A stretch of 64,000 bases of DNA from the NCBI RefSeq assembly GCF_021134715.1, contig NC_060019.1, forward strand, positions 10,988,001-11,052,000, in the 5' to 3' direction. This document shows, piece after piece, positions 1 to 64,000 of the stretch (position 1 is its first letter; every line of letters begins with the position of its first letter). A program made the translations under genes and the position numbers. The notes beneath the pieces were generated by a model. That model was not told the origin of the DNA. It saw only the letters and a program-made list of their open reading frames with translations, and ran no database searches. Source of the stretch: Daphnia pulex (taxonomy: Eukaryota; Arthropoda; Branchiopoda; Diplostraca; Daphniidae).

Positions 1-2298
1 TCGAGGAGGTGGTCACACAATTTTCCAAGTTGCTCTTGGAAGTGTTTAAAGTTCAGATATTTTCACATTTGATCGTTTGTACCCACAGACAAAGTTGTAA
101 AAAACAAGCCTAAATCTGCAGTCGTTTCTACAAATGAATTATTAAGTGACTGAGCAAACGAAAATGGCAAGAGGATACAGTTCCAGTCAAACGCCTAACT
201 CGGGAATAAAATAATCCTACTCCATAACGATTGATAATCAACGGCACCAATTGGTCAAAAAGGAAGAATAGCTAAAAATTGTTCCTACCTTTAAGCCTGG
301 GAAATATACGGCCAGGCATCCACAAGTGCCATCCATCCGTTGAAAAGTTGAATCCACCAGACAAGGTAGGGTCCTCGTGAATACACCCACACACACATGG
401 GCATACACGAGGGCAGAGAGGATTTAAAGAGAAGAACTCGATCGTCATCGCTATAGTTTCTCCCAATCAAGAGGAATCCTGTTTAATCTGAATGAAAAAT
501 TTAAAAAGTTGGGTTACGAAAACTTATTGGCAGAAACAACAAGTAAGTCAATTGAAAATGGGATAGTGGGTAAACGTGGGGTGAAAGCCAAACATATGCA
601 TCATTAAAATATCTAGTAGGTCGCAGGAATAAAAAGTAAGACAAATAATTACCCAAGCAGTGAGATTGTTGCTGACGACAGGCACAAGGAAAACTGGCAT
701 ATGGTTAGGTCTGGGCTGGCCCTAGTCTCACAATTGCACAAAAGAAAAGGTTATGTAAAGAGCAAACAAAATGCCATGCAAGGGGGCTTACATGATAATT
801 GCTAGTCAAGAATCAAGAGCTCAAGACCAACATTTCACAATTTTGGAAAAGGTTGAACGTTTAACTCTTCTCATTTAATTCCTATACTCATTTTATTTAT
901 CTTTTCAGTTTTATTTACCTGCTAAACAGCACCGAATGTATGTGAAGCGATTCCATCACACCACCTGTGATGAGACGACTACATTTATTTCGAAAATCGA
1001 AATTGTGAAACAAAGCAGACGACACTAATATTCTAATCAGCCATGCTTCCTTAAGATATCGATAGAAATTTGATTACAAATCGACCCCTTACCCTAAATC
1101 TAAACCGCGAATAGTCAAATACGATGAAAGTGGATTCGCTGGACGGATCGGAATTATTTTAACATTTAAATAGTTCGTCTCATCAATTTACACTTACAAC
1201 CTTACAACGAATAATTTAAAAAAACGTACAAATTTGCATGAAAGCCCCAGATAATTACTTTATTAAGACCGAAAAAGACCTAAGACTCTCATGGTAGCCA
1301 ATTGGGAATAATAGCACGTGTATTATTAGTGGGTACGTGTAGCAGCTCTATTTACTCCGGAGAAACAATCGCGCCGAGTAATATAGGGGAATTAAAAAAG
1401 AAATCAATTAATAAATCATAGAAGCGCTGAAAAGGAATCCAGGCTAGTAGCCTAGACACACACACACACTGCCGCGATTTAATCTGGAAAGTCTCATTAA
1501 TATTTGATGTCGTGGAACCCTGAGGCCAACCTCAAAGGGGATTACGTATCCATATTCTGCATAATAGACGATGCTGGCGTATAGTAGTATACACTCTGCT
1601 AACAGGTATAACACAGATGATGGGGCAATATGGAAGGATTGATCCTCGATCGAATAATCCCGGTCATACTATTCTATGTGTGTCTGGCACACCTAATCGA
1701 AGCCGACCAGCTGGCCCTCCTGATTATTATTATTACGTTCGTGTTAGAGCGCGGCCCAGGTCAACAGGATTCACGCGAGACGTCATCGGCTGGCGATATC
1801 TTCCGCCTGCCAGCCGCCACCGCCGCCACACTTCATTTATGTTATCTTATCCACATTCATGTGTGTGTGTGTGTGGCGTCGGCGTCGGTCGGGTCTCTAT
1901 TCTAATAATAATCAGAATAATATTCGAGCGTATCAAATGTCAAATTTACTGGGCGTTCAAATATCCCGCCAAGGCTATTTTATAAATATATGTAGTTCCG
2001 CGTGAGATATCTAGATGACACATGTTGACTTTTATTTTTCTAGAAATATACGATAAACGCTTATTATTGTGTCTACGGAGTGATAATATAAACTGATATT
2101 ATGTATAGATGTATAAAAAGGCGTGTGGCAGAGACCCCCTCTTTTCCTGTGTACGTGTGATTCACACAACTGATGATGCCTGTGATGTCATTTCTTCTTT
2201 TTTCCGGTGTGAATGAAACTTCCGTCTCCCCCCACCGTCCATTCATCGCAAACGGGCCGCTTTTTGCGTGAATGAACGGGCGGGACTATTTTAAATCA

Positions 2299-2313
2299 CG
2301 CGCGCGCGCGCGC
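2299..2313. repeat. (CG)n alternating purine-pyrimidine tract
   Basis: An uninterrupted CG alternation of about 15 bases, a sequence class able to adopt Z-DNA. It is unusual in animal genomes that lose CpG by methylation, so its survival fits the low methylation of arthropod genomes. Confidence 0.85.
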
Positions 2314-4871
2314 ACCTCTGCATAATAATAATCATTCTATATATATACACGCGCTCCTGTGATGACGAGATCAATGTCAAAAGAGAGAATGTGAAAAGAG
2401 CAGAGAGATGGATAGGATTCGACCTGTCATTTGCAGGGCCGGTTTTTGATGCTAGGCAAAAGGAAATTGTGCCGCACCTCAAGGCGACAGCCCGCGTGCA
2501 AACATCTACACATATAGCCCGGTCTCTATTTTCCCCTCGGCTACCCCCGACGGCGTTGTCTCTTTCAATGTACACCCGCAGTTGAAAATGATTTTGATTT
2601 CTGCCTTGTAAAACAAAAAGAAAAGAAACAGCCATGCAGCCCGGCGACTGAATAGATTTTGGCTCCTGGTTGTTGTTCATGATGCGTGCATAGAGATTTC
2701 ACTCCTAAAAGCTCTGACTCTTTTGTTAGCAGTTGATTTCTCCCCAAAAATAAAAAGAGCCATATAAGAGAGATATAGCTCCTGGCGCGGAGGTGTTTGC
2801 TGCCTATATGTATACATGAATGGAGGCGTGGGAGGACCAGCAGAGTTGGCTGCTGGATGGATGGATGAACGGATGAATGGAATAGATCAGTTTCAGCGTC
2901 AGCAGAGAAATGCTGCATGCGCTATTATTATATATCTAGTAGTAGATAGTCGACTGATGCCGGCGTTTGTTTGTTGTATCTGGGAATATATAGAAGGAGA
3001 GAATAGGAATAAGGCGACGGCGACGCCTTGTGCTCCTGATGCTGCTGTCGAGAGATTTTGTTGACTCGGCGTTTCCTGCCGCTCCATCAGCTATAGACTC
3101 GCCCGGGCCTATATCGCTTCCGCCCTGTGTATATTATGTACACACATCTTCTCATATGAACTATACAAGGCCGGCGATTGACTACGTATCTAGTGAAAGG
3201 GAAGCCGGAAAAAGGTGTGTGTGTGTGTGTGGGGTGGGGGGTCCAAAAGCGCTTTGGCTATAGAAATCTATGACTTTCTTTATTTCATTCATAAAACGAA
3301 TAAGGAATGTCTTGCTGTGTGTGACCCACTGCGGAACCGATTGCGCCCGCTAAAAGGTTATTCAGTTCGGCCTATATAGAATGTCATTGAAAGCTGGCCA
3401 AAATGGGCCAACATCAGCAGCAGCCAAGGCCGGCGTATAGATGATATCAGCATCACAGCTAGCGCTAGCAGTCTCAGAGCCTTGAAAGAAAACGAGGCCA
3501 ATCAAAGAGCGAATAGCCACAAAACACAACACAGCAAAAGAGAGACATGTATAGAAATGATGATGAACAATAATAATAATACAGATTTCTCTGCTGATGG
3601 CGGCCTTAAGACATGCCGGCAGACTCTGCTGCTGCAATCGCCCGTTTCTAGAGAGAGAGGCCTTGGACTCTTGGGTGCGAGCTTTTTGCTCCTAGCTGTG
3701 CCTCGTATTGATAGACAGACAGCAGCAGACAATATCTAAAGGGCTCCTGGTGATGCAGGCAACTGCGTTTCTAATGAAAAAAGGAAAAAACCTACACGAT
3801 GACGGCCTCTCAGCAGCCCGTCATCGGCTTTCATCCATGTATATATGTGTGTAGTGTAGCCTATAGTGTCTGCTGGGTGGATATGTCGAATTGACGAGGC
3901 TCATTATCAGTCGCTAATACCTCGCCATTCTCTCCTTTGGCTGGGCTCCTTTTCTGCTGGGCTCCGTTATATTCTCCGCGCCAGGAGCCAACATCAGCAG
4001 ATAGAATATAAGGAAAACAACCCACGCGCCCAGCCAAGCCTCGCCCGGCTGCCGAGTGCTCACGCCTCTCCTCTCACTGCTGCTGGAACGCTCTAATGAA
4101 CTGCCGTTGTCTTTCGATATTATCACATTGATTGAGACAGAAAATATTCCCGAGATATCTATCACAAGAGCAGGATTTTTCGGGATCAGCCGAGGCTGAA
4201 TCCCGCCGAATAAATCGGAAAGAAATAGGCTCTCTCCCGCGCGATGTGTGTCAATGGAGTTAATTTGGCACGTTCATTTCTATAACATATATTTCTATCA
4301 ACGCCTTTATTGAATGGATATGTTTAGAGATGCTCTGCTCATGTGGTACTCTATCCTCTATAGTCTAGAATTAAAAATAAGCGAAAAAGAATTTTGCGTA
4401 AAAATGAAATCATTCCGGATGATGGAATTCATCCGTTCATCGTTATCAAGTGTATGTATAGTAGCTACACGTTGTGTCAAAAGTGTGTGTGCAGAGGAGG
4501 CGCTTGATAGTTATTAGAATAGTATACATACTGTAGGAGCTCAAGTGTGGAGATAATGGATCTGCTGCACTCAAAGTCTCCATGTTTTCGAGGCTAAATA
4601 GATAATGTAAGCGAGTAGTTCTCTCTCTCTCGTCAGAAGAAGAAGAGAGGACACAATTTGGGTTCAAATTTATATTCGAACCCGAAAAAAAAGGTTGTTG
4701 GAAAATGGTCGGTGTAAATCAAATGCGTGCGAAACCCCATCTGGTGGCCTTACGCTCGACATTTTCCCCTGGAAAAAAAATAAGTGAAATAGGAGCTCGC
4801 CGACTGCTATATTTGTGCTGATGTATCAAAGCCTCTTTTGCCAGCGTTTTTCTTCTTAAAGGAATATCAAA

Positions 4872-4893
4872 AGAGAGAGAGAGAGAGAGAGAG
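4872..4893. repeat. (GA)n microsatellite
   Basis: An uninterrupted GA dinucleotide run of about 22 bases. Similar GA/TC runs recur at about 11693-11710, 22266-22287 and 24472-24487. In arthropods such runs can be bound by GAGA factor; binding here is only a possibility. Confidence 0.85.
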
Positions 4894-6369
4894 TTTGAAA
4901 AGGTCAGCCTCTCTCTGGAGCCATTTTTTTCTAGCTAGCTGCGTTATAAAAGAGACGAGAAAAAGACTTCCTGGGCGGCTGATGCACAGGGCCGAGCATT
5001 CATCCGGTGCGCAGCAGCAGCAGCTACCCTGTAATTTGACTTTAAATATCTTTCATCTCAAAACGTATAATATTCATATTAATATTGTATTCATCTCCCC
5101 AGGAAAATTTCTAGTTCTTTTCCAAAACATTTCCTGGCTGGCGGAATTGTGTCGTCATCATGAAACAATTCAACTGCTGCTGCTGAGCCCGTGCTGCGGG
5201 TGTGATTTTCTGGCTTCTTCATTCCGGATGGTCGCGATCTATTTCATTATTATAGTCTCTTTGTTTGAAAATGGAATGTGACGATGCTGGGCCGTCTATA
5301 TATATGCCCGCGTCTTGTGCTGTGTGTACTAAATGTCATATGGGAAGTTTTGTTGCTTTGCATATGATTGCGGCGGATATTATTAAGAGATGACAAAAGG
5401 TGGCGGTTATTATATATAGGCCTCCAAATAGAGCTAGCTATACATGTAATCATTATATTCAGGGCTATATAATAATATGCGTGGGCGATAAAATAGCGTC
5501 GGGTATAGACTCTACATGCAGACGATGTGTGGTGTGTGTAGACGCTGATGAGGACCAACAGGAGATGGACGCCGGGGCGCCCTATTATAATATGTGTCTA
5601 TATGGCCGGGGCTCCTGCATTTGGTTGCGTAGGGGGGGTTGGGAGGAGTGGGCGGAGAGATTTAATTAGTCGCATCATAGTCAGGAGGAATGTCAATACG
5701 TTCTACTGCTGCTGTTGTGCTCTATATCGCTTTTAATATATCTACTATAGGCTATACCGGCGTTGTGTGTGTGTGTGTTTGTATACAGCCGCCCCGTATA
5801 TGCCATCGTGTGACATTGAGACAGTTTGGCGGAGTTCCACATTATTGTCATATCCATCCATCCATCCAGCCGGCCGGCCGCCCAGCAGCATCCCGTTTTA
5901 TATAACATTGCAGTCGCCGCCCTTTCCCCGTGACATTGTTTAGATACTTTGAAATTCCCGCACTTTTTTTTTCGTATCTTAATTGAGGAAATCTTAATGA
6001 ATCTACTAAAAACCATTTTTTGTAATGGTGTTGTGTAACATAGACCCAAGAATCATGCCTGTGATAATATCGATTGCTGGTCCAACATTTCCGTGTTCAA
6101 ATCTCGATGTATTTTCGCGGGTTTTTTATTGAATTTTTTTTCTTTGATTCTACCGCGGCGGAGAAAGAGAAAAGAGATTGATATTAATCTCTCTGCAGCG
6201 ATATCACATGGTCTTGCGACTGCTGCTGCTGGAAAGGCGCTTATATAGTTCGAAATATCTCGAATAGAAAAGAGAATGCCGAATAAAAGGGGGGAGAGAG
6301 AAAACTAGACGGGTTAAGCCGAGTGTCAAGCGAGTCTGTCAAAACCATCTACCGGGCTGATTGGACGAG

Positions 6370-6393
6370 CGCTGCTGCTGCTGCTGCTGCTGC
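6370..6393. repeat. (CTG)n trinucleotide repeat
   Basis: Eight CTG units in a row in non-coding DNA. Shorter CAG/CTG runs are scattered through 5-16 kb. Confidence 0.85.
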
Positions 6394-7507
6394 ATCTAGG
6401 CCCGCGCCTTGATTGATGCGGGTTTTGAAAATGACAAGAGAAAAAGAAAAAAAAAATAGAGAAGATAAGAAGAAGAAGAAATGTCTGAAATACAATAAAT
6501 CATGAGAATCAAGCGCAGCCAGAGAATGGAACTCATTTACATCATTGGCAGCAGCAGAACCCAAAGTGGAGTAGTTATATACTACTACTATACAGCCAGC
6601 ACAGTCCCCCCCTCTTCATTCTTTTCCCACTGCGCAACACACCTAGATCTTTCATTCCAGACGCTTTGTAATTATATTTCAATAGAAAAGTATTTAATAT
6701 TATATTCCGACCGAAGAAAAAAACACGCGTTTATTCTAATGCGTAGGAGGCACTTTTTTCCCCCATTGTCATTCATTAATTGGATTCTAATTTCACCAAT
6801 TCTCATCTCAGATTTTTTATTTTTGAATTCGCTTCCATTTGGCGCCGCTATCATTTACATCGACATGTCCAGCATCTAAACGCGTCACATAAAAGGCTCT
6901 CACACCAGTCTCACCTACAAGGAAAATGGTGTAGACGCAAGTGCTGCTGCCGGCCCAATTTCTATTGGGTTTTAATTAAGAAAGTCTGAAAGCGCCAGAG
7001 CCCATTGACGCCGGCGGGGAAATATAGTACGTCTATAATAATAATATGCTGCGCCACACAGCAACACGAGTGTGCCGTCCCTATATATCTACCAGTACCT
7101 CTCTCTCTCTGTAGTCTGTACAGCCGGTTCAAATAGCGGACAATCAAAAGAATCACAAGTGGCCGTTGTTGTTGACGACACCGGGACGACACCGGCCCGT
7201 CTCAATTCACCGAGTCGTGAAAGCTCTATATTAACGAATAACCCGCCCCTCCTAAATTTCATCAACTTAAAGACAATCATTTCATTTGATTTGATTTGGG
7301 GGTTTTCGGTTGTCATGTGAGTCAGTCGAATTTGGGCCGTGTGTCGTCGGGGATGACGTCATTTCAAAAGGGAGGAATTGCTGGGGCTTCCTATATATAT
7401 TATAAGTATATACGTCTATTGCCTTAGAGCTACTATATATTACATTGCGTTTTGTTTTAATCCATTATATTATACATATATATATATTCATTTTTTGTTA
7501 TTTTTCT

Positions 7508-7522
7508 CCCCCCCCCCCCCCC
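7508..7522. repeat. poly-C tract
   Basis: Fifteen consecutive C bases between a T-rich stretch and ordinary sequence. Confidence 0.9.
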
Positions 7523-10031
7523 ACTGTACCGACCCCTGACCCCCTTGAAAGACTCAGCTGTAAGGCCTCATATACACGTTGTATGTTTGGACGTCACAAA
7601 ATAGATATAGGCCGGGCTGTAATACGGAAAACATTTTAATATCCCTTTTTTTGATTATTTACCGTTGCCCTGACAACGCCTTCCGAGTGACAAATATTCG
7701 CGCCAATCTCAATTGGGGAAAATGCAATAAACGATCGAGATTGTCTATACTATAGTATTACTAGTATAGATATATACTATAAAAATATAATGTTACATAG
7801 GAAATGACTTTGATTTCGGTCGTGCTGCTTGGGCTGCTGCTGGCTGGCCCGTGTTATATAATGAAAGCGATTTCAATCGGAAAAGCGGAAATTAATTCCT
7901 CCCACCGCCTTTGGTATATATATTCAAAGCGCCGTCCAATTCCGCCGGCTCCTGGATGGGCTATAATATTTTGCCGCATCAGAGATATTAGACACGCGGA
8001 CACACAGTTTGCGGCTGACAGGCCGCTCGCACAGCAATGAAATATAATATACAGGCCTGGTGGCGCTATGATGCTGCTGTGTGTGGCGCTACCGGCTACC
8101 AACCTACCGTTTCGGCTCGACTGTGCGAAACTGTTTGTTGTTGGCTGCTCCTACTGCTGCTGTTGCCGACCGCCTGCCGGCCCGTTTTTTTCTTCTTCTT
8201 CTGGGACGGGCGAGATTGATTGAACTTGAATAGCAGCGGCGGGCAACACAGCACAGCGCGCAGAGAAAGAAGACATCATATCAGAAAGCTATATATACTA
8301 TAGACGTGTAGAAAATATGTGGCCGCGCGCGCGGAAGCTCAAATGCTGCCGGAGATATGATGGAAGATGTTGCACAGAAGCAGCAGCACAGCAGCAGCTC
8401 TTTTCCACTTTGTTTGTTGTTGCAGCAGGAGCAACAGAGTAAAAAAAGGGGGGCAACGAGAGTCGGAAATGAGCTTTGGACCGGAACTAGATATATAATA
8501 TTGCTATAGCCAGTCGCCGAAAAATTGATCAATACAATTTTATACAATGTAATAATAATAACAGCTGTACAGTATTATAATATTATAGGCTAGCTATATA
8601 GTATAGACATGGCGTAATGGAATTGCTGGACCTATATAGATCCAGCCCATTTCCTCCGCGCGGCTATACAACATGTATAATTCATCTGATGCCCACCATT
8701 TCGGAGCTACATAGCTGTCCGTTATGGTGAACTCTATTCCGTAACAGGTATACTAGCTAATACTGATGATGCAATAATCATTAGCGAGATGATTACACGT
8801 TTCGATTCTGTAACACGTTTCCATTAATGATGTAACTAGCTGGGTGGATGTACTATATACAATAGTCGAGGTAAATAGAGCAGAATCCGCACTGGACCTT
8901 GTATGTATACATATTGTATCCAGCAGTCCACATTCATTCCAGCCTATCGCCAGATATAAAATAAAAGAAAATAAAAGAAATAGAACTATTAATTTGATAT
9001 AGTTAAATGTATTTGGGATCTATGACAATCATCATAATAATCCATTCTTAAATAGCTACTGTATGTCCACCAAGGAATAGTCGGCTTCATTATACAGCAG
9101 CTATGCAATCGCTTCTATTATTATAATAACGGCCTACTAGAAGAAGAAGGATGTGGACAAGAGCTGGACGGAGCTGGACACGGCCAGATAAAAATAAAAA
9201 TGATGCCGGACAGCAGCAGGAGCAGCAGCAGCAGAGACGACGTGACATTACGTGCGGATCACGATCGTGGGAGCAGAGCTCTGCTATCTCTGTTTGACAG
9301 TCGTCTTTTCGTTCCTCTCTTATATAAAAAGAAAAAAAAATCCGAATAATAGACCAGCAAGTGCGGAATAAATGAAACCTGTATAACCACACAGCAACGC
9401 CTATAGGGACGGACGGTGTGTATAGATTGCGCCGCGGTCCGTCAGCGCTCTCTTTGATGGCCATCTTGATGGAATAACAAGCGTTGCCAACTCTATATCT
9501 ATTCTACACATTGTACATGTATAATGGGTATAGAGAAGAAACTCGGGAGTGCGAGATATGCGGATATATTCTATGTGAGTATAGTAATGATAATTAAAAA
9601 GCGCGCGCATCACCCAATTCTTATCTATAAGAGTTGAGTCGGGCGGTGCGGATATTGCCGGTGCTGCTGCTGCTGACGGTTAGATCGCGTTGCGCGGGAA
9701 TGACCGCGGGACTATCTAGACGCTGGCCAAGTGTAACTAACAGTACATGTATAGAAAAGCTCTTGTCTCGGCTCTTGTTGTATAGAGAGAGGGTGGAAAG
9801 AGGAGAAATGGGGTGGTGGTGGTGGTGGGGGGGAGATGTGCAGTTGCGTGGGCGTCCTGGGCCGCGGAGCATCAGGGGGCGGAGTCTCTGACGGTCCCTT
9901 TTTCTCTCTCTTGATTCTTCTTTCTTCGTTCGAGTTTCATCACCGTCTTCTTATAGAAAGACTTTCCTTGGCTATTCGTATCTACTGCTGTGTCGTCTGT
10001 TTGTACATATCCATCCTTTCGCTTCAGACGT

Positions 10032-10066
10032 AGAAGAAGAAGAAGAAGAAGAAGAAGAAGAGGAGG
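10032..10066. repeat. (GAA)n trinucleotide repeat
   Basis: About eleven AGA/GAA units on the + strand. A matching TTC run lies 180 bases downstream (about 10241-10257), so the two could pair as an inverted repeat. Confidence 0.8.
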
Positions 10067-10735
10067 AGCCCTCCAGTGGACGAGAGAGAGAGAGAAATAG
10101 AGGCCCGGCCTCGACTGGCTGTGCTGGATGGGCAGACTGGCAACTGGCAAGTAGTCACGGCACTACACGACCCTCTCGCTCGACAGTCACTCGCCGTAAA
10201 CGCCTGCCGCAGCTTCCTTCCTCCGTACGCTCCTCCGTATTTCTTCTTCTTCTTCTTTTTAACTTCATTTCTTCTTGCCACTAATTTCTGATGGCTGTTT
10301 AGGGTTTTGTCTTGCATTTATTCTCTTTGAGTTTTTGAATTGGGGACCATTTATAATCGTGTGTGTCTATTCACGGGGGGGATTTCACATTTTGTATTTT
10401 ATTTTTCTCCCTCCCGGTATTGCTGGGAATGGAGAGGGAAATGGGCCGCATCGGAACGGCTAGCGGGCCGCCAGATTTGAAACATTTTCGGCGGTCAACG
10501 CGCTGCGCTCCTCGTTCTGACGATTCAGCAAAGAAACTGAATTTTTTCGGCTGGAGCAATAATACACACACACACTTCCAATTGGTTCGAGTTTGAATTC
10601 ATTGGGTTGACAAAGTCGAAATTGACGGGCGGAATTCGATTCAATTTAGGGCGGGAAATTCAAATGAAAAGCTACGCCATCGGCTTCTCTGCTGGCGCTA
10701 TTTGTGTTGAATTGTGTGTGTAGACTGCAGTCGAT

Positions 10736-11407
10736 TCAGTGTCATTAATTGATTTTCCCACTGTATGTATCGCAGTTGGTGTGGAGCGGCCGGCAGCCAG
10801 AGGATTTAAAAGAAAAGAAAAAGAAAAACGCTGGGCGGGAAAAAGGAGAAAATCAAATCAAAACCTGAACGCAATTTCAAACTGCAACAATTCGGGGCCG
10901 AACGAACAAAACATCAAAACTTTGAAGAAGAAGAAGAAGAAGCTTTTAAAGGGAAGAAAAAGATCAGCCATCCGACCAACCAACCAACCAACACAAATTG
11001 AATGTGTGTCGATGCTTTCGTGTTACGGTCCTAGTGATTCGATCGGGACAGCAAACGCTTCGGCCGTCTCAGCACCAAAGGATCGCAGTCGAGTCCCAGT
11101 CAAGTACGTCGGCGGCACATAATCGAGGACTATATAAAAAGCAAAAGTGCATGCGCCCCAAAAATTTGCATCAGACATCCCCATCGCAGAGACTCGCCAA
11201 CGAATTTTCTTTCCTTTTTTCGCCGTGTGAAAAATCAAAGAAAAATCAAAAACAATCTTGATTCGTAGTAGCTATAGCCGTTGTTTTCGACAAGTGTTGC
11301 CCTGAAAATCTTTTGTCTGACATCTGCCCAATCGAAAAATTTTATCAAGAAAAACAGATCCGGACATCAATCACTTCCATCGCCGCGCGGCCGGGAATAA
11401 AAAAGGG
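10736..11407 (+). other. putative 5' non-coding first exon and promoter
   Basis: A TCAGT initiator lies at 10736-10740 and a strong splice donor (GGG followed by GTAAGT) ends the segment at 11407. Inside it a TATATAAA box (11131-11138) and a POU-type octamer ATTTGCAT (11164-11171) could mark a second, internal start. No long plausible protein is encoded. I interpret it as the leader exon of the gene coding from 16207, joined to an acceptor near 15961 or 16090. The exon is supported by signals only, not by homology. Confidence 0.35.
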
Positions 11408-14400
11408 GTAAGTTTGATTGGGGATATTATTATCCGATTATATTTGATTTATATAGCCTACGTAGTAATAATATGTGTAGAGGATGCTATTAGAGAAGAA
11501 GAAGAGGACGACATCAGTCTATAGCAGACACTTGATATCTTGACGTTGATTTCTTTGGGCTCTTTGGGCGGCTCTTTGGTCACGCGTCGTCATGGTGCTT
11601 TTGTGTGTGTGTTTATATTGATGTACATGTAGCTATACCGAGTTCTCTTTGACTTTGATCAATGGGCCTCGGTCATCAGTCAGTCAGTCAGGAGAGAGAG
11701 AGAGAGAGAGCTGAAAGCTGAGCTGCCAATGATATCTCCTATATTTTATAAGACCGGCGAGATGGTTTCATCTTCTATGATATGATATAAATGTGATCAT
11801 GTCCGAAGAAAAAATTCTGATTCATTTAATGTTTTCTTCTCTGTTTCTACTTTTGCTATTTATTCGGATGATGGCGGACTAACCAAATCTTCGTGCTACA
11901 CGCTATAGAGATTTGGTGTACACAAAAAAGAAGGGGACCGTTCACTTTGCGTGTGTTGCTATTGATGAAGGGAGCAGCCATAGTCACGGAAAAGCAGGAG
12001 CATTTGATATATCTCTCTCTATACCATGGCTCTTATTATAGGCTAATTCCTATAGCTCCTATATGACGATATATAGGATACATGTGTATAGCTTTTTTCC
12101 TCCTTTATTTCGATACAGTATGTATAAAGATATTAAGGAAGGAAGGAGAGAGAGATAGGCCGATGATGATGTAGTAGAGAAGCACGAGGGGGAAGTTGGT
12201 AAGGGTCAGCCGACGTATATTGACGTCGATGAGCGTCGGCTTTTTCTTTTTCTCTCCGAGGGAAATCGCCACTTTTGCAATAGATAAAGGTATATATAGC
12301 CAATATCTACGTAGCTATACTACGTATAAATCTCCTTATATATACAGGCGGAATTGGTAGGTCTTCTCCTTGTTGTTTTGATTTTGTAGTGTCGTCATCA
12401 AGCGATGGCCAGCGACACGGAAAAGTCAAAAGTTTTCTGATATAATTATTCCGCCCACCAGCAGCGGATTTAAATGATTTTCAACTTAATTCTTAAACCC
12501 CGACTGTTGATTTCATTCAATTTAAAATAAGATCGAAAAAAAAAATAAATAAATAAATAAAACCGCAATCAAAATGGAATCAAAAATGAAAAGAGGAAAT
12601 GTTATTTCTATTGTCAAGTTTGGGCGTCGTGATTGAATGTCAAAAGGGAATTTAAAACGCGACGTGTGCTGCGGCAGGCGCGCGGGGGAGAGATGAGACA
12701 AGTCGATTCCGCCCATTCGGCAAATGCGTTAAACACACACGCGCTAGCTGTATATGTGTAGGATAGACGTGTGAAGGGAGAGAAGAGGCAGAAGAAGAAG
12801 AAGATCGTGAGCGGAATGGAAATGCCGGATCAAAAACTTTGTCAATATATAACTCTTCTCCTCCGTGTTTTTTCGACCCTAAAGGGATTGTATTACATCT
12901 CGAAAAACCCATACAGCCTGGCGTTAGTGCTGCTGTGTGCTGTGGGTGATGTGTGCGGGATCGGCGGCATCAGGTGCCTCGTCCCCACGATTAGCCAATC
13001 GGCGCTAAACAAACGCCAGAACAGCATCGGGACTAGACACTTTGACGTGCTGCTCCTGAACTGCTAGCTGTTCCCCCTTTATTCTCATTTTATTGATTCC
13101 CTCCCGGCCGCTCCTTTTTCAATAAGTTTTCCTCTTATTTTTCGAAATAAAAAAGTATTGGAGAGAATCAGCCGACGGCCTATATAAAAGGTTAGATCCC
13201 TGGGTTGAATCCAGCAGCAGCAATCCGACTGATTGGACAGCACACATGGCCGTTCGTCCTGATACATAAACTGGACAACCTGACGTCCATCTGTAGAGAG
13301 AGAGAGGCCGATATATACTGTAGTAGTCCTGGACATGTGTTGTGCACCAGTCTCTTGTATAATAATCCCGGCAGCGTCCAGCAGGAGGAGAGAGCCACCA
13401 TTACTGCAAGTGGACAGACATTATTACATTGATCCGAATTTATAGGTCGGAAAAGGTGAAATCTTTAGATTTTCAGGTGATTGGTCTCCGAAGTAATTAA
13501 GGACGCCGTGCTGCTGGCTGGCTGATGGCCCGGCATATTGAATGTGTGTGTGTGTCTTTCGTATTTCGTTTATAGCCAGTATAATATATAGCGGGAAAAG
13601 AATAAATCAAAACTATAACAACAGAACCTTGTGATGTCGAGTCTGACGTGAATTAAAAAATAAATAAAATTTAATCCCTTTTTTTTAATGATGAAATGAA
13701 AAATACATCCAAGAATTATAAATGCGATTCAATGTAGTAGTTTGAACGGGTTATAGTCGTGACGTCATGGTTGTCATATCTCTCTACATACAACCAGCAG
13801 CCTAGGAGCCTTTTAGATCTTCGCTTCTTCTTATTCCCTCCTTTATTTAAATATTTTATTTATTCTAAATAGTTGTAGTAGTCTAAGCTCCTGTGTGTTC
13901 TTTTTGGCCGTGTGAGCATTTCGCTCGGCTTGATTTAAATAAGAGACCACCACACACATGCACAGACACACGAGTTCAAATGCAACACAGACGCACGTAC
14001 GCGAGTATTTATCCGTTGAAACGTCATCGTCACCGCGTCATTTATTGACGTAAACTGGCGAGTGCTGCTGCTGGGGGGTGGGGTTTTGGGGGCTTTTTGC
14101 GCCTCTCCTCTTCCTAACCCCCCCACACACACACCGAACCGAATTTAAAATTCAGAAAGACACATACAAATTCTCTAGTAATATATCCTACTAAATCGCT
14201 ATGTGCTGCCATGTAGACGTAATGTATTAGCGGCTTCTTGGCTGATGGCCGGGTCAACCCACGCCGCTTCGGCTATTGTCACAACACGGTCGTCGTCACG
14301 GCGACATCACATTTGGCCATCAGTTTGTCTTCTTCTTCTTCTTTTTCTTCTTCTTGTTATAACAGCCGAAAGGCCTTTGAAAATCCCGATGGATGATTAT

Positions 14401-15961
14401 TATAATGGCCTATATATAATGCCTAGATAGATATACACAACTACCGCCGCCCCCCAACCCAACCCTGAAGGCTACTTTCAAAGATGAAGGAGCCGCAAGG
14501 AGGCTCCTGGATACATATAAGCGCGTGGGCGGCGGTAATAGCAGCTGAGATATGCCCGCTCGCTGGGTGCTGGGCTTTGAAAATCTGACGCGAGCAACCC
14601 CCATCGTCATTGTCGTCGGTCGTAATAATACTGCAATTAACTTGTCGTCGGCTCTCCTTGTTGTATAAGAGATGTCAAACGGCCCTCGGTCATTATTCAC
14701 ACTCAACAGCTATTGCTATCATCCCCTTCCACCCACCAACCCTTTACTCTTTTGGCAGGGAAATCACAAGAGGGACAATAGAAACGGGCTGATAGTCCAG
14801 CAAACAAGGCCATCAGCAACATCAATGAAGAAATCGTAGCAGCTAGCAGCGGCGGTTATAGGCGCAGCTGTTGGATATTAGCCCCTTTGTGTCATAGCTT
14901 TTGCGCCACAGCGCCAAATCTTATGACAAGTTGATTGTTGTTGTTGCACACGAAGCGCGCTCGGCACTTGTCGGGATAAATAGACGCGCGCGGGAGATAC
15001 AAAACAGCCGAGCACACGACAGCAGCGGAGAATACTAGGCCCCCAACCTATAAGCTAAAAAGGCTCTCGCGAAATTCTCCCGTTCGACAAATTTCCAACG
15101 CGCGGAATTTCGTGATGTCCAGTCTCTATCTTTTTTGGGGAGGCGGTGCGTTAACAAGCTCCTATTCATTGGTGAATAACTTTGGTGATTAGATTCCATG
15201 AATCAACCCAACCACCTTTTTTCTCTTGTGAGCTGTGGGCTATATTTGAGTTTTGACATTGTGGCCGCCACTCGCCCGCTGTATTATAGGGATATAGTGA
15301 CACTTATGGAATCGGGCAGCCATTCAAACGTCGTTCATTGTCCGCGCGCTTTTATCGTCACGCAATTTCCCTTTTTCTTTTTCTTTTTTTGAAATTTCCC
15401 GGGAATAATATGGGACGACAAAAGAGGCGGGAAATACAAAACAAAATCCCGCCGGTGCCGTACATATTCTACGTTGTATGTTCTGCAGTCGCGTTACAGA
15501 GCTGCTCTCTCTCTTTGTGCACGACGGGCATACAGCACATCAGCTGAAATCTAATCAAATTGATATCTCTCTCTCACAGGGATAATCAAATCGAAACGAG
15601 GTGCTGCACAGCAGAGTTTCCGTCGAATTCGTGGCTCATTAATGTACATATTATAGAACGTGAATGAGCGGGTGAGCGGGTGGGTGCGTCATTGGCGCCA
15701 ATATTCAATTTCGCATCTCATTTCCCTTTTTTTTTCGGCGGGGGTTTCGTGCTGTGCTCACGTAATATGGAAAACAAGTGAAATCCGACGCTGGCTTCAT
15801 CTCAATAACAATACAAGAGGCTGGACGATGTTGTTTTCTATTTTTCAATTTCGTCTGCTGTTGTTTATTGAGTTAAAATGTTAAGGAAATGTGAAGGAAA
15901 GAAGAAGCGGAAGTCCAATCATGTTAATAATGACTCGATTTGATGTAACGATTTATAGCAG
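11408..15961 (+). other. probable first intron, simple sequence
   Basis: I see no gene here. The stretch carries GA, GT and TTC runs, many TATA-rich palindromes, a TATATAAAAG box near 13180 and a perfect TGACGTCA at 13760-13767. It probably is the intron between the leader exon and the coding start; candidate acceptors are the AG at 15960-15961 and the one at 16089-16090. Confidence 0.35.
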
Positions 15962-16206
15962 GAGGAGGACGGGGTGGTGTGGAGAAGGAGAAACGGACCG
16001 GGTGGGGAGAGAGAGACGAGAGCCACAGCCGAAGATTAATCGACGCCTCGGTGATTAATACCTGAGCGACCGATTTACGTCATCCATCAGCAGCTGGGGC
16101 AGCGCAGACACGCAGACACGCCGATCCGAAAAAGTTTTCCAACTTTTCAAACGAAACAAAACAAGAAAAATCCAATCAAAATCAACAAATAAAACATAAA
16201 ATAAAA

Positions 16207-19200
16207 ATGCAGTGGTCAGGATGGATGCTCTTGATCGGGCTGGTCTTGCTGTCGACGACGTCACCGGCGTCGCCCAGCAACGCCAGTCCGCGTGAGCTCA
16301 AGGCCTTGAGAGCGGCGCTCAAGAAACAGCAGCGCCTCAAAGAGCAGCGCAGCTCATCGGCGTCGGGGATCAACAGCAAAGGCGTCGGAGGGGCTGGAAC
16401 GGCCGGCTCGTCCAGCATAGGAGGCAGCGGCGAATACGTGCCGGACGCCGGGCCGTGGGCCTCGTCGTCAATGGACGGTGGCAAGGAGCCCAGCTGTGAG
16501 CAACTGCGGGAAATGTGGCGCCAATCGAAGCGACACTCAAGGGCCGCCGAGGCGACCAACGAAATTCCCCAATACGCCGACCCGTTCGCCCGGGCCGCCG
16601 CCCTCCACTACGGCCGCCAGCGCCAGCAACAGCAGCTGGGCTTTTCCGGAGCCGAGCCGACCCTCCGTCCTCGACAGGAGAGACGGCCAGTCGTTTACGG
16701 CCGGCTCCACTCGTCGCCGTCGTCGCTGGACGGCCAGGAAGTCGTCGACCGACCGCCGAGACCCTTTGACGTTTTGCGCAAATTGAGCCGGACCGAGTCG
16801 GCCGACGGCGGCGGCTCGGCATCCTCAGACGGCCAGAATTCCGGCACTCGATCCGGCGTCGTCCTGTACGGCGAGGAGGATCGGTCGCCGTTCCCCAAGT
16901 CGCCGACCAAGGGAAGTCTCCAGCACCTGAGGGAACTGGTCCGCGAGGAGCAGGGCGGTGGCGGCCAATTGCCCAGCGGAGTCAAGGGCAGTTTCCAGCA
17001 ATTGCGCGACATTGTCCGCGAAGAGAACCGCGAAGGGCGTTTGTCGTCGTCGTCGTCGGGTGGCCGTTCCTCCGATTGGAGCGACGCCGACGTCGGTCGG
17101 GTGGTGACGTCGCCGTCGGATCACAGCAGCAGCGGCGTCGGCGGGAGTAAATATTCCTTGTTCGCCATGCAGGGCGACGCTCCGTACGAGAGTCCGTCCA
17201 GCAGTTTGTCGGCGTACCAGCAGCAGCACAGCTCCTCGGCGTCCAGCAACAACCGACGGCCAGCGGGCAACAACAACAACAACTACAACCGTCTGTCGTC
17301 GTTTGGCAAATCGCACCATCGCAACCACAACATCAACCGGCAGCAAATGTCCGACCTGTTGGCGTCGGATCCGACGGCGGCGGCCGCGGCGTCGTCGGCC
17401 GCCGTCATGGCGTCACGCCGGCCCTTCCAGCTGAGAGATCCGCCGCGACCAAAAATCGGTTCCAGCCGCTTGGTCGGTTCCAGCCAAAGGGCGGCCAACA
17501 ACAACCGATGGTCTTCTTCTTCTTCTTCCGGCGGATCACCGGATTCATCCAACGACGACGACGTGGGCGTCGTCCGGGGTTACGTCGCCGGAGGAGGTCG
17601 AACCAACGCTAATCCCTTCTACTCTTCCGCCAAGCCGAGCAGGAGGTCGTCGGCACTAGCGGTAAGTCCATCCGGTGCTTTTAATCATTCTAATCGAATA
17701 ATGGGCAATTTTGGGTGGCCATTTGTAGTGATGGCGCAACTGATTTGATTGGATATGCAAATAATGTAACTTAGGAGGGGGGTCTTGTATGTATAGATTT
17801 GTAGGGCGCCTTGTTATAGAGAATAAGATGGAACCTGCTGGCATGTGCGTCAAGGATCTGCTGGCAGCATCTTGGCGGCCCGCACGCGATGGGCATGATA
17901 TAAGCCTGTCAAAAAGTAGATACAGGATTCCGGCTGAACTGGTCCATACCGCATACGAATCTAACGAGATTGAAAGCTGTGCACATCTCTCTAGCTACAG
18001 ATCCTATTGCACATATGAGGAGGAAGAAGAGGGATTGCTTTTTCTGTCTCTATATACCTACGTAACAAACAAATAAGCAAAAGGCAAACTGATGGGCACA
18101 GCAGGAATATCTACAACACACAGACGAGAATAGAGAGAAACATCCGCTGCACTCCGGCGTAGACGCAGTCAAGGTTTTATTTTGTACTACACAGCAGCTG
18201 CTTCCAATAGACAGACTGCTGGGCAATGCTATAAGGTCTTCCGGCTAATGCTGGGAAAAAAATCGAATCATCTCTTGTTGACGTTAGATTTTCGTTCCTT
18301 TCGTCCATTTGCTGGCCCAAATAATGATCATAATAATAATAAAAAGAATCAAAAAAGAATCCTGTGCACAAGAAACCAAAGTCCGGATGAAGAGTCGCAA
18401 ATAAGATCTCCGTCGGTTGTAATCGGCTTTGACCGGCCCCGGATCATATCAAAGTAAAACTAAAAATAAAGAAAAAGATATTAAATGGACATGTATAACG
18501 GATATACATTGGTGGAGAGCCCGGCTATTGATCGACTACATATGCTGGATTGCTGGGCATATAATGTCGACTCTATAGGCTAAATCGTTGTTCCACTGTA
18601 TATAGACTACAAGTGAAACATGTATTTAGATTTAATTGTGATGTTGATATGGACAGGATGAAGAAGAAGAGGACGATTGTAGCGACTTTGGAGAAGAGTC
18701 GGATCCATTCTGCCGCGTCAATTCCGATTGCCGGTGCGCTTCTTTGGCGTTGGGAGTGCAGCAGCGGTGCCAGCGCGGCCGTTGCGTGCCAATGTCCAAC
18801 CGGAACGGCCAGCAGAAGCAAAAGCGGCAGCAGAGGAATCAGCATCAGAAGCGCAAATCATCAACTTCATTGCGTCGCCGTCGCCGTAAGTCCATTCACA
18901 CACACAACAACATTTTTTGGTCGGTGATGATGAGAAGGAGGATGATGGGCGCAGCAGCAGCAGCAGTAGCTCATTTATTGTATGTATGTTTCTCGGCGGG
19001 CTATTCAAATTTTGAGCGCCAAGGCAGTCACGACAACATTAGTGTATTGCGTATGTACGGGAGGGCGCCCAGCCTCCTCCCCTCCTTGGTATTAGTCGAA
19101 AGAAAATGAATGAGCGGTTCATTCAAAAAATGAAAAGAAAGTGAAAAAGATGGGGATTATAGCCGGCGCACCTATTTTCCCTTTAAATAGAATCCCCATC

Positions 19201-22200
19201 GAAAGAATGAAGACAAAAACCGATAATATAAGTAGACGTTTCCGGTGAAAGAAAGAAAGAAAGACAAAAAAAAGGGTGTGGGCATATAATATCCGGCTGC
19301 AGACGTATGTATGGCGGAGTATAGTGCGTCAGTCCCGATCATCTCCCACATTCAATCTATAGGAGTATGGAGAGAAAGAGAGTGCGTACACCCGTAGCGA
19401 CGAGCGTAATACATGTAATAATATCTGTGAAGGGATGGAGCGGAAAGTTAGGCAATCAAGGTGTGGCCCCCCTCAGAAACACGGTGGGCTCGCTCTTTAT
19501 CACGCACCTCCTCCGCATACTAGCGTTGCAAATCTAGTTTTGCCAATATCTATATAGTTCTATTTGGTTTGATTTGATTTATCGAGTTTGACATTATCTC
19601 ATTTTAATTTTTTTTACCCAATCATTTGATTGAATATTTTTTTAAAAGACAAATGCAATCAAAAAGTCGATAATTAAAAAAATCACAAAATTAGCGTGAG
19701 TCATTTTCGCAATCTGGCAAATGCCAACCCACAAAACAATTCCAAATTGCAGACTACAATTTAGCCAACGACACATGAAACGTGTTTCGTAAAAGAGAGT
19801 GTAAGAAAATACCAGTAGAAAACATCGATAAAACCTACGAGGAAATAGTTTGTGCACTTAACCAACATTCTACTATTTTTGGCAGGTATGTTTGTCTTAA
19901 ATTTATAGACCCGAGTGTGAATTATTTGATAGTGTGAAAAGCTAGCAGACACACAAGTAGTTTGTTTTCTTGTCAGAGGCCAGGCTGAGGCCACCATGGT
20001 CGAATTAGAAGTAAACTTGAAAGAAAATGATAAAAGTATCATTTCAGGCATTTAAGGAAGTTTTCTTGTCCATGTGAACAAGTCACTTGCTGATGGTTAT
20101 CGTTGGTGAAGCAACTTAAACACTTGGAACTTTGAAGACTAGGAATTGATCTATCAAGTTTTTGATTTAGTTTAAAGACAAGATAAAACTGGTTAATAAA
20201 CCAATAGTATCTAGTTTATTATCTTGTCTAAGGAAAAAAAAAACTCCAATTTTCATTTCATGGCATTACGTTTTTCTAAAAACCAAATCTTTGAATTTAG
20301 ATTCAGTTTCATTTAGTTTTTGTTTTGTTTTTTCAAAGTAAATTTGCAACGCTAGTCCATTCACGGAACACACAGAACACCTGGGCCACATCAGCAATAA
20401 TTTGGAGGTTGTTGTTGTTCACATTTTGATGGTTATCTCTCGGGTGGTGGTTCACATAAGGCGGTCAAGGATTCTGGTTCGACTTTTGTTGTGAAACGGA
20501 CAAGGACACAGCTGATGGTCGTCATCATTTTGCTGATTATTTTCGGTTCGATACGGCGGAGGAAGGAAGGAAAAAGGGACGGAGCGTAACGAGACGGCCC
20601 ATGATACATCGACGACCATTTTCTGGGCCCCCTCCTCTCAATCAGATTTGTTGTCCTAGACGACGTCATCGCCGACCCTATTACTCGGCATCTTTTTCCC
20701 CCCTCCATCACAACGGGATGGCCATGGAGAGAGAAGCGGAGGGAAATGAAAATGAAAGAGATCTTGAGAATCCAATCACGACTTTTTGTCAGACTCCTTA
20801 TTTTCTTCTCAGAAAAAGCAACAAACGTAAAAGGAACGGGATGATTAAAATTAATCAAAAAGTTAGAAAAACTCGACTGAAACATTTAGACTCGGATTAG
20901 ATTCTCCCGACAGACGACGTGAATGGCGAGCTCTTTTTCAACGTACCCAACGAGTTCGTCCTTTGTTTTCTGATGGAAAATCCTCCAAAAGTTGAGCTCG
21001 GGAATTTTGAAAATTTACTTTTTAGAAACTTTTTTTTTTTTTCGAATTGAAATGATCCGATGCGCAGAAAAGAAGAAAAAAAAAGGTTGGGCCAGCGTTC
21101 GGTTATATTGGCCGTCCGGGTCCGTCTTGTTGTTGTTTTCGTTTTGTTTATTTTATCTCTTTTCGATTTCATTTCGGATTTTCCCGTCGGTTTGAGCAAC
21201 TCTCTTTCGTGTATATCCAAGTCGAATGCGGAATGATTCCGATCGAGCCCATCAGGTGGTGAAATGGCCGGACCTTGCAGTTTGTTGCGCAGCTGGCCCA
21301 CACCGTGACGTCATCTCTTTTCTATCTATCTCTCTCTCCTTTTTTTTATTATTATTATTATTTCTCCTTCGACATCTTACACACACACACACATTTTATA
21401 CATATATCTATCTATACTTCAATGATCCTGGCGCGTTGTGTGCTCATTTCGGTTGACCTCACCTAGATCTCTTCTCTCTTTCTCTATGCCATGGCGTCGA
21501 CCAACCCTTTTATACACATCGCCATTTCTCTCTCTCTCAAAACTTTTTTCCACCCCATTCAATACTGCGATTTTCATTCCATTGTCGATATTCTCTCGAC
21601 GGACCGACGGAACAATCTGATATTATATAAAAGAAGGAAATCTTTGTACGTATGCGGAATTCAGCTCCTGACTTTGCAAAAGATTTTAGGGGGGAAGGCC
21701 ACACACACGGACTATAACGTCGGCGATTTCCGATGAATGAAATTTCCGACCCCAAACGGCCGCCGCTCGACAAGAAAAGAAAAGAAAAAAAAAATGTCGA
21801 ATGAATGGGAAAAAAAGAATGAATGAATGGCGATCTAGGCGTTTACCGCCAGCGTGAATGGAAGGGAGGGGTGGCCGGGACGGGACGGACTTTTTTTTGG
21901 ATGGCGGCCAAAAGAAAGATAAGCGGTTCTCGTGAGCAGCCGACACACTTCTTCTTCTTTCTTTCTTTTTAGGGCTGTTGTTGTTTTTTGGTTGTGTGTA
22001 TGAAAAGAGAGGGGGGCTGGCAGATGACGTCACTTCCGACCGACGGTTTGTTTGCATTCGACCCTGATGCCGCCGGGATCTATGCAGATTTCCCTTCGCC
22101 TTTCGCCTCGACCTTTTTCATTTTATTTTATTTTCTTGGTTTCAATAGAAGAAGAAGAAGAATCAGATCCTCCTGCCATTTCGTTTCAAGTCTCCTCGAC

Positions 22201-25200
22201 CCACTGCTGGTTGACTGGCCACTTTTTCCCCCATTTTATTTATTTGACTTTGTTTTTCTGTTGATTCTCTCTCTCTCTCTCTCTCTCCCGCCTGACTTCC
22301 CGATTTCTCTCTCTCTCTGGTCCCGCTCTAGACGTGGAACATGTAAACACGCTGCTCCGGAGACGGCCAAGTCAAATAAACGACCGAGAGTCCTTACTAA
22401 TAGACGCCATTTCCATGGCAATCCCCAAAGCGTCTAAGTTGAAAGAACTGGGCAGACATTTAAACTTGCGCCAGTTTCTTTTTTTTCTTCCCTATTTGAA
22501 CCGGTGCAAAATCGCGTGAAATCCAATCACATATCCTCCTCCCTCTTCCCTTTAAAAAAACAGATTTCACATTTCCCGAGTTTATTCATCGCGGGTGAAG
22601 GGGGGAAATTGAGACGATTTGAATCATTTTGCCTTTGGCCGTGTATGTACAGTACACGGCCACCGATTGATCAGAGCCGCCGCCCCCGGACCCTGTACAT
22701 ACCCGTTTTTTTCCCCGTCACGTTTATTTTTATTTTCATTTTTCTGTCCATTTCATTCAGCAGCGCCGAGTGATGGGAGGACTAGTCTGACGATTTTCGG
22801 TCGGCGGGATTGCTGTCACGGTCCGTTTGGCTAGCCCGGGAAGGTCTCTTCACATATAGCTGATAGATCCATATCAGATGATGTACATCTTTCCAACTCA
22901 ACTGCCACACGCTTATCAAGCGGAGAGAAACGAAAGAGAGAAATCTCCGAACGCGTTCACGCTCCGTTTCCCGTTGCCGGGATGCTTCACATCCCTCCCT
23001 CCCACCCACCCTTTTTTCCCGTCTATCTATCTTCCCCCCGTGTTTATTATAAAGATATAATACTCGCGTTCTTCTTGTCCCCCCCTTCAAACGTTTGATT
23101 TCTTGGCAGCGGCTCCCATTTCTTCCATATTTTCCTCCGACGTCGGCCGTCCTTATGATACAAGTTGGGAGACACACACGCACGCTGGCGTTTATAGATG
23201 CTTTTGTTTATTCCTCTTGCGTGAGCGCCGCCTGGCACAGCCTACAACAAACCGACCACGAAGCACAAATGCAAGCGATACCGGGGCGGGGTCATGTTAT
23301 TATTTGGTGTTTTTGTTTTTTCGGGAGAACAGAAATACCAAACAAAAACATACACGCAATGGGGGGGGGGGGGGGGGCGTTCAGAGAGAAAGCTCCCGGA
23401 ACTCTATATATCTTTTAATTCCGAAATCAGTTTCACTTGTTTTCAACATCATCATCATCATCTCTCTCACTATAAAAATAGATTCATTATTATTATTCCA
23501 GAGTGTAGGTATATAACCACCGCCCACGTCTTCTATCTGATATAGTAGCTCTCTATAGATGTACTAATCATCTCACTTTGCGTGAATACCGTATAGCCAG
23601 CAGCTCAGCTCAGTGTGATGTAGTAGATGATGATGATGTATATAGTACATCTAAAAAGAAAAAGAGTGAGAGAGAGAGAGAAAAACAAGGTCTAGCAAAA
23701 GGGGAAAACCGTGTTCTGATTTTCATCCGGCTGGAACCACTTTAGCCAGATCGATTGATTCGATTGCTCCGCTTGTAGTGCTGTGTATAAAAACCCAATG
23801 CTTGGCGGGGTCTCTCCTGCTGCTCCGGCTGCTGCTGCTGGATATCTATATTAGAGAGACCTTTCGACTGCTACTACATCGACTTTATTTTTATTCATTC
23901 CCGGTTGGTGGGTCTTGCCAAACAAGGACGGATTCAATCAGCCCTGATGAGATTTTGTCTAAATAACTCGACGCAAGTTGAAACGGCGTTCCTCTTGCTC
24001 GCAAGTTCCCCCCCCAGCGCGCGCGTTTTATAATTTTCCAACGGTGGGGGTTTTTAGCCATGGTCATTAGGTGAGGGGGAGGAAAGAGCGGGGGCGAAGT
24101 CTCTTCCTTCTTCCGCGTCTGTGTCCGGTTGTCGTAACCAACGGAATCGAATTTGAAAAACAGCTTGGCAACTCGAAAACGGAGCCATCAGAGCCAAAGA
24201 GATGAGAATGCCGGGAATGTCTCATCACCGACGCTTATTACTTGCCATTTTCCAAACATTTTCAATCAGTGTAAATGAACGGAATGGAATTACACGCTGA
24301 TCCAGCAGCACCCAGCAGCAGCAGATACTCGGGACCCGACCCACCCACGCAGACCCGGTCCAACCGGAAACTTGTGTCAGAAAGTCAGAAAGTTATAAGC
24401 TCGGTCGGGGCTGGTAGATTACCAACACACACACATAAAAGACAAAAAGAGAAAATCAGAAGGAATAAAAGAGAGAGAGAGAGAGAAAGATATATAGTAC
24501 GTATATCTAGAGAGATTGAAAAGAATCGAGAAAGAAGGTGCGTCCTCCCGGCCCATGTGTCTTCCGTTCCCGGTCCCTTGTTTTGTTTCTTTTTAATAAA
24601 AAGCTTAAAGTCCACGGCGATGGAAAACACCTGAGAGAGAGAGATTGCGAATGCAGATTACAACTACACACACACACACACACACTTGTCGGACTCTCTT
24701 TTCTGTTGCCTTTTGAGCGTTTGGGTTCTTTTTTTCTTTGCCACTCGGATCGTGTAGCGGCTCTTGGCGCACACACCCCGATGATGTCATCAAAGGGCCC
24801 AGCACCACCACCACATTTTCTCTGTCGGTCGAGGGGCGATGACGTCAGTCATCACGCAATCGCGATAAGCATCGTGACAGTGGCGATTTATTGCGTGGAG
24901 AGAGAAAAGAAAAAGAAGAAGAACAACAACCGGCCAATTTTCCAAGTTGGCCAATCGCTGCTCTTGTCCATATCGAATGTCATCGATCCAAACCGACCGA
25001 TGGCTCTTCAATGGCGAAATAACGGCCAGCGGGCAGCAGCTCTTGAGAAAGAAAAAAAGAAACACAAAAGAAGAAGAAGAAGAAGAAGAAAGGATTGTCA
25101 TTAGCCCAGCGTGTGTGCTGTGCTTCCGAACACAATGGCAGCAGCAGACGTAGATATGTAGTTGGCTGTCGGAAGCCAACAAGAGAAATGTTATAACCCG

Positions 25201-25779
25201 AAGGGGGGGGGGGAGAATCACACAGAGAGGAGAAATATCTCGTAGATATATCTATAAATGTGTATGTCCTCATTAGAGAATTCGGTCAATGACAATGAAA
25301 CTTTCTATCATTTCCGGATGAACGGGGCGGGGGAGGAGGAGGAGGCTATTATTATCCCAGACAAAATAGCCCCATTTTTCTTTCTTTCTTTCTTTTCCCT
25401 TTTGATTTTTATTTCTTTTGGGGAAAAATGATGTGTAGCCTTTTTCTTTTATTACGGCGGATGACGAATAGTTTCCGACTTGGATGATAACCTAATCGAT
25501 TTCCGTTTCATTTCTTTTCTTTTTCTGGTGCCGGCAGTTGAAGACGACCAAGTGGACGACGACGAGTGGAGGACCAGCGATCGGGACGTTGAATCGCGAT
25601 TGGAGCAGTTACTGCAGGAAGAGCAGCAGCAGCAGCAGCAACAATCGGAAGATGAAGAAGAGTCGTCGACGGATGAGAGTCGCTCCAGCAGCAGACTGAG
25701 CGGTCGCAAAGCCGACGCCATCCGAGACATCATCGACGCTCTCCAACAAATCGATCAGCAACAAGAGTCGACAGACTAA
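16207..25779 (+). CDS. secreted precursor-like protein with internal repeat and Cys-rich exon (unnamed)
   Basis: I do not recognise this gene by name. Coding exons are 16207-17661, 18657-18885 and 25538-25779, all with GT-AG ends and matching phases (0, then 1), giving 641 aa. The start ATG follows an A-rich leader and opens a signal peptide (hydrophobic residues 6-18). Exon 1 is Ser/Gly/Gln-rich and strongly CpG-rich. It contains a conserved-looking block around residues 95-127 (SCEQLREMW, then TNEIPQYADPF) and two near-identical 14-residue repeats, KGSLQHLRELVREE (about 235-248) and KGSFQQLRDIVREE (about 260-273). Exon 2 is acidic, then has six Cys within about 37 residues, then a very basic tail with several dibasic sites. 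Exon 3 is acidic with a seven-Gln run. A secreted, perhaps proteolytically processed, extracellular or neuropeptide-like precursor fits; function is inference. Confidence 0.75.
17662..18656 (+). other. intron 1 of the precursor-like gene
   Basis: It runs from a strong donor (GTAAGTCC) to the acceptor GGACAG just before the acidic Cys-rich exon. I see no separate gene in it. Confidence 0.7.
18886..25537 (+). other. 6.6-kb intron 2 of the precursor-like gene
   Basis: It runs from donor GTAAGTCC to acceptor CCGGCAG. It contains GA/TC, CA (24666-24684) and GAA runs, a 17-base poly-G tract (23361-23377) and an 11-base one (25203-25213). Three perfect TGACGTCA octamers sit at 21306-21313, 22025-22032 and 24840-24847. 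Open frames here are low complexity and have no family features, so I call no nested gene. Confidence 0.65.
23361..23377. repeat. poly-G tract (17 G)
   Basis: A pure G run. Similar runs occur at 25203-25213, 31220-31232 and 58712-58725, and a C run at 61456-61467, all outside coding exons. Confidence 0.9.
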
Positions 25780-28700
25780 AGGGGAAAAAAAGGCAAATGT
25801 CATTTACGGCAGTTCAGCAAAATTTGAATTGTTACAAATTGATCTAAATAGCCAAAAAAAAACAAAAAAAAAATTTAATTAAACCGCACACGCACTTTTC
25901 GACGAAAGGTAATTTGAAAAAAAACAACAAAAAAAACAGCAAACAAATAACCAGCACCCCTCGGGAAACAAAACAAAAATAATTATCGATTTTCCTCCAC
26001 CCCCCCATTTGATGAAAACAAATTGAATCGACAGATATACTTTGATTCCCTTCCCTGGCACGTGTTGATCTCACACACCAAGTTAATTTTTGTTTTCTTC
26101 TTTTTTTCAATTTAATTTATTTTTCCAAAGAAAAATGACAAAACAAAACAGAAGGGAACAATTTGAGCCCTGTGAAAATCGAAAAATAATCGTGTCCCTT
26201 CCTTTTTGAATCAATTCGACACATATGGCCGCGCATCACTCGTTTAAAATGAACATTTTTATGGGATTCACTTGTTTAATTATAACGCTCTCGTATATCA
26301 CGTTGAAATAACGGCGCCCAGATATTATTTGATTCGTACGCCCATTCCAAGACTCCGTTAAAAAAACAAAAAAATGGCATTTGTGTTATCTTTTTCGTTG
26401 TCTTCCCACCCACTTTATCAATTATCATGTCGATGATTTCTCTCCAAGTGAATTATTCGAAAAACAAAACAAAAAATGTATTTTAAATGATTTGAGTTGA
26501 CCAGAATTGGAACCCCCCGACAACCAGGGATATGCTGACATATCAATAGCCTCTCCCTCCCATCCCTCTCGTCATTGACAGCAACAACAATTGAGGAAAA
26601 TTCGAATCTCCCGCCCAAAAGAAAACCCCCCCAAAAAATTCCTGTGAAAAGAGCGACGCGGACGATATTTACAGCGGCGCGCGGTGAAAACAAAACAAAA
26701 AAAAATCAACACATTTCAATTCTTTCAAAAATAAGACAAAAAAAAATGGCAAAACATATACAGTTATATATATATATATATATCAGCTTGTCCCTTACGT
26801 ACTATATCAACTCTGATGTATTTCTATTTTCATTTTCTCGGCAAAAAACGGAGAAGACGGAGAGAAAAAGAAGGAGAACATTTTACCTAGTGCATATCAA
26901 AGCATAGTGTCTTTATGTGGCGGTTTCGCAAACTAAAACTTCAAAAAAAGAAAAAAAAATCCCAAAAAAATACAAAAATCAATTTAACCCCCCAGCAAAA
27001 ACAAATGTAGACCCCTCCGAAAAACTGGATATTTCCCCTGCTCGATTTGATTCCATTTAAAACAAAAAATACCATACTATATATTACACCACATGTGATG
27101 TGTATAACTTATATAATCTTAATTATTGTGACTGTATCTGCTACACAAAAACAAAAAGAGACAAAAAGGCTAACCGCAAACAAAACAAAAAGAAAACCAA
27201 CCGACAAATCGTTCGCTTCTTCACCTTGACGATTGTTATTGACAGTTGAGATTTGTCTGGCTTGTTTTTGTCATTTTCCTCCGAAAAAAAAAAGTCTTAT
27301 CCGATCGATGTTTCGTTTATTTCCTGTTCCATCAAATCCCGTTTGGAAAAACAAACAGACACGAACAAGCGCTTCACACATATGACTATTCTACTGTGTA
27401 TACTTATATTTACTTGAAGTCTAAATCATTTGTCAAAGATATTGAATTCCGCTCTTCTTCCTTTTTGACTCGATTTTGTTGCGGCGATCAAAAAAAAACA
27501 AACAAAACAAAAATGATTGACACGGCCATTTTTAATTTTAAAATATTTTGATTTTCCCGCCAATATTTCCCCGGAATATTTTCATTTTGTCGCTTATATT
27601 CTATATATATATATAGTACTACTACTACTACTACTCTCTTCTTTTATGCTGGAGATGATGTTGTCCGGTTAATTAAACAGCATTTCAAGATGCTCAATCA
27701 CAACAGTCTGTGTGTCATCACTCAAGTATATAGTGTACCGTGTATATCCTCTTCTCTATAACCCCACAGTAAGCCGGGCTGCTCCTCTTCCGTTCGCGGA
27801 TGAATTGGCACACACGCGTCTCGAGAGTGTTTTGCAGAGATCAAGTCTACCGTCGTCAGTCGTCACGACCGAAATGAGAAATCCGAGTCGAGCTGTAGAT
27901 ATATATCTCGTTGGACTGACTTATGTGTATACCTTTGTGACCGATTCCGTCGACAATATGTCATGTTACGCGGAGCAATCTCATCCAGTCGAGGGCGGCC
28001 AGCGGAGAATATGCTGGACGCTGGAGACGAAGATAAAGGCGTCAAGTATATACGCCAATTCAAAGTGTTGTTGACGACTGAATGGCACCGACAATCAGAG
28101 ACGATAAGATCTCCGATGGCCAACCAAAGTTTAAGAGCCACTCTTTCAATAAGAGTCGGCGGACGACACAAGAATCAACAGCGAGGTAACGCACGTACAC
28201 AAACAATGTCAAGACACACACACAAAGTCTCTTATTGAGCTCGTGATGAGTTTGCCAATTTTGCGCCGATAGTTATCGACGAACGTTGTTTGAGACAAAG
28301 TCGAGTTCAGCTGCGCTTGTAAGAATCGGGCGGACGCCAAAGGTGGAGGCTGCTGCACGAGAGAGGGGAGAAGAAGAAAAAAGCATCGGCGTCGATGGGC
28401 GTCGGGTTGGCGTCCAAGCCAAAAAGAACAGGAAGGCAATTCCAAGTCAAAGGGATGCGACGTTAATGACAGTTGAATGCGAAAGGTCTTTGGGGAGATG
28501 GGAGGATATGTCAGAGATGAAATGGGTGGGGGGGAGGGGATATCAAATTGAAACACGCAAGTGAGGGGCAAAGAGGTGGAAGCGAAGGGGGGGGGACGAC
28601 GACGTAATATCTCGCTTTACTCGGTTCACTTATTAACTTGTAGATTTTCGGAGCTCTGGTGTCTCCTTTCTTTGCCAATCACGTGCGACGTCCACTTGCT
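25780..28700 (+). other. A-rich 3' region of the precursor-like gene
   Basis: After the stop codon, about 1.8 kb is strikingly A-rich on the + strand (many AAAACAAAA blocks), as in a long 3' untranslated region. I could not find a clear AATAAA signal close to the stop, so the transcript end is unknown. From 27,600 on the sequence returns to short repeats, including a CTA/ACT run at about 27616-27636. I see no further gene before 28.7 kb. Confidence 0.35.
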
Positions 28701-28898
28701 CGGCGCTTACGGCGATGCACGACGCCCACGCAAACCATTCCGGGACGTCGCCGGCGTCGTCTTCCTATAAATCATTTCCTGGAAGATTGAAACACACAGA
28801 GTTGTCTCAAGTAGTGTACTGTGTCTTCTTAGAAACACACACACACAATTTCCTTTAGCTACATCAAAGCTCTGTGTGCTAAGGAATCTGTCGCCTGT

Positions 28899-28934
28899 CA
28901 CTAGGTGGTTAAAATTGCGTCCGCCAGGTGGCGG
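28899..28934. promoter_or_regulatory. pair of CTCF-like motifs
   Basis: CACTAGGTGGTT (28899-28910) and CCGCCAGGTGGCGG (28921-28934) both match the core of the CTCF consensus and lie 10 bases apart, exactly where the simple-sequence domain on the left gives way to the AT-rich repeated domain on the right. Motif resemblance is seen in the sequence; insulator function is inference. Confidence 0.35.
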
Positions 28935-31285
28935 AATGTCTGTTTTTGTGTGACGACATTCCCGCGGTCCCGCCACTTCGCCATTTGCTTTTGAGACAGC
29001 AGACAATGCACATGTTTTTCTGATACAAAACGGTTCTCTTCTTTATGTTTAATGGTTATTACATTATCAAAATGGAAAAGGTATTTCTGTTGTCTTGATT
29101 GAAGGTTTTGATTGTTCCAAGTTACTGAATGTGTCTACATTTTATAGGTAAGCTAGCAAATCATTTGTACTAGGTCAAACAATCTGATGATCGTCTGTTC
29201 GTTTTGCCGATATGTCGTCTACGGCTGTACGCCTCATGACGTCCCATGCTGAAGCACTTCACTCATAGCAAAAGTAATTAACTTGATGAATTTTTCTTAT
29301 TGTCTTTCGAATGCCAAACTCTTTGTCACTACTTGACTGACTGAAATTGTCTCTGCTAATGCAGCAGTTCTTCACTTTTCAGTCTGAAATACAAAAAGGC
29401 ATACAAAATGGGATTTTTTTATATTTAGAATATATAGATTCATTTATTTTAAATACAATGTATCTACTTTTCTTTTCAGGGTTGTTTGTTTGGAACTGGT
29501 GGATGTTACTAAAAAAAGCCATTGAAGAAAACTCCATCAGTGTATGTTGATTATTATGTCAGGAAACAGTGCCTGTGGAGATCTCGATTCTTTTTTCACC
29601 CAGAATCAACTTATTCTTCATTTTTACCATTTGGAGATCAAGTGAACAAAACCCCAACTCCTAAACCGATTTTTTCTGCATACGGACATTTAATGAGTCG
29701 ACTCAACATTTCACATCGAAAGTCAATTTCACTGCTCCAGTCAATCTGGAATGGATAGATAAGGTAAAATATTTTATTCCTCTCCTTACCCTTCCTTAAA
29801 TAGCATGAATCTCCAGTCTACATGGAAGTAGGCAAGGCTGCTGAAGAAAATGCTAGCCAGTGAGAAAAATGTCAATGTTGCTGTCAAAAGATTGAGGATT
29901 GTCAACACTTATGAATTCCAAGTTATAAAAGAAAAAAAAACAAACAATGAATCTTCTCTATAGAAACCTATGATGTGAGCAACAAGTAAGATTTTTGCAA
30001 CTCTTCATTGTATATTCTTTTCTTAGAATATCAATTTCTGGATATTTAACAGAATTCCTTGTTTCTCTTCTTAGACTCTGAAATCTTTGGATTATGACTG
30101 ACATGGGAGCAAATACTGGTTCAGTACAAGGCACATATTCATCAAACTGACAGCTAGGAAGAAATTGGCAGTGATAGGAAACTATTGCCATGGAGGACTG
30201 TTAAGATATAGTACTACTTGAGCTGCTTATCAACTTAAATATCTGCTTGCAGTTTTTGCCAAGACAAAATTTGAAAAGACCCTTTGTCATGAAAAAAATA
30301 CGACCAGAAGCAAGAAATGTTGAAACAGATTCCTCGTACGATACACCACAAATGAGCGCCAGCCGATTATTGGAAACCATCGTGATCGTGGTGTCAGCTA
30401 TGGCGGAGGAATTGATCTCTTTCTACATTCGGCCGTCGTAAGTTCTTCAAAGAACTAAATAATTGATTCTAAGATGGCTGCTGCTCAGTCTAGCAACAAA
30501 AGTTACCCAGTCCTGGTGAAAGGCTGGCAATCTAACCGGAAGACGGCAACAAGAAGTAGTCATCGAGATGAACAGAAACAAATGCAGCTGGGTGAAATAA
30601 GAACGGCGAAGACGGAGACTGTGCCGCTACCCGCTGTATCTTACAAGAATTGGCAAAGTTCGGGTCGCGCTGGAAGAATTACGGAATCATCTCCAACTCG
30701 TCTATGGATTTCTGAAGGAGCTCTGCTATGACCCATGTTCGTTCTGAGGTATCAGTATCGCGTTCTTTAGTTTCATGAATTGAATGATAGTTTGGTGAAC
30801 ATTCGCCCAAGTTCTCTTTTATTTCTCTATTACCTATTTGATTCCAGGTTCATTCATGGGTGCCCTCTTTAACGTGGTCGAAACAACACAGGATATTTCA
30901 ACTTGCGATTTCAGTGTCTGAAATTTGAACTGAAAGACGGCCATCCGTTTCTTGCGCACACGGTTGACAGACAGTTAGTTGACAATTTATTCAACGTTTA
31001 CTATTTCGAAAGGTAAATGGCTTATCATAAGCCTTTGATCATATATTCACATGAAGTACAGATATTGTATGTATGTATCTGTAATACTTCATGATATTCA
31101 GCTGTGAAAATAGTCAGTTCCACCAACAAAGTCTACTTGTTAAATTTCCGATGATTGCTTTGTACTTTCGGTTAATTAGATTGTTTTCGTAAATCTACGT
31201 GCGTGATATTCACTTGACTGGGGGGGGGGGGGTTGTGAGGGTGTGGAATGGGGGGTTGAATTTTTCATTAAAAGTTTGACCAAGA

Positions 31286-31476
31286 GTTTGACACGACAGT
31301 GTTTCATATCTTGCCAATTTGGTGTTCCAGAAGATATAATAGTCATTGCGGGGTACTGTCTTTCCTCACTTGTTGCGCTATATAAATGGTTATTCCTGCT
31401 TGCATTCTTTAATATTATTTAATTGTTTTGTGTGGTGAATCGACAGGTACGAAAGCCTACAGTGTTAGTTCAAAAT
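31286..31476 (+). repeat. diverged direct repeat, copy A
   Basis: It aligns to 32739-32892 (copy B). Shared landmarks in the same order are CATATCTTGCC, GCGGGGTA, ATTCTTTA, TTGTTTTGTGTGGTGAAT, then ACAGGT and GAAAGC-TAC. The two copies differ by many substitutions and indels, so the duplication is old. Confidence 0.75.
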
Positions 31477-31660
31477 CATTCTATTCTACTGAATGTGCCA
31501 TCACAGAAATACAGGTAACAAACAAAACTAGCTTTATTAAAGTAATTGCTGAAATTTATTCTTTTCATCCTGTATAAGTAAGGATTCATCTCTCATTCCA
31601 TCTTCTAGAGAACCTAGGATAACTGATCGGTGGTTTCATGTGTAAATTCAATTGTCATGT
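31450..31660 (+). repeat. inverted repeat arm, matching 36797-37075 on the other strand
   Basis: The reverse complement of this segment aligns colinearly to 36797-37075. The best block, from CTCTCATTCCATCTTCTAGA onward, is about 46 bases with four mismatches. Flanking matches include ACTGAATGTGCCATC against ACTGAATATGTCATCC and GTCATGTCAC at the end. In both copies the same frame reads SLIPSSREP, then I-T-D, then a stop after V. Confidence 0.8.
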
Positions 31661-31750
31661 CACCAAAATCGTCCAACATCGTCAATCTGCAGAAGTGACC
31701 ATGTTACCAACTCATATTTTTAATTTTTTGGTAAGTGATGATCGAATTTT

Positions 31751-32117
31751 CCTTACTGCTACGTTTTGAAGTTGTAGGACGAAAGTGGTAAATTTTTTTT
31801 TCCACGTTTTATCAACGTGTTGCGTTATATTTATGATAACCAGTGGTTGTTGAAGTTTGTTAAAAGTTTGTTTTCAAAAGGTAGGGTTAGAATATTTTTT
31901 CAAGGTTGGGGCATTGGTTGGGGTTGGAATTTCCTTATGGCGACGTTTTGAAGTAATTTTTTTCTACGTTTTATCAATATTACGATTACAAGTTGTTATT
32001 GAAGGTTGTTTTTTTGTTAAAAGGTATTTAATAAAAGGTAGGGTTAGAATTTTGGTCAAAAGGTTGGGGCATGGGTTGGGGTTAGAATTTTTGTCAAAAG
32101 GTGGGGTTAGAATTCGT
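31751..32117 (+). repeat. two tandem units of about 165 bases rich in GGGTTAG
   Basis: Two head-to-tail units share TTTCCTTA, ACGTTTTGAAGT, ACGTTTTATCAA, AAAAGGTAGGGTTAGAAT and GGTTGGGGCAT in order. The second unit begins near 31930 and ends with an extra GGGGTTAGAATT copy. The G-rich motif resembles telomeric TTAGG only superficially; no true telomeric tandem array is present. Confidence 0.75.
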
Positions 32118-32129
32118 CCACCAGAGGGG
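32118..32129 (+). promoter_or_regulatory. CTCF-like motif
   Basis: CCACCAGAGGGG matches the vertebrate and insect CTCF core closely. It lies at the end of the tandem G-rich units. Function not established. Confidence 0.3.
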
Positions 32130-32564
32130 TTTGGTGTTGCAGTTAGTACTCAGTACATAAGTCAAGGCATTCAGGTGCAGACTGTAGAACTGGGACGCTG
32201 CAGGGTCTGCCTATTAGTCATGTCAGCGAACTTAAAAGTTTTACATCGTGAAGATAGAAAGGTATTTCTTTTTTCTTGTCACCTGTGAATGCTAATTAGA
32301 TGTATTCTGTAGTTGTGTGTGAATCTGAAGATTATTTTGTCTACAATTTCAGTCCCACTCCCAGTGAGTCGTCTGACCACGTGTTCTGAAAGTGCTGTCC
32401 TTATGCAGAAATGTCGTCTCGTACTAGAAAACAGAAACTTGAATGGAATGGTAACTATTATTTTTGATATGTTTTCCAAATTAAGTTAAGTGTAATTCAA
32501 TATATTCTGTATGGGATATTTACTCACATTTTTGATCAATTTTCATTTTGCTTCAACTACACCA

Positions 32565-32696
32565 GACTAGAGAGTAAATTCCTTTGTTTAATTTTGGTGT
32601 AATTCTTTGTTAAATTTAAGATGTGGTTTTACGTGATTAAATCAATACCTTTTTTTCAAATTTTAGTTTTTAATTTTCTGTTCTTGACATTGTAAA
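32565..32696 (+). repeat. direct repeat of about 132 bases, copy 1
   Basis: It is nearly identical to 33612-33742, 1047 bases downstream. Both start GACTAGAGA and continue AAATTCCTTTGTTTAATTT, then TGTGGTTTTACGTGATT, and end TTCTTGACATTGTAAA. Differences are a handful of substitutions and short indels, so this duplication is much younger than copies A and B. Confidence 0.9.
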
Positions 32697-32738
32697 GTGT
32701 TTTTGTTTGAATTATATCTTCATTGAGAATTTGTTTTG

Positions 32739-32892
32739 ACAGTGCATCATATCTTGCCGAGTTGGTGTCAGAAGGGATACGATTTCTACTGCGGGGTATT
32801 TTTCCCAACTTGTTGAGCCAGATAAACTCCTTGAATTCTTTAGCATTATTGTTTTGTGTGGTGAATTTACAGGTCTGAAAGCTTACAACATA
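32739..32892 (+). repeat. diverged direct repeat, copy B
   Basis: Partner of 31286-31476. Here GAGTTGG and CCAACTT bracket the GCGGGGTA block and can pair, which they cannot in copy A; a conserved RNA fold is therefore not supported for this pair. Confidence 0.7.
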
Positions 32893-33611
32893 TACTTGAC
32901 AATTCCATGTGTTGTGGAGTGCTCTACATTTTCTGAAGATTTTTGCTGCTTCTTGGGATGTTTTGTCACATGGACAAGTACTTTTACTTTGAAGTAAGTT
33001 TTTTTCTAATCTGTTAGTGTTGGACAATTTTAATGTTTCTCTTCCATTTCAGGAGGAAATGTGCAAGGGCCATGCAGCTTACTGTCCACTATTTTGTTCA
33101 TAATAATTGTTTTCTACTGAATTCCAAAGCTTAAACAATCTTTTTCCCTAACTTTTGAAAGGTAGATTAATTCAAGCTGTTGAATGATGGTGTTTGCTGC
33201 TCAATGCGAAGATGGTGAAATGGTGAGATGGTGAATCTACATTCACTTTGCATACGGTCTACACCTTCTTTGGACATGGGGTATGTACAGTAATGTTTTC
33301 TTGAAGATAAGAGCTAGTTTGTCTTTGATGTGTGCTAAAATGTTAGTTTTAGAATTAGTCAAAAAGATAGTGCTGAAGCCTCTTGAAGAAAGATGATGGT
33401 TTGCTTTTATATTAATCTTCTCATGCTTCACCTCGGAATAATTTCAATTGTGAAGTAGTTATTCTTGTCCAAAGGTAAATTCCACTTGGCCAAATCATGT
33501 GAGCTTGACTTATTGACTATTGTCAATTGTGCAGAAACCTTAAGTACTTGATAAAGAGTAATAATGTTTAATATTATCCTTAAAAGCAAGCTTTCAATGT
33601 CAATAATTGAA

Positions 33612-33742
33612 GACTAGAGAAGTAAATTCCTTTGTTTAATTTTGGTGTAATTCTTAGTGAAATCTTAAGTTGTGGTTTTACGTGATTGAACCTACACCTT
33701 TTTTCGAATTAGTTTTGAATTTTCTGTTCTTGACATTGTAAA
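33612..33742 (+). repeat. direct repeat of about 132 bases, copy 2
   Basis: Partner of 32565-32696. The left flank also contains another short similarity: the 33197-33228 stretch resembles 38308-38340 (a GCTGC-CAATG, AGATGGTGAAA series). Confidence 0.9.
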
Positions 33743-35879
33743 CCTTTTTTTCCTTTGGGGTGATGATGGGTAAATGTTGAGAATGATAAGTCAAAGGAAT
33801 GAGCTAGATAATTTTTTTTTGTTGCATATACTGTGCTTTGATAGAAATTTATTTATGTTTTCGAAGCATGGCTTGCTTGTCTTTCCTTCCGCGACGTTGT
33901 TGGATAACGTTCACCTCAGTCATTGTGAGTTACTTTCTTACCTGGTAATTTACTATTCTAATTCATACTTTACAATTTACCAATGAAATTCTGTGCTATG
34001 TGAAATTATAGGTAACATTAACAGTACCTTTAATTTATTTTTGGCAATTCCATCTGATCATTCGACCTGCCTTCCCAAAATGTCGTCTCTTGCTGTATGT
34101 TGCATGTTTCGTCACAAGAGTTATTTTCTCGCCATTCGTTGAAGCTGAATCGATAGTGAACCAATTTAAAGCAAGTAAGTGAATCGTGAGATTTTGGAGT
34201 GTTTGAAAATCCCATTTGTTAATCTATTTCAATCTATTTGTTAAAGCAGGTGATTTCCTTTTCTCCACAGTGTGGTCGCTGCCGTGCCATGAAGACGGTC
34301 TTTGTGAGGGTCTACTATGTTGCAATGTGTTGAAAGGAGGGAATCTGTTAAGGTAATTAAGTACTTGTTAGCTAATTCTAGTAGGTTAGTACCTTTGTTT
34401 ATAAAGCTTTGTCACATATTATTTCATGTTTCCAATTAAGAAAGTTTTTGTAGAAATTATTTTGTATATTTGTAACTTATAAAATGTTTGTTTTCTAGTT
34501 TAGTAATGCACCTGGCTTTTGCAGACATCCACTCGAGTTAACAATTGGAAAAGTATCTATCCATCTGTGTGTATAGATATAGTACTTACCTAATAATCTA
34601 ACCACTTTGGCTTCAACTGCAGTCCATTTGGCTGAAATGTTGTCCATTGTTATTTGTGTGGGTTGATTGTAAGTATATCCCATGCAGATACTTAAATTGT
34701 ATAAATATCTGCAATAATGCAATTGATTTTCTTAATTATGTTCAGGTGAGAGATTCCTTTCCTTATCAGCTGAAGAGCTTGAGGATATCGTAAAGGCTGA
34801 ACTAAATTGCTGTCATGCAGGTGATTTTGTTGCAGACAGCTGGTGAAAGCGAGGGCAAGTCAAGTTTAGCTGAAGCTTCTGGATACTGTCTACATTGCTG
34901 GTGTCATCCTGAAGAGGGGTAGTGTTACTTGAAATGTAACAGCAACAAAGACATCTTGAAAAGGTAGTTTGATTGTGATTATGGCCTGTAATTAAGGAAG
35001 TTTCGTGAAGTGTGATCAAAATATTGTAATGTGTGTAGAGTTTTGTGAAAACATAGTCACCTACTTGATCAATCTGAGCTGACTTGTAAGTTTCTTTTTG
35101 ATTGAACTAGAACATAAATTACCTCTCTAATAACTTTTAATGCAATCTTGTCTTGTTACTCAAAGATTTTGCTTCTGCTTGCATTTCATCTAAATTTTAA
35201 TTTTGTGACATGATTGTTTTCTTTCTTGTCTTACATTGTTTTTACATCTAGTTAATGATTATGCTTTTATCCCAACAGGACTTGGTGACAGTGTTAAATT
35301 AAATATCAATCTGCTGCATGTATTTCATGAAGCCGGCGTTTTCCAGAAATGTTGCAGGGAGACTTGGAGCATAGATGCAAGAAAACTTCTGAAATGGTAT
35401 TTTATGAGTTAATTATTAGTAACTTGGGAAGTGTGTAATTTTATTGGAAACTAGTAATCAGTCATTGATACAACTGCCAACTATAATATCTGTTTGTATT
35501 TGTCTCACAGGAGTTGGTGGAAATGTAAAGTGGTTTTGCTGTCTGGTTCCTGTTCAAGCTGTTATTCTGCATCTGCTGAAATCCTTGAAGAAGCTGATGC
35601 TGATATTATCCTACAGTTTGTTTTCCAGTGCAATTTTGGTTGTCAACATCTTTTGTTGTTTTCATCTGTGTAGTGTATAATTCAAACTATTTGATATTTT
35701 GGTTTTCAATGTGGTATGTTGCGGCTTATGTTGGTGAAGATCTTTGTGCGGTTGTCTTCGTTGTCTTTAAGCAATGTTTCAATTATTTACTTCATACTTG
35801 AAACCTAAACCTGAAATCACTTGTTTAATTTTGTAAACTAAAATGCTGGTTCATCAAATCATGAATTAAACTCGTTAAA

Positions 35880-36080
35880 TATACAATTATACGTTAGAAT
35901 TCAAATTTTAAACTTAAATGCATTTTAATAAAATAAAAAAATTAATTAAATAAAATTAATTAATAAAATAAAAAAATATTAATTTTAATTGAATTAAATT
36001 TGTTATTGTATTCAAATAATTCAATTAAATTAACTTAAATAAATTTTATTAATAAATTGAATAAAAATTTAATAAACAAA
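35880..36080. repeat. nearly pure A/T hinge
   Basis: About 200 bases made almost only of A and T (AATTAAT, AATAAAATAAA blocks). It separates the rightward units (29-35.7 kb) from the leftward units (36.2-40.6 kb) and lies midway between the two arms of the inverted repeat. Confidence 0.8.
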
Positions 36081-36205
36081 GCGTCCGGTACAAGGCAATT
36101 GATTATTAGTACAAGTTTTAAAACAATTTATACCCAAATAAAACAAACCTAACCAACTTCTTTTTTGTCATTTGGAAGATAAATTGCTTTAAAACTCGCA
36201 CATGG

Positions 36206-36241
36206 AGTCAATCAAGACAGGGGAGACTGCCTTAATTGACT
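36206..36241 (-). ncRNA. candidate stem-loop, copy 1
   Basis: An 11-base stem (AGTCAATCAAG with CTTAATTGACT) closes a 14-base loop. The only non-Watson-Crick position is C opposite A on the + strand, which becomes a G-U wobble if the - strand is transcribed. It is homologous to 38893-38930, with one compensatory pair change (C-G here, T-A there). The loop reads GCAGTCTCCCC on the - strand in both copies. No known RNA family is recognised. Confidence 0.4.
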
Positions 36242-36480
36242 GCAGACAGGGAGATGGTAGGAGAAACCGGAAAAAGAGCGAAGAGTTGAGGAACAGTTAT
36301 TACGAGAACGATTAATCATATTCCGGCTTAGCTTGCAAGTTCCCCGTTCGACCAGCACACTCTTTTCCTCCTGGTTGTCATTGGTTTTCACCAATGGATG
36401 AAGTCCATGATAAGTAGCGAAGGAGTTACCCTGTAGACAAAATGAACATTTATTAGGACAGTTATTTTAAATAAAATTTT

Positions 36481-36579
36481 AGCGACAGAAAGCAATACCT
36501 CAAATCAAGAGGGCCTGTTTACATTTTCATGAAGTAAAAGGGGATATTCAAGGGTAGCAGGCAAGCAGCCAGCGGGTTA
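36481..36579 (-). repeat. tandem unit segment, copy Y
   Basis: The blocks AGCGACA..AAGCAATACCTC (36481-36506) and AAGCAGCC.GCGGGTTA-like (36558-36579) recur at 39319-39344 and 39380-39401 with 24/26 and 19/22 identity. On the - strand a good acceptor (TTTATTTACAG) lies just upstream at about 36650. Confidence 0.75.
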
Positions 36580-36796
36580 CTGTATAGTCATTGTCCTTTT
36601 TGTCCAATGGACATGACTTCTCATAAAGTCTGTCATGCAACCCAAGAACCTGTAAATAAAAAATAAAGTCACCTTGTCTATAATTTGTGGCATCAATGTG
36701 CTTGATGTCTATGATCTAAAAGAATAATTTAACTTAAACATTAGATAGACATAAGTGCAGAACAATACTTGAAATACATACAAGACTGCAAAAAAA

Positions 36797-37075
36797 TAAG
36801 TTCAGTGACATGACAAGTAAACTTACACCGGCCACCAATCGGTTATCCAAGGTTCTCTAGAAGATGGAATGAGAGATTGGTCCGTGATGGGTTTGGTGAT
36901 CTGGCAAGTCCCATAGAATGATTCCGCCTGATAAAAGATGAGAAGACTATGTTCCAGCAATACTGTACTAAAGCTAGCATTGTTGTTACCACTCTGTCAT
37001 TTGGATGACATATTCAGTAGGATTCCAGGATTTTTAACACAATACAAGGCAGTACAGGCTTCATGCACCTTTCAC
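36797..37075 (-). repeat. inverted repeat arm, matching 31450-31660
   Basis: On the - strand an acceptor (CATTTCCAG) is followed by GAGAAAATGTGAAAGG, which also resembles 33054-33070 on the + strand. A later segment reads SLIPSSREPWITDWW, P, V, stop; the final codons overlap a good donor, GTGTAAGT. Confidence 0.75.
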
Positions 37076-37260
37076 ATTTTCTCCTGGAAATGGATGAGAA
37101 ATGATGATGTTATTAAACACATAAACGGTAAAGAACACATGCCAAACAAATTGCACACGAAATCTAGTCAATTTACCAGCGAATTCATTGGTAATTTTCG
37201 AAGAAAATAGCTGTAGCTAAACTTTTGGCAACGAGCCGCCATAAGCCCATATCTGACACA

Positions 37261-37290
37261 ACAAACAACATTCTTTCACGCCATCTATTT
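37261..37290 (-). promoter_or_regulatory. duplicated promoter-like block, copy Y
   Basis: ACAAACAACA, a 7-base variable spacer, then ACGCCATCTA (+ strand). Exactly the same arrangement occurs at 40565-40591. Read on the - strand it is TAGATGGCGT, a CTCF-like or YY1-like core often found close to arthropod transcription starts. A related AGATGGCG core lies beside the CSTF3 start region (about 61997-62005). Confidence 0.35.
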
Positions 37291-37410
37291 GACACGTTCA
37301 AAACTAAATATCTAAAGGACTGGCCTTAGATATCACAAGTCATAAAAGAAATCAAAAAGACCATTTCTCTTTGCTTAAAATTAGCATGGAGTCTTTAGAA
37401 TTCTACAGAG

Positions 37411-37799
37411 AACAAAGCTCACTTGCTAGTTTTATGCAAATTTTCCGGAAGTACACCGGAAGTAAGCGATAGCGCCTTAACCATTGAGCTGTCGTCAAAA
37501 TAAACTAAATATTCGTGATCTACGTAAAATTTGGGGTCGATTAGGTGTAATTTAAGCGAAATCCAGATTTTGGTCAAAATCGAGAATTTTCCTGAACTAT
37601 AGTTCAGGAAAATTTTTGAAACCGGAAGTACGCTTTCGTACAAAATAAAACATGAACTTTACCACAAATTGAACGAGGATCACGAATTTTTAGTTTGTTT
37701 GTACTTCAGATGACTATTTACTGAACTACTGACTGAAAAGAGAAAACCGGAAGTAGAAAAAAAAACACAATATTAAAAATCTAACAAGTGAGCTTTGTT
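37411..37799. mobile_element. MITE-like element with 19-base terminal inverted repeats
   Basis: Ends AACAAAGCTCACTTG(C/T)TAG at 37411-37429 and its reverse complement at 37781-37799, one mismatch in 19. The interior contains a perfect 30-base palindrome (37585-37614) centred on GAACTATAGTTC and three copies of ACCGGAAGTA. It has no open frame for a transposase, so it would be non-autonomous. A clear target-site duplication is not visible, so the superfamily is undetermined. Confidence 0.75.
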
Positions 37800-38892
37800 G
37801 TCGGAACAGAAACTGACAGTTATCACCCAAAAGTTTGTTTGTAATAGCAGCGAGAAACAAAGTAAGCGTAACTAAACTGAGTGGAAAATGATATCAAAAG
37901 CTATGCTGTCCAGCGTCAGAAAGAAGAAACGTTTGACAGTACGATGAAAACAATGTCCAATCCAATCTCGCTTGTTGAGTCGTTGATACTCAATTAAAAG
38001 AACTAACAAATAAGGGCAAATAACTGTGATACTCACGTAATATTCATCCCTGCAAATTTGTATCACGTCTTCGCAGCACATCACAACAGACGAAATCCCC
38101 AAGGTATAATGAGTAGTGCTTCTAAATGCTTCTACATCTGTAAGTGATTCCAGATTGTTGACGAAATATCTTATTCTGCTACCTTCACATATCACTTTTT
38201 AAACTTTTAACTGCATTCCTGTCATCCTGCACTTGGCCTTACTTGTGATAAATCTTTCTTTTTCTCTGTAGGTTTCGATGGCCATTGTGATGTTCGGTTG
38301 TTACTGGAGATGCTGCCCAATGAGGAGATGGTGAAAGGTGTGTTTAAAGCTGTTGCTGCTGCTGTCCTTGGTGTCACAATTCAGTGTGTTGTTCGTTAGT
38401 TTGTCTGTCCTGTCAAATCTTTTCCATCACTGTAGTCACTCAAATCTCATCCATGCAGTATACAATGGAGACAATGTGATCTTACATGATATAGGAGTGA
38501 TTCAAGTCAACTACTCCTAGATTGAAAAACTTTCTATGCCCAACAAATAACAACGCTGTGTTATTATCGCGGTTGAGAAAGCATCAGGCCCCCTGCCATC
38601 CAATAAAATTATGGGTCTTTTGTTTAATTTAATTGCTTGGTGCAGTATTATGTTGTATGAAAATGAAAACAAAAAACAGAAGAAGAAAGTAACAGATGAA
38701 GAAAATAAGTTGGGATATTTAAGATTTATATATAACACTGTATTTTGAAAATATAACTTTAGAAGCTTATGTGGACACTATTACAATACAATGTTTATCA
38801 TCCCTCTACACACATAGTAGTCACATACTTATATTTTACCTCCATTAAATTAATTTTATCAATATGAAATGTTCAATTTTCCTTGCAAAGTT

Positions 38893-38930
38893 CAGTTAAT
38901 CAAGAAGGGGGAGACTGCCTTGATTAACTG
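38893..38930 (-). ncRNA. candidate stem-loop, copy 2
   Basis: A perfect 12-base stem (CAGTTAATCAAG with CTTGATTAACTG) and a 14-base loop matching that of copy 1 at 36206-36241. Downstream similarity continues for about 100 bases (AGGGAGAT, then GAGAGCGATTA-like against GAGAACGATTA). Confidence 0.4.
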
Positions 38931-39318
38931 CCCAAGGGAGATTACCTGGACAAGGAAGAAGAGAGGAGTGCGAGGCCAGTTTTGAGAGCGATTAGTGGTC
39001 GCACACAAGAAAACGCCATCAAACATGGCAAACAGCCAAACATAAACTAAAGAGTAAAACTCTGTGTAGAGAACTGGGGTAACTTACAAGTCGGCTGGGT
39101 AATCCAATGATTCTGGCAGGTGGCCGCGTAGTTGGAGCAAGCTCAATTCCCAGATGAATCGGAGCGACGAACTGAGCAGTATTGCTGAATGACAGCCCGT
39201 CAATTAGTCGTCGTTGAGCTGTCGTCTCTCGTCAGGTTCAATTGATTCAATCCATGGAATAGCGGAGCTAACTTGAAATATTACTTATTTATATACAAAA
39301 AGTTTCAAAGAAGATGGA

Positions 39319-39401
39319 AGCGACACCAAGCAATACCTCAAATCGGGACCGAAGTCAAAGAGGGCAAGGTCAGCCGGGTCAAGGAAGCAGCCAACGGGTT
39401 A
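39319..39401 (-). repeat. tandem unit segment, copy X
   Basis: Partner of 36481-36579. Together with the hairpins (2.69 kb apart) and promoter-like blocks (3.30 kb apart), it shows that 36.2-37.3 kb and 38.9-40.6 kb are two diverged tandem copies of one unit of roughly 3 kb. Confidence 0.75.
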
Positions 39402-39871
39402 GCAAACAAAGAACTTAGTCGACTGTGTTATTGCCCCCTTTACTTTTCCTTGGAAGAAATCCAGATGGTTCTCATCCAGTACATTAAGCAAAATCTAAAT
39501 GAAAAAGAAGCAAAAAATTATAAAACTACTGTCAACATGATGAAAATTCTCATAATTTTATGTAAACATAATTTACAGGTAATCTATAATGATAACAAAT
39601 CAATAGAATCTTTGTTGTTGCCACAATAGCAGCACCACTTTTTTCCTTTGGAAGTTTGCTGCACGCTTTTTTTTGGGAATGGATTATATACCTGGTATAT
39701 ACCTCCTTGATTACAGCACACAATATCAACTGCTTCACATTTACCAATTACTGAGAGTCAAGAGAAACCTGCATACTAAAAAATATTAAATCATCTAGTT
39801 TACAATTGATTAAGTCGTCTATGTGCTTTTTGTGGTATAAGTACAACAAACTAATCATTTATGGTGCTTAC

Positions 39872-40001
39872 CTATGGTCTTTGTTCAGAACTCAGGCTGT
39901 AAAGCTAATGTTTGGTAGCAGAAACTGTGGTTCACACAACATATTCAGGGACTTGAATTGGGTGTTGTGGAACTGGGAATTCTGTAATCCATAAGTACAA
40001 C
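39872..40001 (-). other. spliced-looking exon, tandem copy a
   Basis: On the - strand an acceptor (GTTCTATCAG) precedes a 130-base segment that ends at a donor (ATAG then GTAAGCACC). The acceptor side and the first part of the segment align to copy b at 40251-40371. The frame that would follow copy b closes after about 23 codons. Confidence 0.4.
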
Positions 40002-40250
40002 CTGATAGAACAACAAAACACATGATTATCTAGGAATAGTAAAATACAGAAATGTGTGTGTACAGGCATTGATAATATTTTCAGCATGCTGGTTTTCGTG
40101 GTATGTAACCAAATAATAAACAATGAGAAACTCATCAAACCTGAACTGTGCACTTTAATTTACTCAAATCTAGCTTCAAATCTTGAGAACTTAATTGCAA
40201 AACAAAGCTCAATTATTTCAGTTTAAAATGTGTTTCAGTGTTCTGCTTAC

Positions 40251-40371
40251 CTTTTTCTTTCTACAATTGTTGGGTCATAAATCTGATCTTTAGTAGCTGA
40301 ACATGTGGTTAGCAATAGACTATTGAGAAACTCGTTGTTATCTGGGAATGCCAATGGCCCATGAATATCAC
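40251..40371 (-). other. spliced-looking exon, tandem copy b, with possible short secreted reading frame
   Basis: On the - strand an acceptor (GTCCCATCAG) and a donor (AAAAAG then GTAAGCAG) bound a 121-base segment. If the acceptor is not used, an ATG at 40441 opens a frame running through the segment with a hydrophobic N-terminus (MDFFGTCSSILLLLDIVSVV), which could join copy a in phase to give about 87 residues. The same hydrophobic stretch aligns to intron sequence in copy a, so a real protein is doubtful. Confidence 0.3.
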
Positions 40372-40564
40372 CTGATGGGACAACAACAGACACAATATCT
40401 AGCAATAGTAAAATAGAGGAACATGTGCCAAAAAAATCCATTATGGCGATCAGTCTACAATTATTGACTTGTCAACGTATGAAATTATGGTTGAATTTGG
40501 TTAGTAATAAACCGATAAAAACACTCACACACAAACACAACTTCCGACATTTGTTCTCCACGAG

Positions 40565-40596
40565 ACAAACAACAATACCGTACGCCATCTAGTATT
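40565..40596 (-). promoter_or_regulatory. duplicated promoter-like block, copy X
   Basis: Partner of 37261-37290 with identical 10-base flanks and spacer length. On the - strand it reads ACTAGATGGCGT, a close CTCF-like core. It lies about 120 bases upstream of the ATG at 40441. Confidence 0.35.
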
Positions 40597-41019
40597 GAAA
40601 TTCGTAAGTTTTTGTATTTTTTTGATAGAATGCTCAATCCTGGCATTGCACAATTGCACCCCTCTGTAGGTTATGCATGCATAATTGCATGTCTATTGGG
40701 GGAAGAAACAACTTCCTCCTGAATGATAAAAAAACTGTAAAGAATCCCTCTGAGAAATTATTCAGACGGACGATTAAACGAACGACGGAAGCACATTGAA
40801 AGTATAGCAACTTGCAAAAGGAATTTAAAATCAGATTTCGTGAAGCATCTCTCCTATTGACGATCCTTCACGTTGCGTTACTCGTATTTCTTTCACGATG
40901 CAATTATCGCGCACGAATTGCAAGTTCTGCGCTTGCCGGGATTACAACGCCCACTCTACAATTCCGGGACCTCAGTATCGTCGCCCCGCTGCAGTTGACC
41001 CGAGTTATTGAATGAACCA

Positions 41020-43298
41020 ATTTCTCACATCCTCTCCCGATTTTCGCTCGGCAAACTGTTCACTCTCGTCGTCCCCACAAATTTCAAAGTTGATCCAAAT
41101 TGACGACCAATGGGAAATGACGGCTGACATGAAGCCAATGGAGTGCCTTTCAAACTCGACTCAACCAAAATGCAATAATGAAAAGTAACGAGAATACCGA
41201 TGTATTTCGCTTCGCGCCATTGTTCCCAACTAATTTCAGGACCAAAATTGATTCCGGTGTTTTTTTCTTTTCGTGTTTCCACTCAAATTTGTACAGCCAA
41301 TGGAGGGGTCGGGAGAGGCAGATGGAAGAGAGGAGACAAACATTTGAGTAAAGACTACAGGAAAGCGGAGGCAAACAATCGAGAGGTTTTTACTTTCGGT
41401 TGCAGTTTTCTCGGTTCATTTCTTTTGCAAAATGTTGACCAAGTTTCATGTCATCGATGTCAGTCGTTTGTGGTGAAGGTGGAGACGGACGAGTTACAAC
41501 AATCGGAATTACAAATTCAGAAAACCAGAAGTTAAACATGGGGTTTATTTTATTTTGTTTTCGTTTTTTTTTTTTACAGGATTGGTGACATAATCCGCGA
41601 CTGACGACTATAAGGTTCAGGGGAGTTGGGATTCCATTCACAAAACTCAAACAAAACTTTTTTTTTGTCTGATTTTCGAACCATTTTCTTTCACCTTCTC
41701 CTCCTGATCGACGTCTCAATTACAGAAAATAGAAAAAAAAATAATAAAGATGACAGACTGCGAGGGAGGGATGGTGAGTTGATTGCGTCACATAAGATAC
41801 AAGAGAACCGTAGATTGCACTCGGAAGATAATCAACAATTTCCTTCTTCATCTTCACTTGTCTTCAATCGAGGGCTACAATGACTTAATTGGTTGAAATG
41901 ATAATAAACATTGGGTGAGGAAGGGGGTAGAGAGTGGGTGGTGGTGTACAAGGAGAGAGCAACAAGAGTCAATCTACTAACCGAATCGAGCGACCCATTT
42001 ACTACCAATGTCTTTTGTTTCCACCTTTTCGAGTACAACTTGCCGACATCACGCATCAACATCAATAATGCAAAAGAAAAAAGAAAAATCACCCACTTCA
42101 ATGAGATAGATATTGCCCTGGGATTCTTCGACCGACACGTGAAACCCCCCCTATCCACACCCTACCCCGCAGGCTAAACGAGATTTTTTTAAAATAAAGA
42201 CATTTTTCAAACGGGAAAAAAATTTGAAGAAATCGACCTCGACGACGGCGTATCACATAAGGTACCATTCCCTAATGTCTCCTGTCACGACCGGTAAGGG
42301 CCTCACACCACCCACCTCTCGTGCCACCCAAGTTCGTTAAGTCTCAAACTTTGCTCATTAACAAAAAGACAAGACCAAAAAAAAAAAGGAACAAATGACG
42401 ATCAAATTCAAGACACGTCATGCCATCTCGAGTACCGTCACGGCGGTCTGGAATGTCGGGACGACATTCAAAGAATAATTTAAATTCAGCGACGGTGAAC
42501 GCGTCGGCGCTTTTCTCTTTTTCAAACATCCGGGCGACGCTGTCTCAATGTCTAAATGGGCGAGACGCACGCGTTGCCTATCCTTTCACTCACAAGAAAA
42601 TAAATTAAAAATCGGCCAACAACAGCTCAAGCGGGTCAAATGGACGCCGAGTCTCGTGATCGGCAAATCAAATTTCGCAACGCATTCCGCAATCGGAATG
42701 GAAATCCTCGTGATGGCAAACATTTCCCGTTTTTTGTTATTGTTTCTATATGAATGCAGACCAAGCGACTGGTGATATAATAGTGATGGAATTCCATTTG
42801 CCTGTCTTGTTTTCCCATCAAATTGTGTAAAAAAAAATTAATAAAAATTTTTAAATCTGATTTGATTCGAAAACACACGAGAATGGGAGGGAACGATAGT
42901 GGAGGGACAGCTTGTTTTCTCATCAAATGGATATGATTCTCCCTGCCCAGGGACTGTGTTTCATGAAAGTTAAGGTGGAATAGATGAAGTCAACAAACTG
43001 GAAGAATGGATGGGAATCAAAAATCCAAAAAAATAATTTCAGGACCATTTTTATGAATGAGAGATGATGATTACGTGTTTCTTGTATGTGTTTAGTGTGG
43101 GGTGGTGGGATGATGGAGAAGTGGTCGGGTGGTTGATCAAAGTGAGCGACGAATTGCGGTCGAATCGGAAGACTGTCATGAAGGGACGACGACCTGCCGA
43201 GGCGAATCCGCATCATCGTCGTCGTCGTCGTCATCATCTTCATCGTCCTCGTCCTCATCTTCGTCGTCGTCATCCTCCTCCTTTTATAAATGGAACAA
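41020..43298 (-). other. SRPK 3' flank, probable long 3' untranslated region
   Basis: I see no separate gene. The first 70 bases after the SRPK stop (leftwards) are a trinucleotide tract. TTTATT sequences near 41547, which read AATAAA on the - strand, could serve as a poly(A) signal, but the transcript end cannot be fixed from sequence alone. Confidence 0.35.
43211..43281 (-). repeat. GAC/GAU/GAG-rich trinucleotide tract just after the SRPK stop
   Basis: On the - strand this is a run of GAC, GAT, GAG and GAA triplets (+ strand: CGTCGTCGTC, CATCATC, CTCGTC). It starts 18 bases downstream of the stop codon, so it would lie in the SRPK mRNA. Such purine-rich triplet runs are typical SR-protein binding sequences. 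Confidence 0.7.
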
Positions 43299-48141
<4,843 letters not shown>

Positions 48142-48185
48142 GTTTGTTTAAAAAAATCGGGACCCGGACGAGTTTGGGACGCTTA

Positions 48186-48212
48186 CACTGAGCAACAATC
48201 GGCGGCCATATT
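48186..48212 (-). promoter_or_regulatory. SRPK initiator with upstream GGCCGCC element
   Basis: On the - strand TCAGTG (48191-48186) matches the arthropod initiator and lies about 45 bases upstream of the SRPK ATG. ATATGGCCGCC, a YY1-like core, lies just upstream of it (about 48201-48211). Confidence 0.4.
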
Positions 48213-49952
48213 CGATGGGAGAGAGCTGCGTTGCCGTATTATCATGTTAAAGATTTTCACCAGCGCGTTTTATCACGCAGCGGGAAAACCAATAGGCTGG
48301 CTCGGGCTCGCCCACATAATATCTTTCATTTCCGTGTTGGCTAACCGTTGAGAATGTGAACACACACACACAAAACTATTGCCGACACGAATGAAGAAAA
48401 TCTTAAAATGGTAGCGAGCAGAAAAGATGGTAGGGTACTAGCATTTCTTTTCGGGTGACTTGGCGAGTTGTGGCAGCTATTCCATACCCTCAGAATTCTG
48501 CAGGGGAAAGTAGAAAAGAGACGGGGAAACCCGAAAAATATATTCTAAGGTGAATTGAAATAGCAGCTAGGAAAAACGTAGCGGCGGTTGCAGTTTCACC
48601 GGTTTCGCTCTAAATACAAGCAAGATATATTTTACTCTGTATCTGAAACAAAGTAAATGGCACACTTTACAGCAAACTCATCTTGAATCTGACACTTTTA
48701 TGCCTTTATCGAGATTGTTTTCATCCAATTTGTTTTTTTTCTTCAAGTTTCTTCGTAAATTGGAAACCATTCGGCCCTACTCTGGAGTTCACATGATCAG
48801 TAGCAGAGTGGAAAGGCGATAACGAAACGAATGGAAAAAGAGACATGAGGAACAAATTTATGAGAAGCAAAATCCCGTAAAAACAAACAAGGAGGGGCTG
48901 GCATTTTCTTACGTAGCGGGACTTGCGGGGCTTTCCGGCCTGTCTGCTGCCCTGGTAACAATAATTTCTACCAAAAATTGCCATTCTTCCAGCCTGGCTG
49001 CGGCAGTTCTCTCCTCGCTTTTAGACACAAAAGTCTCCCAATACAAGAAGCCCCTTCTATATTAGTCGTAATACGTGAAGGGCCCGAAGGGGATTACCTC
49101 AGCTGTTAGCGGTTCGGATACTGTGTAGTGGATACATGGCGAATCCGCTGGGGAAACGAGGACAATCCATTTTGTGCGTCGGATGCACGCGAGAACGTCC
49201 AACGCATAGCGACGCAATCGAGACAGAACAGACGCCCACCCACCCCCCCTTCGACTCTCTCAATTCTCCACAGCTGAATGCCAAAATACTTGGTGGAAAC
49301 ACAAAAGGAATGTTCAAGGCAAAAAGGGAGAGAGAACGAAACCCGATGCCGATTAAGATTGGTCAATTGCCCAACTTTTCTATACGATTGGAAAGACTAC
49401 AACTGTTCGAGTGGATTTGTCATTGGGTCGAAATAAACTCCAAAGAGAACTTTGATGTGAAAAAGAGATTTAAAAAACAAAAATGAAACCTAAATAGTAA
49501 ACAACTACACAGAAAATCCTTCTTTTCTTTTTTCCTTTTACATTGATAACAATGTTTTATTTCGTTGTTATAGGGATTCGGTTGGAAGTGATAGTTTAAA
49601 TTCGAACAACCGCCAGGAATATATATGAGAAAAAGAAATACAACTTTACACATTTGTTTATTTAAATTCATTGAAAGAAAAGGGACATTTTGGTTCTAAA
49701 GCATGCAGATTTCATCGCGTTCTCTTTAAAATAACTAAAGTAGAAAATTAGTGTTAAAAGCATTTTTTTTTTGTCTTTACGTTACTTATATGTTTTGAAG
49801 ATGATGACTCGAATGAATTTCCTTTTTTTCCGTGAATTAAATTGAAACAAGAAGGGGTAAATTTAGGGATAAGCGGAAGAGTAGTCGACTCATCAGGTCG
49901 TCAAAGAGTGATATAATTAGTAAATTTGATTTTTGTTCTTTTTTCTTATCTG
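48213..49952. other. intergenic region between SRPK and PI3K-C2
   Basis: No convincing gene. A short - strand frame at 48984 (MAIFGRNYCYQ, then a possible donor GTAAGAAAA) is not in phase with SRPK exon 2. TTTATT at 49657-49662 reads AATAAA on the - strand and is a candidate poly(A) signal for the PI3K gene, about 290 bases past its stop. Confidence 0.45.
49657..49662 (-). terminator. candidate poly(A) signal of PI3K-C2
   Basis: AATAAA on the - strand, about 290 bases after the stop codon. A second one lies at 49556-49561. Confidence 0.35.
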
Positions 49953-52900
49953 TTACATATGAAGATGACCCAACGGATACCAGGCCACGTGCTCTTCTGT
50001 GAGGCTTAGCGACTCGAGTGGGATGTTGACCGCACCGAGGAACTGGTTTTCTTGGACACGGTCGTAACTCCAAGCAGACACCTTATGGGAGCAAACACGT
50101 ATACATAACAGTCGAATATCTGGTTGACTTTTTTTGTTTTATTATTATCTTTTTTAAAATTACCTGCAGCAGGCGTTTCTGGACATTTTCAAGCGACATG
50201 CGGTAAACCAACATTTCCATAAAGGTAGGATGAATATTGCGACGAATAACGCGTGTTTTACGCTTGGTGATTTTGTGCATGTCTGGTAACAGGTACGTTT
50301 TCACGTAAGGTGACGGCAACTCGGTCGCTGTATTGTTGACAGAAGTTGCCGAGCTTCCCCCGGCAATTAAATCGCGACCATGTTGGATCATGACATGCAA
50401 CTCGCCTCGAGTATATTGGATCGATATTTTCAACTCGCCTGTAGAGACCAACGGGATAATTAATGGGAAACGAAAGGAATTATGAGCTTAGTAATAACAC
50501 CGAACCTTGAACGAGACCGTTGGCATTGGTGACATTACGGATATGTTGACTGGACGAAGACTTATTGCGCCACTTGGTGACATAAACATTGGCCTCTTCA
50601 TCTTGATCACGCAGCAGCGGATGGAAAAAAGTGTAGATCAGTTCGCAATGGCAGATTTCGGGTGCCAACTGGAACAAGCTCGTGAGAAATTGGTCCAGTT
50701 CGGTACGTCTCTTCTCAGCCACAGCTTTGACTGAACTACGGCCCAAGTATACGCCTTTCGATAAGCTCAAAATACGATTGGAAACGAGCGGAAAGCGGAG
50801 GCAGAGCTTCTGATGGAGCTCCGAAAACTCTCGGTGGCTACGGAATAGATAAATTTTCTCCGCCTGTTTCTCACGCTGGAGGCTCACGATGAAGACGTAA
50901 TACTTTTCGGGATCATAACGTTTTTGAAAGCCAACTACTCGAGCCTGATAAAAAAACAAACATTGAAATTGAAATTTAAAAATTTTGATTAATCATTAGA
51001 ATCCATTTGCTGTCTATTACCTCGATTATTCGGCCGTCGGTAGCCAGAGTGTAACTTTTCGGAACAAACGATAGAAGTCGATCATCGTTATGGTCTCCAT
51101 GGAAACGCAGCTGAGCTAAATTGTGTAAAAAGAAATTGAATTGAGTGAACCAAGAGCGAAGAGAATCCTCAATCATGCGCGCGAAAACGGCCGCTGCTTC
51201 TGCCTTTGATTTTTCGGGGAGCAAAGCTTTCTGGACGTAACTAATGGCATCGGCATTGACGCCAGGAATATTCGAAGTGGCCATTAACGCCAGCAAATGA
51301 AGCAGAGAATTGCTGTGCTGTCGGACAATATTGAAAGCCTGTAAAACATAACGCTGTTAAGAACCTTATTCAGATTAAGAAAATATTTCAATTTCATACT
51401 TGGCAACATAGATCGACAAAGTGTTGGAATTTCTGATTTGGTTTGTCCCCGCCGTTGATGACGTAAGCCATGTCGGAAGTCAAAACGAATGGTGTCCGAT
51501 CCCGTTTAAAATTACCAAACATTTGTGCGTCACCAAGAAATTTGCCAAAATCAATATGGAAGAGGTGGCCGGTGGATTTGACCATAATATTATCGTTATG
51601 TCGATCGCAAACACCAAAGACATAAGTCGCCACGCTATAACCGGCACACGAAGCCGTAAAATTGTGCACTGCTCTTTCGTACTCGAGTGGCGACGGATTG
51701 TGCTTAGCCAACCAGTCAGCAATCGGTCGATCCTTAAAAGAGCCCGTTAATCCGTGTTCAATCTAAAAAAACAAAACAAACAGAACATTCATTGAAGAAT
51801 TAAAGGAAAGACAAATTCAATATTGCTCCGGAAGGTATACTTGAATCCGTCTCAAAGTCTCGGCGCCTGTAACGAGCTCCACAAATCCTCGCCTAGGCCC
51901 AGTGGGTACACAACTAAAGGTGACCATCTTCAGATCAAGTCCATGTTTACGCCACAATTTGTCCATAATACGCACCTGAAAGATAAACAAAATCAAATGT
52001 AGCCTAGGTGGGAAAACTTTGGACAATAATAAACATACCATCTGGAGCGTGAGCATATCTTGCCGTAAATCATCCCCTACTTTATACATGGCGCTAACGA
52101 GAGAATTCTCATTCACTGCAAACAAAACACGCAACAAATAAATCATACATTCAATTCACAACAAGTAAAAAATTAAATTACCTTCAGGTTCAGCCGAATG
52201 GAAAGCTAATTTAAGAGGAAGCGTGTTGGATGGGAAATAAGAACACAGACGAACTTCTAGTCCATTCACCTGGAGACTGGGCCCAATAGGTAGTGAGGTC
52301 GAGTTATTCCCAAGTGAGGAATGAATTGGCTCCAATTCACGAAGAAGCGTGTTGAGCCGCTGCGATTCTTTTGTGGATTTCACCAGATCGGCGCAAGAAT
52401 CAAGCTGCTGAACAAGCATCTGCTCACTGAGGAATCGGTGACGTAAGGCCGCTCCGCAAGTGGCAAGAACGGAACGCAGCAACAACTGTAAACGTCTGAA
52501 AATTGATACAAAAAAAAAGGAAAATGAAATAAGCGTACCGGAAGCAAATGGATTGCTGAATTACCCGGAATAGCGTGGATCAGCCCCTTCAAAATAAGCT
52601 TCTGCAAAATCGGAATTCTGTGGACTGGGTCCTGGAAGCTGTTGGACGAGGAGCCAGTAAAGCGAATGAGCTACTTGTGGTGAGCTTAACGATCTTTCAA
52701 GGAGAAACGCCATCAGAGGTGAATGGTCAAATGGTTCCAGCTTCAGCGCCTCCACCAATTGTGGTAAATAATCGACCAGTTCGTCAGATAAGATCGGTCG
52801 AAGCCATTCAACTGCGCAGCGACGGACTTCAATATCAGGAAAACAAGGCAGAAGTAATTGAAACGCTTCCAGTGGAGAAAGAGCTTTCCAGCGCTGCAGC

Positions 52901-55870
52901 AAACTATAAAGGTCAGACAGACTTGCCCAGTCCCAAGACTGGGCCACCTGAAGTACTTTGGTCAAAGCGGCAGGTTCATCCGTCAAGTAATGACGCTTCT
53001 CCCACAAAAGCTAAATGCCAAAGGAAGTTTATGAATAATCGATACACATAATGTAGAAGCGTATATGACAATACCTCGCGTTGATAGAGATCCATCTTGG
53101 CAAAGGATCCACTTTGGATGATATCCATTAGCGAACGTTGGGTGTTGTCATCCAAGGCGCTGAAATCACGAAGCTCACCACTTGGAATGACGGTGGGTTC
53201 AACAAGGGGAAAATGAATATCAGCGTCATCCAAATCAGGCATTTCAATACTGAGCAAAGGAGTCGAATGACCACGAGGATGGCGCCCGGCCGTGGGTACA
53301 TATCCTGAACGCTTGTCAGAAGCTGGCGGCCATAGAGGAAGCAGTCGACTACCTAGAGTAATAATAACATCAGTAGAAAATTAGTAACTAGACAAATTAA
53401 TTTAGACTAACAGCAGCCGCACCTTGAACGAGGGTCCAATTTGGATCGCCGTAAGTAAAAAAATTCTGGGCTGTCCATCCAAGTTCGACGTGTTCAGCTT
53501 CCGACCCACTTCCTGGATCCCCTTCCGCCACTTTCCTTCGACCGTAGACAGTAAGAACAAGGCGTGATTCACGCGGCAGAGTACAAATGGCCACGCTACT
53601 GAAGCTGATCACTTCATCAAAGACGATACGGTTCGGGAAGAAGGCGGCTGACCTGGAACTTGCGGTACCAAACACCACCTGACTACGGCCCACTGATGTA
53701 ACCCCGTGCAGCAGATCAATCCGCACTTCATACGTGTCAAAATTCCAAGAAGGTTCGAGTCGGTGAAGAGCGCCTACACGGAAGCCGACACAGTCTAAAA
53801 CGCCAGAGGACTCGTAAACTTTGACACAGCCGGGCGCGAGTGGCAGGGCGAAGTTGACGCGGAAAGCGCAAGTGTAGGCATTGATTAGTTTGCGAATTGC
53901 AGTAACCAGTTCCACGCAATTAGTTCGCAAACGATTTTGACCAGGAAGAACTACCATGGAATAAGGGCCGTCTTCACCGACGATTTCTGCTCGATTCGAG
54001 CCTCTTGTGGAGTTATTACAAGTGAATACAATGTTATCTAAGGCCATCGTTAAGTCTGTTGTTTCAATACTGCCCAACATCGAGCACAGAGCTGCAAATC
54101 GAAAGAAAAACAAAATTATTATTTCGAAAAACAATAGAATAAATAGTTAATAATTTTTACCTTTGACGGACTGCAGCAGACCTTTGGGTTGTGTGTGGCT
54201 AGAGTTTACCAAGAGTCGATCAATTTCTCCGTGAATGATGTCGATGAGAACGGAGACCGTCGCGTGAGTGAGTGCATCTCCCGGCTCTCTAGACAACAAA
54301 TCGTCAACTTTGATTTCGATATCTTTGATGTCATCTTCTGCAGTCCTAAGCAAAGGCCTGGGCACTTCGTTTATATGAAGCAGACACAACAAGACATCCT
54401 TTTCCAGCTTGATACAGTGGTGGACGTACTCGTAGTCGCAAAGGCACGAATTGGGCATTAAAAATTCGGCCATGCCCCAGACCTTGAGCGCATATTCTTC
54501 CGACTTGAGCTGACTGGTGGCACCCAACTCACAAACGACGTGGCTTATAACGTGATCTACTCGGCTGCTAATATCACATGTGAAATTGATGACGGGGTGG
54601 TCCATAGAGAAATGTACTGCCAATTTCACTGATATGGACTCGGTGCAACTTGACTCCAGTATCGGACTAGTCTAGTAAATGGTAAAAAAATGTAATAATA
54701 ATTAATGGGTTAGTTATTACGAAAGGTAAATTTGCTTACCACGTAACCTGTGTTGGTTTCGGCTTCATCATAGCGAAAACGGGAGCGAACTTGGCGGACC
54801 AAATTAACGAATGTGACCAGTCCCAGGTCTCCGGCACCGGAATCAACTTCGTTCACTACCACCTTCAATGATGTGTCCTTGCTTTTCTGAGCTGGTGGTA
54901 CAATAGATTGCCTTTTGTTTGATGTCGTCGCTGGTTTTGCGGGCGATTGCTCTTTCGTGAGAACTTCGTAGATCGTTTCGGGAATGCTGCTTGCTGGGAC
55001 CGTGGATGAACCTTCGAAGGCTCTTTGGCTCAAGCCGAGAAAATAATCGAACGGGTCGTAGTCTTGATCGAAAAGAAATTCGTCCGTCTTATTCTTTTCT
55101 GTTGAAGTGGAGCTACAAGCAACTGGGGTTACGGCCTGCTCGGGAACAGGATTCGGACTGAGCAGAGGGTCAAAAGCACGAAGGATACTGTAGCGAGGAT
55201 GAGTAGATTCGACAGCAAGATCGATCAGATTTCGATTAAACATACTTTCATCAAAGGAAATGGGACCTTTCTTGCTGCTGTTGAGCTTGGGTGTCGAGAG
55301 TACAACTGGTGAGGGTAAAGAACTTGTTGGTATTGGTTGCGAAAGGTGTTGAGGCACATTTTGAACAGACAAATGATTTGGAAAGAGGACTGCATGACGG
55401 CTGGACCTATTTGATGATAAATTCATGTTCGGAAAGGCCAAGTCCAATTCTTCAAAAAGGAATGAGTCTTCGAGATCTGAGGGCCTGGCCCTAATTGGTG
55501 ACATCAAATTAATCAGATCATTTGAATTTGGGGATTGTGACAGTTGCCTTTTGGGGACAGGAGGAGGTACGAGACCCACACTCTGAGAATTGATGCCACC
55601 TGGTCTTGGTCTGGGTTTGATCTGAATCTTTGGTGATGTTGACGATTCAGGTAAAGGAAATGGGGAAGAGCTAACACTTTTTGCTCTAACTGTAGCATAA
55701 ATAGGGCTGGGCTCTCGACTGGGATGAGCAACTGCCGCCGACTCTTTAAGCTTTTCTTGTTTAAATCGGTCCAAAGCTGCTGTTTCCAATGACAAAGCTT
55801 TGGCTTTCTCCAAATCTAGTTGAAATCGACGTTCAGCCTCATCGATTTGAAGTTTCTGACAGTTATCCAT
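49953..55870 (-). CDS. PIK3C2: class II phosphatidylinositol 3-kinase, C2-domain containing
   Basis: This enzyme makes PI3P and PI(3,4)P2 on endocytic and endosomal membranes. Thirteen coding exons in phase give 1694 aa: 54740-55870, 54161-54671, 53423-54091, 53075-53352, 52565-53010, 52182-52495, 52039-52115, 51841-51975, 51400-51762, 51021-51338, 50506-50944, 50164-50438, 49953-50081. Order: a disordered N-terminus of about 370 residues with DPF-type and LIDLA clathrin-box-like motifs, Ras-binding domain, first C2, PIK helical domain ([12 protein letters not shown] to [10 protein letters not shown]), kinase (ATP site [10 protein letters not shown], catalytic DRHNDNIM, activation loop HIDFGKFLG), PX ([11 protein letters not shown] to FFHPLLRD), and a C-terminal C2 ([12 protein letters not shown] to [11 protein letters not shown]). 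This PX plus second C2 tail defines class II; length matches vertebrate PIK3C2A. The start is the ATG at 55870 ([13 protein letters not shown]). It is the counterpart of fly Pi3K68D. Confidence 0.96.
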
Positions 55871-56407
55871 GTTTGACAACAAAATAAAATGTTAGGTTAA
55901 AATCCCATGCCAATCCACTCGATCCATAGGGCAGTGTCAGACTACATAGACAAAACTTTAAAAAAATACTGCAGGATAGGTTGTCTGTCTGTTTCTAAGA
56001 CACTTAAAAACCTACTTCACTTTAACTGTCAAGTGGAATAAAAATAGCCGCAGTGCCTCGGACTAGTGCGGTGGACCTAATAAAATAAAAACTTCCGGGA
56101 ACAAATACAAATATAAGCAGTTTTCTCGTTTCCTCCTCTAAATCAGTCTAAATTAATTGGAACTTAATTCTGCTAATTCTGCTAATACTACGTGACCATA
56201 CGTTTGCATTGAAATATTTAAAAAAACAAAAAAAAACAAAAAACAATTTAATTTTAACAAAAACATCCGTTGTATTTAGTTCATTTGTCATGATAATTTT
56301 ATACAAAAAATATGATTGCCAATGAAAATGGAACGCCTTATTCATGAAAAAATATTCAAACATCAGGTTTTTTACGAATTGAATCCCGTAATCTGAAAAC
56401 ACGACTG
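55871..56407 (-). other. PI3K-C2 promoter and 5' leader interval
   Basis: This gap lies between the PI3K-C2 start and the stop of the next - strand gene. It holds an ETS-type site and an A/T-rich tract with TTTATT-like sequences that could end the upstream gene. No coding sequence is evident. Confidence 0.5.
56091..56099 (-). promoter_or_regulatory. ETS-type site CCCGGAAGT
   Basis: The - strand reads TCCCGGAAGTTT about 220 bases upstream of the PI3K-C2 ATG, a typical GABP/ETS element of housekeeping promoters. Confidence 0.4.
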
Positions 56408-58063
56408 TTAAGCATTCGTTTGAAACGTGGAAGAGCGAGATTGTTTCGAGCAGGGTGATTTAAGCATGATTTTTGCTTTGATGTAGGACATCCGTAAATT
56501 ATGTCTTCTCCGATAAAATCGTGCACAAATGAATGAAGGAAGGAAACGCAATTGGGGTTGCGCAAAAATGTATAAAGCCCTCTGACCCAGCGCTATGAAG
56601 AACACGTTGTAAGAGTAGGCAATAGGAGGTGGTGGACGAATGCAGGATATTAAACGACAAAAACCGATCGCTTCTTGAAGTTTTTCTAACTGTTGGGCGA
56701 TCGTGTCTCCGATGAACCCAACTCCTGTAGTTTGGCTCGGCTGTTGAATATTCGCAAACAAATTATGTTGGAAGTTGTAAAAGAGCTCCGTCCATCTAGC
56801 GTGAAGATCATTTACCCAATTGGTATAGTAAAAGTCAACAAGAAGAATGGCAAGAATGATTAGCTGATCTGTGGCAAAGATTAAATTCCAAAGCATTTTC
56901 ACTGTTTCTTTGGGGGTCGGCAACCAAACGGGAACCACTTGCAAGTCTTCCCCTTGTGTTTCCGTCATTTCTTCCGATCCTTGAATCTCTTTTTGTTCAG
57001 TTTTTGTTATGTAGAAATTATCGAATGAGAGTGGACCCCAAAGGTAAAAGCAAAGGTAGCCAACTGGCCAAAATAAGAGTCCCATGGCAGCCGTTAACTT
57101 GAGAACGTAGTCGATAGTAATGTCGTAAATCTTACGAATAAATTCGGAAGTGTTACGAAGGCTTCTCAAAATAGAAGTCCAAGTCCCGTTTAACTTATTC
57201 TCGACATTAGAGGTGGCATGGAGTTCAAATAATATGCCCACGCGCATTCGAATAGCTCCACTCGCCAAACTTCCCAGACGCTCCCGAAGACTCATTAACA
57301 TTTCAGTGATCTTCTCCGGTCCCAGATTTTGGCAAGGTCCTCTGCTTAATGTCATCAACCTTAGACAAATTTCTTCCGAGATGTCTACGATATCGCAAAG
57401 GGCGTCCGCTCCTTTAAGGAGACAATCTTTTTTGGCTGCTTTTGTAGCGTTCAAACATATTTCAAAAGGTTTGGAAAAGCTTTGCTGACAGCTAATTCCT
57501 TTGCTCTCCAGCCACTTGAATCCAATTTCAATCGCGTCACGAAATTGATGTTGAGTTCCATTGACGTTGTTGAACTTGGCTGCGATATCGACAACACCTG
57601 TGTTCACCTGATTCATATGATGTTGTTGAAAAACTGAACTGTTACGTATGAGCTGTGCCGAATAAATCGTTTCGTTCTGCAAACAATCGACTGCTGTCAG
57701 CGGAATAATCGTCAGTTCTCTAATGTGACACAGGGATTGGATTATTTCTGTGTAAGCTAAGGCTTTCACAAAAACGTGAGCAGTAAATCCACTAGGCATG
57801 GTCCCCACAAGAGATAAGCAGCATTCTAGGAAAGGCCGCAGCGAGATGGGCGTAAAGTGCCAGGCAGTTCCGATGACCAAACCAGTTCCGAAAAAGAATC
57901 CTCCCGTTGTTGCAGCAAAACAAAATGGTTGGGCGCTGATCGCATTTCGTCCACACAAAAGATCACCAACACGGAAAGAGTAGATATATGATCCAATGGT
58001 GAACCAAAAGAACACGCTGACGACCACTGTGAATCTTTTTCTATCTGTCGTGAACATAAACAT
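56408..58063 (-). CDS. DC-STAMP-domain multipass membrane protein (DCST1/2 or sneaky-like)
   Basis: A single-exon gene of 551 aa. Members of the family act in cell fusion (DC-STAMP, OC-STAMP) or in sperm function (DCST1, DCST2, fly sneaky). Hydrophobic segments lie near residues 11-30, 52-68, 76-105, then after a long Cys-rich luminal region a pair around YVLKLTAAMGLLFWPVGYLC and LIILAILLVDFYYTNW. The family signature FDNFYITKT follows the fourth segment, and the chain ends with the typical ICARFYRRRHNLR helix. It stops about 30 residues later, without the Cys-rich RING-like tail of DCST1, DCST2 and sneaky. The ATG at 58063 is the first in frame; the preceding in-frame GTG is not a likely start, and a TAG lies just upstream of it. 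It lies head-to-tail with PI3K-C2, 537 bases away. Confidence 0.85.
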   Translation of the reverse strand: MFMFTTDRKRFTVVVSVFFWFTIGSYIYSFRVGDLLCGRNAISAQPFCFAATTGGFFFGTGLVIGTAWHFTPISLRPFLECCLSLVGTMPSGFTAHVFVKALAYTEIIQSLCHIRELTIIPLTAVDCLQNETIYSAQLIRNSSVFQQHHMNQVNTGVVDIAAKFNNVNGTQHQFRDAIEIGFKWLESKGISCQQSFSKPFEICLNATKAAKKDCLLKGADALCDIVDISEEICLRLMTLSRGPCQNLGPEKITEMLMSLRERLGSLASGAIRMRVGILFELHATSNVENKLNGTWTSILRSLRNTSEFIRKIYDITIDYVLKLTAAMGLLFWPVGYLCFYLWGPLSFDNFYITKTEQKEIQGSEEMTETQGEDLQVVPVWLPTPKETVKMLWNLIFATDQLIILAILLVDFYYTNWVNDLHARWTELFYNFQHNLFANIQQPSQTTGVGFIGDTIAQQLEKLQEAIGFCRLISCIRPPPPIAYSYNVFFIALGQRALYIFAQPQLRFLPSFICARFYRRRHNLRMSYIKAKIMLKSPCSKQSRSSTFQTNA

Positions 58064-58065
58064 TT

Positions 58066-58086
58066 TTAAGCAACACACAGATCCAT
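58066..58086 (-). CDS. minimal upstream ORF of the DC-STAMP gene
   Basis: ATG plus five codons and a TAA (MDLCVA) ends two bases before the main ATG. If the leader extends this far upstream, it could limit translation of the main frame. It is too short for any protein function. Confidence 0.3.
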   Translation of the reverse strand: MDLCVA

Positions 58087-59138
58087 TAAAACTAAACTAA
58101 TAATGTGTTGAATGAACATCAAGTTGTCACACACACACACACTAAGTTTAAAATTAAGCTTAACCTTACTTCTGTGACTTTTAAGACTGGACTGATTGGC
58201 AGGCCTGAGTTATCACTGCAGCAATTCTGAAATAAAATTTAAAAAAAGAAATGTTATTTACCGGATATGAACGGAAACTCTAAAATGCGCTAGAAACTAT
58301 TATGTAATAACTTTTACCAATTAAATATTTACATTTTTTCACTACAAAATGTTGTAAATCGTTAGGAAACTAAAGCAGTAAGAATAACGAATCGATAGTT
58401 CAGGTAAGTAAAATAAGCTTAGTTTTTCGATCCGCAAATCATAAAACACAGGATTTTACAACACCAATCCTTTATGAAACAACAAGCCTACATTCATTAA
58501 TTTTTTCAATACCACTTGACACTATAATACTTTGAACCTTTTGATCATATTTATCAATGTAAATAAAGAACGAATTTTTTCACTTGGTTTTTCGGAAATC
58601 TTTAGCCTCTTAATCTAAATTTTGTAACAAGATATACTTCACACATGTGTTTGATTTACATTTGACGATACGTACTGTTATTTTATTTTTTAATATTCTA
58701 ATCTTGTTCATGGGGGGGGGGGGGGAAATAGGTCATTTTACTCCGCAAGAAACGTTTCTTGTGAAATAAAAATGACGTCTAAACGGTTATCAATTGACAG
58801 TAGATAAAATAATGTCTTCGTTCCCAAAAATTGGTAAACAGACATCGTTCCGAATGGGATTGGCTGATAAGCTGCAATAACGTACTTTTCTATACCCCAA
58901 AATCGCTGAAACCCTTTCGTCATTCAAATTGTTATGTTACCATGGACTGCTAATGAAAAATCTAGACCAAGGACTTCCAAACGAGTTTTGATCTAGTTTT
59001 TACAGCTAGCGGGTCTGAAGGAAGAGCGTGGTCGGCATAAAAGAAGCTCGCAGTGTTCAAAATTGTGGCAGCATCGTCGGATCTCTCACCATTTGAAGTG
59101 CTACTTCCTATCGTTTATAACATAGGCATTAAGACGAC
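58087..59138. other. divergent promoter interval between DC-STAMP and cystatin-chimera genes
   Basis: No coding sequence. It contains a CA run, a 14-base poly-G tract (58712-58725) and the TATA element of the + strand gene. On the - strand a possible 5' leader intron (donor AGAA then GTAAGG near 58165, acceptor ATTATTAG near 58100) precedes the DC-STAMP start. Confidence 0.4.
59037..59043 (+). promoter_or_regulatory. TATA box of the cystatin-chimera gene
   Basis: ATAAAAG about 100 bases upstream of the ATG at 59139. The expected start, about 30 bases on, falls at GCAGCATCG (about 59068-59076). Confidence 0.5.
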
Positions 59139-61364
59139 ATGTCTTATACACTGACTCCAAAAGCGACTTTCTTCCTGTTGGTTATCTTAACATTGACCCT
59201 TATTGAGAGCGCTGTTTCGGTTTCACTCACTAAACGCCATATTCCAGGCCGAGTTCCAGGTCGCCCAAGAAAGGTAGTAGGCGGATTCTCACCGATCGAC
59301 GTGGACGATCCCAACGTCAAGGAAATAGCCGAATTTGCTACAAGTGCCATATCGGAGAGCAGCAATTCTGGGCCTTTATCACTAATCAAAATAGTCAAAG
59401 CTGAATCCCAAGTAGTGGCCGGAAGGAATTATAAATTGATCCTAGAGCTCAGTAGCGTCGTTGACGGGGCTAGCGAGACCGAAGAAACCCTTTGCGAAGT
59501 GATTGTTTTCCATCAGCCATGGACGCAAACACGGAAACTGAGCAAGTCAAACTGTTTACCAATTAAAGTAATTCATTCTTGGACCGAAGCTCGTGAACTG
59601 GGAGCTTCTGTGAACTGTCAAAAACCACAAATCGAAGCTGTTCCTGACACTCCGGCGATGATGGTCGGTGGCTTCTCGCCGATCGACACCGACGACGCTT
59701 CAGTCAAAGAAATGGCTAATTTTGCTACAACTAGAATATCAGAAAGCAGTAATTCGGGGCCATTAGCATTGATCAAAGTTGTAAAAGCAGAATCGCAGGT
59801 TGTAGCCGGTAAGAATTACAAACTAACTCTGGAGCTGGGTAGTGCTGCCGATGGAGCCGTAGGAAGTAATCTTATTTGCAATGTACTCGTTTTTCATCAA
59901 TCGTGGACTCACACACTTGAACTGAAGGAGTCCAATTGTTTGGCGCCGATCGAAGCCGAGACTGACATAGTAACTGAAATACTGCGAGCTATTGACGGAC
60001 GTGAAGACTTGTCGAGAATGGCTGGTTATCTAAATGCGTCTCGTGAAACCTTGATAAAAGAGTTTCCTCTCACCAGTTCTGGTAATTACGAAAAATGTTC
60101 ATAGTTGCATTTTAGAATTAAGTGAATTTAATATTAAATACTAACTATTTATCCTATTTGACTGAACGGGAAAAAATAGACGGAAGAAAATTGGGCTACA
60201 CGTTATTTGCACCCACATCGATGGCTTTCATGATGCAAATGCCGCAAGACGCTGGCGATCCTCTCGTAATGGACGCCGATTTTCGCCGGTCGGTACTGAT
60301 TCGCCATTTTGTTCGCGAGGATGTTTCGTCGGACGATATAGGGAAATTGGACAAGCTCGTCATGGCCGACTCTAACGAGGTTATTTTCACAAGCAAGAGC
60401 GCAAATGAATTATGCAACCTACCTCCAATAGACAGCGATGGATCTGAATGTGAAGCATACATCCCGTCATGGACGTTCCAGCCAAATTCCGGCAGATGTG
60501 AGAACTACGTATACGGTGGCTGTTTCAAGACGAAAAATCTTTTTGAAACAGAAGAAGAATGCCAAGCCGCCTGTGATCCAGCAGTCCGTAAGTTAGTTAT
60601 TTAAATAAAAAATTATTAAACATTAAAAATGAAATAAAAACATATTTACTGGATTGATTTGAACTTCTCTAAAAAAAAATCGGCTGCAAATCTTCCTAAA
60701 TTCAATTAAAATTTGTTTTAGGATGATTTTACAGAAAAACTGAATCACTGCTTATTTTGACTTCTTTTTTCTAGATCCTTTAACACAGCTGGTAAACGAG
60801 ACAGAAATCCAACAGGTAGCCATTCAATTGGAAAAAGATTTGGGAACCATTTACGCCATTGATCGAGTTTTCATGAGTGGTGATGAAGTTGGCGAAATCC
60901 TTCGTATTAAACATCCTAGTCCCGGTCCATTTGGATTTTTCGGAATGCCAATTGAAATACAACCAGAAGTCAATGAGAACATTCCTGCTAGAATCACTGG
61001 CGGATTTTCTACTATCGACGTGGACGACGCCTACATAAAGGAGATCGCCGATTTCGCCACAACCGCCATATCTGCAAATAATAACTCAGGACCTGTCCGA
61101 TTGATTAGGATTATCAAAGCAGAATCGCAGATTGTGGCCGGAAAAAATTTTAAATTGACTCTTAAACTTAACAGCGCTATCGACGAAGTTGATTCCCTCC
61201 TGTGCGATGTGGTCGTATTCGATCAATCGTGGTCACAAACCCGACAATTAAAAAAATCGAATTGTTTGTCGATAAATACTGTCGTTTTATGGAACCAAAT
61301 TCTCAAACAGGAAAATGACTCGTTACCGAATTCACAAGTTACAGAGTTACATAGTTTGTTTTAG
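59139..61364 (+). CDS. secreted multi-cystatin / FAS1 / Kunitz chimera
   Basis: Three coding exons (59139-60081, 60180-60587, 60775-61364) give 646 aa. Residues 9-28 form a signal peptide. Two cystatin-like domains follow, with GGFSPID, QVVAG and PW (domain 1, HQPWTQ) or SW (domain 2, HQSWTH); a third at the C-terminus has GGFSTID, QIVAG and DQSWSQ. Between domains 2 and 3 lies a fasciclin FAS1 domain (from DIVTEILRAI, GYTLFAPTSMAF, to AIDRVFM), apparently split by a Kunitz domain with six Cys (CEAYIPSWTF to CQAAC). Cystatins inhibit papain-like proteases; Kunitz domains inhibit serine proteases; FAS1 mediates adhesion. I chose the acceptor at 60179 because it follows a perfect TACTAAC branch point and restores FAS1 reading; an acceptor at 60122 would leave a 41-base intron. 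An extracellular inhibitor of pathogen, gut or self proteases is inference. Confidence 0.85.
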
Positions 61365-62072
61365 GTAACCGTTACCAAATAGCAAATACAAACTTGGTCA
61401 ACGTACGCTGACGAGGTTGTGCCAAACTTTCTAGTTCCTTGGTTTAAATAATATACCCCCCCCCCCCAAAAAAAAACCCCACACAAACACATGTTCATTT
61501 CTCGATAAATGTTTGTTTAAATACAATGCTTTTCACACCTGCAATAATTGTTGAAATTGCTGCTAACGTTGGATAAAGTATTTCCCTATTACAACATTAA
61601 TTTTGGCAGATAACAAAACTAACATTATAGTATCATCACCAGGGTTTAACCTGTAAGAATTGCTGGTCACGTTGCAATCATCTTGATTTGAGTAGTACAA
61701 TTCAAACTGAAAATAAATGAAACTGATGTTTACCTACAGAGATGGGTGCCATTTTCGAGGAAGTATAACAAGGACAGACCTGTGCTCACGTAACTTCACA
61801 TGAAATAGACCCTATCCTAGAATGAATGATTTCTGCCATCTGTTTGTTTCTCAAATCTCAGAGTTAATGGCAGAACCGCAGAGGCAGAATGCAAATGCAC
61901 ACACCCTGCTATATTATTTTTGCAAGTTCTCTCACTGACGACTGACTCATTTCTGAGCAGTTCTCTTCCTTCGAATTTTCGTACCAACCAGCCGTAACGC
62001 CATCTCTGGAGCTTGCCGGCAGGCTCTTTTGCAGGCTTGATGCTTGATGCAGACGATGTTATTTCAAAAGCA
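61365..62072 (+). other. 3' flank of the chimera gene and 5' region of CSTF3
   Basis: AATAAA at 61712-61717 is the best candidate end signal for the chimera gene. A C run (61456-61467) precedes it. An AGATGGCG core (on the - strand, about 61997-62005) lies near the probable CSTF3 start. A leader exon seems to end at 62072. Confidence 0.4.
61712..61717 (+). terminator. candidate poly(A) signal of the chimera gene
   Basis: AATAAA about 350 bases after the stop codon, before the CSTF3 promoter region. Confidence 0.3.
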
Positions 62073-62153
62073 GTAAGTTGTCAAGTGTGACTTGTTTGCG
62101 ATTTTGAATGGAATTGTAGAAACGTGGTTCATCAATTTATAAACAATTTTCAG
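62073..62153 (+). other. putative 5' leader intron of CSTF3
   Basis: Donor GTAAGTTG directly after AAAAGCA and acceptor CAATTTTCAG, 81 bases apart and 23 bases before the ATG. Size and signals match the coding introns of the gene. Confidence 0.5.
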
Positions 62154-62176
62154 CTTACTGGCATTAAAATAAACAA

Positions 62177-63983
62177 ATGGCTGATAAATTAGCAAGAGCC
62201 GAGAAGGCTATAGAATCGAATCCATTTGATTTGGAAGCTTGGGGTCAAATTTTGCGTGAAGCCCAAATACGCAAGATTGATGATGCTCGAACTTACTTTG
62301 AACGCTTGGTGGCCCAGTTTCCGACATCAGGTCGTTATTGGAAAATGTACATTGAACAAGAAATGCGAGCAAGAAACTATGATAAAGTCGAAAAGGTAGC
62401 AATTAATTTAGCACATTCTAATGAAGCCATTCAATCTTGCTCCTCCCTATTTTTAGCTGTTTCAACGATGCTTGGTCAAGGTTTTAAACATTGAACTGTG
62501 GAAATTGTATGTTAACTATGTGAAAGAAACCAAAAGTGCTCTGCCCAACTACAGGTACAACAAACTTGAATATACAAACACTAAATATTGTTTTCTTTAA
62601 TCATACCAATGTTCACAGAGAAAAAATTGCTCAATGCTACGATTTTACACTGGACAAAGTTGGGATGGATATTCAGTCATACAGTATTTGGAATGACTAT
62701 ATTCACTTCCTCCGTAATGTTGAAGCTGTTGGATCTTATGCTGAAAATCAAAGGATCACGGCTGTGAGGAAAGTGTATCAAAGGGGTGTAATCACTCCAA
62801 TGCTTAACATTGAACAACTATGGAAGGATTACATTGCTTATGAATTGGCTATTAACCCCATGATTGCTGAAAAGATGCAACAGGTACAGTTTTTTTTTTT
62901 TTAAACCTTACCCTAACACTTTTTAAACACTTATTTTCAATTATTTAGGAGCGCAGCCGTGATTACATGAATGCTAGAAGAGTTGCCAAAGAACTAGAGG
63001 CCTGCACTCGCGGTCTTAACAAGGCTATGCCTTCGACTCCTCCATCCAATCATCCGGAACAAAACAAACAGGTGGAACTGTGGAAGAAGTATCTGGCTTG
63101 GGAGAAATCGAATCCCCTCCGTACGGAAGACCAGTCACTACTCACTAAGAGAACAATGTTCGCTTTCGAACAATGTCTCCTATGTCTGGGACATCATCCT
63201 CATGTTTGGTATGAAGCTGCCCTTTTTCTACAGATTAGCACAAAAACTCTTTCAGATAAAGGGGTAAGTTAAAGCACCAATTTCTGTCAATATTCTTAAA
63301 TTTAAAGATTCTTTTTAGGATGTTACGGCTGCCAAGAACTTAGCTGAAGAAGTCTCAAATATTTATGAACGATCAATTAATGGGCCCATGTCACATAATA
63401 GTTTGCTTTATTTCGCTTATGCGGATTACGAAGAGGGACGAATTAAGTACGACAAAGCTCATCAGATCTATACAAAATATTTGGAGCAGCATGACATCGA
63501 CCCAACTTTGGTAATTTTATCACTTTTTACATTGTACATACAAACCCCTTATGTTTAAAACATTCGCAGGGTTATATTCAATATATGCGATTTGCAAGGA
63601 GAGCAGAAGGTATTAAATCGGCTCGACTAGTGTTCAAGAGATCTCGCCAGGATCCCCGCTGTTCTAGCCATGTTTTCGTAGCTGCTGCCTTAATGGAATA
63701 TTATTGCACCAAGGACAAAAATATCGCCTTTAAAATATTCGATCTAGGCCTCAAACGTTTCAAGCATCAACCTGATTATCTGCTTGCTTATGTGGAATTC
63801 TTGACCCAACTAAATGAAGATAACAACACTAGAGTTCTCTTTGAAAGGATTCTTTCATCAGGTTCCCTCACTTCTGAAAATTCGCTTGAAATTTGGAACC
63901 GCTTCCTCGAATTTGAGTCTTCTATTGGTGATCTTTCGAGTGTAATCAAAGTAGAAAAAAGACGCAACGCCGTTCTCGACAAG
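62177..63983 (+). CDS. CSTF3: cleavage stimulation factor subunit 3 (CstF-77, suppressor of forked), N-terminal part
   Basis: This is the scaffold of the CstF complex in mRNA 3'-end cleavage. It dimerises through HAT repeats and contacts CstF-64, CstF-50 and CPSF. Exons visible: 62177-62395, 62457-62554, 62619-62883, 62949-63263, 63319-63510 and 63570-63983, all with GT-AG ends and consistent phases, giving the first 501 residues (the family is about 720). HAT helices are evident, for example [86 protein letters not shown] and [11 protein letters not shown]. The monkeytail region and Pro-rich C-terminus would lie beyond the window, which ends just after the donor at 63984. The ATG at 62177 gives the canonical N-terminus. 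Confidence 0.96.
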
Positions 63984-64000
63984 GTATTTTTTATTTTATT

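Follow-up and report, generated by a model that had tools for sequence, protein, structure and literature searches.

The analysed window, a stretch of 64,000 nucleotides of Daphnia pulex DNA (assembly GCF_021134715.1, contig NC_060019.1), carries a putative gene for a protein in which a Kunitz domain is nested within a FAS1 domain, with cystatin domains on either side. At the sequence level this nesting is real, and further FAS1 genes of the same genome have the corresponding site either filled or empty. The gene quite probably encodes a secreted, multi-headed protease-inhibitor protein that has grown via gene fusion and exon shuffling; the most likely origin of the nesting is that a Kunitz exon was shuffled into an intron inside FAS1. 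Insertion of a domain within another fold is probably rarer than end-to-end fusion, and the preceding state has usually disappeared. Here, empty and filled sites are found in one genome, together with a related Kunitz domain on a phase 1-1 exon; because these before and after states and the 1-1 exon coexist, the steps of nested exon shuffling become readable and testable.

Gene model and domain layout

The coding region occupies positions 59139-61364 of the window (+ strand), and its three exons (59139-60081, 60180-60587, and 60775-61364) join at GT-AG borders into one open frame of 646 amino acids plus stop. This putative model was derived from the sequence, and the single frame agrees with a preliminary description of the stretch, which had proposed a three-exon, 646-residue protein with junctions at 60081/60180 and 60587/60775. 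Both introns are phase 1; intron 1 (60082-60179) has the same position in the FAS1 paralogues A-E described below, and intron 2 (60588-60774) lies directly 3' of the Kunitz domain.

The domain order is a signal-like start, two cystatins, the first part of FAS1, the Kunitz domain, the last part of FAS1, and a third cystatin, all on the + strand. The putative signal peptide (residues 1-28, 59139-59222) was recognized by hydropathy, with a mean Kyte-Doolittle value of 2.15 over residues 10-28 compared with 1.22 for the best other 19-residue stretch past residue 40. The cystatin domains comprise approximately residues 46-141 (59274-59561; GG, QVVAG, QPW, Cys119/Cys139), 175-269 (59661-59945; GG, QVVAG, QSW, Cys247/Cys267, with the best Pfam Cystatin stretch at 177-235), and 524-615 (60993-61268; GG, QIVAG, QSW, Cys594/Cys614, with a predicted fold in addition to the Pfam match). 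The FAS1 domain is encoded in three pieces, namely an N-terminal part in exon 1 (residues 274-314, 59958-60081), a middle part in exon 2 (residues 316-390, 60182-60406), and a C-terminal part in exon 3 that contains GTIYAIDRVFM (residues 456-495, 60789-60908). The Kunitz/BPTI domain covers residues 391-449 (60407-60583), scored 52.4 bits in an own-genome Kunitz scan, and has its six cysteines at 393, 405, 421, 429, 442, and 446 with Kunitz spacing. Each cystatin has one likely disulphide, leaving Cys160 in a linker as the sole unassigned cysteine of 13.

All of the domain types named in the preliminary description (three cystatins, FAS1, and Kunitz) score above the Pfam curated cut-offs in the 646-residue protein: Cystatin (PF00031) with three stretches and 96.5 bits (cut-off 22.2), the cystatin-like SQAPI model with three stretches and 109.3 bits, Kunitz_BPTI (PF00014) at residues 393-446 with 47.3 bits (cut-off 21), and Fasciclin (PF02469) at residues 294-376 with 28.9 bits, the last corresponding to profile positions 6-80 of 123. 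Cystatin 1, taken alone as residues 1-166, scored 37.1 bits with Cystatin and 48.0 bits with SQAPI, and cystatin 3 scored 29.3 and 32.1 bits, respectively. The start of FAS1 needs revision, as it had been placed in exon 2 and the domain already begins near residue 274, within exon 1 (ETDIVTEILRAIDG...); residues 274-313 are 60% identical to the FAS1-Kunitz paralogue C.

Three of the joints lie within exons (cystatin 2 to FAS1 in exon 1, FAS1 to Kunitz in exon 2, and FAS1 to cystatin 3 in exon 3) and are therefore independent of the splice model, whereas the joint from the Kunitz domain to the end of FAS1 depends on splicing of intron 2. The exon shared by cystatin 3 and the FAS1 end has its counterpart in paralogues A, C, and D. 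Two separate genes were rejected on the basis of the joints within exons and the single open frame; a retrocopy was likewise rejected because the introns are kept at the positions of the paralogues. The flanking genes match the DC-STAMP-like (56411-58096, - strand) and Suppressor-of-forked (62168-63269, + strand) families and are unrelated, so that the window copy stands apart from the cluster of its paralogues on contig C2. A run of 14 G (58712-58725) is located 5' of the gene, and a run of 12 C (61456-61467) is located 3' of it.

The Kunitz domain within FAS1

A FAS1 profile that drew only on four Kunitz-free domains from this genome (A, B, E, and F) matched the window protein in two pieces, with profile positions 3-116 on residues 274-388 and positions 120-159 of 163 on residues 456-495; the Kunitz domain falls between the two. 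The second piece scored 35.1 bits in the full protein, and the first 60 exon 3 residues, when taken by themselves, scored 40.9 bits, compared with a maximum of 4.9 bits among 2000 shuffles (1374 of which gave any hit). A chance resemblance of the exon 3 segment to the end of FAS1 was therefore rejected, upholding the earlier proposal that GTIYAIDRVFM is the closing segment of the domain. The same segment (LVNETEIQQ...GTIYAIDRVFM) shares 56% identity with the C-terminal FAS1 part of gene B, which lacks a Kunitz domain (E = 7.7e-14).

Removal from the query of everything between the first FAS1 part and a point just past the Kunitz domain extended the Pfam Fasciclin match to profile positions 4-122 of 123 and 40.0 bits, compared with 6-80 and 28.9 bits for the intact protein; the naturally Kunitz-less paralogues matched at 9-122 (A), 14-122 (B), and 8-121 (E). 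Combined with the two-piece match, this indicates that the whole FAS1 domain up to the closing IDRV strand is present in the window protein. An alignment of five FAS1 sequences (the Kunitz-out window row, A, B, E, and F) matched eight PDB sequences at E <= 0.01, with TGFBI as the best, and the insertion point falls on HYPNG of TGFBI, in the first of its FAS1 domains to be matched, a site that we take to be a turn between two strands. Folds of the BPTI type have both ends side by side, joined via the first and last cysteine, and such a domain can therefore be accommodated in a turn that stays closed. Taken with the two-piece match, the position of the insertion supports the previously proposed placement of the Kunitz domain inside FAS1, with cystatins on either side.

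Structure prediction with AlphaFold2 gave a poor model of exon 2 alone with four paralogue rows (mean pLDDT 49). For exon 3 with four rows, a usable cystatin was obtained together with a poor FAS1 end (pLDDT of 36-55 in 10-residue blocks). A Foldseek search with the exon 3 model returned 32 matches at E <= 0.001, of which the best rows were cystatins (best match cystatin E/M, E 2.6e-6), with fetuin-B from row 26 on.

Paralogues and empty sites in the genome

Profile scans of the genome (133.2 Mb, 13 contigs) returned at least 70 Kunitz, at least 64 Fasciclin, and at least 25 Cystatin matches. On contig C2 (3,715,001-3,765,000, a stretch that was read in parts), cystatin and FAS1 genes are clustered on the minus strand. 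Within this cluster, paralogues C (C2:3745151-3743778) and D (C2:3742866-3741414) have the order FAS1-Kunitz-cystatin, paralogue A (C2:3751577-3750471) has FAS1 and a cystatin without Kunitz, B (C2:3748397-3747534) and E (C2:3720511-3719562) consist of FAS1 only, and F (C2, about 3754330-3753590) is the Kunitz-free last FAS1 repeat of a longer FAS1 gene. These gene models rest on homology and on splice sites identified by eye, and the acceptor in E was chosen to fit the frame. The site is thus filled in three genes (the window gene, C, and D), a count that Kunitz domains split by introns elsewhere may have escaped in the six-frame scan, and empty in A, B, E, and the last repeat of F. The arrangement is therefore not unique, its FAS1-Kunitz-cystatin core being shared by two paralogues on another contig.

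Paralogue D has an extra phase-0 intron within its Kunitz domain that is absent in the window gene and C, reflecting either a gain in D or a loss in the others; D was missing from the six-frame Kunitz scan, probably because this intron splits the domain. The FAS1 exon 2 sequences of A (C2:3751280-3751059) and C (C2:3744893-3744492) are nearly identical up to a point just short of the Kunitz site, which suggests that gene conversion has acted within the C2 cluster. Elsewhere on C2, two equal-score cystatin matches about 13 kb apart (2169418-2169597, + strand, and 2182781-2182960, - strand) resemble an inverted duplication, and three FAS1 matches of 41.3-41.7 bits within 30 kb (8954812, 8959040, and 8984479) are perhaps recent tandem copies. 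On contig C5 (10258830-10263538), several cystatin matches, some of them in one 817-amino-acid frame, indicate a multi-cystatin gene with diverged repeats.

Origin of the nested domain

Modules of class 1-1 as a rule enter pre-existing phase-1 introns, as described for FN2 in MMP2 and Kunitz in APP in the available part of a published account (PMC3927616). Such a recipient intron at the insertion spot is present in A, B, E, and F, where a phase-1 intron lies between the strand ending VMAD...T and a strand with INNAEIQ or similar. In the window gene, C, and D, the Kunitz domain starts within a few residues of that site according to the alignment and to splice sites read by eye. A phase-1 intron follows directly 3' of the Kunitz domain in all three genes, none of which has a left-hand (5') intron.

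Two related Kunitz domains located outside FAS1, at C6:2245142 (L074) and C10:15481115 (L075), were compared, but not the best match of this kind, C6:291572. Both share with the nested domains the signature CxLPP...WTF...YVYGGC..T.NLF.TEE, and at C6:2245142 the long LPP loop, SWTF, and YVYGGC.KT.NLF are in common; as opposed to the nested window domain, they lie outside FAS1 and have P1 Met with 13 residues between Cys1 and Cys2 (C6:2245142) and P1 Lys with 11 residues (C10:15481115). With splice sites read by eye, the domain at C6:2245142 is carried on an exon whose two borders are both phase 1 and which ends at the equivalent codon. The left border at C10:15481115 is also phase 1, and its right border is located beyond the stretch examined.

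In the preferred reading, an ancestral FAS1 gene would have had a phase-1 intron towards the end of the fold, separating two of its strands, and this intron would have captured a Kunitz module on a symmetrical phase 1-1 exon. Subsequent loss of the left-hand intron, as the paralogues suggest, would account for FAS1 and Kunitz now occupying one exon. The FAS1 fold may still close around the insert and display the Kunitz domain, as the profile matches suggest. The window copy would then have gained two cystatins at its front, together with a signal sequence of their own in place of that of FAS1; at this front junction, paralogue C reads ...VSSKPTTETDIVAEIL and the window gene reads ...SNCLAPIEAETDIVTEIL.

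Selection and phylogeny

Between the window gene and paralogue C, dN/dS was 0.25/1.19 for the first part of FAS1, 0.27/1.33 for the Kunitz domain, and 0.55/1.99 for the last part of FAS1, giving ratios of 0.2-0.3 (0.21 for the first and 0.28 for the last FAS1 part) that are only rough, since synonymous sites are near or at saturation; against D, dS was infinite in the Kunitz domain and the last FAS1 part. In the Kunitz domain, codon positions 1, 2, and 3 differed from those of C by 0.20, 0.21, and 0.52. These sequence comparisons point to purifying selection on all of the pieces (the FAS1 parts and Kunitz), the last FAS1 part having an amino acid identity of 41% to C.

A joint tree of the seven FAS1 domains grouped the window gene, C, and D at 36-48% support. 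Trees computed separately from the second and from the third exon part did not recover this group, and the AU test accepted an alternative to the grouping of the Kunitz-bearing genes (p 0.416). With this weak grouping and AU result, a single gain of the Kunitz domain is not proven. A tree of ten Kunitz domains left the order within the nested group unsettled.

The Kunitz loop and putative function

The inhibitory motifs of cystatins are an N-terminal Gly, a QxVxG loop, and a PW loop. All three cystatins of the window protein keep GG, QVVAG or QIVAG, and the W loop, with the Pro of PW only in domain 1 (QPW, compared with QSW in domains 2 and 3), and they appear to be the best-supported active parts. 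The three would probably inhibit papain-like cysteine proteases outside the cell, with the FAS1 core as a possible scaffold or anchor.

The usual Kunitz inhibitory loop has 8 residues between the first two cysteines and Lys, Arg, or a bulky residue at P1. The window Kunitz departs from this loop, with 11 residues between Cys1 and Cys2 and Glu406 at P1, a combination that is unlike trypsin or chymotrypsin inhibitors. Consequently, the serine-protease targeting attributed to the protein in the preliminary description is doubtful; the domain is a member of the fold family with a putative inhibitor role. By reading, the other nested Kunitz domains have P1 Tyr with 11 residues (C) and P1 Leu with 12 residues (D). 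Including the two domains outside FAS1, five different P1 residues therefore occur in five domains, reflecting either target switching or relaxed function, between which a sample of five cannot tell. The variable loop (Glu in the window gene, Tyr and Leu in the paralogues) may be aimed at a non-trypsin target or may no longer inhibit. A lineage-specific inhibitor family, in which FAS1 displays a Kunitz domain with a fast-changing loop alongside cystatins, can be put forward only tentatively; if true, a single secreted chain could engage cysteine proteases and, at the same time, an additional protease class of an unusual kind.

Alternative explanations

It is very improbable that the model misjoins two neighbours, one coding for cystatins and the other for FAS1-Kunitz-cystatin. 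Separate relatives do exist for the pair of cystatins (on C2, C5, and C10) and for the FAS1 core, and the FAS1-Kunitz-cystatin genes on C2 have signal-like starts of their own, but in the window a single frame, running from stop to stop over 59133-60104, contains both cystatin 2 and the first helix of FAS1, and no second signal-like stretch was seen 5' of FAS1 when looked for by hydropathy. Somewhat more room is left for FAS1 as a broken relic, its halves being mere non-folding linkers while the Kunitz domain and cystatins do the work; the low Fasciclin score of the intact protein (28.9 bits), the low AlphaFold2 confidence for both FAS1 parts taken alone, and the limited identity of the last part to C (41%) fit such a loss. 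This is nevertheless unlikely, as both parts are in frame with the dN/dS ratios of purifying selection against C (0.21 and 0.28), and GTIYAIDRVFM, the closing strand, differs little from its counterpart in the Kunitz-less paralogues.

Other explanations concern the use of the domains and their history. The Kunitz domain may no longer be an inhibitor, and the protein may belong to the extracellular matrix or be adhesive, with cystatin, FAS1, and Kunitz as structural modules; P1 Glu and the longer loop are compatible with such a role, as are the Kunitz domain of collagen VI and the nature of FAS1 as an extracellular module binding different ligands, both described in the available part of PMC11007232. 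Three cystatins that retain the inhibitory motifs suit an inhibitor better, leaving the matrix role a real possibility that is nonetheless the less probable one. Slightly less likely still is that the Kunitz domain was spread among the paralogues by recombination or gene conversion instead of being inserted once before the copies split. In the first part of FAS1, the Kunitz-free A and the Kunitz-bearing C are the closest pair (amino acid identity 0.76, dS 0.55), with the other pairs among A-D and the window gene at dS of at least 1.0, and the single-exon-part trees conflict, not all of them grouping the window gene, C, and D. These three genes are nonetheless alike in insertion region, Kunitz type, and downstream intron, as would be expected from one insertion.

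Relation to known systems

Full-text literature searches covering main texts, not supplements, returned no description of the cystatin-FAS1-Kunitz order among the matches listed, including no paper for cystatin, fasciclin, Kunitz, and Daphnia or for a FAS1, Kunitz, and cystatin domain architecture; the arrangement may be annotated somewhere without a published description. The claim that no described family has this order thus agrees with these searches, with the qualification that C and D share its core. A paper on collagens VI and XII names both FAS1 and Kunitz in its available part, but in different proteins (PMC11007232). In the part available of a survey of arthropod cystatins, three architectures are given (single, multicystatin, and multicystatin plus C1A peptidase) and none with FAS1 or Kunitz; Kunitz is mentioned only alongside thyropins, and "fasciclin" is absent from that main text (PMC3407033). 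Within the limits of this partial text, the window gene adds a cystatin architecture beyond these three. The Daphnia pulex and Rhodnius multicystatins (MEROPS I25) covered there likewise have several secreted cystatins per chain in an expanded family; unlike the window protein, none is listed with FAS1 or Kunitz in the same available text (PMC3407033). For D. pulex, 55 Kunitz and 39 cystatin domains are reported in the available part of a survey of arthropod inhibitors, in whose main text, to the same extent, "fasciclin" does not occur (PMC5673224).

For FAS1 itself, TGFBI and periostin (PDB 7as7 and 5yjg) are among the proteins matched by the alignment with the Kunitz-out window row; they have a few residues at the Kunitz site, and their entries name no Kunitz or cystatin. 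For the insertion, the closest parallels are FN2, which sits within the catalytic domain of MMP2, and Kunitz in APP. Both insertions are accounted for by the same entry of a symmetrical 1-1 exon into a phase-1 intron of the recipient in the available part of PMC3927616; in contrast, it is FAS1 that receives the module here, and none of the three copies has a left intron.
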